The notes under the pieces: generated by a model
Told to the model about the DNA's origin: nothing
Databases searched by the model: none
Seen by the model: only the letters and a program-made list of their open reading frames with translations
Made by a program: the position numbers and the translations under genes
Shown here: positions 1 through 64,000 of the stretch, in pieces
Numbering within the stretch: the first letter of the stretch is position 1
How the letters are laid out: each line of letters starts with the position of its first letter
DNA from: a virus
IMG/VR virus record: IMGVR_UViG_3300031576_000035
Span: 1 to 64,000 of that record
DNA length: 64,000 nt
Direction: 5' to 3' (one strand)

Positions 1-289
1 CTTTTCCTTAACCCGGCCGTGGCCGGGGTCCCAACCTTCTTCCCCCCCCCCCCCCCCCGTCATCTCTCTTAAAGGGGTAGTTGCTTTTGACGCAACTTCT
101 TGGGGTTCCGGGGTTTGAACGATACTCCCCTCGTGGCTTTTCGCCTGTACGTCTTGCATGGAAAACCAACCCGGATACCGCAAGCCTGGAAAAGTGACCT
201 CAAGGGTCAACGGAAAGTACGACGGTTACGGGGAGGGTCACATTGAAGTGAAAGCTCGCCCCGCCGCGAGCAGTAGAACATATTTCAGT
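1..289. other. Left window edge with C17 homopolymer, no gene seen
   Basis: No convincing coding frame is visible here. A run of 17 C lies at 42-58. The stretch directly follows (on the minus strand) the early stop of the DUF1559 gene, whose usual C-terminal part is missing, so this may be a rearrangement junction or a low-quality contig end. Nothing else supports a feature. Confidence 0.5.
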
Positions 290-1108
290 TCAGCTGTCAA
301 TACTGAACAAAGTAGTGTACTCTGAGTGGAGGTAGTTGTTCGGAGGACAGCCGGAGCCGTCCATCCCCTCGTGCCGGCCGGTGTCCTCGTAAGCCAGGAT
401 GCTGTTAGAGGTTCCGTCAACAACATTGACGATGGTGGTGCCTCCATAGAAGTTGTCGAATCGCAGTGCCTGGAGTTGCGCGGACGGCTTCAACTGGAAG
501 CGCTTGGTCGGCGCCACGTCCGGAGTCCCCGTGGGGTAGTTCTGGTAGTACACCAGGGGGTAGGGCGCCGATGAGATGGCCGCGTTGTAGCGACCTGGAG
601 GCAGCGCGAACTGGTTGCTGCTGATCTCCACGTACGGCAAGAAGGCAACGTCGGTACAGCCGTACCCCTGGCTGTCTCGCGGCACGGTGCGCACCGGGTT
701 GACGGGACAAATGTAGATCTTGGGGACGCTGCCGAACCCCTGTCCCTGGGAGGCCAGCAGCGCGTTGGTACCCTCGTTGTGGCGGAAGCGCAGATCCAGC
801 TGCTTGTAAACGTTGTCCTGCTCGACGAACGGCAGGATCAGTGTCAGCGGCGAATGCAGGCACTGGGTTTTGACGATCACGCCATTGAAGTTGACGAGGT
901 GCTCGCCGCTCCTCGGGAACTTGCCGTGCGCGTCGTGGAAGCCGTGCGTGGCCAGGCCAACCTGCTTGAAGTTGTTCATGCAATGCGTGCGTGCGGCAGC
1001 CTCGCGCACTTTCTGCACAGCCGGCAGGAGAAGGCCAAGCAGAACGGCAATGATGGCAATTACCACCAGCAACTCAATGAGGGTGAAGGCGTTACGGAGA
1101 ATCTTCAT
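290..1108 (-). CDS. DUF1559 prepilin-like protein, C-terminally short
   Basis: 272 aa. The N-terminus is a classic type IV prepilin/pseudopilin signal: a short basic leader, then [16 protein letters not shown], ending in the KVREAAART segment typical of planctomycete DUF1559 proteins. The central CMNNFKQ and VVDGTSNSI motifs also fit the family. Family members usually end with a His-rich FADGS box; here the protein stops about 30 residues after the DGTSN motif, so it is probably truncated or rearranged. GAGGATAACC precedes the ATG as ribosome site. These proteins are abundant in planctomycete chromosomes, so this gene may be host flank rather than phage, but it sits only 67 bp from the phage-like operon. 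The family assignment is secure; pilus or surface function is inferred. Confidence 0.85.
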
Positions 1109-1175
1109 GGGTTATCCTCGGTAAGGGAATGGGCGCTTCCCATCATACCAAAGGCCGATGAAGATAGCGTAAAGG

Positions 1176-1460
1176 TTATGTGTCGAAGAGCGGCAGGCCG
1201 GCGCTTGCTCGCTGGCGATAGTGCTCGATACGCTCGCTGGTGCCAGCGATTGTCAGGCCGCGAGCCAGCAGTGCATGCGAGCGCCGATTCACCTGCAGGC
1301 AAACATGGCACCAGCCGCGCCGCACTGGCATCGGCACGCCGCAGACAGTACAGTGATGCCGCCGCGAACACTCGGAGCAGAGCCGTGTGGACGGCCGGCG
1401 AGACAGGACCAGGGCGCTGATGGGAGCGCCACAGTATTTGCAATTACGCATCGGAATCAT
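1176..1460 (-). CDS. Small zinc-ribbon protein
   Basis: 94 aa using the ATG at 1460, which has GGAG five bases upstream; an in-frame GTG at 1484 is possible but lacks such a site. Four CxxC pairs (CKYC, CSEC, CTVC, CHVC) predict two zinc knuckles, suggesting nucleic-acid or protein binding. It follows the Bet/RecT gene by about 30 bp and is probably the last gene of that operon. No family name is recognised. Confidence 0.7.
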   Translation of the reverse strand: MIPMRNCKYCGAPISALVLSRRPSTRLCSECSRRHHCTVCGVPMPVRRGWCHVCLQVNRRSHALLARGLTIAGTSERIEHYRQRASAGLPLFDT

Positions 1461-1490
1461 CTTCACTCCGTCTGCGGCCAGCACGCCGCA

Positions 1491-2399
1491 TCACGCTACT
1501 ATCTCCCCCTCGACCGGCTCGTATGCGCCCACTGGCGCCTCGTCCCCACGCTTGCGCCGTTTCGTTTTCGGCGTCATCACGGCCTTGATCCTGGCGAAAT
1601 GATCCGGCGTCATCATGGCCGCGATCTCGTCCTCGCTCTTGCCAGCGAGGACATCGGCCGAGAACCCCAGCCAGCGGGCCGCACCATGCAAGACCTTGCC
1701 GGTGCCGGTGAACCAACCAATCATTTCTTCCTTCTGACTCTGCGTCAGGAGTGACGGCGCGGCGGCTTCGGCGCCGTTCGGCGGCGATTCTCGGAGCGGC
1801 GCGGGCAGCAAGTGACTGGGCGATGGTGCCAGCAGAGCCTGGGGTTGCTCGTCGCGTTCCGGCACCGGCATCTCGTCGCCGGTGTACAGGCCACTGAGTT
1901 CCTGGGGAAACGCCTTGCGCAGTCCAAGGCTTTCGGCCGTCTTCGCCAGCATCACATCTGGCATCCGGCTCCAGAACGTGTTCGGGTTCCCCTCGCGCGT
2001 CAGCTGGACGAACGAGGCGTAGCGTGCTACCCCCGTGTATGGACGAGAGTGCCCCTTGCGGTAGACGATTACCTTGGCGGCCGCCGGGGGCTCCGCAGCG
2101 AGCCAAACGTCCACCCATTTCCCGTCCGGGCCACACCAGTAGGGCCCATCCTGCCCATCCATTTCGCCCGTGCGCTCGGCGATTAGCCGCAGGCCATCGA
2201 TCGACACCTGGATGGACAGCACCTCACGCTTCTCACGCGTGTCCCAGCGCTTGACGGCGTAGATCTGCCGTGCGAATGGATCCAAGCCGGTGCGCTGGCA
2301 CTGCGCGACGAACAGCTGGAGTTCATCATCAGTGGCACCTTTGGCGATGGTTCGTTTAATCAGATCAATTTTGTCGCTATCGTAGACTTCGACGTTCAT
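1491..2399 (-). CDS. bet: Bet/RecT-family single-strand annealing protein
   Basis: 302 aa. The N-terminal 200 residues match phage Bet/RecT annealing proteins: [17 protein letters not shown], then [36 protein letters not shown] and the [13 protein letters not shown] block. These proteins anneal complementary single strands during recombination-dependent replication. The C-terminal third is Pro/Ala-rich and then basic. The start is the ATG at 2399, with AAAGGTG upstream and an ATGA overlap with the SWIM gene; a longer upstream open frame is not needed. No lambda-type exonuclease partner is evident, although a VRR-NUC nuclease lies at 59.7 kb. Confidence 0.88.
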
Positions 2400-2704
2400 G
2401 CTGTCACCTTTGGAGTAGTGAGACTTTCGAGCAACATCTTTAAAGACTCTGCAACTTCGGTATGTTTGCAGCGGTGTGGCCGAACCTTGCAGTAGGTGTA
2501 GGCGGGACAGGTACAGCGTACCCAACCCTCGCGGGTGATGTGAATGCCGTAGCTGACGCATTCGTCCTGGCGGTGCAGCCAGCAACCCCAGGCCGCTCCG
2601 GGTGGAGTGGCCATCTCCACGCGGTAGCGGCGTAGCAATACCTTGTGGTCCTCGATCTCCGTCAGGAGGCATCCGTCCTCGACGAGTAGCGTTATGGATC
2701 TCAT
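2396..2704 (-). CDS. SWIM-type zinc finger protein
   Basis: 102 aa. The segment [18 protein letters not shown] fits the SWIM pattern CxCx(n)CxH and lies at about residues 64-81. SWIM fingers bind DNA or proteins. It overlaps its upstream and downstream neighbours by ATGA, so it is translated with the annealing protein. GAGGAAGACGATCC precedes the ATG. A role in recombination with the neighbouring Bet protein is inferred from context only. Confidence 0.72.
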
Positions 2705-3039
2705 GGATCGTCTTCCTCGTCGATGCAGAGATCGAGCACCGTGCAGCTATCGACGACGAGCGCTCGCTCGTCGATCGTCCAGTCCGCGTCCGCTCGATGC
2801 CACAGATCCTCGCAACGTGCGGCACGTTGCGCCAGCACCTCCATCCGTTCCGGCGTCCCCGGCCGTGTCGAAGTTGGCTCACTGCACGGCCGCGCGGCAA
2901 AGAGCCGCTCATGCTGTGAGCGGTAGGCGTACTTGCTGGTGGACTGGTACTGCGTGCGGATCGATGCGTCCGCCGAGCAATGCCAGCATAACTGCTTGGC
3001 TCGTGTTGCGCGTCGCTCCAAGCAGTGCCGGCACATCAT
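2701..3039 (-). CDS. Zinc-ribbon hypothetical protein
   Basis: 112 aa from the ATG at 3039 (GGAGGTACGGCC upstream; ATGA overlap with the preceding gene). The N-terminus carries CRHC and CWHC, a compact four-cysteine zinc knuckle within the first 20 residues. The acidic C-terminal half has no recognised motif. The longer upstream open frame is a shadow of the neighbouring gene. Confidence 0.65.
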
Positions 3040-3479
3040 GGCCGTACCTCCAGCGCGGCACGACGATGCGCCGATCCCGTCTTGGCCTGGATGCTCGCCT
3101 CGACTTCGGCCAGCAGTTCCATCCAGGCGTCGGGTAGCGAGTAGTCCCACCACAAGGTAAAGGTCGCGTGCGACAGGCCAAGCTGCTCCAGATCCATGTC
3201 CGCTGATTCAATTACTTTCCGAAACTGATCCGAGACGGTAACCACCGTTGTCAGCTTCCAGCCACGCCAGATGGCGTAGGCAATCGGACAGCCGCCAACG
3301 ATCGGCTCATCTTCCGTTGTGGCCATGCGCGGCGGTCGCGTCGTCGCTCCCCGGATCAACGCCGGATCGCTCTCGATCAACCCCCGGCGCAGCGCCAGCA
3401 GGCAGCACATCTCCAGTTGCGGCGCGATGCCTTGACGCCACGCCGTCTTCCACGCACGCGCTCGTTTCACATTGTCCAT
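3036..3479 (-). CDS. Hypothetical protein, paralogue of the 4117-4518 product
   Basis: 147 aa from the ATG at 3479 with GAGGTGGACG upstream; it overlaps the end of the upstream membrane-protein gene by 13 bp. The N-terminal block W(R)xGIAPQ...ALIRGATTRPP and the CPI...W segment recur in the gene at 4117-4518, and both end in an LLAEVEASI-like helix, so the two are diverged duplicates. The fold and function are not recognised. Confidence 0.7.
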   Translation of the reverse strand: MDNVKRARAWKTAWRQGIAPQLEMCCLLALRRGLIESDPALIRGATTRPPRMATTEDEPIVGGCPIAYAIWRGWKLTTVVTVSDQFRKVIESADMDLEQLGLSHATFTLWWDYSLPDAWMELLAEVEASIQAKTGSAHRRAALEVRP

Positions 3480-3880
3480 CGTCCACCTCGCTTTCGCGCC
3501 ATGGCTCCCAGGAACACCGCCGTCGCCAGGAGAATCAGAAGGCCGAGCACCAGTACCCAGCGAGCCGTGATCACCAGCGCGGCCAGGACCACCCCCACCG
3601 TCGCCAGTACCAGCCACCCCAGCCACGGCTTCAGACGCCGCCAGCAGCGCGACAGTAGCGGCCTGGGATCGTAGGCGCGATCCCAGGAGACGCCGTGCGG
3701 GAACAAATCGAGTGCGATCCAGGCCAGCGGCACCAGGACCGCCAGAGCGACGATCGACGCTGGCACCAGGAAGTACGGCTTGATGCACGGCCACTGGCGA
3801 GTCAGGGCCGCACTCCCCTCCGCCACGGCGGCAAAGGGGAGGTTGAAGAAGAAGCGCAGATCGTCTTCGAGATTCGTCAT
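3467..3880 (-). CDS. Membrane protein with three to four predicted helices
   Basis: 137 aa. Hydrophobic stretches near residues 35-58, 88-104 and 110-125 indicate an integral membrane protein with very basic connecting segments (RCWRRLKPW, RKRGGRW). AAGGAACTATC precedes the ATG at 3880. It lies between the two copies of a duplicated soluble gene. Function unknown; a role in host membrane remodelling or exclusion would be a guess. Confidence 0.72.
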   Translation of the reverse strand: MTNLEDDLRFFFNLPFAAVAEGSAALTRQWPCIKPYFLVPASIVALAVLVPLAWIALDLFPHGVSWDRAYDPRPLLSRCWRRLKPWLGWLVLATVGVVLAALVITARWVLVLGLLILLATAVFLGAMARKRGGRWTM

Positions 3881-4071
3881 GATAGTTCCTTTGCTCGTTG
3901 TCGCCGCTTGCTCAGCATTAATCGGGGTTCACAATGATTCGCTCACGAATTCGATTCTCAACTGATTTTCGTATAGCGGTTTCCTTGGTAACGGTTCCCG
4001 CTCTCGGTCACCGATAACCTGTCAAGCCTGCACCGGGGCTTTCCGCCGCGTTTATCGTTCGCGGTAATACG

Positions 4072-4093
4072 GGGACGCTCTCTCCTCGCGTCC
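4072..4093 (-). terminator. Stem-loop downstream of the 4117-4518 gene
   Basis: A 7-bp GGGACGC/GCGTCCC stem with an 8-nt loop lies shortly after the minus-strand stop codon at 4117. There is no clear U-tract, so intrinsic termination is uncertain. The surrounding 3881-4116 gap otherwise holds no convincing gene. Confidence 0.3.
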
Positions 4094-4116
4094 CAATACG
4101 GAGCAACTAACCGTAC

Positions 4117-4518
4117 CTAGTTGCCAGTACACCGGGCCGGTGTTCGCTCGGCCAGCGATCGCTCGACTTCGACGAGCAGTTCCTGCCGCATTTCGTAGCG
4201 CGGCGTCTCATCAACGTAGTTCAAGAACCAGCGGCATCCGCCTGGCTCGTCGATACGCTGATCCGTCTCGTGACAGATCCGCGTGAAGTATTCCTCGACC
4301 TCGATCACGGTTCCGATGCCGTCCTGCCAGCCGGTGAAGCCGATGGGACACGCTGCCTCCACAGGCCAATCACTGACGCATTGCAACGGCGGCGGCGCCG
4401 TCGTCGCACCCTGGATCAGGCGCGGATCGTCCTCCCGCAGCGCCTGGCGCAGCGCCTCCAGCCCTGCCGTCGAAATCTGCGGGGCAACGCCGATGCGCCA
4501 AACCTGTTGCCAATCCAT
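4117..4518 (-). CDS. Hypothetical protein, paralogue of the 3036-3479 product
   Basis: 133 aa, with a strong AAGGAGGTGCGAT site before the ATG. The N-terminus WRIGVAPQ...RLIQGATTAPP and the later CPI...W and LLVEVERSL segments align with the protein at 3036-3479. The copies are separated by a membrane-protein gene and a 236-bp gap. Function is unknown; retention of two diverged copies suggests a selected, possibly dosage-related or antagonistic role. Confidence 0.7.
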   Translation of the reverse strand: MDWQQVWRIGVAPQISTAGLEALRQALREDDPRLIQGATTAPPPLQCVSDWPVEAACPIGFTGWQDGIGTVIEVEEYFTRICHETDQRIDEPGGCRWFLNYVDETPRYEMRQELLVEVERSLAERTPARCTGN

Positions 4519-4529
4519 ATCGCACCTCC

Positions 4530-4721
4530 TTAGTCCGCAATGCGGACAATGGTGATCTCATCATCGGCGTCGAACAGGCCATCCGCCAGAGCCGCCTCGT
4601 TGCGCTCCGCCAGAGTCGCCTCGACACGATCCAGCGCGTCGAGCGCCCGGCCGATGTCGCTAAACTCGCGCAGTTGGCGGATCGCGTACTGGACGTCGAT
4701 CAAAATTCCAAAATCTGTCAT
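4530..4721 (-). CDS. Small acidic helical protein
   Basis: 63 aa, mostly helical and acidic, beginning MTDFGILIDVQYAIRQL. CAGGAGAACATC precedes the ATG. No cysteines or membrane segment. It lies 11 bp upstream of the 133-aa gene in the same transcript. Not recognised. Confidence 0.65.
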   Translation of the reverse strand: MTDFGILIDVQYAIRQLREFSDIGRALDALDRVEATLAERNEAALADGLFDADDEITIVRIAD

Positions 4722-4775
4722 GATGTTCTCCTGAAAAACCGGCGGGTATGGGCGCCCCGCCGGCCGTCGTCGGGT

Positions 4776-5855
4776 TCAGTTGTCCGAAGGCATGGCGACG
4801 ATACCGCCTTCGGCGTTGACGCGCAGAACGGCTTCCTCGATCTGCGCGTCGGGAACCTGCGCGGCGGCAAACGCCTTGCCGGCCTTGACGGCGTCTTTGC
4901 CGCCGTCGCACTTGCGCAGGATCACGGATTCATCCAGGATCCGCAGGACGAATCCGTACCAGCGGGTCGGCGATTTCCGGCCGCCGCCCGAGTAGTAGTC
5001 GGCGCCGAACTCGACGGCGTCGCCAATGCTCCAGTCGGGGGCGAGATAGTAGCTGTCCCCGTGAGCCTTGGCGGCGAAATCGCGATCCAGGCCGCCAGGC
5101 TTGGACGGATCGACGCTGATGATGGCGAGCCAGTTCTTGCCGCGCGAGTGCGACTCCCAGCATTTCGGCGGCACCTGCGTCAGGGCGCCGTCCTCGATGT
5201 CCAGCTCGATGTCACCGGCCGCCATGCCAAGTTCATCGCGCCGCTTTTGCCGCGCGGCGGCCTCCTCCGCGTCCGCGATTTTCTGCGCGGCAATCTCCTC
5301 GCGCTTCGTGACAGCCCTGGCCTCGGCCTCGACGAGAGCCGACGCCTGCGCTACCGCATTGGACGCGTCCAGTTCGGCGACCCAGGCCGTCGCCTCCGGG
5401 GACGCAAGCACGCTCTTGTCCGCGCTGTTGGGCCAGCAGGGCTTGACGATGCGGTAAATAGCCGATCCCAATCTGTCAGCGGAACAGACTGTCTCGGACG
5501 AGCCCCGTGTCTGGCGCTCGCGCAGCACCTGAAGTGTTTGCTCGTGGCGATACGCATCACGTTGCGCCGCCTTCGCCTCCCAGGTCGCGCGCCGCCTATC
5601 CTCGTTCTCCAGCAGTTCGGCCGGCGTTGGCGCCGCGTCGAAGAGCAACCCAATCCAATCATCCTCGTCGCAGCGCGGCCGCGTGGTGTCGATCATGAGG
5701 TTGCCGTCGCTGAATTTCGCCAGCGCGACGAGAGCCGGAAAACTCGGATCGTCACGCGGGACATCGAAGTAATACTCTTTCTGTCCGGTGCCGCCGGCCA
5801 GGATTTCGGCCTTGCGGCCAGATTCGCTCAACTCGATTTTCACGATCAGACTCAT
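4776..5855 (-). CDS. Hypothetical protein with central coiled coil
   Basis: 359 aa from the ATG at 5855 (GGGAGCGAGTC upstream). There are three parts: an N-terminal beta-rich domain; an Ala/Glu/Arg-rich coiled coil at about residues 165-215; and a C-terminal domain with a GKNWLAII...PGGL...GDAVEFGADYYSGGG...RWYG signature. The last segment looks like a conserved domain of unknown function. The gene follows the DUF932 gene and probably shares its promoter at 6.8 kb. Confidence 0.7.
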   Translation of the reverse strand: MSLIVKIELSESGRKAEILAGGTGQKEYYFDVPRDDPSFPALVALAKFSDGNLMIDTTRPRCDEDDWIGLLFDAAPTPAELLENEDRRRATWEAKAAQRDAYRHEQTLQVLRERQTRGSSETVCSADRLGSAIYRIVKPCWPNSADKSVLASPEATAWVAELDASNAVAQASALVEAEARAVTKREEIAAQKIADAEEAAARQKRRDELGMAAGDIELDIEDGALTQVPPKCWESHSRGKNWLAIISVDPSKPGGLDRDFAAKAHGDSYYLAPDWSIGDAVEFGADYYSGGGRKSPTRWYGFVLRILDESVILRKCDGGKDAVKAGKAFAAAQVPDAQIEEAVLRVNAEGGIVAMPSDN

Positions 5856-5953
5856 GACTCGCTCCCTATCGTTGCCACCCCTGCGCCACTTTGGGGTGGC
5901 AATCTCGTATTGCCGTGGCCGCCGTACCTGGACTCTCCCCCGCCCCTCGAAGA

Positions 5954-6754
5954 TCAACCCGCCATCTCGACAACCGCATCCGCCGCCCGGACTTCGGCCT
6001 CGAACTCCAGCTGCGACGGAATCACCAGCCCGCAGGCCGCGTCGAGCAGGCCGTGCAACGTCGTCGTCCGACTCGGCAGAGCATCCATGTTCCCCTTCAG
6101 CGCCTCGGTAACAGCGTTGAATAGCCTCCAGGCCGTCTTGCCATCGCGCTCGAACTCCTCATGACGAGGCGTTCGCCACTCGGTGAGCACGGTGGGGATG
6201 CGCGTGACCGGCACAACCTGCGTGTCCAACGCGCGGATCACCAGGTCGTGAACCTGACTGTCGGTGAGTTCGGTGTGGCGATAGGCGTCGAAGCGTTGCT
6301 CCTGTGTCCGGCGCAAGAGGCCGATCCGACCGACAGCCGTCTCGATCAGACGAGGCAGGTCGCGTTCGATGTGCGCGGTGTGCTTCCTGGCGAGCCGAAT
6401 CTCGCCGCTGAAACTGAGGTTGTCGCAGACGAACACCTGCGACCCAACCACGAGACCGGCGGGGAACTTCTTGTCGTGGCTGTTGCGGATGCCCACGACG
6501 AGGCCGTGGTCGCCGTCGTCCGTACCGTTGCGCAGTTGAATCAGACCGAAGTAGCGCATGCCGTCCGCCGTCAAACCGTGGCTCTCGCTCACGGTGATGA
6601 GGCCGCTAGCCGTCAGTTGCTGCTGGATGCCGTCCAGCAGCCTATCGTGCGCGATCGGCACCCAGGTTTCGGTACGCTCTGGCGTCGCGACCGACGCCAG
6701 CCGTTCCCGATCAACCGTCCGCGCTCCCGTGTGCAAAACCAAGTTAGCTCGCAT
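5954..6754 (-). CDS. DUF932 family phage/plasmid protein
   Basis: 266 aa from the ATG at 6754 (CAGGAGAGAGTC upstream). The signature GLVVGIRNSHD, FPAGLVVGSQVFVCDNLSFSGE is characteristic of DUF932 proteins, which occur in phages and plasmids and are usually expressed early. Their biochemical role is not settled. It is the first gene after a near-consensus promoter at 6786-6813, which suggests strong early expression. Confidence 0.82.
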   Translation of the reverse strand: MRANLVLHTGARTVDRERLASVATPERTETWVPIAHDRLLDGIQQQLTASGLITVSESHGLTADGMRYFGLIQLRNGTDDGDHGLVVGIRNSHDKKFPAGLVVGSQVFVCDNLSFSGEIRLARKHTAHIERDLPRLIETAVGRIGLLRRTQEQRFDAYRHTELTDSQVHDLVIRALDTQVVPVTRIPTVLTEWRTPRHEEFERDGKTAWRLFNAVTEALKGNMDALPSRTTTLHGLLDAACGLVIPSQLEFEAEVRAADAVVEMAG

Positions 6755-6785
6755 GACTCTCTCCTGTTGTTTAGGCGACATTGGT

Positions 6786-6813
6786 ATTATAGTAGCCTGT
6801 ACTACTGAGTCAA
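6786..6813 (-). promoter_or_regulatory. Near-consensus sigma-70-type promoter for the DUF932 operon
   Basis: On the minus strand, TTGACT (6808-6813) and TATAAT (6786-6791) are separated by 16 bp, and the DUF932 ATG lies about 32 bp downstream. The -35 box lies in an ACTATTGACT context shared with the promoter at 10.1 kb, and an AGTAG/CTACT inverted repeat sits in the spacer, suggesting common repressor control. Confidence 0.7.
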
Positions 6814-6842
6814 TAGTGATACGCGGGAATCAGGAAGATTTT

Positions 6843-7223
6843 TCATCGCCAGCCGTCCACTCCTCGAGGCAGACCCCCCGTCTCCAGGAATGCCGCAATG
6901 TCGGCACGAATTTGCTGCGGCGTGCCGAATCGCACATACTTCGTCCCGTCCACCGTCGCCACGAAAACGTATGGCGACGCATCATTGCGGCGCACGAGCA
7001 GCGTCTTGCCGTGCGCCTCCAGACGGATCGTTTCACCCTTGCGCGGCAGGCGCGGCAGGTTCATTGGCAGCACTCCTCCAGATCGCGTTACCAGCAGCGC
7101 GTGCCTCGGTACAAGCTTTGTCGTCGATGGCATGACGTCGTGGTCTTTGCAGGCGATGTGATAGACGAGGTAGGCTTTGTAAGCCTTCTCGTAGACGAAC
7201 GCCGCCGCGTGTTCGCTATTCAT
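6843..7223 (-). CDS. Small hypothetical protein
   Basis: 126 aa from the ATG at 7223, with AGGAGGTGG upstream; overlaps the preceding gene by 8 bp. The N-terminal part (HAAAFVYEKAYKAYLVYHI) is aromatic and Ala-rich, followed by a beta-rich basic half with a KYVRFGTPQQIRADI segment. Last gene before the 6.8-kb promoter. Not recognised. Confidence 0.62.
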   Translation of the reverse strand: MNSEHAAAFVYEKAYKAYLVYHIACKDHDVMPSTTKLVPRHALLVTRSGGVLPMNLPRLPRKGETIRLEAHGKTLLVRRNDASPYVFVATVDGTKYVRFGTPQQIRADIAAFLETGGLPRGVDGWR

Positions 7224-7575
7224 TTTCCACCTCCTCCAGCCGGAGGCCGAGGTTAGCGGCTCTTCGCAGGATAGCAGCCTTCTCATCGCGAACTTCGGCG
7301 TCGTCAGGGCGCCAGCCCTTGAACTCGCGACACGTCAAGCGGTGGTTTCTGGTCGTCAATGTGTCACCGTTGATGCCCTGCGACAGGGCGATGGCGAACC
7401 AACAGCACCCACAGTCTGGGCTTCCGTCGATCTCTTTCTCGATGGAGACACGCAATTGCGGGGCGATGGCTTCCAGAATGCGCTGGTACACGTCGGCCAG
7501 GTCCGCATCGGCCTGCAAGGCCGCTTCCAATACTTCGTCTAGCGAGCACATGGGCGTTGGCCCGAATGCCATCAT
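7216..7575 (-). CDS. Hypothetical protein, start uncertain
   Basis: Up to 119 aa. The body (EVLEAALQADADLADVYQRI...DGSPDCGCCWFAIALS) looks coding and includes a CGCC pair. The ATG at 7575 has a poor ribosome site, whereas a strong AAAGAGGTG site precedes an ATG at 7609 in another frame, which opens with MKMKSAKLRVKHDG. Either a short coupled leader or a frameshift joins the two; I cannot decide. Confidence 0.55.
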   Translation of the reverse strand: MMAFGPTPMCSLDEVLEAALQADADLADVYQRILEAIAPQLRVSIEKEIDGSPDCGCCWFAIALSQGINGDTLTTRNHRLTCREFKGWRPDDAEVRDEKAAILRRAANLGLRLEEVENE

Positions 7576-7635
7576 GCTTGACGCGGAGCTTTGCAGATTT
7601 CATTTTCATTTTTCACCTCTTTTTACAGGGAAACG

Positions 7636-7845
7636 TCAGCGCACCTTGCGCCGGACGCGGCAGAACAGCCACGCCAGTCCGTAGGACAGCGCTGCCAGGA
7701 TCACCGGCAGCGACAGCCATCCCGTGGCAATCAACAGAGGGTCGTTGTGCCTAATGGTGTCGCGCCGGCCGTCATCAACGCCACGGCCGAGTGCCGCCAG
7801 TACCTGAGTGTGGAACAGCGACCAGTATTTGCAGATCGTGTTCAT
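7636..7845 (-). CDS. Small single-helix membrane protein
   Basis: 69 aa from the ATG at 7845 (GGGGAAACC upstream; ATGA overlap with the preceding gene). One hydrophobic segment near residues 40-62 is followed by a basic tail (RVRRKVR), predicting a cytoplasmic C-terminus. Part of a cluster of tiny membrane proteins. Confidence 0.65.
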   Translation of the reverse strand: MNTICKYWSLFHTQVLAALGRGVDDGRRDTIRHNDPLLIATGWLSLPVILAALSYGLAWLFCRVRRKVR

Positions 7846-8036
7846 GGTTTCCCCTTCTTCGCCGGTCGTGGCGTCGCCACCCAAGCAAACGCCAACGAGG
7901 CCAGCAGTTGACTCAGCAGAACATGCTCACCGGGGTAACGCTCACCCTGGCGCAGGACGGCGTCAGCCGCCAGTCCCACGCCGACGAACGCCAGAACCCC
8001 GCCGACGAACCGAATCCAGTTGATCAGCCTCCACAT
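7842..8036 (-). CDS. Small membrane protein with two helices
   Basis: 64 aa with GAGGTG upstream of the ATG. Hydrophobic segments at about residues 7-26 and 40-54, with a basic C-terminus. Overlaps the next gene by ATGA and the previous small gene by 13 bp. Function unknown. Confidence 0.65.
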   Translation of the reverse strand: MWRLINWIRFVGGVLAFVGVGLAADAVLRQGERYPGEHVLLSQLLASLAFAWVATPRPAKKGKP

Positions 8037-8167
8037 GCCGCACCTCCATCTGCCTCGGTGCCATCCGCGACGGCACCGAGCCAGCGCTCCAGCGAACCGA
8101 GGCCGCGAGCAGCGAGGTAGAGCGCCTGCCCCACCAACGCTACCCAGAGTAGATACACTACAATCAT
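8024..8167 (-). CDS. 47-aa single-helix membrane protein
   Basis: Begins MIVVYLLWVALVGQALYLAA, a strong N-terminal membrane helix, then a short acidic Gly-rich tail. The stop lies inside the start of the next gene, the same overlap style as the neighbours. GGGATGATACG precedes the ATG. Too short for standard ORF cut-offs. Confidence 0.55.
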   Translation of the reverse strand: MIVVYLLWVALVGQALYLAARGLGSLERWLGAVADGTEADGGAACGG

Positions 8168-8287
8168 CGTATCATCCCATCGGACAAATGACGCCAACGA
8201 ACTTCTGCACCACCGTCTGCGCCGTCACGCGCACGGGGAGATCCTTCGAGAAGACCTCCAACACGATCTTGTCATCGTACTGTCCCC

Positions 8288-8395
8288 TTAGTAGGCGCCC
8301 GTGCCGTCCGAGTCGTCCGTACCAACGAGGTACACGACTCCCCAGAACATAACTACAGTTGCCGCAGCAAAGATCACCGTCATAACCATGATCAT
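8288..8395 (-). CDS. 35-aa single-helix membrane protein
   Basis: Begins MIMVMTVIFAAATVVMFWG, almost entirely a membrane helix, with a short Asp-rich tail. A strong GGAGGTGACAA site precedes the ATG. Downstream, at 8172-8280, an open frame resembling LEVFSKDLPVRVTAQ lacks a clear start and is left uncalled. Confidence 0.55.
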   Translation of the reverse strand: MIMVMTVIFAAATVVMFWGVVYLVGTDDSDGTGAY

Positions 8396-8398
8396 TTG

Positions 8399-8602
8399 TC
8401 ACCTCCATTCGTCCATCGCCCGCTGTTCGACGACCTCGTCGATCCGCTCCTGTTCCTCGCGCCAAGCGAGGTAACCGAGCCGGGCGCAGGCGAGCCGCTC
8501 CTGCTCGTCCTCGCACCGATCGAGGTATTCGAGCAGCAGAACTCCGGCACCAAGAACCGCAACCGCCGACGCCAAAATCACCGTCAACCACAACGCAAAC
8601 AT
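8399..8602 (-). CDS. Small membrane protein with coiled-coil tail
   Basis: 67 aa with AGGAGTCCTGAC upstream. An N-terminal helix (residues 3-26) is followed by a highly charged Glu/Arg helix (DRCEDEQERLACARL). One-helix anchor with a cytoplasmic coiled coil. Adjacent to other small membrane proteins. Function unknown. Confidence 0.65.
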   Translation of the reverse strand: MFALWLTVILASAVAVLGAGVLLLEYLDRCEDEQERLACARLGYLAWREEQERIDEVVEQRAMDEWR

Positions 8603-8613
8603 GTCAGGACTCC

Positions 8614-8754
8614 TTATTCCAAACTCCAGCCGTTGGGCGTCGCCGCCAAGACGTCGCCGTTGCCGCAGTCATACAACGTCGGATCCGTGTAGTTTTCCCC
8701 GTGCGAACGCGCACGGTAGATGTCGAGCGTATCGTCCAGATTCCACCGTGTCAC
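8614..8754 (-). CDS. 46-aa hypothetical protein
   Basis: Starts with GTG at 8754 just after the 95-aa gene, with GGTGAT in its stop region as possible ribosome site. Soluble, acidic, beginning TRWNLDDTLDIYRARS and ending WSLE. The frame is open and terminates 11 bp before the next start, consistent with a coupled small gene. Moderate support only. Confidence 0.45.
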   Translation of the reverse strand: MTRWNLDDTLDIYRARSHGENYTDPTLYDCGNGDVLAATPNGWSLE

Positions 8755-9133
8755 TGTATCACCAGGGCTCGGTCTCCAGATCACCGGTAACCGCTACCAT
8801 GACATCGTGTGGTAGCTCGCGGCCGCATAGTACGTAGGGGGTGTCGCTCCCCTGCCGGCTGGCCTGGAGTAGATCGTAGTCTGCCTCCAACTGGACGCAC
8901 ACCTCCTGAAGCGCCTCCTCTCCCACCATGTCTCCAGCTGGCGTTCGCAGGACGGCACGGCCGCCGCCGTCCGGCGAGTGCCATACCATGACGTGGTACA
9001 GCTTCACCCGCCACGGATCGCGCGGGTTGATCTTGGCCGCTCTCATCGGCGATTCCTCCAATTCCAGAAGGCCATCGCGGTGCCGATGGCGGCACCAATG
9101 AAACTTGCCACGACAACGCTGATCAGTAGTTCC
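8744..9133. repeat. Copy 1 of a perfect 390-bp direct duplication
   Basis: Identical by eye to 10309-10698 (offset 1565). It carries the whole 95-aa gene and most of a 34-aa membrane-protein gene. The right end diverges within the first codons of the small membrane protein, so each copy has its own start. Confidence 0.95.
8759..9046 (-). CDS. 95-aa hypothetical protein, duplicated copy 1
   Basis: Starts at the ATG at 9046 with GGAGGAATC upstream. Begins MRAAKINPRDPWRVKLYHVM and has a soluble acidic middle (EEALQEVCVQLEADYDLL). Identical to the protein at 10324-10611. Overlaps the preceding 34-aa gene by 4 bp. Not recognised. Confidence 0.68.
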   Translation of the reverse strand: MRAAKINPRDPWRVKLYHVMVWHSPDGGGRAVLRTPAGDMVGEEALQEVCVQLEADYDLLQASRQGSDTPYVLCGRELPHDVMVAVTGDLETEPW

Positions 9134-9147
9134 AAAACCCAGTTCAT
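9043..9147 (-). CDS. 34-aa membrane protein, duplicated copy 1
   Basis: Begins MNWVLELLISVVVASFIGAA and ends WNWRNRR: one membrane helix with a basic tail. GGGGGGATAGTCG precedes the ATG. Differs from the copy at 10608-10706 only in the first residues. Preservation of a start and ribosome site in both copies supports it being a real gene. Confidence 0.62.
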   Translation of the reverse strand: MNWVLELLISVVVASFIGAAIGTAMAFWNWRNRR

Positions 9148-9464
9148 CGACTATCCCCCCTCTGTAGCACGTGATAGATTGCGTTACAAGCAACGCAAAG
9201 AGCGTCGCCTTCATCCCTGGTCAGCGTGCCGTCCTTGACCGCCTGAGCGGCCCTCGCCTCGCGCAAGACAGCCGCTTTGGCTTCAGCCTTGTCCATCGGG
9301 TCGCCTTCAATCCATTCGGCACGCAAACAATGTGTGCCGGATGCCTCCCAGCACATGCCATGTGGCGTGTCCGCCGTCATCACGCCGTAGCGTCCCTGGC
9401 TCGTCCTTACCAGATCTGCCCCCAGGCGAATGGCCAGATCACGCACTTGCAGTGGAGTTGCCAT
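9144..9464 (-). CDS. Hypothetical protein
   Basis: 106 aa, with AAGGAGAGATAAAG before the ATG. The N-terminus (PLQVRDLAIRLGADLVR) is helical; the C-terminal half is Ala-rich and helical, with a CVAC pair. It overlaps the next small gene by ATGA. Possible DNA-binding N-terminal helix, but not recognised. Confidence 0.62.
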   Translation of the reverse strand: MATPLQVRDLAIRLGADLVRTSQGRYGVMTADTPHGMCWEASGTHCLRAEWIEGDPMDKAEAKAAVLREARAAQAVKDGTLTRDEGDALCVACNAIYHVLQRGDSR

Positions 9465-9489
9465 CTTTATCTCTCCTTAGTAGGCCATC

Positions 9490-9651
9490 TTATTGGCCGT
9501 CGTCACGTTTCAGCACCCGATCCGTGGATCGAGTACAAGCCTCTTCGGCCTCTTCGGAGGTTTCGAACTCTCCAGCCTCATTGGAAGCTGGAGTACGCGA
9601 GCCGTCGGGCCGCAAATATTCGCCGCTCGCGTCACGGATTACATAAACCAT
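9490..9651 (-). CDS. Small acidic soluble protein
   Basis: 53 aa from the ATG at 9651 (GAGGAGACTGAAC upstream). Begins MVYVIRDASGEYLRPDGS and is Glu-rich. Resembles small phage accessory proteins without a named family. Confidence 0.6.
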   Translation of the reverse strand: MVYVIRDASGEYLRPDGSRTPASNEAGEFETSEEAEEACTRSTDRVLKRDDGQ

Positions 9652-9682
9652 GTTCAGTCTCCTCAAGTGGGCGCTGCCAGAA

Positions 9683-9883
9683 TTACTCAGCCGCGTGACC
9701 GGCACAATAACCAGCGATCCAGCATCCCATCAGGATGCCACCCGCGACGCACGTCGGCAGGTTGACGGCCACACCAGCCGTCAGGTAGGCCATGGCGATG
9801 ACCGTACCGAACAGCGTACCGGCGATCGACGCCGTCACCGCTACCAGGACCGCACCAGCCAGAACGTTTTGCAGAACTTTCAT
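9683..9883 (-). CDS. Small membrane protein with two helices
   Basis: 66 aa from the ATG at 9883; AAGGGAG sits 7 bases upstream, whereas the earlier ATG at 9889 is too close to it. Hydrophobic almost throughout (LAGAVLVAVTASIAGTLFG and later GGILMGCWIAGYCAG). Glycine-rich packing suggests helix-helix association. Function unknown. Confidence 0.65.
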   Translation of the reverse strand: MKVLQNVLAGAVLVAVTASIAGTLFGTVIAMAYLTAGVAVNLPTCVAGGILMGCWIAGYCAGHAAE

Positions 9884-9914
9884 TGTCATTCTCCCTTGTT
9901 GAACGAACGAAACC

Positions 9915-10058
9915 TTAACCAAACCCCTGCCGCTCCAAGATGGCGGCAGCAACCCTGACCACCAGTTGGCCGATTCCCCAACCAGCGCACCAGATCAGGC
10001 CCAGGATCAGGCCGATACCCAATTTCTCCAGCGCCAGCAGAAAACTAATCGTCATCAT
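9915..10058 (-). CDS. 47-aa membrane protein, first gene of the 10.1-kb operon
   Basis: Begins MMTISFLLALEKLGIGLILG; hydrophobic with a short basic/polar end. AAGGAGACTGAAA precedes the ATG. It lies about 40 bp below the -10 box of the strong promoter at 10099-10126 and so should be the most promoter-proximal gene of the small-gene operon. Confidence 0.62.
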   Translation of the reverse strand: MMTISFLLALEKLGIGLILGLIWCAGWGIGQLVVRVAAAILERQGFG

Positions 10059-10098
10059 TTTCAGTCTCCTTCAGGGCGCCGCATTCATCTCTACTACT

Positions 10099-10126
10099 AC
10101 TATAGCACATAGACGCACTATGTCAA
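10099..10126 (-). promoter_or_regulatory. Operator-covered strong promoter
   Basis: On the minus strand TTGACA (10121-10126) and TATAGT (10099-10104) are 16 bp apart, almost consensus. The whole promoter lies inside an imperfect palindrome spanning 10096-10133: outer arms ACTACTAT/ATAGTAGT and inner arms CTATGT/ACATAG around a 5-nt centre. A protein bound here would block both promoter elements. The XRE protein encoded at 11233 is the obvious candidate. Confidence 0.75.
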
Positions 10127-10175
10127 TAGTAGTACACAGGAAAACGAAAAGATTTTCAGAAATTTTCCCAGCCAG

Positions 10176-10308
10176 GACACACGGCGGGAATCGAACCCGC
10201 CTCCCTTTCATCATTACCCCGCATGGTGCGGGATTCCCCGATATTCTGGTCCCAGGGCTGCCGTCGGGGTGCGAATCGCAGCGGCGCTCACCAGAGCGCT
10301 CCGTGTGT
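10176..10308 (-). tRNA. tRNA-like element, 133 nt, not a standard tRNA
   Basis: The 3' end forms a perfect T-arm (GCGGG, loop TTCGATT, CCCGC), and the flanking CGTGTGT pairs fully with ACACACG at the 5' end as a 7-bp acceptor stem. Next comes a D-arm with a 6-bp stem and a 4-nt TGGT loop, somewhat like selenocysteine tRNA. The middle, about 80 nt, is far too long and contains at least two extra hairpins; no standard 7-nt anticodon loop with T33 is seen. CCA is not encoded. It may be a tRNA with an insertion, a pseudogene, or a tRNA mimic. Its 5' end abuts the 390-bp duplication exactly. Confidence 0.35.
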
Positions 10309-10698
10309 CACCGTGTCACTGTATCACCAGGGCTCGGTCTCCAGATCACCGGTAACCGCTACCATGACATCGTGTGGTAGCTCGCGGCCGCATAGTACGT
10401 AGGGGGTGTCGCTCCCCTGCCGGCTGGCCTGGAGTAGATCGTAGTCTGCCTCCAACTGGACGCACACCTCCTGAAGCGCCTCCTCTCCCACCATGTCTCC
10501 AGCTGGCGTTCGCAGGACGGCACGGCCGCCGCCGTCCGGCGAGTGCCATACCATGACGTGGTACAGCTTCACCCGCCACGGATCGCGCGGGTTGATCTTG
10601 GCCGCTCTCATCGGCGATTCCTCCAATTCCAGAAGGCCATCGCGGTGCCGATGGCGGCACCAATGAAACTTGCCACGACAACGCTGATCAGTAGTTCC
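10309..10698. repeat. Copy 2 of the perfect 390-bp direct duplication
   Basis: Identical by eye to 8744-9133. Its left end touches the 5' end of the tRNA-like element and its right end lies within the first codons of the 32-aa gene, next to the stop of the Csx16-family gene. Perfect identity implies a very recent event, gene conversion, or an assembly artefact. Confidence 0.95.
10324..10611 (-). CDS. 95-aa hypothetical protein, duplicated copy 2
   Basis: Sequence-identical to the protein at 8759-9046, with the same GGAGGAATC ribosome site. It follows the 32-aa membrane protein and the Csx16-family gene in the leftward early transcript. Function unknown. Confidence 0.68.
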   Translation of the reverse strand: MRAAKINPRDPWRVKLYHVMVWHSPDGGGRAVLRTPAGDMVGEEALQEVCVQLEADYDLLQASRQGSDTPYVLCGRELPHDVMVAVTGDLETEPW

Positions 10699-10706
10699 CA
10701 GAGCAT
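10608..10706 (-). CDS. 32-aa membrane protein, duplicated copy 2
   Basis: Begins MLWELLISVVVASFIGAA and ends WNWRNRR. A near-perfect AAGGAGGTG site precedes the ATG and overlaps the end of the Csx16-family gene, so the two are translated together. Only the first residues differ from copy 1 at 9043-9147. Confidence 0.62.
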   Translation of the reverse strand: MLWELLISVVVASFIGAAIGTAMAFWNWRNRR

Positions 10707-10708
10707 GA

Positions 10709-11077
10709 TTACACCTCCTTAACCTCGTAGGTGCGCAGACGCGCACCGGCTTTGGCCATATCCGCCAGGGTGTACTCCTGCCCTCGCGGTGCCGCCCCTT
10801 CGAACTCGACGACAGTCACCCGATCCGCGATCGCGGCCAGGTGCAGCGGCAGGTTGCCGAAGACATGCTTGCCGCGCACGTCGTCTGGCGTCGCCTGCTC
10901 GATGATGGGGATCTCCTCGACGAGGTCGCCGGCCTGGCCGAACCAGTGGCCGACATCGGCCCGGACGAAGCCGGCAAGCTGGTTCCCCTGCCGCGTGTAC
11001 TCGATCCCCTCGGTACAGAGGGAGCCGGTGATGAACTCGATTGCGGCCGGATGACGACTGACGATGATCCTCTGCAT
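10709..11077 (-). CDS. csx16: Csx16 (VVA1548) family CRISPR-ancillary protein
   Basis: 122 aa. The N-terminus has the family's VSRHPAAIEFI motif. The second half has DDVRGKHVFGNLPLHLAA, then APRGQEYTLADM and GARLRTYEV, matching the order and spacing of Csx16 proteins. The family is otherwise found with type III CRISPR systems, and I recall recent work assigning Csx16 and relatives to ring nucleases that degrade cyclic oligoadenylate messengers. Here no cas genes are nearby: it is the first gene of a leftward transcript diverging from an XRE repressor, an early-gene position. CACAGGAGCATGTC precedes the ATG. A type III anti-CRISPR role is inferred. Confidence 0.78.
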   Translation of the reverse strand: MQRIIVSRHPAAIEFITGSLCTEGIEYTRQGNQLAGFVRADVGHWFGQAGDLVEEIPIIEQATPDDVRGKHVFGNLPLHLAAIADRVTVVEFEGAAPRGQEYTLADMAKAGARLRTYEVKEV

Positions 11078-11232
11078 GATGACATGCTCCTGTGTTATGT
11101 TGTCTCACTCCTACACTAGTAATACGCTCGCCGAGACCCGATATTTCAGCCGCGCACGCGAATTTCCAGAAATCTCTTGTCCCGAGTGCGACTAACGTCC
11201 TACTATGATATAGAGAGGAGAACACCCAACCC
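11078..11232. promoter_or_regulatory. Divergent control region between csx16 and the XRE repressor
   Basis: 155 bp without a gene. Plus strand: TATGAT at 11204-11209 could be the repressor's -10 box, but no good -35 lies at 16-18 bp. Short TACTA/ACTAGT elements resemble the arms of the 10.1-kb operator, suggesting autoregulation. The exact promoters are not resolved. Confidence 0.45.
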
Positions 11233-11583
11233 ATGACGGAAAAAATTGTCACTCCCCATCGCACGACGGGGGATCTGCTTAAGCGCTTGCGCCTGCACGC
11301 CGGCCTCAGCCAGCAGATGCTGGCCGAAAAAAGCGGCGTATCGCTGGCGACCATCCGCACCTGGGAGCAGGGACGAAGGACGCCCATCAACGCGGGTTTT
11401 TTCCGCGTCGCCACGACGCTCGGCGTGTCGATGGATGTGTTTGGTGGCCTGGAGGACGGAAAGAGAATCCCGGATAATGAACGTCGCGAATTGACATATT
11501 CCGAGGAATTGGGACGTATCTTGCGCTGTATTAGAAAGTTACAGCGCAAGATGGAAAACACTAATGGTACCGCGCCGGCTTAA
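11233..11583 (+). CDS. XRE-family (Cro/CI-like) transcriptional repressor
   Basis: 116 aa. A helix-turn-helix at about residues 12-66: LLKRLRLHAGLSQQMLAEKSGVSLATIRTWEQGRRTP, then the ATTLGVSMDVFGG helix. The C-terminal third is basic and helical, with no LexA-type peptidase, so it is unlikely to be SOS-cleaved. It is the only plus-strand gene in the early region. It probably binds the palindromic promoter at 10.1 kb and related sites at 6.8 and 11.1 kb. GAGGAG lies 12 bases before the ATG. Confidence 0.85.
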   Translation: MTEKIVTPHRTTGDLLKRLRLHAGLSQQMLAEKSGVSLATIRTWEQGRRTPINAGFFRVATTLGVSMDVFGGLEDGKRIPDNERRELTYSEELGRILRCIRKLQRKMENTNGTAPA

Positions 11584-12164
11584 TAGCCGCCGAACGCCCG
11601 CATCCGGAAGCCGAACGCTGCTCCTCCGTAAGGAGCAGCACCTACACCGCAGCCGCTGCCAACCCCGTACGCGCCGAAGGCGGCACCAACGCCGCAGCCT
11701 GAAGCGTACACCGGCGGCGCGAAGGCAGGCGGTGGCAGGAACTGCTGTCCGGCGCCGTAACCGTAACCGGGAGCGAAGGCGTTTGCACCAACCCCGTAGC
11801 CGTAGCCAGGAGCGAAGGCAGCTGCACCCGCTCCATAGCCGTAGCCAGGAGCGAAGGCAGCTGCACCCGCTCCATAGCCATAGCCCGGTGCGAACACGCG
11901 CGGAGCAAACAGTCGCGGCGCGAACAGTGCCGCCGCCGTCCTGATCGGCGCGAACTGCAGCGATCGCGGGAAGCGGTTAACACCGAAGCCGGCACCGCCG
12001 AAACCTCGACCAGCAAACGCTGCTCCACCAGCGACAACGGTGCCGCGAGGGCCAACCACTACACCGCCCCTGACGCCTCGGAAGTCGCGGAACTGTGCCT
12101 GCCCTGTGTCGCTGGCGACGAGCCAGGCAACCAGTGCGGCCAGGACAACGATTAAAGTCTTCAT
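11580..12164 (-). CDS. Secreted Gly/Ala/Tyr-rich repeat protein
   Basis: 194 aa with a signal peptide (MKTLIVVLAALVAWLVASDTGQAQ). The mature part is low complexity, with tandem FAPGYGYGAGAAA-like units around residues 90-140 and Cys-containing Gly-rich units at the end (SGCGVGA). It resembles planctomycete secreted structural or surface proteins. Its last codons overlap the convergent repressor gene by 4 bp. Together with the two cytochrome genes upstream, it forms a group of exported proteins. Function unknown. Confidence 0.7.
   Translation of the reverse strand: MKTLIVVLAALVAWLVASDTGQAQFRDFRGVRGGVVVGPRGTVVAGGAAFAGRGFGGAGFGVNRFPRSLQFAPIRTAAALFAPRLFAPRVFAPGYGYGAGAAAFAPGYGYGAGAAAFAPGYGYGVGANAFAPGYGYGAGQQFLPPPAFAPPVYASGCGVGAAFGAYGVGSGCGVGAAPYGGAAFGFRMRAFGGY
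11802..11879. repeat. Two perfect 39-bp tandem repeats
   Basis: Units at 11802-11840 and 11841-11879 are identical and encode 13 residues of the FAPGYGYGAGAAA repeat. Flanking diverged copies extend the array on both sides. Confidence 0.85.
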
Positions 12165-12194
12165 ATTTCATCTCCAATGGGCGTGTTAGCAGAA

Positions 12195-12938
12195 TTACCT
12201 CTTCGCCAGATCGCCGACGATTAGTGCCTCGACGAGTACCTGAAACTCGTCATCCGGTAGCGTAACTCCTTTCGGCATCCTCTTTGTGCTGATCTCGCGC
12301 AACACGTCAAGCCTCTGCTGAGCGGTGAGAGCCACAACCACGTTGCTCTGGAGCAGTACCAGTCCCTTGCCCTTGGCCACCGCTACAGCCTGTTCGTGAC
12401 ACGAAGCACAGCGGTTCGACATCACCTGGTGGAAGCGCGCCAGGTTGCCGCCAGCTGGTTGTGGCTGAGGCTGTGCAGCCGCTGGAGCGGGTTGAGGGAT
12501 CGGAGCCATCGGTTGAGCAGCCGGAGGAACCGTCTGTTGCTGCTGCGCCCGAAGAAGGTATTGCTCGAGGTCGCCGATGCGCTTGAGCAGCGGCGCCAAC
12601 TCCGTCGCGCATGAGGACGGCTGTTGCGGCACCGTCTGTTGCTGCTGGCCATTGCCGTTGCCGGCGTGGTTGTTGGCACATGGCGAGGAGGACTGATAGC
12701 CCACCGCGTAGGCCGGCACCGCGACCGGCACATACTCGACGGCCCGGACAACCTTCTCGACGACCACCTGCTGCGGTGCGACGTAGTAGGTTGGAGCCAC
12801 GTACGCTGCCGCGTAGGAGTAGCGCACCGGCGCGTAGGAGTAGGACGAGACGTAGCTAAACGAGCGACAGCCGGAGGCATGCACCTCCGCCGCTCCAAAC
12901 ACCGTCGCCAGGCATACCGAAAGAACGATAACGCGCAT
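12195..12938 (-). CDS. Secreted mono-haem c-type cytochrome-like protein
   Basis: 247 aa from the ATG at 12938 (GAGG six bases upstream). A signal peptide is followed by a Tyr/Val-rich segment and Gln/Pro-rich linkers, then a C-terminal cytochrome c domain with the haem motif CASCH near residue 180 and a likely distal Met in KRMPKG. This composition and the C-terminal cytochrome are common in planctomycetes. It would act outside the inner membrane and need host cytochrome c maturation. It precedes the secreted repeat protein by 30 bp and follows another cytochrome. Confidence 0.78.
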   Translation of the reverse strand: MRVIVLSVCLATVFGAAEVHASGCRSFSYVSSYSYAPVRYSYAAAYVAPTYYVAPQQVVVEKVVRAVEYVPVAVPAYAVGYQSSSPCANNHAGNGNGQQQQTVPQQPSSCATELAPLLKRIGDLEQYLLRAQQQQTVPPAAQPMAPIPQPAPAAAQPQPQPAGGNLARFHQVMSNRCASCHEQAVAVAKGKGLVLLQSNVVVALTAQQRLDVLREISTKRMPKGVTLPDDEFQVLVEALIVGDLAKR

Positions 12939-12946
12939 CTCATACC

Positions 12947-14482
12947 TCACTTTTTCACAGGGAGAACCACGCCATCCAGAGCCGCATGGATCAAGTGTAT
13001 GGCCTCGTGGTAAGCCGTCACCGGGATTCCCTCGGGACGATCTGGCAGCCAGGCCGACACCACAGGATCGATCTGTCCCGGTGCCGTTCTCGTCTTAGCC
13101 TTCTCCAGATCGGCATAGTCTCTGAGCCGTTTCTGGAACGCCGCCGGTGTCATGCCGAAATCCCTGCTCGCTCGCTCCAATGTCACCGGCGCTTCAGCGT
13201 ACTGCTGCCAGATGCGTCCCAATCCCGATGCGAACTTCTGCGGCGTCAAGCCCGAGGCTTCATGCAGGGCGTTGGCATAACGGAGGCGATCCTCCGCCAG
13301 CTTCGGCTCCAGCTTCCGAGCATACGCCTGTCTGAGATCTCGAACGGTATCCTCGTCGCCGCCGAACAACAGGTTTGGCGGGAAGTTGATCGTTGACCGA
13401 ACCCACCCTTTGACATCCTGCAAGCCGCCCTCGGTGTGGCATCGGATACAACTCAGGTACATGTGGACTCTTCTATCATTGTAGGGAGCCGTCGAGTCGC
13501 TCGCAATAAAATCCGGAGCCGAGTCTACCCGGCCACCCACGTCCTTCTCGGCGTTGCCGTTGGCGTCCAGCGTTCCCTTGAAGAGGCCCATTGCCCACAT
13601 GCCGTTTGGCAGTGAGCCGTACTGCTCGCTGGCGTTGTACTGGAGTTGGTTATTTAGGATACGCAATGGGTTACTCTTGTCCTTAGGAGTTCTGACATCC
13701 AAAGTGTACCAGTATCTGCCACCTATCTTATCCAGGGCCGCGATGCCGCGTGGTTGTAGCGTTACCCCACTGGTCGCCACGCGCTCCCGGATCTCCTTGA
13801 GGAACGCCGGGTTGACACCCTTGACAACGAAGCCAATGAGACGCATGAACTCCTTTTCATCCTTGAATCCCAGGAAGTCGGCGTAACCAGCATTGCCGCG
13901 ATCGGCCTGGATGGCCGTCTGGCAGATGAACCACTCGGCCGTCACCAGCGGCACCTGACTCCCTGTCTTCGCGACGATGGCCTCCAGCATCTGCTTTTCG
14001 CGCGGATTCCGCGTCAGCCACGGGCCGAAGACGCTCTCCTTCTTCTTCTTCGGATACCTGAAGGCGCCTTTGGCGTACTCCTTACCGTTGGCCGGCCAGA
14101 CGCCGCCTTCCCAGAGTGTCTCTGTCTCCGTAATAGCTACCTGATGCCAGTACGGCTCGAATGCCTCCAGGTTCTCCCACGTCTTCGCGAACACCCCGTT
14201 GTAATCGCGGGTGTTGATCCGTACCAGCCAGCCGTTGACGAGCGTGTGCTCGATTATGTCCGGCGCCTGTGACAGCGAGTTCAGATGCGCCGACAGCACC
14301 TGAAACGTCTCACGCCGATCCTTTGGCGCAATGTTGTGCAATGACAGATAGCGATAGTGTTTTGATACCTCTTTCGGCAGTAGCAGTGCGTCCGTGGCGC
14401 AAACCTCGATTACCTGTGCTGGACTCATCAGATCCGGCACGGGAGGAGCCGGCGGAACCTGAGCCAGGACGGCGGAGACCAC
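12947..14482 (-). CDS. Secreted cytochrome c family protein
   Basis: 511 aa as called from the GTG at 14482. A single CIRCH haem motif lies near residue 350 (LSCIRCHTEGG). The rest is not recognised. Translation in frame further upstream gives a complete signal peptide, with a basic start and a WWLILLVVSAVLA core, but the only initiation codon there is ACG at 14515, which has GGAGG eight bases upstream. So either an ACG start is used or a short signal is made from 14482. The gene follows the metalloprotease gene directly and ends at the next cytochrome. Confidence 0.72.
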   Translation of the reverse strand: MVSAVLAQVPPAPPVPDLMSPAQVIEVCATDALLLPKEVSKHYRYLSLHNIAPKDRRETFQVLSAHLNSLSQAPDIIEHTLVNGWLVRINTRDYNGVFAKTWENLEAFEPYWHQVAITETETLWEGGVWPANGKEYAKGAFRYPKKKKESVFGPWLTRNPREKQMLEAIVAKTGSQVPLVTAEWFICQTAIQADRGNAGYADFLGFKDEKEFMRLIGFVVKGVNPAFLKEIRERVATSGVTLQPRGIAALDKIGGRYWYTLDVRTPKDKSNPLRILNNQLQYNASEQYGSLPNGMWAMGLFKGTLDANGNAEKDVGGRVDSAPDFIASDSTAPYNDRRVHMYLSCIRCHTEGGLQDVKGWVRSTINFPPNLLFGGDEDTVRDLRQAYARKLEPKLAEDRLRYANALHEASGLTPQKFASGLGRIWQQYAEAPVTLERASRDFGMTPAAFQKRLRDYADLEKAKTRTAPGQIDPVVSAWLPDRPEGIPVTAYHEAIHLIHAALDGVVLPVKK

Positions 14483-14518
14483 CAGAAGAATCAGCCACCA
14501 CGCACGGCTGCACGTAGC

Positions 14519-15388
14519 TCAGCCCTCCACGATGCGATAGCCGCCATCGAACTCGATCACCAGCCGTTTGCCTGTTGGTGGCGGCGGCGGTGCCTTCGGG
14601 TAAACCTTGGCAGCCAGTGTTCTGTCAAGTGCGCCGATGTCGGCGCCGCCTCGAATCGACTGGCCGTCCGCAGTGATCGAAGCCGGCAACTGGTAACACA
14701 TGATCGAGTCCGCGTCGGCATGCTCGGTGCCGATCAACGACGATTCCTCGAGCGGTGTCAGCACCTGCTGCACCGTCATCTGCTCGCTCCACCCCTGCGT
14801 CCTCTGAAAATAGTCAATCGTCTTCTGCCGATCGAGTCGCGCGATCAACTCCCGGCGCATGTGTTCGTGCGGGAATCCGCACGTATGTCCTGTCTCATGT
14901 CGCACAACTCTGGTAAATTCGCTCTCGGCCGTGCGCGCCGTGAACCCCTGCAGGCACATCGTCGGCCGGCCGCGCGGTATCGACAGGATGTCAGTCCCGA
15001 GGTAGCTCCAGTACCCCTGTTGCTGGCGCGTGATTCGCACCTGCGCGTCCGTCTGCGTCCAGGTGAACTTGACGTTGGCGAACTCCCCCCAGGCGTTCAT
15101 GTGCAAGAGGATCTTGTCGCGCAGCGCCGATTCGACGGCCTCGACGAAACCCACCGTCAGTTGGACGCCTTTGGCACCCCAGTATTTGGTGGTGAGCACA
15201 GCCAGGTAGTCGGGAACCGGCATCATCAGGGCCGTGGCCGACAGGATCACCGCCGATGTGACGGGAGGTGCGTTGGCGGGGTTGACCTCGACCGCCTGGA
15301 GAGCAGCTGCCGTTTGACTGGCCGGCGGCAGACTAACAGGAGTACAAATGGGGACAGCATCGATTGTCGTCGCGGCTTTCCGTGCCAT
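14519..15388 (-). CDS. Astacin-like (M12A) zinc metalloprotease
   Basis: 289 aa from the ATG at 15388. The zinc site HETGHTCGFPHEHMR matches the astacin pattern HExxHxxGFxHE, and the Met-turn is SIMCY about 60 residues on, as in the SxMxY of that family. The N-terminal 80 residues are a linker without a clear signal peptide, so export would need another route or the protein acts in the virion. The C-terminus has a proline run and a short beta segment. It lies just downstream of two small membrane proteins after the tail genes, the usual place for lysis genes, and no peptidoglycan hydrolase is seen. Confidence 0.8.
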   Translation of the reverse strand: MARKAATTIDAVPICTPVSLPPASQTAAALQAVEVNPANAPPVTSAVILSATALMMPVPDYLAVLTTKYWGAKGVQLTVGFVEAVESALRDKILLHMNAWGEFANVKFTWTQTDAQVRITRQQQGYWSYLGTDILSIPRGRPTMCLQGFTARTAESEFTRVVRHETGHTCGFPHEHMRRELIARLDRQKTIDYFQRTQGWSEQMTVQQVLTPLEESSLIGTEHADADSIMCYQLPASITADGQSIRGGADIGALDRTLAAKVYPKAPPPPPTGKRLVIEFDGGYRIVEG

Positions 15389-15539
15389 ACTTCTACTCGC
15401 CCGCCGGTGGAAAATCGGTGCGCGGCAACGACACGTTACCACGCACCGAACCAATGAAGAGAGTCCCTACCAGTGTACAGCGAACGCCGGCCGGTAGCAA
15501 CCGTACAGCTTGCGTTCAGGGAAGGGGTTGGCCTGCCGA

Positions 15540-15818
15540 CTACTTGCCTTTGAGACGCTCGCTCAGGTGCTCCAGATCAGCCTTTATGGATCGCAGATCG
15601 TTGCCAATTTCGATTCCAAGTTTGCGGTTGGTGCGCGTCTCTTCACCTGCCAGTATCGCTTCTGCCGCTGCCTGATCGACCCGGGGGATTACTGACCAGC
15701 AGATCACCAGCAGCACCAAAATATTGAACGACGCTGCCAGAAGTAGGAGCACGGTATCCACGCGATGGCGATCGTTCCAGAATTTCTCGAGCCAGCGTTC
15801 ACGTTTTCCCGTGCTCAT
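15540..15818 (-). CDS. Small one-helix membrane protein with coiled coil
   Basis: 92 aa. A basic N-terminus is followed by one membrane helix (residues 22-45: VLLLLAASFNILVLLVICW) and a charged helical tail (DLRSIKADLEHLSERLK). AGGTGAAGCC precedes the ATG; it overlaps the previous gene by ATGA. Together with that gene it is a candidate holin or spanin-like pair by position. Confidence 0.62.
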   Translation of the reverse strand: MSTGKRERWLEKFWNDRHRVDTVLLLLAASFNILVLLVICWSVIPRVDQAAAEAILAGEETRTNRKLGIEIGNDLRSIKADLEHLSERLKGK

Positions 15819-16183
15819 GGCTTCACCTGGCGATTGTGATCGATCACCTCAATAAGCCGTTGGATATAGCCACCTAGCTTGTCGCTGATGATGGCCACCT
15901 CACGTTCGCAGTGCTTGGCCATATCCGCCATACTCTCCTTTAGACTCTCCTTCATCTGCAAATTTATCTCTCGAAGCACCTTGATGTAGGAGTCCTGGAG
16001 TGCCAGGGCCAGCTTGTCGCGCGAGTCGATCATCTCGCGCAATTGCCTATCCTTGTCGGGGAGGTGCTTGAGCAGTAGCCATCCTAGCACGAGTCCGAGC
16101 AACCCGGCGCCAACCCAACCGGCACCTCCACTGATCGGATCGGTGCTGCCAGCTTGAGCAAAAATGGCGAGAAACGTGAGCAT
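15815..16183 (-). CDS. Membrane-anchored coiled-coil protein, holin candidate
   Basis: 122 aa from the ATG at 16183 (GAGGAGCATTGG upstream). A short N-terminal hydrophobic stretch, then a Gly-rich helix (GWVGAGLLGLVLGWLLL), then a long charged helix to the end. It sits between the tail genes and the protease. The topology suits a holin-like or lysis-timing protein, but no family is recognised. Confidence 0.55.
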   Translation of the reverse strand: MLTFLAIFAQAGSTDPISGGAGWVGAGLLGLVLGWLLLKHLPDKDRQLREMIDSRDKLALALQDSYIKVLREINLQMKESLKESMADMAKHCEREVAIISDKLGGYIQRLIEVIDHNRQVKP

Positions 16184-16290
16184 CCAATGCTCCTCGATCC
16201 TGGACGAAAAACCTGACCCGGACTGGATCGCGCGTCCGGGCCAGGCCATCAGGAGTGTCCCTGTTATCGTAATCGTTCGCCGGCAACCCG

Positions 16291-16716
16291 TCAAATAGCG
16301 TCCGGTGGAACGGCAGGCGCCGCTGCCTGCATCGAGGCCACCTGCGCTACCGTGAACAGGCTGCTGTCCTGAATGGCAATCATCACCTCGTCGGTGCATT
16401 CGCCGCCGCCGTCGAGCACCTTGCGCAGCCCGCACGAGGCCGTGAAGATAGTGCCGTCACGCTTCAACCCCTGAAGCCTGATGTCCATGATTTGCTGCGT
16501 CCGCCAGCATGGCCCCGCGAGGAATGCCGCCTGGCGCGTCGCGTACGAGGTGCGCAACGCCACGGGAATCAGCATGGACATTGGTTGCCCAATCAAATCG
16601 GCGGTGGCGTAGCCGAACAGTTCGGCCGCCACGGGGGACACGTCCTGGATGATGCCCGTGGTGAAATTGATCAGGAGCACAGGACCAAACGTCAGCGTTG
16701 TTGGCAGCGTGGACAT
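16291..16716 (-). CDS. Single PAS-domain protein
   Basis: 141 aa, essentially one PAS domain: NFTTGIIQDVSPVAAELFGYATADLIGQPMSMLIP is the canonical N-terminal PAS signature, followed by the KRDGTIFTASCGL beta strands. PAS domains sense ligands or redox state and mediate dimerisation. No output domain is attached, which is unusual for a gene within a phage late operon. It directly follows a tail gene and has a poor ribosome site, so translational coupling is likely. Confidence 0.75.
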   Translation of the reverse strand: MSTLPTTLTFGPVLLINFTTGIIQDVSPVAAELFGYATADLIGQPMSMLIPVALRTSYATRQAAFLAGPCWRTQQIMDIRLQGLKRDGTIFTASCGLRKVLDGGGECTDEVMIAIQDSSLFTVAQVASMQAAAPAVPPDAI

Positions 16717-16721
16717 TACCG

Positions 16722-17705
16722 TTACGGAGCGATCGCCAGCGCCCCGCCTTTCCGTAGAGATATCTGAGATATCCAGAATGATCCAGTGATCGTTGTAGCC
16801 GCCGACAGCAGGCCAGGATCGATGCGGGCGCCCACCAGATCGGCGCCCACAAACGGGGAGTTAGGCAGAGGCCGCGTCAGATAGGCCAGCGTCGTCAGGG
16901 TACAGCCGCATGGCAACCCATAAGTTCCCGTCTCCGGATCCACCTTGAGATCCGGATGGTGGATGACCTGGCTCGCCAAAAACGATGTCGAGCCGCTGCC
17001 GTACAACGCCACCTTGAGCAGCGACACGAGGAAAGTGTTGGGCGCGAACGTGAAGAACGGCACCCAGTTGAGCGTCACGCCAACCAGATACAATCCCTCC
17101 GCGATGGCGTAGAAGTAGCGGGGATCGTAGGGGGACGACAACCCTGGGAAGAAGCGCGCCACGACAGATGGCATCGTCATGCCAGGGAAGGTGTCGAAGT
17201 CCACCGTCTGCCACGGTACCAGGTAATTTTCACCAACGGCGCCGCCGGCCAGCGGCCCGGTGAACACCTTGGCGCCGGTCACGGGATGCGCGTACTCGAA
17301 CAGGTAGAAGGCGTCGTTGATTCCCTGGCGCATCTCGACGACGGCACCAACGGGGACGTACGGGTTGCCATTGGTTTCCAGCGCCGGAATACCATGCACC
17401 TCGCGTGTCAACTCGTAGGAACGAGCGCCGCCAAAAGGTTGCCAGCCAAGCACGCCGTAATCGTTCACCTCGCGGTAAGGATAGATCCACTGCTGTCCAT
17501 GCAACGTGTTGTTGCTAAGACTCACCAGCGACGGCGTCCCCGTGATTTGCGCATGGAAGCGTTCTGGATAGTTCGGCCGAATGATGGTCCCCGCCACGGA
17601 CTGCTGCATGGCCGAGCCGGTGACATGGAAACGCTCCAGCGCGTCCACCCGTTCCACCAGGCGGCGCAGTTCGTCCGTGTCGAGTTGGCCATGTTCAGTC
17701 CACAT
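16722..17705 (-). CDS. Putative distal tail structural protein
   Basis: 327 aa, beta-rich, beginning with a coiled coil (LDTDELRRLVERVDALERF). The middle carries a GVGAVVEMRQG-like sandwich segment and many aromatic residues. It lies two genes after the tape measure, where distal tail and baseplate proteins are encoded. Its start overlaps the stop of the previous gene (TAATG). No named family is recognised. Confidence 0.55.
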   Translation of the reverse strand: MWTEHGQLDTDELRRLVERVDALERFHVTGSAMQQSVAGTIIRPNYPERFHAQITGTPSLVSLSNNTLHGQQWIYPYREVNDYGVLGWQPFGGARSYELTREVHGIPALETNGNPYVPVGAVVEMRQGINDAFYLFEYAHPVTGAKVFTGPLAGGAVGENYLVPWQTVDFDTFPGMTMPSVVARFFPGLSSPYDPRYFYAIAEGLYLVGVTLNWVPFFTFAPNTFLVSLLKVALYGSGSTSFLASQVIHHPDLKVDPETGTYGLPCGCTLTTLAYLTRPLPNSPFVGADLVGARIDPGLLSAATTITGSFWISQISLRKGGALAIAP

Positions 17706-18802
17706 TACTGATACTGCACAGGGGTTGGAGGCTTGAAGAGAATGTCAAAATCAGCCGGCTTATAGGGACGCGCGCCGGTGTTCCGATTACTGACGAAATA
17801 ATATTCACCATCAGCGGCCGGCAACTTGTCCCAGGTGTCCGGCTTGTACAAAAAGACGTAGGTCACATCCCACGACACGCGGCCAACAATGGTACGCGGG
17901 TTACGTTTCACTTTCGGCGGTTGGCACAGGAGGGTGTGCGGCGCATACGAGCGCCAGCCGCGAGCGCCGTCGAACGTGTCGGCGTTGACCTTGCCAAGGC
18001 ATTGATCGATTGCGGCCAATGGCGGATCCGGCACGTTGTGCCAGGTGTACTCCAGTCGTCCCGAACGAATCAACATCTGGCCAGCGTTGGCGTGAATGGC
18101 CTGGTTCGCGAACCCGAAATCAGGGAATCCTGGCTGTACCGGATCAAACTGGATCGACTTGGGGAGGCCGATCGAATCAATCATGAACGCGATCTCGCGC
18201 GTTACAAAGCGCTCCAGTTCCCCCTTGTTGCCAGCGATCGCCGCCAACTCCTGATCGGTGCGCACCTCGTAGGACAGCGGCCGATAGTGAACCGCGTACT
18301 TGGCCGATCGCTTATCGGAACGCGACGACGCATCGTAGAAGGCGATCTTCGGCACACGCAACCGCTGGCCGTCCACCATGACAGGGTTGCCGAGATTGTC
18401 CTGCGCGAACACGTTGGGGTTCTGGCCGTAGGCGCCCTGGCCGGCCACCAGTTCGATTTCCACGGCGTAGAGCCAGGGGAACTCAGGTTCCTGGATGGGA
18501 CACGTCCGCCGCAGCGCCACGGGTTGCCCCGGCAGAGCAATCGCCGACGTATAACCAAGTATGAGATCGATCCACGACTTGCGCACGCCCCACGGCACAT
18601 TGAACACGCGCGTCACGGCCTGCTCGTCGTGGCGCCAGCGCTCGCGGTAACCGTCCACCTCCTCAACATCGGGAGGCATGGCGTAGAACTTGCTCAACCC
18701 CAGGCCGATGCCGGACTGGTTGACGAGTTTCCCACCCTGGAAGACGGGATTGTTCTCGCCCTGGATGCCAAGATTGGGATCCAGGCCTGGAATCACTGGC
18801 AT
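17705..18802 (-). CDS. Putative tail protein downstream of the tape measure
   Basis: 365 aa, mixed alpha/beta, no membrane segment. GAAGGAGTAGGCACGG precedes the ATG. Directly follows the tape-measure gene by 6 bp, the usual site of the distal-tail protein. Contains WDVTYVFLYKPDTWD and AVHYRPLSYEVRT segments but no motif that I can name. Assignment rests on position and size. Confidence 0.55.
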   Translation of the reverse strand: MPVIPGLDPNLGIQGENNPVFQGGKLVNQSGIGLGLSKFYAMPPDVEEVDGYRERWRHDEQAVTRVFNVPWGVRKSWIDLILGYTSAIALPGQPVALRRTCPIQEPEFPWLYAVEIELVAGQGAYGQNPNVFAQDNLGNPVMVDGQRLRVPKIAFYDASSRSDKRSAKYAVHYRPLSYEVRTDQELAAIAGNKGELERFVTREIAFMIDSIGLPKSIQFDPVQPGFPDFGFANQAIHANAGQMLIRSGRLEYTWHNVPDPPLAAIDQCLGKVNADTFDGARGWRSYAPHTLLCQPPKVKRNPRTIVGRVSWDVTYVFLYKPDTWDKLPAADGEYYFVSNRNTGARPYKPADFDILFKPPTPVQYQ

Positions 18803-18808
18803 CCGTGC

Positions 18809-20638
18809 CTACTCCTTCCTCCCACTGAATGGCAGCTTCTGGCCGCGCAGGATGTCGTTCGTCTTGCGCTGCTCGTCCACCTGCTTCTTCTGCTCTTCCA
18901 ACTGTTGCTCGTCGATCGGCTTGACACCCATCGTCGCCATGATGCTGGCCTGCGCCAGACGGTTCCACATCGCCTCGGGCGACTCCATCCCCTGAATGGC
19001 TGGCGTCACGTCGCGATGGCCCTTGCCGGTTCCCTTGGGCACATCCTCTTTGTCGATCTTCATTTTGACGATCTTGTCCGTACCCGTCAACCAGGCGATG
19101 CCGCGTGCCAGCTGGCCAATCAAATCGGCCAGCCACTTGAACGGCATCACCAGTCCCGTCAAGATCAGCTTGCCAATTTCTCCAAGCCACCTAGCAAATG
19201 GTGATTGTACAAGCATGGTGAACAGCCTCGCAATCAGCGTGATCACGGGCGCCAGCAAATTGACGAGCAACGCCACGAGCGAGCCGATCAGGGACAGGAT
19301 TGGGTTGAGCACCTCGAGCAAGACGCTGAACGCGCCGGCGACAACCTGGAGCGAGGCAAACACCGCCTGCAACACGGCGCCCAGTGCGTTCATGATCGGC
19401 GCCAGCGAATCCTGGAGCGGCTTCACCAGGGCCATGACGCTACCCATGAGATCCTTGAGCATGCCGCCGAGCAACTCGAACACCGGCGCCAGCATCGTCC
19501 CCAACGCCGAGATCACCGGCCCGATACCAGCGATGATCGGCTGGAGACTGGCCCAGAACGCACCGAGGCCACCGCCGCTCTCGTCGCCAGACGCCTTGAC
19601 GGCCATGAAGGCACCGGCCACCAATCCGAGAATTGAGATGATGCCGCCGATCGGCCCGAGGAAGGTCGTCAGCGTCGTGATCAGGAGGCGGAACCCTCCA
19701 GTCACGGCTCCCAGTCCCGTCACCAACCGTGGCAGGATTGCCAGCACGCCCAGCGTGGCGACGCCAATCATCAGCCACTTGGCGATGGCGTCCTGCTGAA
19801 CGCCAGACAAGCTGCGGAACCACTGCACAACTTCCATGAGGCCGTTGACGGCCGCCTGGATTGCTGGCATGAACAGGGCCGTGATCTGGCGGGAGAGTTC
19901 ACCCATCTGATAACTGATGATTTGCCCGTACGACGACGCGGCAATGCCGGCCGTGATGAAGCCGCCAAGAGCCGCCGTAGCCGTGGCGAACCCGATGGTT
20001 GCGGCCTGGCCGACGACTTGCAAGCTACCCTGGAGTTTCTCCAGGCCGCCGCGAGCCCGACCCATGCCAACTTCCCAGTTGAGCAGCGCCTTGGCTTGCG
20101 CCTCGTCGATACCCTTGAGGGCCGCGACCTGCTTGACGATCTCGTCCGTCGCCGCCTTCGCGGCCGGCGCCATCTGTTCCTTGGCGGCCTTCTGGTAGAT
20201 CCGCGCCGCCGCCGCCAGCCTCTCGTCCACAGCACTGCCAGACGCCTTGGCAGCTGCCGTTACCCGATCGATGTCGCTCTGGATCTGTCCGAGGGCGCCG
20301 CTGATCTTGCCGAGACTCTTGTCAGCCGGATCAGCCAGCGTCGCCACGGCCTTGCGGAAATTGTCGAGGCCATCGACGTTGGCGTCGAGGTCCTCCATTG
20401 CATCGGCCAGGACCTCTTGCAGACGACTCAGATCCACCGTGGCATCGTCAAGCGCCTCGGTGATGCCGTCAAAAGCCGTCGCCACGCCTGGCAAGGATTT
20501 CTGCGCTGCCGCTCCTGCCTCGTCGATCTGCTCCGCAACACCGTCCACCGCCTTGTGTACCTGCTCAATAGCCTCGTTTAAGGCCTCCATGCCCTCCTGC
20601 GAGAAGCGAACGGCCAGATCAGCTAGCGGCGTCGGCAT
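18809..20638 (-). CDS. Tail tape-measure protein
   Basis: 609 aa from the ATG at 20638 (GAGGAGTCTG upstream). The first 230 residues are Ala-rich helices typical of tape measures. Several hydrophobic helices lie between about residues 230 and 510, including GAVTGGFRLLITTLTTFLG and GGIISILGLVAGAFMAVK. A charged coiled coil closes the protein. It follows the tail chaperone frames and two small genes. With about 0.15 nm of tail per residue, the expected tail is near 90 nm, which fits a siphovirus; no sheath gene is seen. Confidence 0.85.
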   Translation of the reverse strand: MPTPLADLAVRFSQEGMEALNEAIEQVHKAVDGVAEQIDEAGAAAQKSLPGVATAFDGITEALDDATVDLSRLQEVLADAMEDLDANVDGLDNFRKAVATLADPADKSLGKISGALGQIQSDIDRVTAAAKASGSAVDERLAAAARIYQKAAKEQMAPAAKAATDEIVKQVAALKGIDEAQAKALLNWEVGMGRARGGLEKLQGSLQVVGQAATIGFATATAALGGFITAGIAASSYGQIISYQMGELSRQITALFMPAIQAAVNGLMEVVQWFRSLSGVQQDAIAKWLMIGVATLGVLAILPRLVTGLGAVTGGFRLLITTLTTFLGPIGGIISILGLVAGAFMAVKASGDESGGGLGAFWASLQPIIAGIGPVISALGTMLAPVFELLGGMLKDLMGSVMALVKPLQDSLAPIMNALGAVLQAVFASLQVVAGAFSVLLEVLNPILSLIGSLVALLVNLLAPVITLIARLFTMLVQSPFARWLGEIGKLILTGLVMPFKWLADLIGQLARGIAWLTGTDKIVKMKIDKEDVPKGTGKGHRDVTPAIQGMESPEAMWNRLAQASIMATMGVKPIDEQQLEEQKKQVDEQRKTNDILRGQKLPFSGRKE

Positions 20639-20834
20639 CAGACTCCTCATCCCTGAACAGCAGCGGCTGACTCGGCACCGGCTCGTCCCTGGCCGGTGCC
20701 GCTTCCATCTTCTGGCGCTGGATCAGGATCGTTAGCCGATCCAATAATGACAGCGCTGCGAATGGTCCGTAGCGCGGCACCTTGACCTCGTCCAGCAGCA
20801 TGTGGCACTCGGCCACCCCCTCGCGACGAGCCAT
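20619..20834 (-). CDS. Small protein between tail chaperone and tape measure
   Basis: 71 aa from the ATG at 20834 (AGGAGAAAGC upstream). Overlaps the tape-measure start by 20 bp. Helical (PFAALSLLDRLTILIQRQK) with an acidic end. Possibly a small tail-assembly protein; not recognised. Confidence 0.55.
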   Translation of the reverse strand: MARREGVAECHMLLDEVKVPRYGPFAALSLLDRLTILIQRQKMEAAPARDEPVPSQPLLFRDEESDADAAS

Positions 20835-21160
20835 CAAGCTTTCTCCTCTGCTTGTGATTCCCAGGGGAAGCACTTGTACGAATTCTTTCTCCTCTGCTGC
20901 GCGTGCTGTTGCAGTTCCTCTGGAGCCGGCAACGGAACCAACTCAATCTCGTTCATTTCGACGAGATTACGGTAGACCGAACCGTTGGCATGAGCCTGTA
21001 CCGCACGGCAGACATAGCTGCGCTGAATGCCACCAGGACACTCCTGGAGTCTTCGTTCCAGGACCATGTACGCTTGCGGCTCCTCCACCTCAGGGTTTGT
21101 TGTGAAGTGCATCAGGAGATCACGGATCTTGTATTTGAAAATAGAGTCTAACTCGCTCAT
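20834..21160 (-). CDS. Hypothetical protein in tail-assembly cluster
   Basis: 108 aa from the ATG at 21160. Soluble, with an N-terminal helical region (FKYKIRDLLMHFTTN) and a Gln/Glu-rich end. Its stop overlaps the next start by one base. The ribosome site is weak. Function unknown, probably tail assembly by position. Confidence 0.55.
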   Translation of the reverse strand: MSELDSIFKYKIRDLLMHFTTNPEVEEPQAYMVLERRLQECPGGIQRSYVCRAVQAHANGSVYRNLVEMNEIELVPLPAPEELQQHAQQRRKNSYKCFPWESQAEEKA

Positions 21161-21165
21161 CCGTA

Positions 21166-21423
21166 TTAACTCTCTCGATAGTAGTTCAAACGCTCCAGCG
21201 GCGTCATCGAGCGCCACCAGGTCGCGTAAGCCTCACGATCGCCCATCACCTTACCCAGCGCCACCCCGCCGCCGGGCGCTCGCCGCGTCTCCAGGTCGCT
21301 GTCGAGCGCCAGTACCAACTCGGGGACCGTCAAGCGGTCGATCTCCCACGGTCGCAACCTCATGGTGCCGTGCATCAAGCGCCGCTCAATCTCGTACCAA
21401 TCGATATCCTCCGGCCGCGTCAT
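21166..21423 (-). CDS. Tail assembly chaperone, second (frameshift) part
   Basis: 85 aa. Begins MTRPEDIDWYEIERRLMHG, helical, with a WWRSMTPLERLNYY end typical of the T part of lambda-like G/GT chaperones. The ATG overlaps the upstream stop (ATGA), and the frame is exactly the -1 frame of the upstream gene, entered from the slippery site at 21447-21453. It may be made mainly as a fusion. Confidence 0.7.
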   Translation of the reverse strand: MTRPEDIDWYEIERRLMHGTMRLRPWEIDRLTVPELVLALDSDLETRRAPGGGVALGKVMGDREAYATWWRSMTPLERLNYYRES

Positions 21424-21851
21424 TCCACCGCCGCCGGCACCTCTTCGTTTGGGAGGGAACCCTCAGCATTGCGCAGTACCCTTTGCGTCTCGACGCCAAG
21501 AGCCTGGACTACCTGAAACGCCTCTTCCTCGCTGACATCAGGATGATTGGCCTGAAGCAGCAGGTAGAAGAGTCGTGCCACGCCTTCCTCTGTGGCGAGA
21601 TGTTCCTTGGCTAGCGCCGACTGCATCGAGAAGCATTGCAGTTGTTTCTCGACCGCCCTGGCCTCGTTCACCAGCTTCATGCCTTCGGCCGGCGGCACCA
21701 GGTTGAGCAGGCGCATGGCCGGCTCGTACGGGTCGCCGATACGCTCCGCGATCCAGTCGCGGAACCCCTTGATGACATGCAGTTCCAGGCGCCCCACTTT
21801 CCACGAGCGGCCCAGTGCCGCAATCCGCGTTTCCTTACCCAACGACAGCAC
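21420..21851 (-). CDS. Tail assembly chaperone, first part (gpG-like)
   Basis: 143 aa, mostly helical, between the tail tube and tape-measure genes, where lambda-like phages encode gpG. The last codons contain the heptamer C CCA AAC in the reading frame, nine codons before the stop. A -1 slip there joins it to the 85-aa downstream frame to give a protein of about 225 aa. Confidence 0.72.
   Translation of the reverse strand: MLSLGKETRIAALGRSWKVGRLELHVIKGFRDWIAERIGDPYEPAMRLLNLVPPAEGMKLVNEARAVEKQLQCFSMQSALAKEHLATEEGVARLFYLLLQANHPDVSEEEAFQVVQALGVETQRVLRNAEGSLPNEEVPAAVE
21447..21453 (-). promoter_or_regulatory. Putative -1 ribosomal frameshift site CCCAAAC
   Basis: On the minus strand the heptamer is phased C CCA AAC with respect to the upstream gene, matching the X XXY YYZ rule. 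After slipping, translation continues through the -1 frame without a stop into the 85-aa gene. GC-rich sequence follows that could form a stimulatory structure. Confidence 0.75.
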
Positions 21852-21863
21852 GATGGCACCTCA

Positions 21864-22274
21864 TCAAGCAGCTGGATACACCATAACGCCCGTGATCGAG
21901 TCCATCGCCACGTCGAAATTGTAGCGCAACTCGTTCTCCACGGCCGACTCGTAGTGAACCTTGGTGATGACAACGGGGATCTGGATCACCTTGTTGGTCG
22001 CGACGTACTTCTGGATGATCCCCTTCACACCCGGACGAATCGACGGCGGCGTCGAGTAGGCCGGCTGATCCAGATCGAAGACAGCGTTGACACTGCCACG
22101 CCAGTCGTCCTTGCCAGTAATCCGCGCCGTGTGGCCTCCCGAGCCGGTGTGCGTCACGTCGAAGATGGCGATCTCATGGTCGCCACTCCAGCCGCGAATG
22201 TTGAGGACAGTGTTGCTGCCATTCGTTGGCTGAAACGCCACTGGCAGGTTGATGCCGGCCTGGTAATTCTGCAT
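21864..22274 (-). CDS. Probable major tail tube protein
   Basis: 136 aa, beta-rich. CGGAGGTTAC precedes the ATG. Order (tail terminator, this gene, chaperone, tape measure) is that of siphovirus tail tubes, and the size is typical. The middle contains DWRGSVNAVFDLDQPAY, consistent with the tube fold, although no motif is diagnostic. Confidence 0.7.
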   Translation of the reverse strand: MQNYQAGINLPVAFQPTNGSNTVLNIRGWSGDHEIAIFDVTHTGSGGHTARITGKDDWRGSVNAVFDLDQPAYSTPPSIRPGVKGIIQKYVATNKVIQIPVVITKVHYESAVENELRYNFDVAMDSITGVMVYPAA

Positions 22275-22286
22275 GTAACCTCCGTG

Positions 22287-22469
22287 TTATCTCTGTTCCG
22301 TGGCCTCGACGAACTGGAGTAGCGTGCCGCAGTTGCAAATGATCCGGCCAGGATCCGTCAGGCCGAACGTGTAGCCACACCGGGGACAGCGACCCACCCA
22401 GATGTCGAAGCCGCCTTGCTGGCGCTTCTCGGCGGCAACCCTCATCGCTTCTGGCTTGTCGTCGCTCAT
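22287..22469 (-). CDS. Small zinc-ribbon protein
   Basis: 60 aa with CPRC and CNC knuckles (residues about 28-47) separated by 14 residues. CGGAGTAACCG precedes the ATG. Inserted between the tail terminator and tube genes. Function unknown. Confidence 0.65.
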   Translation of the reverse strand: MSDDKPEAMRVAAEKRQQGGFDIWVGRCPRCGYTFGLTDPGRIICNCGTLLQFVEATEQR

Positions 22470-22472
22470 CGG

Positions 22473-22907
22473 TTACTCCGTGCGCCCGCTCCATACCTCG
22501 ATATCCAAGGTCGCCATCCACACGTCCAGGCCGTCCTTGACTGCCGGATCCTGCTGGAGTTTCCCCTGACCGGACGAGATCAAGGCAACCAGTGGCGCCC
22601 CGGATGGCAAAGGCATCTCGACCCCATCGCGATAGAGCGCTTGTACCGACACAGCTGCCGCGACCACCTGCGCCTTGGTGCCGCGTAGGGTGATCACCAC
22701 CTTGCGAAAATCCAGCCAACCGCCACCCGTCGAGCGCACCGGCGGCCGCAACTGCTCGCAGGACAGGTGCGCGTACGGCATCACTTGCGGACTCTTGAGA
22801 CGTCCCGCTTCAGGCGGGCCATCGACGAGCACTGGCAGTTCGGCGTGATCCGTGGCCCAGAGTGCTTTCACCGCTGCCAGCACGTCATCATCTACGACCG
22901 TACTCAT
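22473..22907 (-). CDS. Probable tail terminator protein
   Basis: 144 aa, alpha/beta, with the layout of tail-completion proteins: an N-terminal helix (VLAAVKALWATD), a central strand region, and a C-terminal WMATLDIEVWSGR strand. The position between the neck protein/ThyX and the tail tube supports this. The family match is by pattern only. Overlaps thyX by ATGA. Confidence 0.6.
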   Translation of the reverse strand: MSTVVDDDVLAAVKALWATDHAELPVLVDGPPEAGRLKSPQVMPYAHLSCEQLRPPVRSTGGGWLDFRKVVITLRGTKAQVVAAAVSVQALYRDGVEMPLPSGAPLVALISSGQGKLQQDPAVKDGLDVWMATLDIEVWSGRTE

Positions 22908-23752
22908 ACCTGTACTTTAGCGTCTACCATGAACAACGCAAGCGTGCGCGGGAATCGCACATCCAGCATGTCGCGAACAGCCTTTGCGTAACTCCGAATT
23001 TCCCATTGGGAGTCCAGGGCGCAACGCAACCCCAAAAAGTGCAGCCAGTTCCACAGGTTCGCGGATGCGCGCATACGCGAATACCTGCCTACGGGGAGAT
23101 GGATACGTGCCAACTCCTTGGGGACGCCATCAGCTAACACGCGCTCGTAGAACATCTGCTGATTGTGATACATCTGGGAGAGGAGTATGCGGTAGCCGAT
23201 TGCAGCCTGCTCCGTCAGCACAGCGGCACCCTTGACTGTTCCAGCCTGCCTGTTCTCGCTGTCACCGGCCAGCATCAGGCGTTCAACAGTGGGGATGTAG
23301 TTGAAATCAGGAAGTGTAGTATAACGGGATGACATCTCCGAATACGATTGCGTCCTGCTCCGCATCCACTCACGCAACACGAAGATCGGCGCCTGAACCT
23401 CGAAGGTCGCGCCGGCATGTTCGAATGGCGATGTGTGCCGATGCTCCCACAGGTAGCGGAGGAGCTTCTCGTCACCAGGCTTGGAGCGCTCGACACTTGG
23501 TTCTCCCCACTCATGTTCTACGGCACCTGCTCCCAGGTAGCCGGCACAACACTCCCACTTACCAGTGGGTTCGTCTTCTGTCACCATGCACTTTCGGCAC
23601 TGGCGAACCTTTGTGACAATCGGCCCCCATCCCTGAAACCCCTTGCTCGTGGACATCCTGGCAGCCTCAACGATCCCCTCGTCTGAACCCCAGGACTCCA
23701 CCAACTCGAGGTAGCCGTGATCCAGGATAGTGATTCTCGACGACTCGCTCAT
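22904..23752 (-). CDS. thyX: Flavin-dependent thymidylate synthase ThyX, with zinc-knuckle insertion
   Basis: 282 aa. Makes dTMP from dUMP with FAD, folate and NADPH. The ThyX core is clear: HRHTSPFEHA, FEVQAPIFVLREWMRSRTQSYSEMSSRY, then GVPKELARIHLPVGRYS and WEIRSYAKAV. Two oddities: the usual RHR of the ThyX motif reads RSR, and an insertion of about 45 residues near position 45 carries CRKC, an ECC pair and HEW, likely a zinc knuckle. It is embedded among tail and neck genes and overlaps both neighbours by 4 bp, so it is a captured metabolic gene translated with structural proteins. Confidence 0.9.
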   Translation of the reverse strand: MSESSRITILDHGYLELVESWGSDEGIVEAARMSTSKGFQGWGPIVTKVRQCRKCMVTEDEPTGKWECCAGYLGAGAVEHEWGEPSVERSKPGDEKLLRYLWEHRHTSPFEHAGATFEVQAPIFVLREWMRSRTQSYSEMSSRYTTLPDFNYIPTVERLMLAGDSENRQAGTVKGAAVLTEQAAIGYRILLSQMYHNQQMFYERVLADGVPKELARIHLPVGRYSRMRASANLWNWLHFLGLRCALDSQWEIRSYAKAVRDMLDVRFPRTLALFMVDAKVQV

Positions 23753-24138
23753 GACACCCTCGATGCCTCAATCAGCGCCTGCAACTGCGGCCGGAGTGAC
23801 TCCAGCGTGTCCAGCAACCCCTTGCGGCGTTTGCGCACTTCCAGGATCACCATGTACCGCGCTGGCTCCAGGAACCCTACCGTGACGCTACCTTTCCTTC
23901 CCACGGCCTCCGGCGTGTCCGGGTCGTAGATCAGCGAGCCCTGGCCGAACCCGGTCCTCTTCCTGGGATACTCACCATCGCGTGACGACTCCAGGTACGG
24001 CCGTGGATTGGAGACGCCAACGCGCAGTTTGTGCTGCGTCTGAAAGAAGATGGCGGCACGCAGCAACATCTGACCCACGGCTTTTTCCAGGGCTGCCTGC
24101 GCCGCGTCGCCGTGGTCATTCTTCTTGCTCCGCATCAT
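23749..24138 (-). CDS. HK97 gp10-like neck protein
   Basis: 129 aa from the ATG at 24138 (AAGGTG upstream). N-terminal helix (AALEKAVGQMLLRAAIFFQTQHK), then a Pro/Gly/Arg-rich loop and a strand-helix end (RYMVILEVRKRRKG). Size, composition and place before the tail terminator fit head-tail joining proteins of the HK97 gp10 group. Confidence 0.58.
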   Translation of the reverse strand: MMRSKKNDHGDAAQAALEKAVGQMLLRAAIFFQTQHKLRVGVSNPRPYLESSRDGEYPRKRTGFGQGSLIYDPDTPEAVGRKGSVTVGFLEPARYMVILEVRKRRKGLLDTLESLRPQLQALIEASRVS

Positions 24139-24361
24139 GAGCAGACACCTTGGTGGCAATGTCCACGATTTTCACACCGACAACCCGTCTGGTCTCGAAT
24201 CCAATGACAATGATGATCTCCGGGGTAAGTTGCTTGTCCCACCCCGGTTCATCGTCCCAGTACACCTTGAGCATGTCCCCAAAGCGGCTGTACTGCGCGC
24301 AAGGCGTGAACGGCTTGCGCGGTGCCTTCAAGTCATCAGGTAGTTTCAGTTTCAGTTCCAT
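24116..24361 (-). CDS. Small DUF2283-like protein
   Basis: 81 aa. MLKVYWDDE...EIIIVIGFETRRVVGVKIVDIA resembles the short beta-sheet DUF2283 fold. Sits between connector genes. The relation is by pattern; role unknown. Confidence 0.5.
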   Translation of the reverse strand: MELKLKLPDDLKAPRKPFTPCAQYSRFGDMLKVYWDDEPGWDKQLTPEIIIVIGFETRRVVGVKIVDIATKVSAHDAEQEE

Positions 24362-24372
24362 GTCATTACCTA

Positions 24373-24582
24373 TCAGTCCGCGCTAACCATTTGCCTGACA
24401 CGAGGCAGCCGCTTGATCGGCCATTTCGCGTCACGGCCCCAGAACCTGTCCACGTCCAGCCAACCGCGCTGCCAGTAGCGCGCCAGGATGTAGTCCTTGT
24501 ACGGATTGCTCGCCAGCGTGAACCCAGCGAGTCGGGCCGCACTGCCGATATTGAACGCTTGCTCCCGCGTCAGGGCTTCCAT
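24373..24582 (-). CDS. RMF-like small protein
   Basis: 69 aa from the ATG at 24582. The block AGFTLASNPYKDYILARYWQRGW resembles the NPY...W..GW pattern of ribosome modulation factor and related phage proteins. RMF homologues dimerise 70S ribosomes; whether this one binds ribosomes is unknown. The start lies 13 bp inside the end of the preceding gene. Confidence 0.5.
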   Translation of the reverse strand: MEALTREQAFNIGSAARLAGFTLASNPYKDYILARYWQRGWLDVDRFWGRDAKWPIKRLPRVRQMVSAD

Positions 24583-25286
24583 GCGGCCTCCACGACGGGC
24601 AACTCCGTGATCAAGTGCGCGTTGCGATAGCCCGTAATGTCCAAGATGCGATCGTCTTCCAGGACGATACGGTCCTCGGCAACGTCCAGATCCAACTCGC
24701 GATCGACGACGACCGTGAAGTTGTACTGCGTTCCCCGGATACCGCGTTCCTCGACAATCGACTCGTTTTGCAACTGTACTCTGGCAGGCAAGTTGGCGTA
24801 CAGCACCTTGCCGCCATCCGGCGGGAACAGTTTCGCTGGCACGCCGGCCGCATCGTAAACGCGCGTCGCTCGCTCTATCGTGATCTTGTCGCGCAGAGCA
24901 TGTGCCAGGACGAGATCGCGCGTCGTCAGGCGCCACGTCTGTTTCCACTTGCCCCAGAATACTTCGAGAACCGTCCAGCGATTGCCTTGACCGTCAATGA
25001 CCACGTCGGCCGGCTTCGGCGTCAACCCCTGCGTCATCACCTGCTGTGGCAACAGCCAGATCAGATCCTGCCCCGTGTACACGCCCCCCGAGGCCAGCAA
25101 CTCGCGATTGGTGAGCGCCCGCCGCTTGGCCGTTGGCACAACGCCGATCTCATGACGCCGATCCCTGGTCCTCGACGGATCGGCGCCCAACGGAACGATC
25201 GTGCGCCGTGTCGATTCCAGAATTACCGCCTCTGGGTTATCCCAAATTCTGAAATCATCGCTCATGTCGATGATGACGGCTGGCAT
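24570..25286 (-). CDS. Head-tail connector-type structural protein
   Basis: 238 aa from the ATG at 25286 (GGAGGTCC upstream). Beta-rich; contains a DVVIDGQGNRWTVLEVFWGKWKQTW segment and an ITGYRNAHLITELPVVE end resembling phage neck or head-completion proteins. Position between capsid-region genes and the gp10-like gene supports this role. Family not certain. Confidence 0.52.
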   Translation of the reverse strand: MPAVIIDMSDDFRIWDNPEAVILESTRRTIVPLGADPSRTRDRRHEIGVVPTAKRRALTNRELLASGGVYTGQDLIWLLPQQVMTQGLTPKPADVVIDGQGNRWTVLEVFWGKWKQTWRLTTRDLVLAHALRDKITIERATRVYDAAGVPAKLFPPDGGKVLYANLPARVQLQNESIVEERGIRGTQYNFTVVVDRELDLDVAEDRIVLEDDRILDITGYRNAHLITELPVVEAAWKP

Positions 25287-25522
25287 CAAAGGACCTCCAC
25301 TACCGTTGCCTGGACTTGCATACCGCAGAGGCTGCACTTGCCGATCGCGGAATTCGGATCGTCGCAGGGAGGAAACTTGTACAGAGGCGACGTACCGTCC
25401 AGGAGTCCGGCCCAGCCGTCAACCCATTCGCGAGGCATGCCCTCGACGGTGATCGACTGGAGATGGCCTGCGAAGCAGACGATATCGACGCGGAATTTCA
25501 GGCTCTCATCTCTCTCAGCCAT
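25286..25522 (-). CDS. Small zinc-ribbon protein
   Basis: 78 aa. C-terminal CxLC knuckle (CSLC) preceded by another Cys (PPCDD). GGAGTTTCTCC precedes the ATG. The stop overlaps the next start by one base. Not recognised. Confidence 0.58.
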   Translation of the reverse strand: MAERDESLKFRVDIVCFAGHLQSITVEGMPREWVDGWAGLLDGTSPLYKFPPCDDPNSAIGKCSLCGMQVQATVVEVL

Positions 25523-25701
25523 TGGAGAAACTCCAGTTCGCCTTCTGGTGGCTCAATGCCGCGATTCTTCAGTTCCTGGCGCAAGGTAGCATACGCCGCC
25601 TTGCGCTGCTCCTCCACTTCGGCTGGCGTCATCTCGAAGCCCTGATCGTGTAAAACGCGCGTCACCTTTTTGGTGAACCATTCGGGGATGTCCGCCATCA
25701 T
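25498..25701 (-). CDS. Small helical protein
   Basis: 67 aa, helical and charged (EVEEQRKAAYATLRQELKNRG). GGAGGGTCA precedes tandem ATGs at 25701 and 25698. Overlaps both neighbours. Not recognised. Confidence 0.58.
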   Translation of the reverse strand: MMADIPEWFTKKVTRVLHDQGFEMTPAEVEEQRKAAYATLRQELKNRGIEPPEGELEFLQWLREMRA

Positions 25702-26102
25702 TGACCCTCCAGAATTTTCCTGGCGCGCTCGGCAATCGGCGCAAACGCGCCAGCCGCTCGTGTCACTGAGGCGTAGTCGCCCCAGGCTTCATGCGATCCC
25801 CAGAAGCGGAGGATATCCTTGCACAGATCAACCGCCGCACCACATTCGACACACGGTTTCTCCAGTGCTTCCCCGTGCTGGCACAGCCCGGCGTCGAATA
25901 GGCTGACGCGATAGGCCTGGTACGCCGCCTCCGCGCACTCGATGCACAGCGACAGCACGACCACACCGCCTGCTTTCGGAATCTCGACGTAGATGTTGTC
26001 ATTGCCGCCCAGAACGAACGAGGCCTGGCAACACTGACAGTGGGCCGTGTCTTCGCTGATGGCGTCGTCGAGGTCTTCCTGGGATACGTAGTCCTCATTC
26101 AT
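25698..26102 (-). CDS. Zinc-finger hypothetical protein
   Basis: 134 aa with CQCC, CIEC, CVEC and further Cys residues: probably two zinc-binding sites. GGGGCTGTTGG precedes the ATG. One of several small cysteine-rich proteins in this operon; a shared nucleic-acid-binding role is a guess. Confidence 0.6.
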   Translation of the reverse strand: MNEDYVSQEDLDDAISEDTAHCQCCQASFVLGGNDNIYVEIPKAGGVVVLSLCIECAEAAYQAYRVSLFDAGLCQHGEALEKPCVECGAAVDLCKDILRFWGSHEAWGDYASVTRAAGAFAPIAERARKILEGQ

Positions 26103-26415
26103 CCAACAGCCCCTGTTCTTTAAGCCAGTCGCTCATGGGCCCAAGTGAGAGCCAGGTGAATGGTGGCTCTCTGTCACTGCGCAGATATCCCTGACGCACT
26201 AGAGTCTTGATTCGCTCTGGATGATCAGAAACCTCAGTTAGCCGCAACCGCAGACGCAGATCCCCAGTTGCCAGCCGTGTCCCTGGCGGCACTGCCGCCA
26301 GGATTTTGAGCACAGCCAGTTGCAGTTTTGTGGGGACACGGCGCCCATCTATCACTTTTCGCGGGATCGCCTTGACGGCGGAAACCAGATAATCGGTACT
26401 GCAACTCAGCATCAT
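26095..26415 (-). CDS. Winged-helix-like small DNA-binding protein
   Basis: 106 aa from the ATG at 26415 (alternative 26412). The segment TKLQLAVLKILAAVPPGTRL...VSDHPERIKTLVRQGYLRSDRE reads as a winged helix (helix, helix, recognition helix, wing). Sits just downstream of the DHH phosphoesterase. Could regulate late genes; not recognised by name. Confidence 0.52.
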   Translation of the reverse strand: MMLSCSTDYLVSAVKAIPRKVIDGRRVPTKLQLAVLKILAAVPPGTRLATGDLRLRLRLTEVSDHPERIKTLVRQGYLRSDREPPFTWLSLGPMSDWLKEQGLLDE

Positions 26416-27263
26416 CGCTCCGTAAATCCTGCCGCATGTGGATGGCCACCGCCGCCCTTCAGTTCCTTGGCCAGTTGCGCCACGTTCACCCCAGTAGCCT
26501 CCGAACGCAGCGACCATACCCTGGCTCCATCGGCGCGAATGAAAAAGGTGGCGCCGAACGGCCGTCCTTCAGCCAGCTTGCCGGCGATTTCCGAGATCAT
26601 CACTGTGGCATTCGTGGCCAGCACTTTGTAACCGCACACTACGTGCTCGCCCGCCCTGGCAACGGCCTCATCGACCAGTTGCTGCTGGGAGCGGAGAATA
26701 GCGCCGCCCTCCGCAATAGCAAATCGCACCTGTTCGCGGAAGATGCGAGTGTCGATTTCTCCCCACTGCGCCCATGCGTCCCAGCGAGCGAAATCAAACG
26801 GCCACGATCGGATGAATGCGCTGATTTCGCGCGAGCGCGGCAACCGCCAGCGCCAGAGATCTCGGTCTTCAGTGTAGTCTACCAGCCAAGGAGATTTTAC
26901 ACCGGGAAAGAAGAATTCCCACGCCAGGCGGGCACCGCTCTTGGAGGTATCAAAGCCGATATAGATGCGACCCGAACCGTCCCACCAGTCCGCTGCAGAG
27001 CAACTCGGAAAAGACAAATCAGGTATCGCCGATTCGTGGTGATCAAGGACGCAGACGCTGTGCGCCAGTCCGATCACCTGCTGCATCTGCTCGCGTTTTA
27101 AACTAAAATCGAGCAAGTACACCGTGCGCCCCGCAACATCCGGCGTGGCATCACCATGCTGGACCGGCACGCATTCGGCATCCGGGAAACGCCGCCTGGC
27201 AACCCAGGCTGCACAGAATCCGTCAGAACATGCCGCGTGATATAGCACAAGAGGAGGACTCAT
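26412..27263 (-). CDS. DHH-family phosphoesterase
   Basis: 283 aa. The N-terminal metal-site motif is HAACSDGFCAAW, followed by VYLLDF, VCVLDHH (DHH) and a C-terminal DHHA1 signature GGGGHPHAAGF. Such enzymes degrade nano-RNA, cyclic dinucleotides or short DNA ends. In a phage that also encodes a Csx16-family protein, a role against cyclic-nucleotide signals is conceivable but not shown. Overlaps the next gene by 4 bp. Confidence 0.82.
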   Translation of the reverse strand: MSPPLVLYHAACSDGFCAAWVARRRFPDAECVPVQHGDATPDVAGRTVYLLDFSLKREQMQQVIGLAHSVCVLDHHESAIPDLSFPSCSAADWWDGSGRIYIGFDTSKSGARLAWEFFFPGVKSPWLVDYTEDRDLWRWRLPRSREISAFIRSWPFDFARWDAWAQWGEIDTRIFREQVRFAIAEGGAILRSQQQLVDEAVARAGEHVVCGYKVLATNATVMISEIAGKLAEGRPFGATFFIRADGARVWSLRSEATGVNVAQLAKELKGGGGHPHAAGFTER

Positions 27264-27269
27264 AAACTC

Positions 27270-27710
27270 TCAAACCCATGTCGGGATATTGGTGATCTCA
27301 AAAGCCACGACAAACGGCTGCCCGCTCGCGGGAGTGAACTCCACGTCCACCTGATAGGTGTACGGCGTCACCTCGTAGGGAGAGGCCGTGTCCACGGCGA
27401 ACGCCGCGAACAACGTCGCCGCCAGGGTCGCGCGGAAGTTGTAACCCCAGCGTGCATCCGTGCCAGGATTGTCCACGTCGTCAACCTGCCAGGTGGCGTC
27501 CTGCTGCTGGAGGTCGTTGTACACCACGTCGTTCACCGTTAGCGTCCCCGTAGCCGTGGTCGTTGCCGTGTTCTTGAGACGAACGCTGTAGGCAATGCTG
27601 GTAATCGATACCTTGGTGATCGGCTCACCATTGTAGCCGAGCACGCGCGCCATCAGCGTCACACCGCTCTGCGCCGTCACCACGCCGCGAATCAGCCCCA
27701 GTGTCCGCAT
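27270..27710 (-). CDS. Beta-rich structural protein
   Basis: 146 aa from the ATG at 27710 (overlapping the stop of the previous gene as TAATG). Threonine- and alanine-rich strands typical of virion proteins. Follows a Cys-rich protein and the large fibre-like gene. Assignment by composition and context. Confidence 0.5.
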   Translation of the reverse strand: MRTLGLIRGVVTAQSGVTLMARVLGYNGEPITKVSITSIAYSVRLKNTATTTATGTLTVNDVVYNDLQQQDATWQVDDVDNPGTDARWGYNFRATLAATLFAAFAVDTASPYEVTPYTYQVDVEFTPASGQPFVVAFEITNIPTWV

Positions 27711-27940
27711 TATGCATCCGCTTTCGGTACCATCACCTGCACCAGAGGCAACGGTTGAAACTCGCCGCACCATTCGCGGCAATGCGTCAGCGGCCAGTCA
27801 GCCTGCAATCGGTCATCGGAGACGGTATAGAATTTCGGCAGTGGCGCATGCCGGCGGCATTCGCCAAAAGGTTCGTCTGGATCCGAGGTTGGATCCAGTT
27901 TCCAGAATCGGCACTTTTCACATATATATCTGCTGTCCAC
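27710..27940 (-). CDS. Small Cys-rich (zinc-binding) protein
   Basis: 76 aa from the GTG at 27940 (GGGAGAG upstream). Cysteine pattern CEKCRFW...GECRRHAP...THCREWCGEF, a known style of small bacterial/phage zinc-binding protein. A longer open frame upstream is a shadow of the fibre gene. Confidence 0.65.
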   Translation of the reverse strand: MDSRYICEKCRFWKLDPTSDPDEPFGECRRHAPLPKFYTVSDDRLQADWPLTHCREWCGEFQPLPLVQVMVPKADA

Positions 27941-27942
27941 GG

Positions 27943-30309
27943 TTACTCTCCCACGACGGCGCCAGCCACGGCGCCCGCCGTCTCGATGTCGCCGCCAGCC
28001 GTCCAGTACGGCCCCAGTACCGCAATCACGCCCGCCGCGCGAGCATTCGGCATCGTCCAGGCCGTTCGCTCGTACAACCTTCGTGGTACTATACCTGTTG
28101 GTACCAGGATCAGCAATGGGAACACATCGGGATTTGGTTCGAGCGGCGCCGATTCCATGCCTGGCGTCAGGTGCCAGAGCGATGCCGGCAACATTGCCGG
28201 CACGCCCCACGAGGCCAGCATCACCTCTGGCCCGTCCGCTCCGAACCACGGCGTCGCGAATTCACCCTGCTGTCCTGGCCGCACCGGCCGGAAGGAGTGT
28301 GTTCCGGGCGTTTGTCCCGGCACCAACCAGGCCAGCAGGGAAGCTTCGTCCACGAGGGCCAGTTCCGGACGCTCCTCGTGATATTCAGGACGCGGTACCC
28401 GCCACGCTCTCCATGACGGCGTCTGCCAGGCCACCTGCCACTTTTGCACATCGGGATTGTCCAGAATGAATAGCGCTGGCAGATCATGTTCAGGCCGATC
28501 CAGCCGCCGCCGTGGCAGATTGCGCGGTTGCTCGAGCGGCACCAGCCACGGCATGAGCACCTGTTGTCCAGGATCGAGCCACGCTCCCGACTCGCCCAGT
28601 CCAGGCACCAGGCGATACAAGCGGCGCGGAATCACCGACTCGGTCGCTCGCGGGAACAACGCCTGTGCCGCGTCGGCCATCACCTCCGGCATGGGGTAAT
28701 GATCGGCGAAGGCGCCGAGCGGCGCCCGCTGTCGCGCCCGCCAGGCGCCGCTCGGCGTTTCGATGACGCAGCGCCAGCCCAGATCATTGGCCTCGCCGCC
28801 AACCAGGGGTGGCGGCGGCATGAACTGCGCCGGCTGCGGATAACGCGCACGCGCCCGTGGCAAATACGGCGCGTCCGGCAACAGCGGCTCGAACCGCGTA
28901 TCCCACTGAAGCAACACTTCGATGATCACAGGCCGCGCGACGGAGCGCAATGGCCGTGAGGGGAAGACAGTGTCCGGCAACCAGAAGGCCGTCAGATCCA
29001 GACGTGGCGGTATCACCGCGCCCAGATCCACCACGGAGTCAACACGCGGCTGGCGCCGGAACCTGTCGGCTTGCTGCGTCTGGAGAGCGATCATCTCCAA
29101 CGCCGGATCGAAGAACGGCGCCGGCACGCGCGGGCAAGCGTCGTGCAGCGGTACGCGCCGATGCAAGAGCGCTCGCGCGGGCAGCACGAACTCGTGGACA
29201 TGGGAGGGGAGAAGGATGGCCGGTTTCTCTTCTTCACTCGGCACCGGATCGCTTTGTGGCGCATACACCTGCGCCCGCCGTCGCCAGGCTGATGACGGCA
29301 CCACTGGATCACCAGGACGCAGCAGGCTGGCATCGAAGGGGCTCGGCAGGTTCAACGCTGCTTCCGGAGTCGGATCGATGTAGGCGGCCCGATTGAACGA
29401 CCGCGCCGCGGGGAAACGCGGCATGTGCGTATCCAGCACCAATCGCTCTGGTTCGTCGAGATAATCGATTGCCCCAGTTGGCGTCGGATCGATGTAAGCG
29501 GCACGGCTAACCGATCGCGCCACGGGGAAACGCGGCAAAGGCGGCGTCTCGACCACCAGCCGCTCTGGTGCAAATGGGTAAGCAATTGCCCCCGTTGGCG
29601 TCGGATCTGAATAGGCTGGTTCATGGCGCCGGTCGATGCGAATGACGCGATCGGCTCGCGACGGTAGCCAGCGCAGTTGTGCCGGGTCGTAGACATCGGC
29701 CGGTGTCAGGGCGATCAGGTGCGCGATTGCTGTCCCGGATGTCCCAGCGGTCGCTGTGCGTGATCCGGTCGGCGTCGTGAGGCCATAATTCTCATCGGCA
29801 GCCTCGATCGTTGTTAGTGAGCCAAAACCGTGATGGTCTTGGCGTTCGGTCATGGCGGCATCAGGCGTAATCGTCGTGTTGCCGGATGTGCCAAAAAAGC
29901 CGACGAGCCAACAGCCTGTCACGGACGGCGTTATCTGATCCGCCATTATCAGCGACGACGTATCGATGCTTTCGCTGTACGTATTGATCGGATTTGTCTG
30001 ATCAACGCCGCTGTAACCGGATAGGACAATGCTGAGCGACGTAACGCCGGGCGTCCAACTCCAGGTGAAATCCGTCTCGCCGGCGTAGACGTACTTGAAG
30101 ATCCATTGCCCCTCAACTGAATCAATCAGAGTCCAGCCCGAAGGTGGTGATACCGACACCCCCGTGGGATCGAAGAGGCGCAGGCATGCCAGGAGCACGT
30201 CACCGGTTACGAGACCGCCACCACTGACATCGACGTTAATCGCGGTCCAAGGGGGAGGCCCCGGTGTGGGAATGCCCGAGACAAAACTGTTGCGATATGC
30301 GATGGCCAA
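27943..30309 (-). CDS. Very large fibre-like or adhesin protein
   Basis: 788 aa, starting with TTG at 30309 behind GGGGATGACG. Residues 1-210 form an Ig/adhesin-like beta domain rich in Thr, Ser and Gly. Residues 210-330 hold three diverged 44-residue repeats, each with DPTPTGAI...PERLV...RFPxARS. The rest is unusual: Pro/Arg/Trp-rich, with repeated RRLY and WLVP segments and almost no lysine. No catalytic motif is seen. The protein may be an extended tail or head fibre; the long Pro/Arg region is unlike any family that I know. Confidence 0.6.
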   Translation of the reverse strand: MAIAYRNSFVSGIPTPGPPPWTAINVDVSGGGLVTGDVLLACLRLFDPTGVSVSPPSGWTLIDSVEGQWIFKYVYAGETDFTWSWTPGVTSLSIVLSGYSGVDQTNPINTYSESIDTSSLIMADQITPSVTGCWLVGFFGTSGNTTITPDAAMTERQDHHGFGSLTTIEAADENYGLTTPTGSRTATAGTSGTAIAHLIALTPADVYDPAQLRWLPSRADRVIRIDRRHEPAYSDPTPTGAIAYPFAPERLVVETPPLPRFPVARSVSRAAYIDPTPTGAIDYLDEPERLVLDTHMPRFPAARSFNRAAYIDPTPEAALNLPSPFDASLLRPGDPVVPSSAWRRRAQVYAPQSDPVPSEEEKPAILLPSHVHEFVLPARALLHRRVPLHDACPRVPAPFFDPALEMIALQTQQADRFRRQPRVDSVVDLGAVIPPRLDLTAFWLPDTVFPSRPLRSVARPVIIEVLLQWDTRFEPLLPDAPYLPRARARYPQPAQFMPPPPLVGGEANDLGWRCVIETPSGAWRARQRAPLGAFADHYPMPEVMADAAQALFPRATESVIPRRLYRLVPGLGESGAWLDPGQQVLMPWLVPLEQPRNLPRRRLDRPEHDLPALFILDNPDVQKWQVAWQTPSWRAWRVPRPEYHEERPELALVDEASLLAWLVPGQTPGTHSFRPVRPGQQGEFATPWFGADGPEVMLASWGVPAMLPASLWHLTPGMESAPLEPNPDVFPLLILVPTGIVPRRLYERTAWTMPNARAAGVIAVLGPYWTAGGDIETAGAVAGAVVGE

Positions 30310-30488
30310 ACGTCATCCCCCCCCGGTGTCAACCTCTCCCCAAAAGGATACCACCCGGAGAGGCTGGGACAGAAGCCCGGATTGGCCGGCGCGTGCGCGC
30401 CACGGCGAACGGCATGCCCGCTTCCATGTTCTCGATCATCTGTTTCCTTTGTAGGACAAGTTTACTAGATTGACACAAGGAGGTTCCC

Positions 30489-31109
30489 ATGAGTTCAAAA
30501 CTAGACGATCTTACTGGTCAGGTTTTTGGATACCTGACTGTCAAATCCTTCTCTGGACGTAAGCGTAAAGTAAGCTTTTGGCAATGTCAATGCTCGTGCG
30601 GCAATGTCTGCGAGGTGCGCAGCGGCAATTTGAAGAATGGCCACACAAACAGTTGCGGCTGTTTTAAATCGGCAATCAACACTACTCATGGAGGATCTCG
30701 ATTGTGCGAATACAGAATCTGGAACCTCATGCGACAACGCTGTTCCAACAAGAACCTCAAAACCTTCAAGCACTACGGTGGCCGAGGCATCACGGTTTGC
30801 GAGCGTTGGCGCAATTCTTTCGACGCTTTTCTCGATGACATGGGGCGAAGGCCATCGGAGAAACACTCGATTGACCGCATCGACAATAATGGAAACTATG
30901 AGCCTGGCAATTGTCGATGGACGACTCAACGACAGCAATCGAGGAACAAACGAACCAACCGAAAAATTCTGTTTAACGGATTACTTTTGTCAGTAATCGA
31001 GTGGTGCGAAATTACTGGAGTAAGCAAAAACTGTCTTCTTACTCGCTTGAATCGAGGATGGTCGGTTGAACAGGCTTTGACAAAATCAGTCCAGGCACGG
31101 AAACGATAA
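30489..31109 (+). CDS. HNH/AP2-type phage homing-endonuclease-like protein
   Basis: 206 aa on the opposite strand to its neighbours. Layout: DLTGQVFGYLTV start, CQCSCGN and SCGC cysteines (zinc site), a WNLMRQRCSN...YGGRGITVCERW block, and a C-terminal HSIDRIDNNGNYEPGNCRW, the shared signature of phage HNH-like/AP2 proteins. AAGGAGGTTCCC precedes the ATG. The region is distinctly AT-richer than the surroundings, consistent with recent acquisition. Its 3' end overlaps the convergent gene at 31039 by 71 bp. Confidence 0.8.
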   Translation: MSSKLDDLTGQVFGYLTVKSFSGRKRKVSFWQCQCSCGNVCEVRSGNLKNGHTNSCGCFKSAINTTHGGSRLCEYRIWNLMRQRCSNKNLKTFKHYGGRGITVCERWRNSFDAFLDDMGRRPSEKHSIDRIDNNGNYEPGNCRWTTQRQQSRNKRTNRKILFNGLLLSVIEWCEITGVSKNCLLTRLNRGWSVEQALTKSVQARKR

Positions 31110-31392
31110 TATTTCGATGGCGTCTAGCCTCCTCATAGGACATGCCATTTTCGAGATTCTGAATCATCTGGAGCATCGGCACGCACTCATCACACGCCTG
31201 GTTGCCGCAGGTGACGCCGTTGCAACGCATACACCAGCCGCGCACACGGCCCGAGCCTTTCACCCAGAGCCAGACACGCCCGCAGTGACAACAGGAAACC
31301 GTGTCCTGCTGCTGTACGCGGTCGTTGTCTATCGGCATCGAGATCAGGATACCGCTGCGCTGGCTCGAAGGGACTGTGAGTCGATCAGGCAT
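31039..31392 (-). CDS. Zinc-ribbon protein
   Basis: 117 aa from the ATG at 31392 (GAGGCACGG upstream). Cysteine clusters CCHC, CMRC and CGNQACDEC suggest two zinc sites. Its last 23 codons overlap the 3' end of the HNH-like gene on the other strand, so its C-terminus may have been altered by that insertion. Confidence 0.62.
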   Translation of the reverse strand: MPDRLTVPSSQRSGILISMPIDNDRVQQQDTVSCCHCGRVWLWVKGSGRVRGWCMRCNGVTCGNQACDECVPMLQMIQNLENGMSYEEARRHRNIIVSVPGLILSKPVQPTILDSSE

Positions 31393-31408
31393 CCGTGCCT
31401 CGTCGTGT

Positions 31409-31621
31409 TCATAGAGGTGGACAAGACTCAACAGTCTCGGCCACCCTGCTCCGCGCCTGGCAATGCTCCCAGAGAATACCAGCCAGGAAACTGTTCCAGT
31501 ACGGGCGCCAAAGCGACTCCGTGTCAACCCAGCGATGACGTCGAGACTGAATTCCGTTAACGTAAATCCACTCGGTAAATGCCGACCAGGCGGGATGCTT
31601 GAAGCATTCGTTGAGAGTCAT
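31409..31621 (-). CDS. Small hypothetical protein
   Basis: 70 aa, Trp- and His-rich (MTLNECFKHPAWSAFTEWIY). The ribosome site is weak, but the gene starts 10 bp after the previous stop. Not recognised. Confidence 0.5.
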   Translation of the reverse strand: MTLNECFKHPAWSAFTEWIYVNGIQSRRHRWVDTESLWRPYWNSFLAGILWEHCQARSRVAETVESCPPL

Positions 31622-31630
31622 CGCACGTCA

Positions 31631-32443
31631 TCACAGGAGCATGTTCGAGGTCATCTCGGTTTCCGTCAAGTGCGCCGGCGCAACGCCCAGACGTATCAAT
31701 CGTGCCAGGATGCGCGGCCGGTACTTGGCCACACAGTCACGGCATGCATGGTAGGCGCCGGTCTCGACCGCTGGCGGCGCCGTGCTCACCAGCTTTTTCG
31801 TCGCCTCCATTGCCAGCACGGACGCGCGGCGGAACACGAAATCAGCCTGCGCAATGACAGCATCACGTTCCGCTCTTGGTCCCAAACAGATTACTTCGTA
31901 ATTGTTCTCAGCCAACGCCACTGTCTGCTCGTAGGCCGCTCGCAAGTTCGCTTCTCGCTCGGCATACTCGACTGGCGTGCTGGCCCTCGTCAATGCTCTC
32001 AAGAGGCCAGCTTCCAGGTCCGCCCTGGCCTGGGTGACCGCACTGGCGCGATCGATCAGGGGTTGACTCGTCTTGTAATCGAATACCTCACGCGACCTCT
32101 TCACAACCGCAGCGTGCGCTTGCCGCGCTTCCGCCGTGGCCTCCAGGTACGCCGCCCACAAGGTATCGCTGACATCTTCGGACGCAAGACGAAGCCCCTG
32201 CGGTGAGTCATCCTCGTACAGAGCCAGGCGGCACAAGCCGCAGATAGGCAGGTCGCCGTCACCCACGACACCCCTGGGTAGACGCTCGCCCACGGGATAG
32301 GTGCGCGGCAGCGGCGGTTCGAGGCCGTAAACGCGAGCCACGCAGGCAGGACAGGCCAGGCAGTTGCCGACTTCAGGGAGGCTCGTCAGCTTATACTGCT
32401 CATCCTGCCGTGCGCCACACCCGCATCCTGGACACACCCGCAT
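31631..32443 (-). CDS. Cys-rich protein with central coiled coil
   Basis: 270 aa. N-terminal CPGCGC, CPAC and CGLC knuckles and a later CRDC flank a long helical middle (residues about 90-220, Ala/Glu/Arg-rich). Possibly a head-associated or nucleic-acid-binding protein. Not recognised. Confidence 0.58.
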   Translation of the reverse strand: MRVCPGCGCGARQDEQYKLTSLPEVGNCLACPACVARVYGLEPPLPRTYPVGERLPRGVVGDGDLPICGLCRLALYEDDSPQGLRLASEDVSDTLWAAYLEATAEARQAHAAVVKRSREVFDYKTSQPLIDRASAVTQARADLEAGLLRALTRASTPVEYAEREANLRAAYEQTVALAENNYEVICLGPRAERDAVIAQADFVFRRASVLAMEATKKLVSTAPPAVETGAYHACRDCVAKYRPRILARLIRLGVAPAHLTETEMTSNMLL

Positions 32444-32483
32444 GAGACAACCTGTCAGAAAGAGACAATAGAGATACTCTTCA

Positions 32484-32936
32484 CTATTCTTGGTAATGCA
32501 ATGTGCCGCTCACCAGGCCGGTGAACGACGCATGCACGGGGGCCAGGCCGGCGCCATTGTTCGCGGTCGCCGGCAGAACCAGGCCCCCGTCAGGATCGGC
32601 AACCCAGCGATGCGACGCCCGCATGTTCAGAGGCAGCCGCCACAAGATGGCGTTGGCCGTGTACGTCGGCTCGACGGTGTGATCTTCGGCGCCAATGCCC
32701 GTGGCGGTGGGATCGCCCGAATCCAGTGCCTGCGGCGTGACAGCCGTGCCCGTCCCCGCAGCCGTGAAACGCTGGATGTACCATTCGATGGCGTTGTCGG
32801 CCGGCGTCGCAGCGCTGCCGATGAGCAGATCGTAGAGCGTCGGCCGCACCGCCGAGGTCGCCGTCAGGCCGAGCATGGTGTCGGTAGGGCTCGCCACATT
32901 CTGCTCGCCGTCGATTGAGTACCTTCGTCCGCGCAT
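32484..32936 (-). CDS. Virion-type beta-rich protein
   Basis: 150 aa with CGGAAGGAGAATTG upstream. Begins MRGRRYSIDGEQNVASPTDT, typical of phage capsid or tail accessory proteins; Thr/Ala-rich strands follow (ATSAVRPTLYDLLIGSAATP). Probably a structural or decoration component. Confidence 0.58.
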   Translation of the reverse strand: MRGRRYSIDGEQNVASPTDTMLGLTATSAVRPTLYDLLIGSAATPADNAIEWYIQRFTAAGTGTAVTPQALDSGDPTATGIGAEDHTVEPTYTANAILWRLPLNMRASHRWVADPDGGLVLPATANNGAGLAPVHASFTGLVSGTLHYQE

Positions 32937-32973
32937 GTCAATTCTCCTTCCGTGGAATGATCCCTTGATACGT

Positions 32974-33198
32974 CTATGTCAACCCGCTCGACTTGATCTC
33001 GAACGGCCCGCCCAGCACCTGGATTTGCTTATTCAGCGTCTCCAGCTGGCCACACAGCATGCTGAAGTAACTCTCCCACGAATAGCTCTCGCCGTCAAGG
33101 GAGTACGTCGGCTTGGGATGCGCCGACAGATCCGCCAGGAGTGCCGTGACGTTGTCGCGCGCCGTCTCCAGATTCGCCAGTGCCGTCGCCAGGGACAT
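32974..33198 (-). CDS. Small helical protein
   Basis: 74 aa, helical (LATALANLETARDNVTALL), ending in a polar strand. GGGGTAAACC precedes the ATG. Likely a small structural or assembly protein by context; not recognised. Confidence 0.58.
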   Translation of the reverse strand: MSLATALANLETARDNVTALLADLSAHPKPTYSLDGESYSWESYFSMLCGQLETLNKQIQVLGGPFEIKSSGLT

Positions 33199-33201
33199 GG
33201 T

Positions 33202-33951
33202 TTACCCCACATGCCCAAGTGTGTCGAACGTCTCGCCGTAGCGAACATTCTCTTCCTGGAAATCGTCCATCGTCACGCCACGTACCTGGAGGTGGCGATA
33301 CTCAACGCGCGTGTCCACCCACACCGCAATTTTCAGTGCCTGACAGCGCTGGAAGAAACTGTGATCCTCCGAGTAGGGAGGACAGATCTCGAACGGCAGT
33401 TCACCGAGTTCCAGGCGAATGCGGTCATAGACGCGACGGCGCACCATCAAGCAGCCGCCGCCGGCCGTGTCCACCTGAAACAGGGGGATACTGATATCCC
33501 AGGCACCAATCGGCATGACACGTGGTGGCGGACCCCACTTGTAGATCGCCGGCTGATGCGGCGGCGTCTTGTACTGGTAGAGTCCCGTCAGCACGTCGAT
33601 GTCGTGCGCCTCCATGCGATGCAGCATGCGCGCCACCAGATCAGGCTCGAACTGGTGATCGGTATCCAGCATCAGGAGCCAGTCGCCCTTCATGCGATTG
33701 ACCAGCGAGTTGCGCGCATAGGAATGATACGACACCTGCGAGCGGTCGTAGTGGATCGGCTTCTCGATAAACTCGTGGTTGAACTGGACCATCTGCGTCC
33801 AGGACCATACCCACGCTTCCGGGACGCTCATCAGGCCACCCAGGTAGGCAACGGTGCCGCAGGGTCGCGTTTGCTTTCTGGCAATACCTCGACTCCAATC
33901 GTGCCATGTGTCCATTGCGGCCGTGCCTATTAGTCGCGACGGCTGACTCAC
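33202..33951 (-). CDS. GT2-like glycosyltransferase
   Basis: 249 aa from the GTG at 33951, chosen because GGAGGTG lies five bases upstream and it overlaps the previous gene's stop (GTGA). A short N-terminal segment leads to a nucleotide-sugar-binding half: NSLVNRMKGDWLLMLDTDHQFEPD has the DxD-type LDTDH motif, and DTAGGGCLMVRRRVYD resembles acceptor-site loops of GT-A enzymes. It probably glycosylates virion proteins or phage DNA. It pairs with the fused enzyme just upstream. Confidence 0.75.
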   Translation of the reverse strand: MSQPSRLIGTAAMDTWHDWSRGIARKQTRPCGTVAYLGGLMSVPEAWVWSWTQMVQFNHEFIEKPIHYDRSQVSYHSYARNSLVNRMKGDWLLMLDTDHQFEPDLVARMLHRMEAHDIDVLTGLYQYKTPPHQPAIYKWGPPPRVMPIGAWDISIPLFQVDTAGGGCLMVRRRVYDRIRLELGELPFEICPPYSEDHSFFQRCQALKIAVWVDTRVEYRHLQVRGVTMDDFQEENVRYGETFDTLGHVG

Positions 33952-35678
33952 AGTGCCACCTCCGTCTCTGCTGGCACCGCGACCACCCCATGACCGCCAT
34001 GCGGCGTAAACGGGTAGTCGATCTTGCCCCAGGTCACACCCACCAACCCGGCACCGCGCAGCCACTGCTCCATCCGCTCCCGCGTCACCGGGTAAGCATG
34101 ATAGGCACGCACGTCATCGCAATACATCGGCTGCTCGGCTTCGACCTGCTCCTCGACCGGCCGATGATCCTCCGGACAGGTGATCACGAGAAATCCGCCC
34201 GGCGCCAGGCACGCTCTGGCCTGCTCCAGGGCCTTGCCCACGTCGGCCTGCTGCACGAAATGCTCGAGGATATCGCCGAGCAATACCGTGTTGAACAGGC
34301 CGTGCAAGTGTGCCGGCAAGGCGCGCACATCCGCGACAATGTCGGCGGGAATCGACTGCTTGGTGTGGGGATTGTAGCGCCAGCAATCCAGGTTCGTCGC
34401 TCCCCTGGCCTTGAAGTTGCTCGAGTCCGTATCGCAGCCGATGTTCAGAATCCGGCCGCGTGCGTAGGCATGCTGGAAATCGAACTGGTTGCCGAAATGT
34501 AACTCGCCGTTGCCGTTCTTGTTCGCGGCGTTACGGCCTGGCGGCATGGCCTTCGCCCAGCCATCCCACTGCTCGACAAACCGCTCCCAGTCGAAACGAG
34601 CGCACACCTGCTGCGATAGATCGCGGCGGACGATGTCCCAGTTCTCCTCGCTTGTCACCAGCTGCACGACCGTTGCAGCGAAGCGTGCCTGCGTCAGCGG
34701 ATCGCGGTAAGCGTCGCCATCGATGGCAATACCGCCCATGACATTCTCATCCACCGCCCACACAGGGGACACCACAGGGATGGCCCCCAGGGCCTGCGCC
34801 TCCATCGAGGTAATACAGGATGTCTCTCGGAAGCCGGAGTTAGGGTATACCCATAGTCCTGATTTGGCCCATTCGCGGTACAGATCGATCTGCGCCATGC
34901 GCCCGTGATGCGTAACGCCAGGCAACGTCAGCGACATCTTGAGGTGCGCCACATACGCCAGGAACTGCTCCTCGGACAGATTACGCTTGGTCTTGCCCGT
35001 GATGCCGGCTATGACCTTGTCCGTGATGCCGGCTACGATCTTGTCCAGGTTGTTGAACCCATAGCAGACGTGCAACTCCAAATCCGGGACGAACTCACGT
35101 GCCCGCTGGAAGATGGCCAGGAGCGGCGTCAAGGCACGATCAGGGCTCGATGCATACATCAACCGCCGCCGATCACGGACATGACCCTCGGCGAGAACTT
35201 GGCGCACCAACTCCACCTTGAGGCCGTTAGACGACACGCACACTTTGTGCGCGTGATCGGGATAACGCGAGCGAAACTGTGCCGCCTGCGCCTGACACAA
35301 GGTCACGATCCGCTCCAGTTTGTCCAGGCGGTCCCGCGACCATTGGCCCTGGTAATCCTCATCCTGGCAGATCAGCCAGGCCCGCTGGCCGTACTTGGCT
35401 GGATCCAGCCGATCCAAGTATTGTGGACAGCGGTACAGACACCAGATCCCCTCACGCTGGTAGCTGGCTTTGTTCAGCGGTAGCCAAGTTGTGCCACGCC
35501 AGTTCGCTGGGCAGCCATCCGGGATCGGGGCATAGCACACCACGTCATGATTTTGGCGCGCCAAGCGCCAGGCCATTTCGATAGCCGACGTTTCGCTGCC
35601 GCCAATGCCCACCGTGTCGGGGTTGCGGTAGTCCCACGGCTCGAAGGATTCAGGGGATAGAAAGGTGAACTGGCTCAC
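33948..35678 (-). CDS. Fused GT4 glycosyltransferase and SAM-dependent methyltransferase
   Basis: 576 aa from the GTG at 35678. Residues about 1-370 are a GT-B glycosyltransferase: GIGGSETSAIEMAWRLA at the N-terminus, the mid-region MYASSPDRALTPLL, and SGFRETSCITSMEAQALGAIPVVS as donor-site motif. Residues about 400-575 are a class I methyltransferase: RILNIGCDTDSSN (motif I), DIVADVRALP, VLLGDILEHF, GGFLVITCPE. A short tandem duplication (VAGITDKVIAGITGK) lies near residue 215. The fusion could build and cap a sugar on phage components. It is embedded between capsid and connector genes. Confidence 0.82.
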   Translation of the reverse strand: MSQFTFLSPESFEPWDYRNPDTVGIGGSETSAIEMAWRLARQNHDVVCYAPIPDGCPANWRGTTWLPLNKASYQREGIWCLYRCPQYLDRLDPAKYGQRAWLICQDEDYQGQWSRDRLDKLERIVTLCQAQAAQFRSRYPDHAHKVCVSSNGLKVELVRQVLAEGHVRDRRRLMYASSPDRALTPLLAIFQRAREFVPDLELHVCYGFNNLDKIVAGITDKVIAGITGKTKRNLSEEQFLAYVAHLKMSLTLPGVTHHGRMAQIDLYREWAKSGLWVYPNSGFRETSCITSMEAQALGAIPVVSPVWAVDENVMGGIAIDGDAYRDPLTQARFAATVVQLVTSEENWDIVRRDLSQQVCARFDWERFVEQWDGWAKAMPPGRNAANKNGNGELHFGNQFDFQHAYARGRILNIGCDTDSSNFKARGATNLDCWRYNPHTKQSIPADIVADVRALPAHLHGLFNTVLLGDILEHFVQQADVGKALEQARACLAPGGFLVITCPEDHRPVEEQVEAEQPMYCDDVRAYHAYPVTRERMEQWLRGAGLVGVTWGKIDYPFTPHGGHGVVAVPAETEVAL

Positions 35679-35681
35679 GAA

Positions 35682-36044
35682 TCAATGCACCTCGACGACC
35701 TCAACGGGCCACTCGCTGCCAAGGATGTTTTGCGCCTTCATGTACAGCCGCTGCGCCTCATGCTCGTCACGCGCCTCAAGTGTCATCGCCGGATTATGCC
35801 GCAGCGACACCTTGTAACGATGAAGCCCCGGCGCTGGAGGGACCAGCGCCGGGGTTGCGATGGAGGATGCAACCTGAGTCAGGGTTGCGCGCTCTTGTGG
35901 TTCCAGGACGCGGCCGAAGCGTTGCTGCTCAGCCGCCTTGACCGTGTCCATATTCTGATACCCCTCAGCGGGATGGCCGACGAGGGTCACGTCGTTCGGA
36001 TCGGGCGTCTTGCCACCTCGCTGCTCTTGCTGTTTCGCCATCAT
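35682..36044 (-). CDS. Hypothetical protein next to the major capsid gene
   Basis: 120 aa (ATG at 36044 or 36041). Basic Gln-rich N-terminus, then a compact C-terminal part (HRYKVSLRHNP...EHEAQRLYMKAQNILGS). Ten bp downstream of the capsid gene. Possibly a head accessory protein. Confidence 0.58.
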   Translation of the reverse strand: MMAKQQEQRGGKTPDPNDVTLVGHPAEGYQNMDTVKAAEQQRFGRVLEPQERATLTQVASSIATPALVPPAPGLHRYKVSLRHNPAMTLEARDEHEAQRLYMKAQNILGSEWPVEVVEVH

Positions 36045-36053
36045 CCCCTCATC

Positions 36054-37262
36054 TTATGTATCCGTGCCACGCGCGACAAAGCGCGGATCCGCCACCCACG
36101 GTACGCCCCGTTCGTCGGCGCGCCAGCGCAGAACAATGTCTTGCTCGAACTCCTTGATAGATTGCGCCGGTGCCTGGAAGACCTGGAGCGGCCAATTTTG
36201 CATGTAGTAGAACGCCTTCTTGCTCTGGCCGATCCACCAGTATTGCGCCGCTTGAGTTGCCGTAAGTCCGCTGCTGATCAGGAGTTGGTACAACAGCGGA
36301 CTGGCCATGACCTTGTAACTGCGGCCAGCCAGGGGATTTTTCGACAGCGTGACCACGGCATTGGTCGCGTCGTGGTCGCCGTGACGTACCTCGGTCGCCG
36401 TGACGATTCGCTGGCTCGTCAGGTATTTGCGCGGCTGCACGATCAGGAAATCCGGGTTGATCATGATCGGGTTCGAGGTGTCCGGATCCAACAGATCGAC
36501 GAACAGCTGTTCTAGCGTCTCGATGTCGCGCCAGTCGGTCAGCGGCAGCGACGTCTGCGCGTTGATGCCGATGGCATTAGCAGAGGTCGCATAGGTGTTA
36601 TAGGCCACACCCTTCCAGCTGTGATTGTTGCCGTTGAATGACTCGTTGCCGATTTGCACCGTGATGCCGGCGAGAACCGCCAGTTTGCGCTTCTCGATGT
36701 TCAGCTTGAGCCGCTCGCCCATCTCGGCGGCCCGGCGCAAGATCAGCGCCGTACGATCGAAGAAGATCGCCTCCTTGGTGAGGCTGACGATCGCACCGTG
36801 CTTGATGGTGCTCGGCGTCGTCCAGTATTGCTCGCCGAAGCCGATCTCGGGAAACGGCATCCCCGGATGGACGGCCTGGCCTTCACCCGTGATACGGCCG
36901 ATGCCAGGGATCTTCTCGCCGTCGAGCTTGGTTGGCACCGTCTCGAAAATCTCGTCGCCGATGGTGGCGACCTGTTCCCAGCCTTCATGGATCTTGGAGA
37001 AGATCAGCTGGCCGGTGATGTTCGAGAACGCCGACACATCGACTCCGTCGCCGGCTTCCATCAGGGACCGGGTCGTAAAGCGGCCGGTATTGCCGGGGTG
37101 CAATCGCTGCACCCAGCGCGTTCCGCAGAACGATTCGGCCAGTTCCTTGATCGAGAACTCGTCCGGCCGCAGTTTCTTCTCGCCGAGCAGTTTGCTCAGC
37201 TTGTGGACGCAGCCGCGCGGCCCCAGGCTTTCATACAGCGTCTTTAGATTCTGCCCATTCAT
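36054..37262 (-). CDS. Major capsid protein
   Basis: 402 aa with CGGAGGCCGGAAC upstream. Location directly after the decoration protein and protease-scaffold, length and beta-rich composition all fit an HK97-fold capsid protein. Helix-rich N-terminus (ELAESFCGTRWVQRLHPG), central ILRRAAEMGERLKLNIEKRKL, and a C-terminal domain with NPIMINPDFLIVQPRKY. No motif is unique, so the call rests mainly on synteny. Confidence 0.78.
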   Translation of the reverse strand: MNGQNLKTLYESLGPRGCVHKLSKLLGEKKLRPDEFSIKELAESFCGTRWVQRLHPGNTGRFTTRSLMEAGDGVDVSAFSNITGQLIFSKIHEGWEQVATIGDEIFETVPTKLDGEKIPGIGRITGEGQAVHPGMPFPEIGFGEQYWTTPSTIKHGAIVSLTKEAIFFDRTALILRRAAEMGERLKLNIEKRKLAVLAGITVQIGNESFNGNNHSWKGVAYNTYATSANAIGINAQTSLPLTDWRDIETLEQLFVDLLDPDTSNPIMINPDFLIVQPRKYLTSQRIVTATEVRHGDHDATNAVVTLSKNPLAGRSYKVMASPLLYQLLISSGLTATQAAQYWWIGQSKKAFYYMQNWPLQVFQAPAQSIKEFEQDIVLRWRADERGVPWVADPRFVARGTDT

Positions 37263-37286
37263 GTTCCGGCCTCCGTTCCGGTGTGA

Positions 37287-37775
37287 TTATGCCTGCGGCC
37301 CACCGATCATGATCTTCGAGAAGATGGCAACTTTGCAGGTCGTCGAAGTGTTCGTCTTCTTTTCGGCAATGCGGCCGATGGCGCGGGTAACGTCCGTGAC
37401 CAGGGCCACCTTCTGTGACTCCAGCAGCGTCGTCGTGCTCTGCTGCTCCATGCCGACGAGGTTGCCAATCTCGAACGTCGTGGCCGGACAGTTGAATTCG
37501 AACACCCCCTCGGTGTCCACACGCATGCGGTTAGCAGCGCCGCCGCCTGTCGTCTGCGCGGAGTTGGCCACCTTGCGCTGCGAGGCAACACCCAGGAAGT
37601 TGGCACAGAAGTTGAACTGTGTCGCCGATAGGTTGGTCCAGGCGTGATCCTCGGCGCGGTAGGCGTTGCCGCTCGACAGGCCAATCACGTCGCCAATCGA
37701 CACGGCCTGAATCGTGATCACCGCGCAGACGACAGGATTGGTATCGCCCCAGCGATACCTCAGAACGTCAGCCAT
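37287..37775 (-). CDS. Capsid decoration protein (DUF2190-like)
   Basis: 162 aa with AAGGAGACTCGC upstream. The pattern AVSIGDVIGLSSGNAYRA...FLGVASQRKV...TEGVFEFNC matches small capsid-stabilising proteins of the DUF2190 type. It lies between the protease-scaffold and capsid genes, as expected. Confidence 0.7.
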   Translation of the reverse strand: MADVLRYRWGDTNPVVCAVITIQAVSIGDVIGLSSGNAYRAEDHAWTNLSATQFNFCANFLGVASQRKVANSAQTTGGGAANRMRVDTEGVFEFNCPATTFEIGNLVGMEQQSTTTLLESQKVALVTDVTRAIGRIAEKKTNTSTTCKVAIFSKIMIGGPQA

Positions 37776-37786
37776 TGCGAGTCTCC

Positions 37787-38539
37787 TTACTCTTCATCAT
37801 CATCGTCGCGCAACGTGCGCACGAAGGTATCGTCATCCATGTCCGAACGGCCAGAGCCGAAACTGCGCGGCCGCTTCGACATCACCAGGGCTTTGCGATC
37901 CTCGACCAGACGCCGGATCGTCTTGCGGTCGCTCTCCATCAACTGCGACACGAAGACCTTGGATCGGGCTTCCTTCGGCAGCTTGACGTGCTCGAAGAGC
38001 CGAAGGATGAAGGTCCGCTTCTTCGACAGCCTGTCCTTGATCTGGTAGCGATCCAGTTGCTCGACCAGGGCGCGGACATCAGGGCGCTTGCGCGCCAGCG
38101 TCGTCAGGGACTCTTTCATCTTCTTGTCCTCGTCGTCGCATTCTTCCTCAACGTCCTCGTCCTTCTCTTCGTCTTCTTCCTCGCCAACCGGCAGCGGCCC
38201 GCCAGGCGGCGCGGCTTCCTCCTCGTCCTCGAGCAGATCGAGAGCCGTCAGCACCTTTTCACGCTTCTGCTTCGGCGTCAGCGTATCGTCGTCGATGATG
38301 GCGACGATCATGCGCCCCAGGTGCGCCGTGTAGTCTTCCTCGCCCATGTCGTCGTCGGCCACAACCTCGGTATCGACAACCTCGTCTTCCGGCGGTGCCT
38401 CATCCATGTCATCCATGCCAGCATCATCATCCATGCCAACATCGGCGTCATCGGCTCCGGCCAGGGCGTCGTCGTCATCCATGAGAGAGACATCCTCGTC
38501 GTCGTCTTCCATTTCGTAGAGCGGCTTCTTGCGCTTCAT
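37787..38539 (-). other. Nested internal start for a free scaffold protein
   Basis: The ATG at 38539 is in frame with the protease-scaffold gene and has GGAGG four bases upstream. It would yield a 250-aa scaffold starting MKRKKPLYEMEDD. This copies the lambda C/Nu3 arrangement, where scaffold is made in excess from an internal start. Confidence 0.6.
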
Positions 38540-39145
38540 GGTGCCTCCGTGCTTGCGGCTTTCAAACAGGCCTTTGGTAGTTGCGGGATCTCTAACGAGG
38601 TCGACACTACGAACGGTAGTGATCTCGCTGACGACAAAAGCGTCGCCACGCTGCTCCCCCCGCGCGTCGGCGTTGTGGCTCAGGCCGAACAAATGCGGCA
38701 TACACTCGGCAGCCTCGCAGACACGCTTCGCCATCGGGTGAGTCTTGAGAAAGACGAGGTCGCCATAGAGGCCGTCTTCCTCCAGGCGAATGTTGCGTAG
38801 CGTGCCAAAGCCATCGTCCGAATCGCGCTGCTCGTTCGGTCGCGAGGGGTGATTGACGTTGACGCCAACGCCTTCGTAGAGGTGCATGGCCGCTTCGAGC
38901 GAGCGGCGTGTGTAGATCCGCCGCTCGACATCCGGCATGTCGTCGATGCCGTTTTGTGATTCGAGGCCAAGGATCTTGACGCCGCGAATCACGCCATGAG
39001 CGTAATCGACACGGCCAGGACGATGCCGGGTATCCTCGAACAGGCGCAGCGCCGTCAGTAGTCCCTGCCTGGCGGCAAGGGGTCCATCCCTTCGGCGCGC
39101 TGCACCCGATTGCCCAATCCGTGGCTGATCACATCGTGCGACCAT
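37787..39145 (-). CDS. Prohead protease fused to acidic scaffold
   Basis: 452 aa as called from the ATG at 39145; the exact start is unsure because its ribosome site is weak. The N-terminal 190 residues look like a prohead protease (IYTRRSLEAAMHLYEGVGVNVNHP, then HNADARGEQRGDAFVVSEI). From about residue 203 comes a highly acidic scaffold with long Asp/Glu runs and a basic, helical end. A second ribosome site (GGAGGCACC) precedes an internal ATG at 38539 exactly at the scaffold boundary. Confidence 0.72.
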   Translation of the reverse strand: MVARCDQPRIGQSGAARRRDGPLAARQGLLTALRLFEDTRHRPGRVDYAHGVIRGVKILGLESQNGIDDMPDVERRIYTRRSLEAAMHLYEGVGVNVNHPSRPNEQRDSDDGFGTLRNIRLEEDGLYGDLVFLKTHPMAKRVCEAAECMPHLFGLSHNADARGEQRGDAFVVSEITTVRSVDLVRDPATTKGLFESRKHGGTMKRKKPLYEMEDDDEDVSLMDDDDALAGADDADVGMDDDAGMDDMDEAPPEDEVVDTEVVADDDMGEEDYTAHLGRMIVAIIDDDTLTPKQKREKVLTALDLLEDEEEAAPPGGPLPVGEEEDEEKDEDVEEECDDEDKKMKESLTTLARKRPDVRALVEQLDRYQIKDRLSKKRTFILRLFEHVKLPKEARSKVFVSQLMESDRKTIRRLVEDRKALVMSKRPRSFGSGRSDMDDDTFVRTLRDDDDEE

Positions 39146-39202
39146 GCCGAAATCATACGGGATAATCCAGAGCGATGCAAGCGTTTACGATTCAAGATCG
39201 CC

Positions 39203-39230
39203 TTGCCAGCGCCGTTCAACTGCGTACAAT
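39203..39230 (+). promoter_or_regulatory. Promoter for the plus-strand pair
   Basis: TTGCCA (39203-39208) and TACAAT (39225-39230) with a 16-bp spacer, about 30 bp before the ATG at 39260. It lies between the divergent protease-scaffold gene and the plus-strand genes, and would give them expression independent of the late operon. Confidence 0.6.
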
Positions 39231-39259
39231 GGATGTACTATCACGAAAGGGATATTCCT

Positions 39260-39931
39260 ATGGATGCCTTTCAACTTGCGAATGTTCTGCTCCGGGTTTA
39301 CAACGACCGCATCGTCAAGGAGTTGTTTTTGACGATCCAGGACGGTGATGTGGAGGTAATCGACATCCTGGCCGACCGCCTCGAGGAACTTGATTATCGG
39401 CGCGTGGGAGAGGTGCGCAACATTGCCATTGCCAGCACCTTACTCGTCTGCCACACCTGCGGCGGAGACGAAGTGACGGTAGGAAAGAACGGCAACCTTG
39501 TCTGCCAGGAATGCCTTGTCGAAGGCCCCAATCATGGCGCCGAGGTGGCGATTCTGCGATTGCAAGCACTGTTCGATTTGCCGTTGCGCGACATGATGCC
39601 GCCAACGTTTCCGATTGGCCTGTTAAGGCGCAGCTTCGGAGATCGGGAAGCGCAGGATCTGATGAGAATTATCGAAGGGATACCACCAGCGAGACTGCGT
39701 TATCACGACGGGAGTTGGCTTCGTAGAGTACGCATCGGCACGGCCTGCGAATGCCAGCAAGATGTAGCAATTGGAATCCCCCTGATCGGCCTGGACCCGG
39801 AACAGTTCACGTACAATTTTTCGTCGTGGAAAACGCGTCAACAGCGACAGCTGAATATATGGATCTGCTATTGCACCAATTGCAATACGCTTCACTGGGC
39901 GCGCACCATCACGTTTACAGATACGCAATAA
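39260..39931 (+). CDS. Zinc-ribbon hypothetical protein, plus-strand insertion
   Basis: 223 aa from the ATG at 39260 (AAGGGA upstream). A helical N-terminus (NVLLRVYNDRIVKELFL...ILADRLEELDYRRVGEVRN) is followed by CHTC/CQEC zinc knuckles and a C-terminal CYCTNC knuckle. Its N-terminal helical block resembles that of the next gene. Neighbouring structural genes are all on the other strand, so this pair is a moron-like insertion. Function unknown. Confidence 0.68.
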   Translation: MDAFQLANVLLRVYNDRIVKELFLTIQDGDVEVIDILADRLEELDYRRVGEVRNIAIASTLLVCHTCGGDEVTVGKNGNLVCQECLVEGPNHGAEVAILRLQALFDLPLRDMMPPTFPIGLLRRSFGDREAQDLMRIIEGIPPARLRYHDGSWLRRVRIGTACECQQDVAIGIPLIGLDPEQFTYNFSSWKTRQQRQLNIWICYCTNCNTLHWARTITFTDTQ

Positions 39932-39934
39932 GAC

Positions 39935-40516
39935 ATGTTCGTAGACAACAACGATCCTGTTCTCAAAGTATTCCTGAGCGATCTGCTAGTCTACAATTAC
40001 GAGGATCTGCCGATTTTGGCAGACTGGCTTGCCGACCGTTCCGATTCCCGCGAACGGCATGTGCGCAATTTCTACGATTTTATCGACAGCCAATTTGAGG
40101 AATTTGACAGGTGTCCAAACTGCTACAGCACGCGGCTACTTCACAGCCCGCACGGCCCGTACGGCTTGCAATTTCGCGTCTGTGACAGCGGATGCGCAAG
40201 GGAGATTATACCAACTTCACACTGGCTTGCTGACAATTTGGCTTGTCTGTTCGGCGTCTTCTTAAGGAAGACGCCCTTGCGCATCTCCTCTCCTAGAAAT
40301 TGGAGATGGCTTTGTGGGTCAGAAGCACATCTGCGGGAACACCCCAATGCGACACTGCCTTCAGAATTTTACTGGAAGTTGTCTCGCCCTCATCTCGGCG
40401 CCTTGGGGCATGGCAACCTGGTATCATACCCATATCGGACGCAAAAAAAGGCAATCGAGGACCTTGCAGCGGCAGTACAGGCCGATTTGCTATTTCACGA
40501 AAAATGGTTGACGTAA
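39935..40516 (+). CDS. Zinc-ribbon hypothetical protein, partner of 39260
   Basis: 193 aa, starting 3 bp after the previous stop with only a weak ribosome site, so probably coupled. N-terminal helical block with ILADWLADRSDSRERHVRNFYDF aligns with the partner's, and CPNC and CDSGC form a zinc site. Its 3' end overlaps the convergent morphogenesis gene by 22 bp. The two look like diverged duplicates that act together. Confidence 0.66.
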   Translation: MFVDNNDPVLKVFLSDLLVYNYEDLPILADWLADRSDSRERHVRNFYDFIDSQFEEFDRCPNCYSTRLLHSPHGPYGLQFRVCDSGCAREIIPTSHWLADNLACLFGVFLRKTPLRISSPRNWRWLCGSEAHLREHPNATLPSEFYWKLSRPHLGALGHGNLVSYPYRTQKKAIEDLAAAVQADLLFHEKWLT

Positions 40517-41946
40517 CCAAACGCCGCCACCTGCTTGACTGCCGCCGCCCGTTCCGCCATCACGCGGCGCACGGCCACCAGCCTGTGCTTGCGTTGGCGC
40601 GGCGTCTCGCGGTGAATCTGCTCCACGGACAGTACGTCGCCCGTGACTGTGACGAAATGCTCCCACGACGGCTTGCCGCCGACAACGGCCTGCGCTGCCG
40701 AGTAGCGCCGCGTACCCACGGCCTGGCGGCGTTTACGCTCCGTCGCTCGATCGAACCACTGTGCGTAAATCACCGGATCAGGCACCAGTTCTTTCGCGGC
40801 GTCAGCAAACGCTTCGGCCTTCACAGGACGGGGAGGCGGCGCCAAAATCGGGATCAAAAAACAGCGACAGTTTAGCGCAACACTGCCGTCCGCCTCAAGC
40901 GGCGGATGCGGCAGCTGATCGAACCCCAGTTGTCCCGGTCGCGGATGGCGGTAGTAGATCGTGCCGTGACGAGCCCGGTGCGCCGGCCGCGTGTGCTGAT
41001 CGAGCGTCGCGTGAATCTGGTAGCCCTCGACCATGTCGCCAAGTTTCTCGTGCTGCGCCATGCCGATGTCGTGCGCGACGCGAATCCCCTCAGTGCGGGC
41101 CAGGCGCCGGGCCGTCGAACGGACGTTATCCACGAGCGGCAACAGCGTCTGCTGCACCTGCTGCGGAGTGCGGCCAGCCGCGAAGCCGGACGCGATCACG
41201 TTGGCCAGCGTTGCCGGTTCCGCCAAGCTCGTCTGCTGTGCCAATCGCTCCGGCCAGGGCGAGCCAAACGGCGCGCCGAAGACGATGCGATTCACCTCAG
41301 CCATGTCCATCGGGAACACGAGGTCCTGGAGCAGCTTGCGCACCTCGTCCATGCCGAGCGTACTGGCCACTGGTTCGCCCGTCGAGGTACTCACCTGCGG
41401 ATCAAGGGGATGAAAAAAAGGGAGGCCAAAATCGAGGCGACGCGAGAAGACATCTAGCTTGAAGGAACCTGGCAGAATGGATGTGGGACCGAGTTCGGCA
41501 AAACGAAACTGGCCGTCATTCGGGTCTCGGGGGATTCCCAGGATGACGGAGCCAGCTTCGAGGGTAGGAGTCAGTCGCTCGCCGCGACCTTCACTCAATA
41601 ATACGCTGCCGCGCGGCCAGGATTTCACGGCGCTCGCCAAAAATCCTTGCGGCAACGTGCGCACAAGCGTCTGCACCACCTGGCGCCGCTGCCACAAGGC
41701 CAACTCATGCAGGCGGCGGTAGACCTCCTGAGCGACCTCACGCTGCCAGCCTCGCGTAGCCGCGAGGACCAGCCGATGCACGTCGTAGGCATTCTTGGTG
41801 GAGAGCGATTTGAGCAGTCGTCCCAGCGCTCGCCACCACTGACCGACGAAGCGATCCAGTGCGGCATCGGCGTCATCGGCCCGACAGAGCACCTCCGTTT
41901 GCCGGATGCTCGCATGTGCGGCCAGACGTGACGAGAGGCGATTCAT
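40495..41946 (-). CDS. Head morphogenesis protein (Mu gpF / SPP1 gp7-like)
   Basis: 483 aa. The diagnostic part is residues about 285-385: RRLARTEGIRVAHDIG, then ATLDQHTRPAHRARHGTIYY and ADGSVALNCRCFLIPIL, the classic gpF/gp7 domain with its NCRC end. These minor head proteins bind the portal and act in head assembly or DNA ejection. The start overlaps the upstream stop (ATGA) and has no good ribosome site. Its end overlaps the plus-strand gene by 22 bp. Confidence 0.85.
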   Translation of the reverse strand: MNRLSSRLAAHASIRQTEVLCRADDADAALDRFVGQWWRALGRLLKSLSTKNAYDVHRLVLAATRGWQREVAQEVYRRLHELALWQRRQVVQTLVRTLPQGFLASAVKSWPRGSVLLSEGRGERLTPTLEAGSVILGIPRDPNDGQFRFAELGPTSILPGSFKLDVFSRRLDFGLPFFHPLDPQVSTSTGEPVASTLGMDEVRKLLQDLVFPMDMAEVNRIVFGAPFGSPWPERLAQQTSLAEPATLANVIASGFAAGRTPQQVQQTLLPLVDNVRSTARRLARTEGIRVAHDIGMAQHEKLGDMVEGYQIHATLDQHTRPAHRARHGTIYYRHPRPGQLGFDQLPHPPLEADGSVALNCRCFLIPILAPPPRPVKAEAFADAAKELVPDPVIYAQWFDRATERKRRQAVGTRRYSAAQAVVGGKPSWEHFVTVTGDVLSVEQIHRETPRQRKHRLVAVRRVMAERAAAVKQVAAFGYVNHFS

Positions 41947-44918
41947 AGGGATGAGCGGACGAACATCCCCATCCGCTCCTTGATTTTGGCAGCCAGCGCA
42001 CCGTAAACGTGAGCGGCATTACCACTCAAGCTTTTGTATCCAAGTGCGGTAGCGATTGAGGCTGCTCCTGTCGGAGTGTCGATGTCCATCATCAGCTTGG
42101 AAAAGTAGTCGTCTACCCGTTTTTCGTGCTTTGCCAGATTCTTCGCCGATGAATCTCGGCGCAGATCCGCTATGAGGCTGTCACCCAGCCCCTTGATCGC
42201 CGCCGCATGTTCTGCCACATTGCCATTGCGAGGCGGCCGTGTGGGAATTACTGGCGGCGTCGCAGGCTTCTCCTCTTGCCGAGGCGTCTTCGCCTTTGTC
42301 GCCTTGGGTTGGGAAGGCAAAGGTTTGGACGGATCCCGCCATTGCAGATAGCCGTGCAGCCCTCGCGGCAATCCAGTCACCATTTCGGCACTGCGAGCCT
42401 CAACATGCGGATCGTTGACGATTTGCAAAACCAAAGCATCGTCGTGCTTCATCCACTTGACAAGGAGCTGGTGCGCCTGGAGTATTGACACTTCTGGATG
42501 ATCCTTCCGGATCTCGTCCACCAAATCAGGCACCTTGACTGGGATGCTCTTGCGCCGAAGTTGCTGATACGCCATGCGGGCCGTATCGAACACGGCCGCC
42601 TCGTCCCCAGTAAAAGGTTCAGGCGGCGGCAATGTGTCTTGCCAGGCTATAGCCCCGGTGTGGCTAACGAATTTCGGCGGTGTCATCGGCTGTGTCTCCT
42701 TGGGTTTGGGTTTGTCCTCCACCTTATGAGACGCTTGTCGCACTGCTTTCTTTCGCGCAATCTTCGGACACGGTACAACTTTTCCGTCCGCGAAGCACAT
42801 ACGCCGCTTCTTCCCGCTCTTTAGCGTGATCTCCTTCATCCCGCTGAAACCTGCCTCCATGAGGGCCTCAGCCAGCGTTTGCGTCTGCATGCCCGCCATG
42901 ATCTCGTGAGCGATCTGATCCGGCGCCGGCACTTCGCCGACGTCCAGCGACCGCAGCATCCTTGCCACCTTCGACGCCAGCACGCGCACGCTCCACGTCT
43001 TGCCCTGGCTCTCGATGGCCTCAATCGACTCCATCGCCCTGGCGCGCACGGCACGTTTGACAAGATCCGCCGTAATGGCCTTGATCTTGGCCTTCGGCTT
43101 CGTGTGCGCCGCAGGATCCAGGTTCAACTGGCGCACCACGTCGTCGAGTACCTTCGGGTTCTTCTTGGCCGCATGCGCGATGTCCTTACCCAGTTGTTCG
43201 GCGCCAGCTGGCGACATCTGCGCCTCGCCCTTGACAAAGGCTGCCACACGCTCCGGCGCCGATGCGGCTCCAGCAGCCTGTGCTTCCTTCTTGGCCTTGC
43301 GCTTGGTGATGAGTTTCTTGGCCAGTTTCACGCCTTGGATAACGCCATGCGCCGCCAACGTCGTACCCGCCTTGGCGACGGTCGCGGCGTTGATCGGCCC
43401 GCCGACGCCAACATCCACGCCCGCCGTCTGCTGGCCGAACGTCTCGGCCGATCCTGTATGTCCCGTTGCCCAGTTTTGCACCAGCGCCGCAACGGCATTC
43501 GCCGCCCAGCCAGGTGCATTGAGAACGGCCGTAAGCACGCCACGCACCGTGGCCGATTTCGCCGTGGCTGCCTTGGCCTCGATCTTCGCCCTGGCCTTCT
43601 CGCCCAAACTGGCCACCGTAGCCTTGGCTTTACTAACCGCCGCTGCTGCGGCCTTGGCCTTCTGCGCAATCGACGCAGATGCCGTGGCGGCCTTGCCCTT
43701 TTCCTTTGGCGCCTGCTCCCCCTGTGCTGGCGCCGCCTGCTTGTCCTTCGGTGCCGGCTTCTTCTGCGGCTGCGGCTTCTGCTGGGGTTGCGCAGGTGTC
43801 TCTTCCTTGGGTGGCGGCGCTGCCGGTTGCCCCATGCCTGTGCCCTTTTGCGACGCGGCCAAGCGAGCATTCATAGACGCCTGTTGTGCCGACGCTGCTT
43901 GCATGGCTCGCTGCGCTGCGGCCAATTGCTGCTGCTCGCCCTTCGACAAAGCGGTACGCTTACCCTTGACTAACTTGTAGCGATGACCACTCTTGTCCCT
44001 GAAGATGCCCGTCTTGCCTTTCTCGCCGGCCTCCTGAAGCGACTCGCCCGCGATCAGTTTTCCGAGGGATCCCGTTGCCGCGTCCACGGACGGTTTGCCG
44101 AACTTCAGCATCATCTCACGTGCATCATCAGTGGAAAGCGTCTTCAGCTTCTTGACGAGCATGTACGCCTTGACCGCAGCAACCGCAGCGACCGCAGACA
44201 AAACGCGGGTACTCACCGGCACGCCCGACGAGGTCAGCGGATCATGCGCCGCGATCGCCTTGCCCAGGATCGAGTTGTGGACATACTGCTCCATCTGGGC
44301 ATGCGCCGCCTCCGGCAACTCCGTGCGCAACTTGTCGAACTGCTCCTTGGCAATCTTCCCCGTAGCCTTGGCCATGCCCTTCAGGCCAAGTTTCTTGGCT
44401 TTGGCGAACAGTTCGCGTCCCTTCTGGAACACGGTCTTCTTGGCCGGCGATGCACTCTGTCCGCGTGCCACCCGCTCAGCGTCGGCCTTTTTCTCGGCCT
44501 GGCTTTGCTTCTGTCGCGCAGCGATCGCTCGCGCCCGAGCCCTGGCTCGCGCCTTCTTACCCTTCTTGCGATTGCCGCCTGACGGCGCCGTTGGCTGCCC
44601 GCCGCCACCACAGGGGATGCGCTTGCCTGTCTGGTCGTCCCAGCATATCGTTCGCCCCGCAGAATCCTTCTCGGTCCCCTCGGTGAACTTCGAGTCGGCG
44701 GCACAACCGCCGCTGGCCGCACACTGCGCCTTCGTCAATCCCTGACGCTTACAGTGAGCGCACTCACATGCCTCCTCCATGACAGCCCGCTGTTGCCGCT
44801 TACGCAAGGCCAGTACCAGTTGCTCCTCGCTGGGCAAGGTGCGCGACACACCCGCCTCCTGGCAGAGAGCCCACATCGAGTATCGCAGCCGCTGTGCCGC
44901 TTGCTGGAGAACGTCCAT
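41943..44918 (-). CDS. Giant Lys/Ala-rich internal head protein
   Basis: 991 aa, the longest gene here. AAGGATGATC precedes the ATG. Order: Cys-rich start (CECAHC, CWDDQTGKRIPCGGG), an extremely basic Lys/Arg/Ala segment (KARARARARAIAARQ), long Ala/Lys/Gln helices with Pro-rich linkers, a second Cys motif (RRMCFADGKVVPCPK) near residue 710, and a helical end. It is encoded between portal-associated and morphogenesis genes. The composition suggests an internal or ejected DNA-binding virion protein. No enzyme motif is seen. Confidence 0.62.
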   Translation of the reverse strand: MDVLQQAAQRLRYSMWALCQEAGVSRTLPSEEQLVLALRKRQQRAVMEEACECAHCKRQGLTKAQCAASGGCAADSKFTEGTEKDSAGRTICWDDQTGKRIPCGGGGQPTAPSGGNRKKGKKARARARARAIAARQKQSQAEKKADAERVARGQSASPAKKTVFQKGRELFAKAKKLGLKGMAKATGKIAKEQFDKLRTELPEAAHAQMEQYVHNSILGKAIAAHDPLTSSGVPVSTRVLSAVAAVAAVKAYMLVKKLKTLSTDDAREMMLKFGKPSVDAATGSLGKLIAGESLQEAGEKGKTGIFRDKSGHRYKLVKGKRTALSKGEQQQLAAAQRAMQAASAQQASMNARLAASQKGTGMGQPAAPPPKEETPAQPQQKPQPQKKPAPKDKQAAPAQGEQAPKEKGKAATASASIAQKAKAAAAAVSKAKATVASLGEKARAKIEAKAATAKSATVRGVLTAVLNAPGWAANAVAALVQNWATGHTGSAETFGQQTAGVDVGVGGPINAATVAKAGTTLAAHGVIQGVKLAKKLITKRKAKKEAQAAGAASAPERVAAFVKGEAQMSPAGAEQLGKDIAHAAKKNPKVLDDVVRQLNLDPAAHTKPKAKIKAITADLVKRAVRARAMESIEAIESQGKTWSVRVLASKVARMLRSLDVGEVPAPDQIAHEIMAGMQTQTLAEALMEAGFSGMKEITLKSGKKRRMCFADGKVVPCPKIARKKAVRQASHKVEDKPKPKETQPMTPPKFVSHTGAIAWQDTLPPPEPFTGDEAAVFDTARMAYQQLRRKSIPVKVPDLVDEIRKDHPEVSILQAHQLLVKWMKHDDALVLQIVNDPHVEARSAEMVTGLPRGLHGYLQWRDPSKPLPSQPKATKAKTPRQEEKPATPPVIPTRPPRNGNVAEHAAAIKGLGDSLIADLRRDSSAKNLAKHEKRVDDYFSKLMMDIDTPTGAASIATALGYKSLSGNAAHVYGALAAKIKERMGMFVRSSL

Positions 44919-44924
44919 GCTTGA

Positions 44925-45716
44925 TCATCCTTGATGCGCCTGATAGGCGTCGTGCGCCTTTTTCCACAGTCCCTCGCTCTTGGCATCCTGGCGGCGCGTA
45001 TGCGCCAGTACCGCTTTCAGAGCCGGCGTGATTTGCTTGCCCTGCTTCTTGTAACTGTCCGCCAACTTTTCCAGAGATTGTTTCTTTGCAGCCCAGTTGC
45101 GCATGTTGTCCATCGACGCTGTCAGGTTCTTCTTCAGAGTTTCCCCGTGCGCTTTTTTGGTATTAGCGTGATCCGCCTTGGCCTTGTTGTTCGCCTGAAA
45201 ATGCTTCAGAACGTTGGCGTGCGCCTTTTCTACCCCTTTTATCGCTTGCTTCTGCGCTCGTACCAGATGGCCAGGAATTGGCGCGCCTTCGCCCTGCTTG
45301 GATGGCACGGCATGAATCTGCTGCTGAATCGCAGTCAACTTTTGCTTGGCCGCCTGGTGTGCTTGCTGAGCTGTCGCCATCTTTTGTCCAGTCTGCTGTA
45401 CCCTGACAGCAGACTGCCTGATTTTGGGTGGCAGAGTCGCACCTGGACTCGCGGGAGTTGCAGCCGCCTTCGCCTGAGTCGGCGCAGCTGCCTTCGGCGT
45501 CTTGGCTTTCGTCTGAGTTTTTGCCCCACCAACCCCCCCGGTTGGCTTCGCAGTGTCTCCACCACCGCAGGAGATGCGCTTGCCCGTGGTGTCATCAGTA
45601 CACCACTTATGACCGCGCTTGTCCGTGCCGGTCTTCTCCAGCAGTTCCAGTTCCCTCTCGGGGAAGACGCCATCCGCTTTCTTCCCAAGGCGCCGCAGTG
45701 ATTCAAGCAGTCTCAT
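44925..45716 (-). CDS. Lys/Ala/Gln-rich helical head protein
   Basis: 263 aa from the ATG at 45716 (GGGGTGAC upstream). N-terminal CTDDTTGKRISCGGG module closely matches the one in the 991-aa neighbour. The rest is long basic coiled coil (QAKAAATP...QQAHQAAKQKLTAIQQQ). Probably another internal virion protein. Its end lies 6 bp before the giant gene. Confidence 0.6.
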   Translation of the reverse strand: MRLLESLRRLGKKADGVFPERELELLEKTGTDKRGHKWCTDDTTGKRISCGGGDTAKPTGGVGGAKTQTKAKTPKAAAPTQAKAAATPASPGATLPPKIRQSAVRVQQTGQKMATAQQAHQAAKQKLTAIQQQIHAVPSKQGEGAPIPGHLVRAQKQAIKGVEKAHANVLKHFQANNKAKADHANTKKAHGETLKKNLTASMDNMRNWAAKKQSLEKLADSYKKQGKQITPALKAVLAHTRRQDAKSEGLWKKAHDAYQAHQG

Positions 45717-45720
45717 GTTG

Positions 45721-45933
45721 TCACCCCACACTTCGGCCGATGTAGTCGCCATTCCTCGCAACCACAGTGGCGTCATCCACCAGGTACGCCATGCGAACTA
45801 TCACGAAGCCGCAATTGCGGCACGGATGCACCAGTTTCGCGAAGAGCGGCCGGAAACACACCACCCCGCACGGGCAAAGGTAGGTGCGGCACTTGCCATG
45901 ATCGACGTTCCGTTTGCGGGGATGCGGCTTCAT
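45721..45933 (-). CDS. Small zinc-ribbon protein downstream of the portal
   Basis: 70 aa from the ATG at 45933. Two CxxC-like pairs (CPCGVVC and CRNC) suggest a zinc ribbon. Begins five bases after the portal stop. Function unknown. Confidence 0.58.
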   Translation of the reverse strand: MKPHPRKRNVDHGKCRTYLCPCGVVCFRPLFAKLVHPCRNCGFVIVRMAYLVDDATVVARNGDYIGRSVG

Positions 45934-45937
45934 GAGA

Positions 45938-47761
45938 TCAGACCCTGACAAATCCAGATTCCAACAGCCACTCCTCCATGACCGCCACGGCAGCCGTGCC
46001 GACATCAGGGGGGAGATCCGCTTGCAACCCCTCGAGCATTTCCTGCACACTCTCTGGTGCTGGCAAACCCATGTCCGGCGGCGCACCCGCCGCGTCTTCG
46101 GCTCCCTGATCAGGAGGTGGCGGTTCGCCGAAGTCCTGGCCACCACCGCCACCCATGCCAGGGAATCCCAGATCGCCTAAACCCTGGCCAGCGCCGCCGC
46201 CCGTGCGGTCCTTGTGCTCCTCGATGTTTTGCTGCTCGCGGTCGTAGTCCAACGTCTCTTGCTGCGTCCACGTCTGCGGGCTCAGGATACCCGCCATCGA
46301 CAGTACCTGATTCTTCTGTGCCTCCTGCAACTTGTCCCTGACGACGAGCGACGGTCCTTCGGCCTGGATCTCCACCTCGCGGAGCACCTCACGCGGCAAG
46401 CGACCAGCGACCACGGCATTGCGCAGCACCCGCCACATGACCCCCACCAGACGCCCGCCGCGCGACGAGCGGTACACGCCGCCGCCAAACAACTGCCCCA
46501 GGTACGCCTGAATCCGCTCCATCAGCTTGACGAACGGCGATTCAGCTACGAGCGTCGATGCATAATTGGCTCCACCCGAGTCCGCCGTAAGCATGTATTC
46601 AGGCATGCCAAGCCGCGAGGCAATCGCCCGCAGTTCCGCCTTCAAGATCTCGACGAACGCGCCAGCGTTCACGGCGCCAGCCGGGAACTCGTAATCAGTC
46701 CCTTCCGGTATGTCCACGATCGAGCCAGGCTGCAATTGCGTGAAGCGCTGTTGGCGGCCTGTCGCCGGCGCCGAGTAAGAGAAATCCATCTGCGCGTCGG
46801 CGAACTGCTGAACGGCCTGGACGCTGTACTGCTTGTGCTTGCGGATCAGCGCGAACGTCGATTGCACGTTCGCCATCAGCGTCATGTTGCGCAGAAGCTT
46901 CTCGGCCCGATCCAGATTCTTGCGCACCGGGAACATCGTCGGCAGGCCGCGTTTGGCCGTGGCATCGACGTTGAATTTGATATGCACCATATCCGCGACC
47001 GAGACTCGGTCGCGCGCCATCATCGTCTCGGGGTCATCAACCACCCAGTAGGCCAGCACATTCTGGACGTCGTTCTTCGGCGTCTCCACGCCGAACAGGT
47101 AGTCGCGATCCGTGTGTGGCTGGCCTGGCGGCACGCGGACATGCTCCGGCTGTACCCAACGAACCAACGTCTCGCCACTGGGTTGTGGGAACAGGCGGAT
47201 GAACGCCTCGCCGTCCCGGTCGGCCCGGCGCACACTTTCCTGCTCCACCGCTGACCAGTTCGACGAGTCGAGGAACTCGTCGAGCACGTCCTGCACCGCC
47301 TGGCAGAGCGGGTTCTTGGTCGAGCCCTTCTCGTTGCCAGGCGTGCTCGGGTCATCGCGGCGCAAGACGGCGCGGTAGGTGAACCCCTTGCCTGTCAGGT
47401 AGGAGACGCGGTTCTCGATGGCGTTGATGGCGAACTCGTTGTTCACGCAGATCCGCCGCGACTGGTCGCGGATCCACTTCAGGCCATACTCATTGAGATA
47501 GACCGGGAGAACTTCGCCGCGTTTACGGTCGTCGATGTTCCAGGGGACGTTTTGATCCGCGCCAAGCGGCAGCCAGAACTCGTTAGCGTCGAAGAACTGG
47601 TCGCGAGGATCAACCATCTGATCCAGGAACACCGTCTGCGATTCGAGGACGCGCTTCTGGAGGGTCAGGCGCTGGCGTTCGACACCCTCACGCAACTGCT
47701 CGAGCGATTCCGTGACGGGAACCGTCTTCGCCGTGCCATTGCCGTTCGCCGCGCCATCCAT
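45938..47761 (-). CDS. Portal protein
   Basis: 607 aa from the ATG at 47761 (AAGGACAACC upstream). Conserved layout of phage portals: a helical N-terminus; wing domain with RRADRDGEAFIRLFP and WVQPEHVRVPPG; VADMVHIKFNVDATAKRGLPTMFPVRKNLDRAEKLL; and the crown/stem region ASRLGMPEYMLTADSGGANYASTLVAESPFVKLM, a strong portal signature. A Gly/Pro-rich C-terminus carries an acidic tail. Follows the fibre-like genes and leads into internal head proteins. Confidence 0.9.
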   Translation of the reverse strand: MDGAANGNGTAKTVPVTESLEQLREGVERQRLTLQKRVLESQTVFLDQMVDPRDQFFDANEFWLPLGADQNVPWNIDDRKRGEVLPVYLNEYGLKWIRDQSRRICVNNEFAINAIENRVSYLTGKGFTYRAVLRRDDPSTPGNEKGSTKNPLCQAVQDVLDEFLDSSNWSAVEQESVRRADRDGEAFIRLFPQPSGETLVRWVQPEHVRVPPGQPHTDRDYLFGVETPKNDVQNVLAYWVVDDPETMMARDRVSVADMVHIKFNVDATAKRGLPTMFPVRKNLDRAEKLLRNMTLMANVQSTFALIRKHKQYSVQAVQQFADAQMDFSYSAPATGRQQRFTQLQPGSIVDIPEGTDYEFPAGAVNAGAFVEILKAELRAIASRLGMPEYMLTADSGGANYASTLVAESPFVKLMERIQAYLGQLFGGGVYRSSRGGRLVGVMWRVLRNAVVAGRLPREVLREVEIQAEGPSLVVRDKLQEAQKNQVLSMAGILSPQTWTQQETLDYDREQQNIEEHKDRTGGGAGQGLGDLGFPGMGGGGGQDFGEPPPPDQGAEDAAGAPPDMGLPAPESVQEMLEGLQADLPPDVGTAAVAVMEEWLLESGFVRV

Positions 47762-47788
47762 GACGGGTTGTCCTTTCACCCCTCAACG

Positions 47789-47917
47789 TCATTGACCGAC
47801 ACCCAACAGCGACCTGGAACTGCCGGACGCCGATGGTTCAACATCGCTGGAGTTGCCCACGTCGCAGAAGCCCAACTGAATCGGTGCCAACCCCGGAACC
47901 GTCCACGCAAAGAACAT
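47789..47917 (-). CDS. 42-aa small protein before the portal
   Basis: Starts at 47917 with a strong GGGGAGGCAACC site. MFFAWTVPGLAPIQLGFCDVG is hydrophobic; the rest is Ser/Gly-rich. It ends 27 bp before the portal start and is too short for standard gene calls. Real by ribosome site; function unknown. Confidence 0.5.
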   Translation of the reverse strand: MFFAWTVPGLAPIQLGFCDVGNSSDVEPSASGSSRSLLGVGQ

Positions 47918-47928
47918 GGTTGCCTCCC

Positions 47929-48552
47929 CTACGGTTGCGGCACCAGACCAACGAACGTGTCACGCGCACCACTGCCCGCAAACCGCAACATTACCGTGGT
48001 CGCGTTCAGGTCGCCAGCTGCCAAGCTGATCAGGTAAATGCCGTTGCTTAACTCCGTCGCTGAGTTGGCGCACGCTGCAAACGCGGCCCCATCCAGCGAG
48101 CGCGTCGCCGTGATCGTCAAGCCGGTCTTGGGTGTGCCGGTGGAGTCCACCATGAGGAACGGAAACGCTGCCAATGCGGTGTTCTTCTTGACCTTGAGGT
48201 TGTCCGTAATAGCCTTGATGGCGACAAGGAACGTATCCCACGGACTGACGACCGTGCTCATGTCGATGAACACATCACACCACTCGGCCCCGGCCACATC
48301 CGAGAACAGGACACTGATCTTGTCGCCATTCATCTCGGCAGCCGACAGGTCGACCTTGATCCGCTTGGTAAAGTCCGCATCCACTACCGGCAAGGTGGCG
48401 ATATTCGCCGGCGCAGCGTCGTCAATGGCCACCTTCACATCACCGGCAGCCAGCGTCGGGCTTGCCTGGAACACCGTGGTATCGCCACGAGACACCAACC
48501 CCCAGTAAAAGGTGTAGGCCGTGTTCTTCTGTGGCGGAACATTGCTTGCCAT
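47929..48552 (-). CDS. Beta-rich virion protein
   Basis: 207 aa from the ATG at 48552 (GGGGAATTTTG upstream). Beta-sandwich segments (YTFYWGLVSRGDTTVFQASPT; KTGLTITATRSLDGAAF; NGIYLISLAAGDLNATT) of the style seen in phage baseplate or fibre-linking proteins. The stop of the LamG gene overlaps its start by one base. Probably part of the receptor-binding apparatus. Confidence 0.6.
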   Translation of the reverse strand: MASNVPPQKNTAYTFYWGLVSRGDTTVFQASPTLAAGDVKVAIDDAAPANIATLPVVDADFTKRIKVDLSAAEMNGDKISVLFSDVAGAEWCDVFIDMSTVVSPWDTFLVAIKAITDNLKVKKNTALAAFPFLMVDSTGTPKTGLTITATRSLDGAAFAACANSATELSNGIYLISLAAGDLNATTVMLRFAGSGARDTFVGLVPQP

Positions 48553-49484
48553 CAAAATTCCCCATCAAAGAGATACGCTGTCGCGCCAACAGCATCCAGG
48601 TGGCGCTTGCCGCCGCCTCCGGGCGGCTTCGGCGGCTTGACTACCTTGGGCGAAACCAGGCGCAACACTCTGACTGGCAACTGCGTAATCCGCGTGGCCG
48701 CGTCGCTCGGATCAACCAGCGTACGCACCGGCAACTGCGTAATCCGCGTGGCCGCGTCGCTCGGATCAACCAGCGTGCGCACCGGCAACTGCGTAATCCG
48801 CGTGGCAATCGGCGGGGTCAGGCTGACGCGCCGGCGTGTCGTTGAGATCACCGGAGCATGTGCCGAGGCCGTGGGTGCGTTGATTAGCGTGAGATTGCGA
48901 CCGCCCTTGAGGTCGATTTCCGGGCTGAAGGTACCCCTGACGGGCCAGTAACCCGTCAGGGAAGCAGGCCGGATCACCAAGGGTATAACACCCTTTCCCA
49001 AGGCAGCAATTTCCGCAGCATCGAGAGCCACGTTCCAGGTCGCCATCTCGGCAATATCACCATTAACGTAATCTGAATATCCTTTTCCTATATTAAGAGT
49101 GCCGCCAACGTCAAAGGTATTTCCTGAAGCAACCGTGCCCGCCTCGACGCCATCCTTGTAGACGTAGATAGTGCCGCCCGAATGCCTCCAGGCGATATGC
49201 ACCCAAGCATCATTGGTGTAGGTAAAACCTACCTGATCCACCGTGAGATCGTAATTGAAAGCCCAGATCTTGTCACCGGCCGACGCCGGATTGCCGCGAT
49301 ATAAACCCAGATAGCCACCCGAGTCGGCCATGATCCCAGGCAGATCATAAACCAGGAGATCCGTACCAGCCGTACCGGTGGGCTTGTGCCAGCAGCAGAA
49401 AGTGGCTGCGGAGTTAGTCAAGAAGGTACTGACAGCCACTCCGGAAGACAGATACTGATTAGTACCATTAAAGAGTCTGGCCAT
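48552..49484 (-). CDS. LamG-like (concanavalin-fold) adhesin with C-terminal repeats
   Basis: 310 aa with AAGGAGACTTGATCG upstream. Residues 1-165 form a LamG/pentraxin-type sandwich: FNGTNQYLSSG, then FTYTNDAWVHIAWRHSGGTIYVYKDG and GDIAEMATWNVALDAAEI. Residues 225-285 hold three 18-residue repeats (ATRITQLPVRTLVDPSDA). A Pro/Gly-rich C-terminus follows. Likely binds surface glycans of the host. Confidence 0.78.
   Translation of the reverse strand: MARLFNGTNQYLSSGVAVSTFLTNSAATFCCWHKPTGTAGTDLLVYDLPGIMADSGGYLGLYRGNPASAGDKIWAFNYDLTVDQVGFTYTNDAWVHIAWRHSGGTIYVYKDGVEAGTVASGNTFDVGGTLNIGKGYSDYVNGDIAEMATWNVALDAAEIAALGKGVIPLVIRPASLTGYWPVRGTFSPEIDLKGGRNLTLINAPTASAHAPVISTTRRRVSLTPPIATRITQLPVRTLVDPSDAATRITQLPVRTLVDPSDAATRITQLPVRVLRLVSPKVVKPPKPPGGGGKRHLDAVGATAYLFDGEF
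48676..48805. repeat. 54-bp tandem repeats in the adhesin gene
   Basis: Three copies starting at 48676, 48730 and 48784, the first two differing at one site and the last truncated. They encode the 18-residue repeats of the adhesin and are likely prone to slippage, changing the stalk length. Confidence 0.85.
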
Positions 49485-49487
49485 CGA

Positions 49488-49982
49488 TCAAGTCTCCTTG
49501 ATCTCGATAGCCATCACTTCGGCATCGCCCGCCATTGTGTCCCCGGCCGCGTCCGCGTCACGGTAAAGCTTGAGCCGGAACGCCTCGCCCACAGCAATGC
49601 TATCCATCTGCGCACCGGCCGTGAACGCCACACTGGCGATATCAATATTGCCGCTGGTGCCAGACGCCGTGGCCGTCACCGTGTTGGCCGTGGCAAAGCC
49701 ATCGGCGTCCAGATCCTGTTGTCCCTCGCCAATCCGTTCGATGGCCACACCCCAGATCACATCGCCACTGGTCGCCGACGTGGCCGCCCAGTGGATGTAC
49801 ACCGTCAGGCCACCGCCGGCGTACAGGCGTGGCAGCACGCACTCGAACAGCGCCGACTCATCGGCAGCAGCATCAAAGTCCAGCACGGGATGAGCATTGC
49901 GGACATCCATCGTGGCGTAACTGCTGGCCGGCGGCGTCGAATCCATTGCCGACAGGGTAAGTAGCGTATTCCCACTCGCCAT
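49488..49982 (-). CDS. Virion surface-type protein
   Basis: 164 aa, Ala/Thr/Ser-rich beta protein (LYAGGGLTVYIHWAATSATSGDVIW; EAFRLKLYRDADAAGDTM). GGGGGCCTGATC precedes the ATG. Characteristic of phage capsid- or fibre-associated beta sandwiches. No named family. Confidence 0.6.
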   Translation of the reverse strand: MASGNTLLTLSAMDSTPPASSYATMDVRNAHPVLDFDAAADESALFECVLPRLYAGGGLTVYIHWAATSATSGDVIWGVAIERIGEGQQDLDADGFATANTVTATASGTSGNIDIASVAFTAGAQMDSIAVGEAFRLKLYRDADAAGDTMAGDAEVMAIEIKET

Positions 49983-49984
49983 GA

Positions 49985-50245
49985 TCAGGCCCCCGTAATC
50001 CAGCGTTTCTGAATGACCATTTGCAGCAATCGGGCTTTCTGTGCCGACGTCAGGTTGTTCCTGGCGGCAATGGGCAACGCCAGGTTGTACGAAACCGCGT
50101 TGGTGTTGGCCCAGTCATCGGCCGCGTCGATGGCAGCCCGGACATCGGCCTTCGCCAGTCCGGACAGCGCCTCGCGGGCCGCAGCCAGATCCTGCATGAG
50201 GGCCGTCCACACCGCAATCCGATCAGCGTTACTCAGAACCGCCAT
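49985..50245 (-). CDS. Small helical virion-region protein
   Basis: 86 aa from the ATG at 50245 (AGGGGATGGATC upstream). Helical (DRIAVWTALMQDLAAAREALSGLAKADVRAAI), with a WITGA end. Such proteins accompany fibre genes in related phages; function unknown. Confidence 0.6.
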   Translation of the reverse strand: MAVLSNADRIAVWTALMQDLAAAREALSGLAKADVRAAIDAADDWANTNAVSYNLALPIAARNNLTSAQKARLLQMVIQKRWITGA

Positions 50246-50258
50246 GATCCATCCCCTC

Positions 50259-51290
50259 TTAAGCCACAACCTTCAGACCGAATTCACATGAGTTTACGGC
50301 CGCAATGGTCCAGGCCGCGCTGGTGTTTGGATCGACCGCCGCGATGTCCTTGTAAGGCGCATAGGTCGTCGAGCCGATGTTGTTGGACGCGCCGAAGTAG
50401 TTGACAGCGCCTGAACGATAGACGCTCTGCACCGTCACGGTACCAGCCGCGTCGTTGCGCAGCACCGGCACCGTCACCACCGCCTTGACCGCACCTGCTC
50501 CCGTCGTCAGGGCTGGGTAGGTGTACAGGTCGATGTGGCCTGTTGTCACCGAGGAGTTGTAAGTTGTGTCGTCGTCGGGCGTGGCTTCATCCACGTTCTG
50601 GTAGTTGCTCCCAGCGCTCGGCGTGAAGTTAGTAGTGGTGCCGGCCCCCGTGGCAAACTTCGTTTCCACCAGGCAGTCACCATGAAAGGTTGTGCTGCTT
50701 TCCGCGAAGAAATCGCTGTAGCTGACAACGATGGCACTGGTAGCATAGCCGCCCAAGCCAACCTGATTCGCTGAGTTGTTGGCGCTGACACGCGTATTCT
50801 GGCTCGAGGCCGTCAGCCAGTCCGTGCTGTTCACCCTGAGCGTGTAAGCACCCGTGGTATTGTGAATCGTACCCTGGAACTGAATGTGATACCAGACACC
50901 GGCCGAGATCGACTGCGTGCTAGTGGCCAGCACCGTGGCTACTGGGCTGCCGCGCAGTACGGACAATGTGCCGTCTGAATTGACTCGTAAAGATAGCTGG
51001 ATAGTTCCAGCATCGGAGAACATGCAAATACCAGTATTGACACCGGGCAGCGATCCAACCTTGTAGGCAAAGCCCAGAGTCCAGGTTGCCTGTGTCGTCA
51101 GGGTCCAGGAAGCGCCGTAGTTAGCATTGGACGTGGTCAGGGCGCCACGACCATTGCGGCCCCCACTGGCGTTGATCGTCAGATTGCCGTCAAACGTCGT
51201 CACGCCGCCATTGACCCACTGCGCCGTGATGTATCTCGACATCTGCGCCGTGGAATAGTCGCCGAAGCCGTCAATGTACTCGAGTGTCAT
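50259..51290 (-). CDS. LamG-like fibre or adhesin protein
   Basis: 343 aa. The start MTLEYIDGFGDYSTAQMSRY leads into a concanavalin-like domain (WTLGFAYKVGSLPG; GVWYHIQFQGTIHNTTGAYTLRVN), then a beta-rich C-terminal part containing VDEATPDDDTTYNSS and a GTVTVQSVYRSGAV segment, as found in phage proteins of this type. Probably decorates the virion surface for attachment. Confidence 0.7.
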   Translation of the reverse strand: MTLEYIDGFGDYSTAQMSRYITAQWVNGGVTTFDGNLTINASGGRNGRGALTTSNANYGASWTLTTQATWTLGFAYKVGSLPGVNTGICMFSDAGTIQLSLRVNSDGTLSVLRGSPVATVLATSTQSISAGVWYHIQFQGTIHNTTGAYTLRVNSTDWLTASSQNTRVSANNSANQVGLGGYATSAIVVSYSDFFAESSTTFHGDCLVETKFATGAGTTTNFTPSAGSNYQNVDEATPDDDTTYNSSVTTGHIDLYTYPALTTGAGAVKAVVTVPVLRNDAAGTVTVQSVYRSGAVNYFGASNNIGSTTYAPYKDIAAVDPNTSAAWTIAAVNSCEFGLKVVA

Positions 51291-51299
51291 GATCCAGTC

Positions 51300-51626
51300 T
51301 CAATACAAATCGTAGGATAAATGTCCGGCGACGAGCACGGCACCGGACAGGTTGATCGACAACGCCTCCCCATAGAGCGTCCTGAACAGGCACTCGCGCA
51401 CGCTCTCGGCCTGCGGCGCGTAGGCCGACGACACGCCGCCGTTCGCGGCCAGGGGCATGGCGCCTGTCAAATCCGTATCCGTGGCGGCGTCGCTGACGAA
51501 CTTCACGCTCACGGCACCTGCCGCGACGATGACGTAGTTGAGCACGCGGATCTGCCGTCCCGTCTGTGCCGCGACGAGTTCGGTATTGCCCGAGGCCGAG
51601 ACGGAAATCTTGATCGTCGTGCTCAA
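51300..51626 (-). CDS. Small beta-rich virion protein
   Basis: 108 aa, starting with TTG at 51626 behind GGGAGGGTAATGCC and overlapping the terminase stop (TTGA). Beta-rich (RQIRVLNYVIVAAGAVSVKFVSD), typical of phage decoration or fibre accessory proteins. Confidence 0.6.
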   Translation of the reverse strand: MSTTIKISVSASGNTELVAAQTGRQIRVLNYVIVAAGAVSVKFVSDAATDTDLTGAMPLAANGGVSSAYAPQAESVRECLFRTLYGEALSINLSGAVLVAGHLSYDLY

Positions 51627-52333
51627 GGCATTACCCTCCCTGTGACTCTCTCTGGCTGGCGTCCTGCCAGAAGTCCAGTCGCCACGCGGATCGCGCCTTC
51701 AAGTGCATCAGCGCCGTCATCATGATCCCCAATGGGGAAATCCCGTAATTGTTGTACCAGAAGTGCGGTTCCAGGGGAACGTGACCTGAATCGAATCTTC
51801 CTCTGCGACAGCCACGAGCCGAGCCGACGGATCCTGACCTGCTTGTTGACGGTGTTCTCGACCTGCTCGATTGGCAGGTGCAATCCCTGTGCTTTGGCAG
51901 CCGCCAGGAACAGCGGCGCCAGCAGTTCCTGGAACTGATTTGTCTCGATGCCAAACCGCTCGGGTTGCCACAATCGGACATGCTCGACGCCGTCCGCGAC
52001 GATCTGCTCCGTGTTGCGCCGCTTCAGATCGCCCTCGACGTAGAGGATGCCGCTCGTGTCGGCACCCAGACGGACGAAGGCTGAGTAGTCGCCACGGCGA
52101 GCGTCCTTGCCCTTGCTTGGATCGAGGAAGAGCACCTTGAGCCAGATCGTCGAAGGCCATGCCTCGAACCAAAAGCCCGGCACGTCGAACCACTCGCCAG
52201 GCCATTCGCACAGCGTTGGATCGAGAGGGTCGCCCTGCTTCTCCGAGGCGAACGCAGCCACGCCAATCGTGGCTCGCAGACACATGAGAGCGTAGAGATC
52301 CTCATTCTCGGTCCAAAGCGTCTTGGCGGTCAC
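51623..52333 (-). CDS. terL: Large terminase, C-terminal nuclease part (split)
   Basis: 236 aa from the GTG at 52333 (GAGGAGGCGCTGCG upstream; overlaps the preceding stop as GTGA). RNase-H-fold nuclease residues are visible: D71 in LFLDPSKG, E130 in FGIETNQF and the DHDDGADA cluster near 203-209. The N-terminus (TLWTENEDLYALM...AFASEKQGDP) is the normal continuation of the ATPase half encoded at 54343-55212. Together the halves give about 525 aa, the usual TerL length. The two are separated by about 2 kb of unrelated genes yet each has clean signals, so a two-subunit enzyme is likely. Confidence 0.85.
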   Translation of the reverse strand: MTAKTLWTENEDLYALMCLRATIGVAAFASEKQGDPLDPTLCEWPGEWFDVPGFWFEAWPSTIWLKVLFLDPSKGKDARRGDYSAFVRLGADTSGILYVEGDLKRRNTEQIVADGVEHVRLWQPERFGIETNQFQELLAPLFLAAAKAQGLHLPIEQVENTVNKQVRIRRLGSWLSQRKIRFRSRSPGTALLVQQLRDFPIGDHDDGADALEGAIRVATGLLAGRQPERVTGRVMP

Positions 52334-52659
52334 CGCAGCGCCTCCTCGGCGACACGAATGATAGCCTGATCTTCCGTCATTTCCCAGATTCTGTATACAG
52401 CTTGTCTCAGCCGAGCAATCTCGTCGAGCAGCGCTGGCATGCGCTCGCGCGCCGCCGTCATGAACTCGACGTTGGCGTTCACGGACGCCTTGTCCAGAGA
52501 CTCACCGAAGGCGCTTACCCAGCCCGTGCTGTTGAGATACTCGGGATCCCTGACCCGGACATCGACATGGCCATAGTAGTCGGACGTTCGTGCCCGCCAC
52601 GGCCCTGGTGTGGCCGCGTCACACAGACGCCGCAATTGCTGAAGTTCCTCGACGGTCAT
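52330..52659 (-). CDS. Phage Ea22-like small protein
   Basis: 109 aa. The pattern LRRLCDAATPGPWRA...ANVEFMTAARERMPALLDEIARLR is widespread in phage accessory regions (Ea22-like). Function unknown. It lies in the insertion between the terminase halves and is coupled to the C-terminal half. Confidence 0.68.
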   Translation of the reverse strand: MTVEELQQLRRLCDAATPGPWRARTSDYYGHVDVRVRDPEYLNSTGWVSAFGESLDKASVNANVEFMTAARERMPALLDEIARLRQAVYRIWEMTEDQAIIRVAEEALR

Positions 52660-52961
52660 TGAACACCCGCCTCCTCATGACTGGCGTGAATAATGGCTGG
52701 TCGTGCCCAACGCCTTTGAAAGGCTCGCCATTCAGGACCAGGAGCATCGCGCCCGTGTCCATTGGTGGCGTGGGCTGGCGTTCTGATACGCCGCCACTGC
52801 TCGGCCAGTTGCTCGGCCCGATCCCGATCCCAGGTAAACGACACAGAGATGTGAACCGCGTCCACGTCCCGGGGCGTAAACAGATCAGGAGGCCCCACAT
52901 ACGCCAGGTCATCATCTGGCGTTGCCTTGGTTTTGCGCGGGAAGACACGAATCAATCGCAT
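52656..52961 (-). CDS. Possibly truncated radical-SAM-associated N-terminal protein
   Basis: 101 aa. MRLIRVFPRKTKATPDDDLAY...FTPRDVDAVHISVSFTWD...AEQLAEQWRRI resembles the N-terminus of phage radical-SAM proteins, but the cysteine-rich catalytic part is absent and the last 35 residues look unrelated. It may be a truncated remnant or a stand-alone domain. Confidence 0.5.
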   Translation of the reverse strand: MRLIRVFPRKTKATPDDDLAYVGPPDLFTPRDVDAVHISVSFTWDRDRAEQLAEQWRRIRTPAHATNGHGRDAPGPEWRAFQRRWARPAIIHASHEEAGVQ

Positions 52962-53647
52962 GACGACTCCTCCAGATATCTAATTATCTGTTTACCTACC
53001 CAAAAAGTGTACAATGGGGGAATGGCCTGGCTTAACTCGGCCCTCGTCATCCAGTCGATGCCCATAGCCTTGCGAGCGAGGTTCACATCGGCACGCCGGC
53101 GCCTATCAGCAACGGCAGGGGCTCCGCCACCGTGAACCGACACCCACCCCTTGCCGCCAATTTTCTCGCCAACGGAGTTCCCGAAGACGGAGATGTAATC
53201 TCCGTGATGGCCTAACGGACAAGTTGTGCCAAATAGGAAAACGCTGGACTCGAAGAGACGATGCCTTTTCACGCCAAGTCCAAGAGACAACCCACAGACC
53301 AGGACAGGATTGAGGAGCGGCGCACCAGGCACGTTCTCGATCACATAGGGGCGACCAGATGCTTCCAGCAACTCACGAACCACTGGGATCAGGTCAGGAT
53401 GTGATTCCCCATTCCCGGTAATTCTGGTCGCTTGACTGTACCTCTGGCACGGCGGACTCGCAGCGATCACCTCGAATTCCGCTCCGTGCTCCGCCACGAA
53501 CTCCAGCGCGTCGTCCAGCACGAACTCGTCTCCGGCGTACCGTTTTTGCGGTTCATGATCCACGCCGGTGACGTGGAACCCCGCCATCTGGTAACCGCGC
53601 GAAGTTCCGCCGGCTTTGCAAAAAAGATCGAGCAGTCGAGGTTTCAC
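52952..53647 (-). CDS. C5-cytosine DNA methyltransferase
   Basis: 231 aa from the GTG at 53647 (GGGGTGCATCG upstream). Motifs in order: I (LLDLFCKAGGTSRGYQMAGF), IV with catalytic Cys (ASPPCQRYSQ), VI (YVIENVP), VIII (GVKRHRLFESS) and X near the end (YTFWVGKQII). The target-recognition part is short, as in compact phage enzymes. Probably methylates phage DNA to evade restriction. Located in the insertion between the terminase halves; no restriction partner is nearby. Confidence 0.85.
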   Translation of the reverse strand: MKPRLLDLFCKAGGTSRGYQMAGFHVTGVDHEPQKRYAGDEFVLDDALEFVAEHGAEFEVIAASPPCQRYSQATRITGNGESHPDLIPVVRELLEASGRPYVIENVPGAPLLNPVLVCGLSLGLGVKRHRLFESSVFLFGTTCPLGHHGDYISVFGNSVGEKIGGKGWVSVHGGGAPAVADRRRRADVNLARKAMGIDWMTRAELSQAIPPLYTFWVGKQIIRYLEESSCD

Positions 53648-53669
53648 CGATGCACCCCATCCCCCAGGA

Positions 53670-53900
53670 CTAATCGATAGCAGCATCAACTGGACATTCT
53701 TCGCGTCCCTGCGGCACGGATTGCGGCGTGCGATACTTCTCCGCTCGATCCCAGTCCGGTTCCAGGACGAAGCCATGCAGTACATCGCCGCCCTCGATGA
53801 CCGGAGGTTCAAACCTCTGTCTGCACCTGGCAGCCGCATTGACAAGTACCTCCAGCACCACGGAGCCGTTATCGCGAAGTAGCTGAACCATGAAAATCAT
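53670..53900 (-). CDS. Small hypothetical protein
   Basis: 76 aa, AGAGGAGATGCACCG upstream. Beta-rich start (MIFMVQLLRDNGSVVLEVLV), with HGFVLEPDWDRAEKY near the end. Stop 22 bp before the methyltransferase start. Not recognised. Confidence 0.58.
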   Translation of the reverse strand: MIFMVQLLRDNGSVVLEVLVNAAARCRQRFEPPVIEGGDVLHGFVLEPDWDRAEKYRTPQSVPQGREECPVDAAID

Positions 53901-54187
53901 CGGTGCATCTCCTCTTCCGCAAGCGCTATCGCTGCACGCGGCAGTTCCGTTGCTATCGCGTCAAACCGACGTCGCCATTCTAGGGTACCGCGACAGTCCA
54001 CGACTGGACCGACAGCACTTTCCTCTTCAGCGGTCAATCGCCGCCGCAGGTGAAAGCCATAACCCGTGTACTCCTCCCACTCATGCAGCCTGTCGCCAAC
54101 GCCAGCGAGATGAATCAAGGCGACATTGCGAAGATAGAGTATGCTAACTCGATTCTTCCCGTAAGGAGCGACCGAGGCGTGCCACAC
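53897..54187 (-). CDS. Small hypothetical protein
   Basis: 96 aa from the GTG at 54187 (GGTGGGTCC upstream). Hydrophilic with an EWEEYTGYGFHLRRRLTAEEE segment. Overlaps the next gene by ATGA. Not recognised. Confidence 0.52.
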   Translation of the reverse strand: MWHASVAPYGKNRVSILYLRNVALIHLAGVGDRLHEWEEYTGYGFHLRRRLTAEEESAVGPVVDCRGTLEWRRRFDAIATELPRAAIALAEEEMHR

Positions 54188-54211
54188 GGACCCACCAAAA
54201 CCCTGGTCAAT

Positions 54212-54346
54212 TCATTCGTACCCCGAATTCACCGTCAGAACCACGCTGACCTTGCCACCTGAATCCAGATAAGAAAACTTGCGTTGCGCTGTCTCGAAGG
54301 CGAAACGGCAGTGGTTCTCCAGAGCCATCTGCTGATGTGTGTTCAT
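54212..54346 (-). CDS. 44-aa protein coupled to the terminase ATPase
   Basis: Starts at 54346, overlapping the ATPase-half stop by ATGA, with GAGGAAATGCACC upstream. MNTHQQMALENHCRFAFETAQ, then a short strand region. First gene of the insertion between terminase halves. Confidence 0.52.
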   Translation of the reverse strand: MNTHQQMALENHCRFAFETAQRKFSYLDSGGKVSVVLTVNSGYE

Positions 54347-55212
54347 TGGTGCATTTCCTCTCGGTGTGCCTCGTAGAACGCCCTGGCCGTGGCCTCCCTG
54401 TCCGGATCCTCCCAGTCCATAAGGAGCGTCTCCCACTCGGCCCACAAATCCATCCGCTCTGGCCACTCGATGATCGACCGCCACAGCCTGCTCTCCCAAC
54501 CGGCTGTAGTCTGTAGTTTACAGACTATCGCCTCGCGGTGCAACGCTGTTCCCAGTACGACAATGTTGGTTATTGGCGACCCGGCATTGCAGACATCCCT
54601 GGTGATCCATTCCCAGGACCGCAATCGCTTCGTTGGGCTGACGATGTGTTCCAGGTTCTGCGGGTCATCGACGATGATCAGGGACGGCCGATTCTGCCGG
54701 TGCTTGCGGCCGCGCACTTTCATACCCGTGCCGAGAGCCGCGATGACGACGCCATTGGCCAGGCGGATCTTGTCGTGACGCCACACCGGCCCCTTGCCCG
54801 CGACGTGCGGGTAGTCACGACGCAGCCGCTCGTTGCCTTCCAGTTCGGCCTTGATGGCATCCAGGAACAGCGACGCTTGCTCACCTGTGTCCGAGGTGAG
54901 CACGATGTACGGCTCGCGGCCGTGAACGGCACAGTAAAGCGGGTAGGCCGTCGTGCTCCAGGTGCTCTTGGCCGCTCCGCGCGGCGCCACCACATTGACA
55001 CGAGAGCCGCGTTCGGCATCGAGCCGCGTCAACCGCGCGGCCAGCCAGATGTGAAACTCCGAGGACGGCTTCGTGAAGTGATGGCCGAGGTAATAGTTGG
55101 CCCACTGGAAGAGGTCGTCCGAGTGCTTCGGCGTGCTACTCGGCCGACTCTTCAGCGCCTCTAATTCGGTCAATCTGTTCTGGAGGCGGCGTAGAATTGG
55201 GGGGCAGAACAC
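54343..55212 (-). CDS. terL: Large terminase, N-terminal ATPase part (split)
   Basis: 289 aa from the GTG at 55212 (GGAGGCCGCCG upstream), overlapping terS by 77 bp. Packaging-motor motifs: Walker A APRGAAKST (about 76-84), Walker B SLIIVDD (about 177-183) and the coupling motif VVLGTA (about 218-223). It ends EAHREEMHQ, where full-length relatives normally run on into the nuclease domain now found at 51623-52333. The stop overlaps the next small gene by ATGA. Confidence 0.88.
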   Translation of the reverse strand: MFCPPILRRLQNRLTELEALKSRPSSTPKHSDDLFQWANYYLGHHFTKPSSEFHIWLAARLTRLDAERGSRVNVVAPRGAAKSTWSTTAYPLYCAVHGREPYIVLTSDTGEQASLFLDAIKAELEGNERLRRDYPHVAGKGPVWRHDKIRLANGVVIAALGTGMKVRGRKHRQNRPSLIIVDDPQNLEHIVSPTKRLRSWEWITRDVCNAGSPITNIVVLGTALHREAIVCKLQTTAGWESRLWRSIIEWPERMDLWAEWETLLMDWEDPDREATARAFYEAHREEMHQ

Positions 55213-55594
55213 CGGCGGCCTCCAGTGCCTTTGTCAGAGCGTCAACTCGCCTGATCAGTTCCTTGATAGCGTCCTTGTCATCAGCCCAGTAGTTGCTGAA
55301 CTTGCGGCCGAGCCACCAGCGAATGTGCTTGGCGTCCGCCATGCCCTGGCGAAGCACCTCGATCACCATTTCGGTGTGGGCCTCTTGCTCAGCCTGGCGC
55401 AGCGCCTGAGACAGTTCGTAATAGACACCTTTAGTATCTTTATTGCCGCGCTGCATCCACTTGCGCCAGGTGCCAATTTTGACACCGCAGGCCACGGCGG
55501 ACGGTTCGCGATAGTTGCCACGGCGGACAAGATCGACGATCTTGGCGCGAAGTTCATCGGTCAATTGTAGTTTCGGCCCGCCGCCGTGAGCCAT
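55136..55594 (-). CDS. terS: Terminase small subunit
   Basis: 152 aa from the ATG at 55594 (GAGGCTACGG upstream). The N-terminal helix-turn-helix (TDELRAKIVDLVRRGNY...AVACGVKIGTWRKWMQRG) is a typical TerS DNA-binding domain, followed by an oligomerisation helix (KDAIKELIRRVDALTKALEAAG). It recognises the packaging site and recruits the large subunit. Immediately upstream (55.6-56.8 kb) lie hairpins and palindromic repeats. Confidence 0.82.
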   Translation of the reverse strand: MAHGGGPKLQLTDELRAKIVDLVRRGNYREPSAVACGVKIGTWRKWMQRGNKDTKGVYYELSQALRQAEQEAHTEMVIEVLRQGMADAKHIRWWLGRKFSNYWADDKDAIKELIRRVDALTKALEAAGVLPPNSTPPPEQIDRIRGAEESAE

Positions 55595-55733
55595 CCGTAG
55601 CCTCATTCGAAGAAAGGCGAGTATGAGGACGAATCCCGGTCCCATACTCGCCCAGTAAGAACCAGCGATTTAGCTAGCGATCGCTGATAGAGATATTGTA
55701 CGAGTGACAAGGAGGTGAACAAGGCTGAGACGA

Positions 55734-55767
55734 CAACACCCGGCGAGTGTCACTTTGCCGGGTGTTG
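55734..55767. other. 11-bp hairpin upstream of the small terminase gene
   Basis: CAACACCCGGC pairs with GCCGGGTGTTG around a 12-nt loop, in the 262-bp gap before terS. No T-run on either side. Candidate element of the packaging site or a transcript boundary. Confidence 0.55.
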
Positions 55768-55856
55768 CCTACCGTCCAGGTCTGCTCCCGAGTTGCCCAA
55801 GCACGGGAGCAATGATGAAGGAACACGCGTCAGTGTACCGTGGCGAGCGCGGAACG

Positions 55857-56519
<663 letters not shown>

Positions 56520-56530
56520 GCTTCCTCCCT

Positions 56531-56791
56531 AGTGACTCCTTTTTATCGTCGTCGGCGCCGGCCCCCAGTGACTCCACAGCAGTCTGACACAAACCCCGTC
56601 AATCCCCCCCAGTGACTCCGTATCAGGTGGAGTCACTCCGGGACCGACCACGGCCTCAAGAGAGTTGGTCAGGGTGACCCCCAGTGACTCCGTATCAGGT
56701 GGAGTCACTCCGGGGGCTGCGACCGTCCACACAGCGTCTGACCGTCCACCACCCCCAGTGACTCCGTATCAGGTGGAGTCACTCCGGGGGC
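56531..56791. repeat. Array of palindromic AGTGACTCC elements
   Basis: Within the 434-bp gap 56520-56953 there are three near-identical hairpins (AGTGACTCC, 9-nt loop, GGAGTCACT, flanked by C and G runs) starting at 56611, 56683 and 56757, plus single AGTGACTCC copies at 56531 and 56567. Spacings of 72 and 74 bp are not all multiples of three, so the small open frame across them is not likely to be coding. Possible packaging or replication site; the rest of the gap holds no gene that I can support. Confidence 0.85.
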
Positions 56792-56953
56792 CGTGGCTGT
56801 AAGGCCAATATCCCCAGCGTCTTAAGCGGCTTTACCCGAGAGCCTGCGGACGGCAAGCGAACCGAGGCCGGATGGGTCTTGGCGCGGGGCGGCGCCATGT
56901 TGGTTCAGATCAAGCATTTCTGTCTCCGCGAGCGGTTCCCGTGTTTTCGTCCA

Positions 56954-57325
56954 TCACCGCGCCGTTCGCTGGCTGCGAACGGCTTCCAGTTCCGCCAGCA
57001 GTTCCTGTTCCCGCTGTGCGAGTGCGAGCAGATCCTGATCCACTCCCCACTCCGCATCGAATTCGGCCAGCACAACCTCCTTCCCCTTGTGGCCGTAGCG
57101 CATTTGGAACTCGGCCGTTCTCAGAGTCAGGCTGATAGCACGTACGGCCGCCGAACCGATCTTGTGGCCAACCTTCTCGGTCATGATGTCTGAACAGAGC
57201 GCCGAGCCAAACTGGCAGACATCCCTGGTCGTACGCAAACCCCTGGATGCGATCTCGACGCTTTGCGGCGCCTGATCATACGCGCTATCATTCGGAACTT
57301 CTCTCTCAAGCGTTGCAAGTGGCAT
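56954..57325 (-). CDS. Hypothetical helical protein
   Basis: 123 aa from the ATG at 57325; other in-frame ATGs upstream have poor ribosome sites. Helical end (DLLALAQREQELLAELEAVRS). Overlaps the end of the preceding gene by 20 bp. Not recognised. Confidence 0.58.
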   Translation of the reverse strand: MPLATLEREVPNDSAYDQAPQSVEIASRGLRTTRDVCQFGSALCSDIMTEKVGHKIGSAAVRAISLTLRTAEFQMRYGHKGKEVVLAEFDAEWGVDQDLLALAQREQELLAELEAVRSQRTAR

Positions 57326-58514
57326 TCTGGGTACACTCCTCATCTCCAGATGTTGTACCAGCCGCCGTGAGCACAATACCCACGGCATCCAGTTTGTAGG
57401 ACAGCTTCGTTCTCAGTTCATGCCAGGGGAAGCTGCCCAGGTAACCCTGACACGAATCATCGTAGATGACCTCGCCGACATGGCGGCGTTGAGCGTACTG
57501 CACCAACTGCGCCGTGACCATGTGGATCCAGGTCGTGAGACGGTTGCGCCACTTCTCGCAGCGCAATTCTCTGGATTTGTTCAGGTTGTGCCGGACGCGT
57601 CGCGGCCAGCGCATCTCGGCTTTCGTGTCCTCGCTGATGCGTTGCAAGTAGGCACGATGCTCGCCACACCAGCGCTGCACATGATCCGCGTTGACGATCC
57701 ACGGACTGTGGCCTTCGAGTTCGACAACCCAGAAGGCACAGGGATCCGTCCGCACCAGCAACGTATGTTGGCGTTCGGCAACCGCAGGTCGCGGCAGCCA
57801 GCCGACGAGATCGACCATGATGTGCTTCTTGCTGCCCTGGCGGCGCAGACGCAACTCGCAACGCATGTCCGGGTGTGCTGCCAGGAAGTCAAACGCTGCC
57901 AACTGGCGGCGAAATTCCCTGCCAGAGCGCAGTCGTAAATCGAAGGCCGTTCCCCCCAGCGTGACTGTCAGCACCGGCTGGCGGTCGCGGCGTTCGATGC
58001 CCCAACAATCGTTGTGGACCGGGAACGGATACGGGTAGCGAAAGCGGCTGGCGCTGGCATCATGCAGCCAGATAATGTTCTTGCGCACCGCCGCGTACTT
58101 CTTGCGCACCGCGCGAAAGATACACTGCGCCGACGATTTCATGCCGTCCCATTCAGCCCACTGCGGATATCCACCATGCGCCGCTCCAGCGAGGCCGTAG
58201 AGATAGATGCCACCCTTGCGATCCGGCGGCAATGGTGGCAACTTCTCCATTGCTAGCGTCCGCACCACGTCATGCTTGATCAGTTCGCACATCGACCAGT
58301 TGGCCAGGCTCGTCGAGAGCCCCCAGGACTGGTTGAGTGCCTGACAGAATTCCTGCCAGGACACGCCAATAGCCTCCGCCACGGAGAAGGCGACGCTGCG
58401 CACGACGTAGCGTGTGTGCCAACAATCGCCGCACAGGATGGTGTCATCCTGCCGCTTCCACCCCGAGGGGAGGCGGGTGGCGTCCTTGGAGGTTTGACAT
58501 GAGGAGCAAATCAT
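57306..58514 (-). CDS. TnpB/RuvC-like protein with altered active site (tentative)
   Basis: 402 aa with GGAGTAGTCC upstream. N-terminal zinc ribbon (CSSC and CGDC), a beta/helix body, then a C-terminal part whose layout resembles the RuvC region of TnpB-type proteins: LQRISEDTKAEMRWPRRVRH, a helix with RLTTWIHMVTAQLVQYA, VGEVIYDDSCQGYLGSFPW, and HELRTKLSYKLDAVGI. The usual GxDxG motif and C-terminal zinc ribbon are not seen, and the acidic pair is DD rather than ED. No transposase, end repeats or guide RNA are evident. It may be a nuclease-dead, domesticated TnpB relative. Confidence 0.45.
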   Translation of the reverse strand: MICSSCQTSKDATRLPSGWKRQDDTILCGDCWHTRYVVRSVAFSVAEAIGVSWQEFCQALNQSWGLSTSLANWSMCELIKHDVVRTLAMEKLPPLPPDRKGGIYLYGLAGAAHGGYPQWAEWDGMKSSAQCIFRAVRKKYAAVRKNIIWLHDASASRFRYPYPFPVHNDCWGIERRDRQPVLTVTLGGTAFDLRLRSGREFRRQLAAFDFLAAHPDMRCELRLRRQGSKKHIMVDLVGWLPRPAVAERQHTLLVRTDPCAFWVVELEGHSPWIVNADHVQRWCGEHRAYLQRISEDTKAEMRWPRRVRHNLNKSRELRCEKWRNRLTTWIHMVTAQLVQYAQRRHVGEVIYDDSCQGYLGSFPWHELRTKLSYKLDAVGIVLTAAGTTSGDEECTQNATCNA

Positions 58515-58531
58515 GGACTACTCCAATGTTT

Positions 58532-59428
58532 TCAGACTCCACACATTCCCTGGCACTCCTCGTTCATGCCATGAGGATTGCCTGTTCCGCCTCCAAAATC
58601 AACCATATCCAAAGGGATAAGCGACCCGTGCAGGAATGGCAGGCCGACGAGTCGGCCTGCCAAGCGATCTGCATGGTCATTCTGCCCGGCTGCGGGACGC
58701 AGCCGGGCAGAATGATCGAACGCCACGGCATCAGCGAACTCTTCGGGACGATTCGCTTTCATGTCAGCCCACTCTTTATCATTGTGGAACGGACATCCGA
58801 TACATGCAGATCGCGGCGGCTTCGGATAACCATGTTCCGCTAGCCAGTCCAGACAATCTTGTCTGTCAAATCCTCTACCGAAGAGCGTGTCCCGCACAGG
58901 TGATTGCACATCATACACGAGCGGGTAGCGAAATTGCACCCACGGCTGCGTACTGGTCCGTCCCCGATGTGCGAACTCCTCCGCCGAGATGCCAAACCAC
59001 TGTTCCACGACAACCTCTTTCGGAGCGCGTTGTCGTGGCCGCAACCCAAGTATCTCGCGCTTGATAAACCGCTCGATCGGATCAATCTTGTACGTACCAG
59101 TGCATTGCCGGCGAATCAGGCCACGCGAACCGTCCGGATTCTTGACGAACATGGGGATGGAAGCGTGTCTCTTGCCGTCGCCACTGACGCGTTCCTGGCG
59201 AAAATCGAGCGCGTCCTGACGCAGGTTGCCTGCGGTAACGCTATACACGGGGATACCGTGCGCTTCAGCGTAACTGGCTAAAAAATCAAGGTGCTTGTAC
59301 ACTCCTTCTGGTTCCCATTGAGTATCCGCAAAAATTGCATGATCAAGTTTCGGCAAAACCCCAGCGCATGACATCAGAAGTACACAGGACGATTGAACCC
59401 CAGCGCCCAAGGATAGGATGCGGATCAT
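58532..59428 (-). CDS. PP-loop (PAPS reductase-like) ATPase
   Basis: 298 aa from the ATG at 59428 (AAGGAGAGAGATC upstream). N-terminal PP-loop motif LSLGAGVQSSCVLLMS, then DTQWEP and a central RRQCTGTYKIDPIERFI; a C-terminal CIGCPFH and CQGMCGV provide cysteines. Phage members may modify nucleic acids or take part in defence and counter-defence. Two perfect hairpins at 58637-58662 and 58677-58715 fall in the poorly conserved region after AVAFDHS. Confidence 0.72.
   Translation of the reverse strand: MIRILSLGAGVQSSCVLLMSCAGVLPKLDHAIFADTQWEPEGVYKHLDFLASYAEAHGIPVYSVTAGNLRQDALDFRQERVSGDGKRHASIPMFVKNPDGSRGLIRRQCTGTYKIDPIERFIKREILGLRPRQRAPKEVVVEQWFGISAEEFAHRGRTSTQPWVQFRYPLVYDVQSPVRDTLFGRGFDRQDCLDWLAEHGYPKPPRSACIGCPFHNDKEWADMKANRPEEFADAVAFDHSARLRPAAGQNDHADRLAGRLVGLPFLHGSLIPLDMVDFGGGTGNPHGMNEECQGMCGV
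58637..58662. repeat. Perfect 12-bp hairpin inside the PP-loop gene
   Basis: TGGCAGGCCGAC, a 2-nt loop and its exact complement. Lies 14 bp from a second, longer hairpin. Confidence 0.85.
58677..58715. repeat. Perfect 18-bp hairpin inside the PP-loop gene
   Basis: An 18-bp GC-rich stem (starting TCATTCTGCCC) with a 3-nt loop. It maintains the reading frame of the host gene; see the neighbouring 12-bp hairpin. Confidence 0.9.
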
Positions 59429-59651
59429 GATCTCTCTCCTTGTGGCCAGACATCGTTGCGATGGCGTTCGAGCATAGCGATCCAGCAACCGTCAGGTGCA
59501 AGACGACAGCTTCCGCCGGCCCGCTTCCATCTGGAGTCGGACACCAGGAGCCAACGCCATACTCCACGACACGCAGCATCGGCCTTTGGGACAGATCCAC
59601 CGGAATGCGGTTAGCAGGCGGAAGGCTCCTGTCTCTACGATTACGGCTCAT
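59343..59651 (-). CDS. Small hypothetical protein
   Basis: 102 aa from the ATG at 59651 (GGAGGAATG upstream). Basic N-terminus (SRNRRDRSLPPANRIP), then a beta segment (VVEYGVGSWCPTPDGSG). The last 86 bp overlap the PP-loop gene in another frame, so the true C-terminus may be non-conserved. Confidence 0.52.
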   Translation of the reverse strand: MSRNRRDRSLPPANRIPVDLSQRPMLRVVEYGVGSWCPTPDGSGPAEAVVLHLTVAGSLCSNAIATMSGHKERDHDPHPILGRWGSIVLCTSDVMRWGFAET

Positions 59652-59655
59652 TGGT

Positions 59656-59961
59656 TCATTCCTCCAGTATTTCTCGGATCTCATTCCAGTCTTCCGGCCT
59701 CCATACCACAGCCAGCACGCCAGCCTCGTTAAACGCTCGCAGCCAGGCATCCTGTTCCGGCGTCGTCTTGTTGCGGCCGACTTTCAGTTCGGCCATAACG
59801 ACTCTTTCTCTGACAAGCACAAGATCAGGGAATCCTGCATCCCCTTGCACCGCTGTCCGCCAGCCGCCGCGAGCCGTGCGACCTGGACGGAAATGTGAGA
59901 CTCTCCAATGGTAGAGTCGCGCCAGCTGGATCACCTGGGACAAGAATTCAGCTTCGGTCAT
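59656..59961 (-). CDS. VRR-NUC family nuclease
   Basis: 101 aa from the ATG at 59961. The PD-(D/E)xK core is GDAGFPDLVLV...VVMAELKVGRNKTTPEQDAWL, the VRR-NUC signature (D, then ExK). Small stand-alone VRR-NUC proteins in phages cleave branched or structured DNA. Could serve recombination together with the Bet annealing protein, or process structures at the inverted repeats near 61 kb. Confidence 0.8.
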   Translation of the reverse strand: MTEAEFLSQVIQLARLYHWRVSHFRPGRTARGGWRTAVQGDAGFPDLVLVRERVVMAELKVGRNKTTPEQDAWLRAFNEAGVLAVVWRPEDWNEIREILEE

Positions 59962-60038
59962 GCTTCGAATCCTGGCAAAGTGCGCCGCCTCTCCCCAGAG
60001 GCGGCGCCCCAGCACGAGGAGAGTCCCGTTCCTTTCCG

Positions 60039-60206
60039 TCAGGCGGACGGCCAGTTACCAGAGCCAGCGGCCGGCCATCCACAAGGCCGATGGCTCGAAA
60101 TCGTTCCAGGATTGATCAGGACACATTTGAACTGCCTGGACGGCTCAAGGCTGGTCCCTGGCTTTCGCGAACAGTCCTGGCTCGTCTGAGGCGTCCCCGT
60201 TGGCAT
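60039..60206 (-). CDS. Possible 55-aa ORF, weak
   Basis: Starts at 60206, overlapping the metallopeptidase stop (TGATG). The composition (many Ser, Pro, Gly, no clear fold) is not convincing, and it may be chance. It fills the otherwise empty interval 60016-60205. Confidence 0.28.
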   Translation of the reverse strand: MPTGTPQTSQDCSRKPGTSLEPSRQFKCVLINPGTISSHRPCGWPAAGSGNWPSA

Positions 60207-60745
60207 CAGCGCGGCGGCAGGTGCTTAACCTTAGCCGCACACGCCGACGCAAATCGAGCTAGGTCATCTTTGTACAGGCCGTTGCGTTCGACGACCTCTC
60301 TGAACTCCTCGAGGTCGTGCTTGCGGATCCGCCAAACTGGCCGGCAGCGTTCGTCTTCCAGCTGGTCGCCAGTCTCGGGATCGAGAGCGGCGGCGCAGTG
60401 ACAGAGTTCGTGATCGACAAGAGCGCGGCGCTGAAGTGGTTCCAGGTGCGTCCAGGCCACCTCGTTCAACAGGATCACGAAATCCCAATCACGCAACTCG
60501 CGGTCGAAGTCGCTGGCCTTCTTGGCCTTGCCAAGGACGCGCTCCTCGTCCTTGTCTGGCTTCCAGCCGCGCGCCCAGACGACGCAAATGCGTGCCTCGA
60601 CCAGGTGCGCATGATGCGCGGCCGTCAGCTGGCCAGTTTGGCGGTACGGCTCGGGGACACTGCCATCCGGTTCTTCCGGCGGCAGGAACGTGTACGGGAT
60701 GCGCTTCGGCGGTTTCGGTGCTTTGGGTTTACCTTTGCGTGCCAC
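60206..60745 (-). CDS. Putative phage metallopeptidase
   Basis: 179 aa from the GTG at 60745 (GGGAGTAG upstream). The active-site-like motif VDHELCHC (HExxH) lies near residue 115, followed by a DPETGDQLEDE loop; this fits the putative phage metallopeptidase family found beside replication genes. The basic N-terminus (KGKPKAPKPPKR) may bind nucleic acid. Substrate unknown. Confidence 0.72.
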   Translation of the reverse strand: MARKGKPKAPKPPKRIPYTFLPPEEPDGSVPEPYRQTGQLTAAHHAHLVEARICVVWARGWKPDKDEERVLGKAKKASDFDRELRDWDFVILLNEVAWTHLEPLQRRALVDHELCHCAAALDPETGDQLEDERCRPVWRIRKHDLEEFREVVERNGLYKDDLARFASACAAKVKHLPPR

Positions 60746-60890
60746 GTTTCTACTCCCAGGTGCCTCGACACGTCACAGTATCACTATAGACGCAGTCAGG
60801 TTGGCATGGCAAGGCGAGCGCCGCATTTTCTCATATTTGAGAAAAAGAAGAATAACTAAGAGGCCGATAATAAATGTGTACATGTGTGAG

Positions 60891-61003
60891 CAACGGACGG
60901 AGCGGACGGAGCGGACGTCGATTCTGGTATAGACGGCTACCTGCGCTCGCGCAATAAGCGCCAATGTCAAAATCGACGTCCGCTCCGTCCGCTCCGTCCG
61001 TTG
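60891..61003. repeat. Perfect 33-bp inverted repeat
   Basis: Arms 60891-60923 and 60971-61003 are exact complements with a 47-bp spacer. Each arm also contains short direct repeats of GGACGGAGC. The right arm is followed by a T-rich run (TTGTTTTTGT), so on the plus strand it could terminate transcription. Confidence 0.92.
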
Positions 61004-61184
61004 TTTTTGTAATAGATCGTCTCATTCTTGGACAAAATTGAGACAATCTGTCACACTAAGTAGCAGGTGTACGCATTGGTAAGACGTTGTCATACCAATT
61101 TTGCGTGTTGTCTTGTATCCCTGTGTCGCGGCCATCGGCAACCATTCTTGATGCCAGGCCAGAGAACCACGCACCACCAGAACT

Positions 61185-61312
61185 ACATGTACATTTGTGA
61201 TCCCGTGGCGTATTGTGGCGTGACTTCCTGAGACTATTGTTACTGCGCTTGCGCGGGAGCGCAGTCTCAGAAAATAAGCCACAATACGCCACGGGATCAC
61301 AAATGTACATGT
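61185..61312. repeat. Perfect 35-bp inverted repeat with nested hairpin
   Basis: Arms 61185-61219 and 61278-61312 are exact complements with a 58-bp spacer that itself folds through TGAGACT/AGTCTCA and CTGCGC/GCGCAG. The arm sequence is unrelated to the 33-bp repeat 180 bp away. Confidence 0.92.
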
Positions 61313-61396
61313 ATAGAAATACAAGTAATATCCGGTTTTTCCCTGAGAATATTGCAATAAATCTACTACGAAAGTTGTGGCTGAATGGAAAAGAAG

Positions 61397-61427
61397 AGAC
61401 GTTGTAAGACTTTGTCTTACAACGTCT
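61397..61427 (-). terminator. 14-bp stem-loop after the primase-helicase gene
   Basis: AGACGTTGTAAGAC pairs perfectly with its complement around a 3-nt loop, 34 bp beyond the minus-strand stop. No U-run follows closely, so it may stabilise the 3' end or terminate weakly. Confidence 0.45.
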
Positions 61428-61461
61428 TCATCCTGTTCCGTCGTGTCTTCTGGAAGGTTTC

Positions 61462-63942
61462 TTATCTCGGAATTTGATCATCCTCCAGCGTTACCCCCCT
61501 GTGGCAACGGACGCCGTAACCGCCCTTGCATGACGGGTAACCTTTTTGTTCCAGGCGTTTGCCGAAGGCTTTCTTGGTCGTAAGTTTGTCTCCCGACCAT
61601 GCGACGTAGGCCGAAAACAGTGATTCGGTAGTTCCTCGCAGTTCGGGGTGAACCTTACAGCACTCGCCGATGAACTCGCCAATCAGATCCATTTCCGTCT
61701 GGTACATGGCAGTCGCTTGTCGAACCTCGTCCGGTTCTCCGAGGCCATGCAACATCCATTGGCGACATCCGCGCACAGACCAGGCCAGGATGCCGGGCAG
61801 TTCGATTTCGAGCTTATCCTTCAAGTGTTGATCCTTTTCCGACTCCGCAATTGTGACCAAAAACGGCAGCATTTTGATGCGCCTCCAGATGGCGTGATCG
61901 GTCCCACGGATGATGGGGAGATGGTTGGCAGCCAGGAATAGCTTGTACGTCGGCAGGAACTCGAAGAAATTCTGATACATTCTGCGTGCGCGAACGGCTT
62001 CACCACCTGTCAATTGCTTGACGAGCGATTCAGCCAAACGCTTTCCGTCCTCTGTCTCGATGGTTGCCACGAACCGCCGGCCGAAGAGATCGGCACGTTC
62101 CGTGGGATGCGATTCGTTGTGCTTGACCATGAGAAGTTCAGGGACCGCCTGGCAAGCATAGTCGCCCAGCATGTGGCGAATGGTGTTGAGATAGGTTGAT
62201 TTTCCGTTAGCACCTGACCCATGAAAAAAGAACAGGCACTGTTCGCTGACATCGCCTGTCAGCGAATATCCCGCCAGTCGCTGAAGGTATCCCATGAGAT
62301 TCTGGTTGCCGTTCATTATCTTGGCCAGGAACATGTCCCAGATCGGGCAGGACGCATCCGGACGATATTCGACTGGACATAGCTTGGTTATCAGATCGGA
62401 GCGATTGTGGGGCCGCATAGAACCCGTGCGCAGATCGAGCGTACCGTTGGCGACGTTGAGCAGGAACGGATCCGCGTCCATTTGGTCAGGAAGGATCGGA
62501 ATCGTGGGTTCACTGCGCATCAGATCGAGGCACGCATTGATCTTGCGGGCGTCCTGCCAGTGGAGACAGTGCTTGAGTAAACGATTGAGCGCGGCCAGTT
62601 CGGCTTCGCGTTCCGCGTGATCCAGAACCGCGACTGGCAATCTCCCGATCTGCTCGGTTGTTTCCCGCCAGAGAGTGTCTTGAGTGATCTTGACCCGCCG
62701 TGTCGCCACGGCTGTTTGATCGTTGGCCCAGCGTCGGCCATCCCACACCAGCCAGGACTTCCAGGGGTGACAGTAGCGCAGATCAAGGCCATGCGCTGCC
62801 ACGACACGTCGGGCGTTGCCAAGGTCGGTGAGATGCAGTTCCGGCGCTCGCGGCGGCGGTTGCTCACCGTTGGCGACCACCGCCTCGGGCGCCTGGCGCC
62901 GGCGTTGCCCCTGCTCGCCATACCCTTGCGCCCCGAGCGCCCGTGCAGCTGCCGCGTAATCACCGCCATGTTCCAGCAGTGTCAAGGCGGCAAACTTCGT
63001 GTAGCAGGTGCAGTTGCGCCCGTTGGACGGGCCATCGAACGGCGCCGCGTTCGAGGAGAACACAGCCAGGTAATCGATTCTCCCGTCCGCGTTCTTGCAG
63101 ACTCCGGTAGTCGCGCTCCAGCCAGGAACCGTCTTGCCGGGGCGGCGCCAGTAACGCACGTCGCCGACTGTGCGTATACACTGCCAGCCGTGCGGTTCGA
63201 GGAGCGCTGCCCAGTCCGGTCCGCGAAAATTGAAATCATCGCCAGGACGCAGGCCGTCGCCAGGCCTCGACGAGCCGCTGCTAGGTGCTGGCGGCGGCAC
63301 CGAGCGATCGAACGACGCGGCACAGCGCCAGAGCACGTCGCGTTCCTCGGGGGTGATCGTGTTCACGTTGCACAATTCCGGGCCGCTGTAATGCTCGTAG
63401 AGCCGTCCCGTGGGGTGGCATGCGGCCGGACATCCAGGAGCCAGGGCGTAGCCTCCCTCACCGCGCGTCTGGATCAGCACACGCTCACGCTTCGACGCGG
63501 GCGCCGGATCCAGGGCGATGTCCACATTGCCTGGGATGACGGCGTCAGGACAGCGGTAGCTCGCGTGACAACCAGGCTTGGGTGTGCGCGTGACCGTCAG
63601 ACGGTCGATCAATCCAGGACGTTCCGCTTCGACGAGGGAGCACCAGGCCGGGAAGATGTGATCGGCCTGGTGATCGAAATCCAGGGTTTCGAGGCGGCCG
63701 CTAATCGCGCCGCCGATGATGCCGATGCCACGCCGGCCGTCGCCGAACCAGCGGATGAGTTCCTCGTCCGTTGGCAGACGCTCTTGCAGAGGCAACCAGG
63801 ATGATTTATGGCGGTCGGGGTTGGCGGGATCGGGAATGCGCGGCAAGACGCGGCCATCGGGGGCTTTGCTGCCATCGGCGGCGATCGGCAGAACGGACAG
63901 GCCAGCCGCTACGTATTTACGAGCCAGTTCGAGAGTCGTCAT
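61462..63942 (-). CDS. Primase-polymerase / superfamily 3 helicase
   Basis: 826 aa. The N-terminal 220 residues form a prim-pol domain (ARKYVAAGLSVLPI; GIGIIGGAISGRLETLDFD, with the acidic catalytic motif). A zinc-binding-like middle region (CTCYTKF) follows. The C-terminal half is a D5-N plus SF3 helicase: NVANGTLDLRTG, Walker A FFFHGSGANGKST near residue 575, Walker B IETEDGKR and the NHLP/IIRGTDHAIWRR sensor region. It unwinds and primes the phage origin, and is immediately followed by the inverted-repeat region. GGGATCC precedes the ATG, which lies 58 bp from the window end. Confidence 0.88.
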   Translation of the reverse strand: MTTLELARKYVAAGLSVLPIAADGSKAPDGRVLPRIPDPANPDRHKSSWLPLQERLPTDEELIRWFGDGRRGIGIIGGAISGRLETLDFDHQADHIFPAWCSLVEAERPGLIDRLTVTRTPKPGCHASYRCPDAVIPGNVDIALDPAPASKRERVLIQTRGEGGYALAPGCPAACHPTGRLYEHYSGPELCNVNTITPEERDVLWRCAASFDRSVPPPAPSSGSSRPGDGLRPGDDFNFRGPDWAALLEPHGWQCIRTVGDVRYWRRPGKTVPGWSATTGVCKNADGRIDYLAVFSSNAAPFDGPSNGRNCTCYTKFAALTLLEHGGDYAAAARALGAQGYGEQGQRRRQAPEAVVANGEQPPPRAPELHLTDLGNARRVVAAHGLDLRYCHPWKSWLVWDGRRWANDQTAVATRRVKITQDTLWRETTEQIGRLPVAVLDHAEREAELAALNRLLKHCLHWQDARKINACLDLMRSEPTIPILPDQMDADPFLLNVANGTLDLRTGSMRPHNRSDLITKLCPVEYRPDASCPIWDMFLAKIMNGNQNLMGYLQRLAGYSLTGDVSEQCLFFFHGSGANGKSTYLNTIRHMLGDYACQAVPELLMVKHNESHPTERADLFGRRFVATIETEDGKRLAESLVKQLTGGEAVRARRMYQNFFEFLPTYKLFLAANHLPIIRGTDHAIWRRIKMLPFLVTIAESEKDQHLKDKLEIELPGILAWSVRGCRQWMLHGLGEPDEVRQATAMYQTEMDLIGEFIGECCKVHPELRGTTESLFSAYVAWSGDKLTTKKAFGKRLEQKGYPSCKGGYGVRCHRGVTLEDDQIPR

Positions 63943-64000
63943 GACAGGATCCCAAAACGCTGGATCCTGCCTCAGTCCCCCCTGGCCGTTTTGCTTTCCC

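Follow-up and report, generated by a model that had tools for sequence, protein, structure and literature searches.

A phage-borne Csx16-family protein as a candidate type III anti-CRISPR

Why would a phage carry a csx16-like gene away from cas genes, and could its product act against type III CRISPR systems? The gene lies in a window of 64,000 nucleotides (64 kb), the whole stretch of DNA analysed here, which is part of a 67,503-base (67.5 kb) IMG/VR phage contig encoding portal, terminase, minor head, tape measure and capsid proteins, a primase and RecT. A sequence-only reading had placed the gene at 10709 to 11077 and quoted the landmarks VSRHP, GNLPLHLAA, PRG...DM and GARL...Y; the location and every landmark proved correct. 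The open reading frame has a ribosome-binding site and a strong third-codon GC of 0.84. The features discussed below are:

10709 to 11077, minus strand: csx16-like gene, 122 aa (PF09652, PADLOC Csx16, full-length profile match, structure model)
11051 to 11059, minus strand: S7-R8-H9 motif, following strand 1, with R8 and H9 near-invariant in the family
10919 to 11017, minus strand: insert of about 30 residues (about 21-53) between helix 1 and strand 2 (alignments and model secondary structure)
10895 to 10897, minus strand: Gln61, at the position of a histidine invariant in chromosomal Csx16 (alignments)
10847 to 10858, minus strand: G74-N-L-P77 motif, after strand 3; G74 and P77 each 71/71 in the mobile-element clade and 13/13 in chromosomal Csx16
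10775 to 10786, minus strand: R98-G99-x-E101 motif, after strand 4 (residue conservation)
11078 to 11232: divergent intergenic region, 155 bp, presumed promoter site (from position only)
11233 to 11583, plus strand: divergent XRE-type helix-turn-helix gene facing csx16 (PF01381, 44.3 bits; PF13560, 47.2 bits)

We uphold the assignment to the Csx16 family. The protein matched PF09652 (Csx16 / Cas_VVA1548) with 40.4 bits (E=3.5e-10; gathering cutoff 25) and the PADLOC Csx16 models (E=1.8e-9 and 3.9e-8), but reached 16.3 bits against a curated cutoff of 46.35 for TIGR02620, the NCBI CRISPR-associated Csx16 equivalog. The expected profile match was thus obtained from Pfam and PADLOC and missed for TIGR02620, and the protein is therefore a PF09652 homologue outside the NCBI equivalog. 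Single-sequence HMM matches covered residues 65-122 only, because the insert splits the N-terminal half; in profile-profile comparison, the mobile-element Csx16 set and CRISPR-locus Csx16 aligned over their full length (99.5%, E=4.6e-23), and the SRH, GxLP and RGxE motifs were found across the full domain. A Pfam scan up to E=1 gave no match to DUF1874, the AcrIII-1 family. By sequence, the protein belongs, as a diverged member, to a large Csx16 clade of mobile elements.

Residue conservation is high in the three motifs. Within the mobile-element clade R8 is found in 70/71 members, H9 in 71/71, R98 in 68/71 and G99 in 70/71, with E or D at position 101 in 70/71, and R8, H9, R98 and G99 are each present in 13/13 chromosomal Csx16 proteins. 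The window protein keeps most conserved family residues, namely R8, H9, G74, P77, R98, G99, E101 and Y117. Its structure model (pLDDT 88.6, pTM 0.82) contained the expected strands and helices and a hairpin from the insert, and in it strands 1, 3 and 4 are each followed immediately by a conserved motif (SRH, GNLP and RGxE, respectively); if the sheet is Rossmann-like, these loops would be expected to meet at one of its edges, where a ligand would bind. Foldseek searches of the PDB and of viral models gave no significant match, and so we do not take the fold as proof: the best PDB match, to the CARF protein Cad1 as a CARF-like fold comparison, was non-significant (E=0.22), as was a weak similarity to AcrIII-1 (2j6b; E=0.38 and 0.88). 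A sequence search of the PDB turned up no Csx16 structure, giving DARPin matches to the LPLHLAA stretch only.

The gene is virus-encoded and, as had been claimed, stands apart from cas genes and CRISPR arrays. Cas10 had no match in the whole 67.5 kb record, which therefore does not offer the type III CRISPR locus setting of TIGR02620; no cas family besides Csx16 was among the PADLOC matches listed (25 of 31 families; 85 predicted genes), and repeat scans revealed no CRISPR-like array. A type III locus just outside the window was also looked for, and no cas genes were seen in the last 3.5 kb of the record. The gene had further been described as the lead gene of a leftward transcript facing an XRE repressor, an early-gene position. 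The divergent XRE gene and the gap between them were confirmed, and this arrangement is consistent with early expression, but nearly all genes of the record point leftward, so that first place in a leftward transcript is weak evidence taken alone, and no sigma-70-like promoter, inverted repeat or operator was found in the 155-bp gap.

The phage probably infects planctomycete bacteria, as suggested by a DUF1559 protein that has a methylation motif at its N-terminus (window 290-1108, minus strand), which we take to mark such a host; literature on type III CRISPR in planctomycetes yielded nothing decisive. Several other features of the record are worth recording. An exact 390-bp direct repeat (window 8744-9133 and 10309-10698), each copy of which encodes an identical 95-aa protein of no recognised family, has its second copy stopping 11 bp short of the csx16 stop codon; it reflects either duplication in the recent past or an artefact of assembly. 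Two proteins encoded immediately upstream of the XRE gene (12195-14482, minus strand) have CxxCH motifs that resemble haem-binding sites (CASCHEQ and CIRCHTEG); one of them also begins like a signal peptide and gives a weak, sub-cutoff cytochrome match. They would be host-type cargo, unusual for a phage. Near-perfect tandem repeats at 48676-48806, 55883-55967 and 56125-56329 lie within open reading frames and have periods (54, 42 and 63) that are each divisible by three, and an IS110-like transposase ORF (L007 4130-5347) is found at the end of the viral record, beyond the window. DHH/DHHA1-type phosphoesterases can break down short oligonucleotides, and the phage encodes one (26412-27263, minus strand; DHH family also among the PHROGs matches); that it may handle ring-nuclease products is speculation.

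We suggest that the gene probably encodes a phage-borne Csx16-type cA4 ring nuclease whose role is that of a type III anti-CRISPR, the candidacy first raised by the sequence-only reading and still the best explanation of the locus. A host type III Cas10 would make cyclic tetra-adenylate (cA4) on sensing phage RNA; the phage protein, expressed early and presumably as a dimer, would bind cA4 through the loops that follow strands 1, 3 and 4, with R8/H9, G74-P77 and R98-G99-E101 as putative contacts, and cut it to linear pieces, and with cA4 removed the cA4-activated effectors would remain off. The ring-nuclease activity ascribed to the family is real, as Hoikkala et al. found that Csx16 fully degrades cA4 in vitro, and not cA3 or cA6 (PMC12409355); we infer cleavage by this copy from that published family activity. 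AcrIII-1 and AcrIII-2 are viral precedents (PMC12751052), and the literature searched contained no in vivo test of a phage Csx16. Direct support, at the level of sequence, is provided by the full-length homology, the phage context, the absence of cas genes, the large mobile-element clade and the retention of most site residues. We also count in favour a natural CARF-HEPN-Csx16 fusion, described below, and a similar PADLOC fusion model, and count against it the TIGR02620 miss, the change of His61 to Gln and the lack of a significant structural match.

The change at position 61 raises the foremost alternative, that the protein is a sponge which binds the messenger uncut and blocks the alarm by sequestration. 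Histidine is found at this position in 13/13 chromosomal proteins and 58/71 mobile-element members; missing from the other 13/71, it is not a family-wide feature, and the window protein's subclade has Asn, Gln or Ser instead. If the lost histidine is catalytic, a protein with Gln61 may bind without cutting; viral cyclic-nucleotide sponges are known, and such a role has been considered for Csx15 (PMC12409355). We nevertheless consider sequestration unlikely, as R8, H9, R98 and E101 are retained. The other peculiarity of the subclade, the insert, is predicted from the model to form a beta hairpin; it is common in part to one other phage only (L002), and relatives lacking it have the standard compact Csx16 form.

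Relatives of the gene are widespread in environmental viruses, with about 70 IMG/VR contigs carrying them. When viral contigs were scanned with three alignments made from these relatives, 13, 66 and 4 loci were retrieved, with some overlap; a scan with CRISPR-locus Csx16 retrieved 5. The count may be too low for mobile-clade copies in chromosomes or prophages, since viral sequences supplied the patterns for both the viral and the genome scans and window-type patterns alone were run on the genome collection. A tree of 90 sequences placed 68 viral and two plasmid sequences in one clade (99/95), along with a phage contig that was assigned to a Patescibacteria genome and carries a terminase; a separate group (99/95) joined 12 of the 13 chromosomal or CRISPR-locus sequences to one viral row. 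The window protein falls with L002 in an eight-row viral subclade, five rows of which are near-copies, and the inner branching is rough because the tree was built from a small number of columns and the bootstrap had not converged. Among the fetched phage loci, csx16 was the only window gene with relatives in other phages, which fits a mobile counter-defence gene.

Both plasmid rows were typed as MPF_T by conjugation genes, and no cas genes were near csx16 among the genes listed in the incomplete plasmid tables; one copy is near single-stranded-DNA-binding genes and the other adjoins a conjugative transfer gene. Plasmid pMESIL02 of Allomeiothermus silvanus has two separate Csx16 genes (L037 7998-10013 and L127 4992-5777), one encoding a 671-aa protein with, by eye, a second Csx16-like stretch and the other adjoining a conjugative DNA transfer gene. 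Two viral proteins on a very long branch (L118 4013-4648 and L119 5001-5273), with an SRH start and a DDIKGKHVVGTLPPHL stretch and no RGxE, are a more distant relative whose function may differ.

The distance of the mobile-element clade from the CRISPR-locus clade could be read as a change of target, the protein acting in anti-defence on another nucleotide signal, such as a CBASS messenger or a different cyclic oligoadenylate, and not on cA4 from type III systems; phage nucleases with broad targets are known elsewhere (Crn4, PMC12830947). This is an improbable reading, as the Csx16 tested was specific for cA4 (PMC12409355) and most site residues are common to both sets.

Improbable to a still greater degree is a cellular-type role, in which the protein would be an off-switch (a Crn role) for a type III system of the phage or its host, or a passenger without anti-defence function. 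An off-switch within a type III locus is indeed what most characterised Csx16 proteins are (PMC12409355). Cellular genomes supply a contrast that favours the anti-CRISPR reading of the viral copies: a PF09652 search of 398 Pseudomonadota and 287 Patescibacteria genomes returned only CRISPR-type copies and one phage contig, and strong Cas10 matches (>80 bits) accompanied above-cutoff csx16 in 9 of 12 Pseudomonadota genomes, in 6 of those 9 no more than about 11 kb away on one contig. Only strong matches were counted because the Cas10 model weakly matches other palm domains, as seen in an E. coli control. Against this role, Cas10 is absent from the window record, and its palm was found in 0/50 related csx16-bearing viral records, of which 25 had a terminase by the single family phrog_2; a passenger would moreover not be expected to persist over long times as a clade spread across unrelated phages, with its site residues conserved.

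One of the six contigs with both csx16 and Cas10 carries the fusion mentioned above, in Jhaorihella thermophila (L026 8492-10294), where a C-terminal Csx16 domain is joined to a likely CARF-HEPN effector, so read from sequence and the PADLOC fusion model, 6.6 kb from Cas10. By analogy with Csx1-Crn2, it is a candidate self-limiting effector.

Finally, chance resemblance to an ankyrin-type PLHLAA stretch, suggested by weak Ank matches (E=0.15-0.23) and many DARPin matches to residues 55-92 in the PDB sequence scan, can be dismissed, as no Ank match passed its cutoff, the full-length profile alignment with CRISPR-locus Csx16 takes in the N-terminal SRH and C-terminal RG.E motifs as well, and the predicted fold is an alpha/beta sheet and not a helical repeat.

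Phage-borne Csx16 as such is already known, from 2 of 28,114 phage genomes (PMC12409355). New here are the extent of the viral clade and its separateness from Csx16 of CRISPR loci, together with two traits of the subclade, the insert and the missing histidine; for none of these did we find an earlier report in the literature searched, which excluded most subscription journals. We give roughly even weight to the broader proposition that the Csx16 branch of phages and conjugative plasmids joins AcrIII-1 and AcrIII-2 as the third family of viral ring-nuclease anti-CRISPRs, far commoner in environmental phages than surveys of reference phages suggest, and that the subclade may have shifted to sequestering or to another signal. 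Few viral proteins that dismantle type III CRISPR signalling are known, the literature naming AcrIII-1, AcrIII-2 and, tentatively, Crn4; with about 70 environmental viral contigs against two surveyed phage genomes, the Csx16 clade would, if this is true, be a major counter-defence family. It supplies ready test proteins, including natural variants at the possible active-site histidine, and suggests that planctomycete phages face cyclic-oligoadenylate immunity.

The closest known system is CRISPR-locus Csx16 (PF09652/TIGR02620), a cA4 ring nuclease (PMC12409355) with the same domain and the same SRH, GxLP and RGxE motifs, in contrast to which the window protein is phage-borne, away from cas genes, in a separate clade, below the TIGR02620 cutoff, and distinguished by Gln in place of His61 and the extra insert of about 30 residues. 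The Csx16 of Methanobacterium virus Drs3, annotated Cas_VVA1548, is likewise a virus-borne PF09652 protein outside a cas locus, but belongs to an archaeal virus and sits on a very long branch outside the window protein's clade. Reference phage records had no match to the window protein, and a relative used as query matched Drs3 only; because Drs3 has two records, it is probably the phage case counted in the survey (PMC12409355). AcrIII-1 (viral Crn2, DUF1874), a small viral cA4 ring nuclease and anti-CRISPR, would be similar in action if our explanation is right, but is of a different family. AcrIII-2, a viral SAVED ring nuclease (PMC12751052), is a cellular cyclic-oligoadenylate-processing domain acquired by viruses and turned against cA4, as we propose here, and differs in its larger SAVED domain and in being biochemically proven. 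Crn4b (PMC12830947), a ring nuclease of CRISPR loci as well as phages and plasmids, has also been proposed as an anti-CRISPR, and differs in its unrelated fold and broad cyclic-oligoadenylate specificity.
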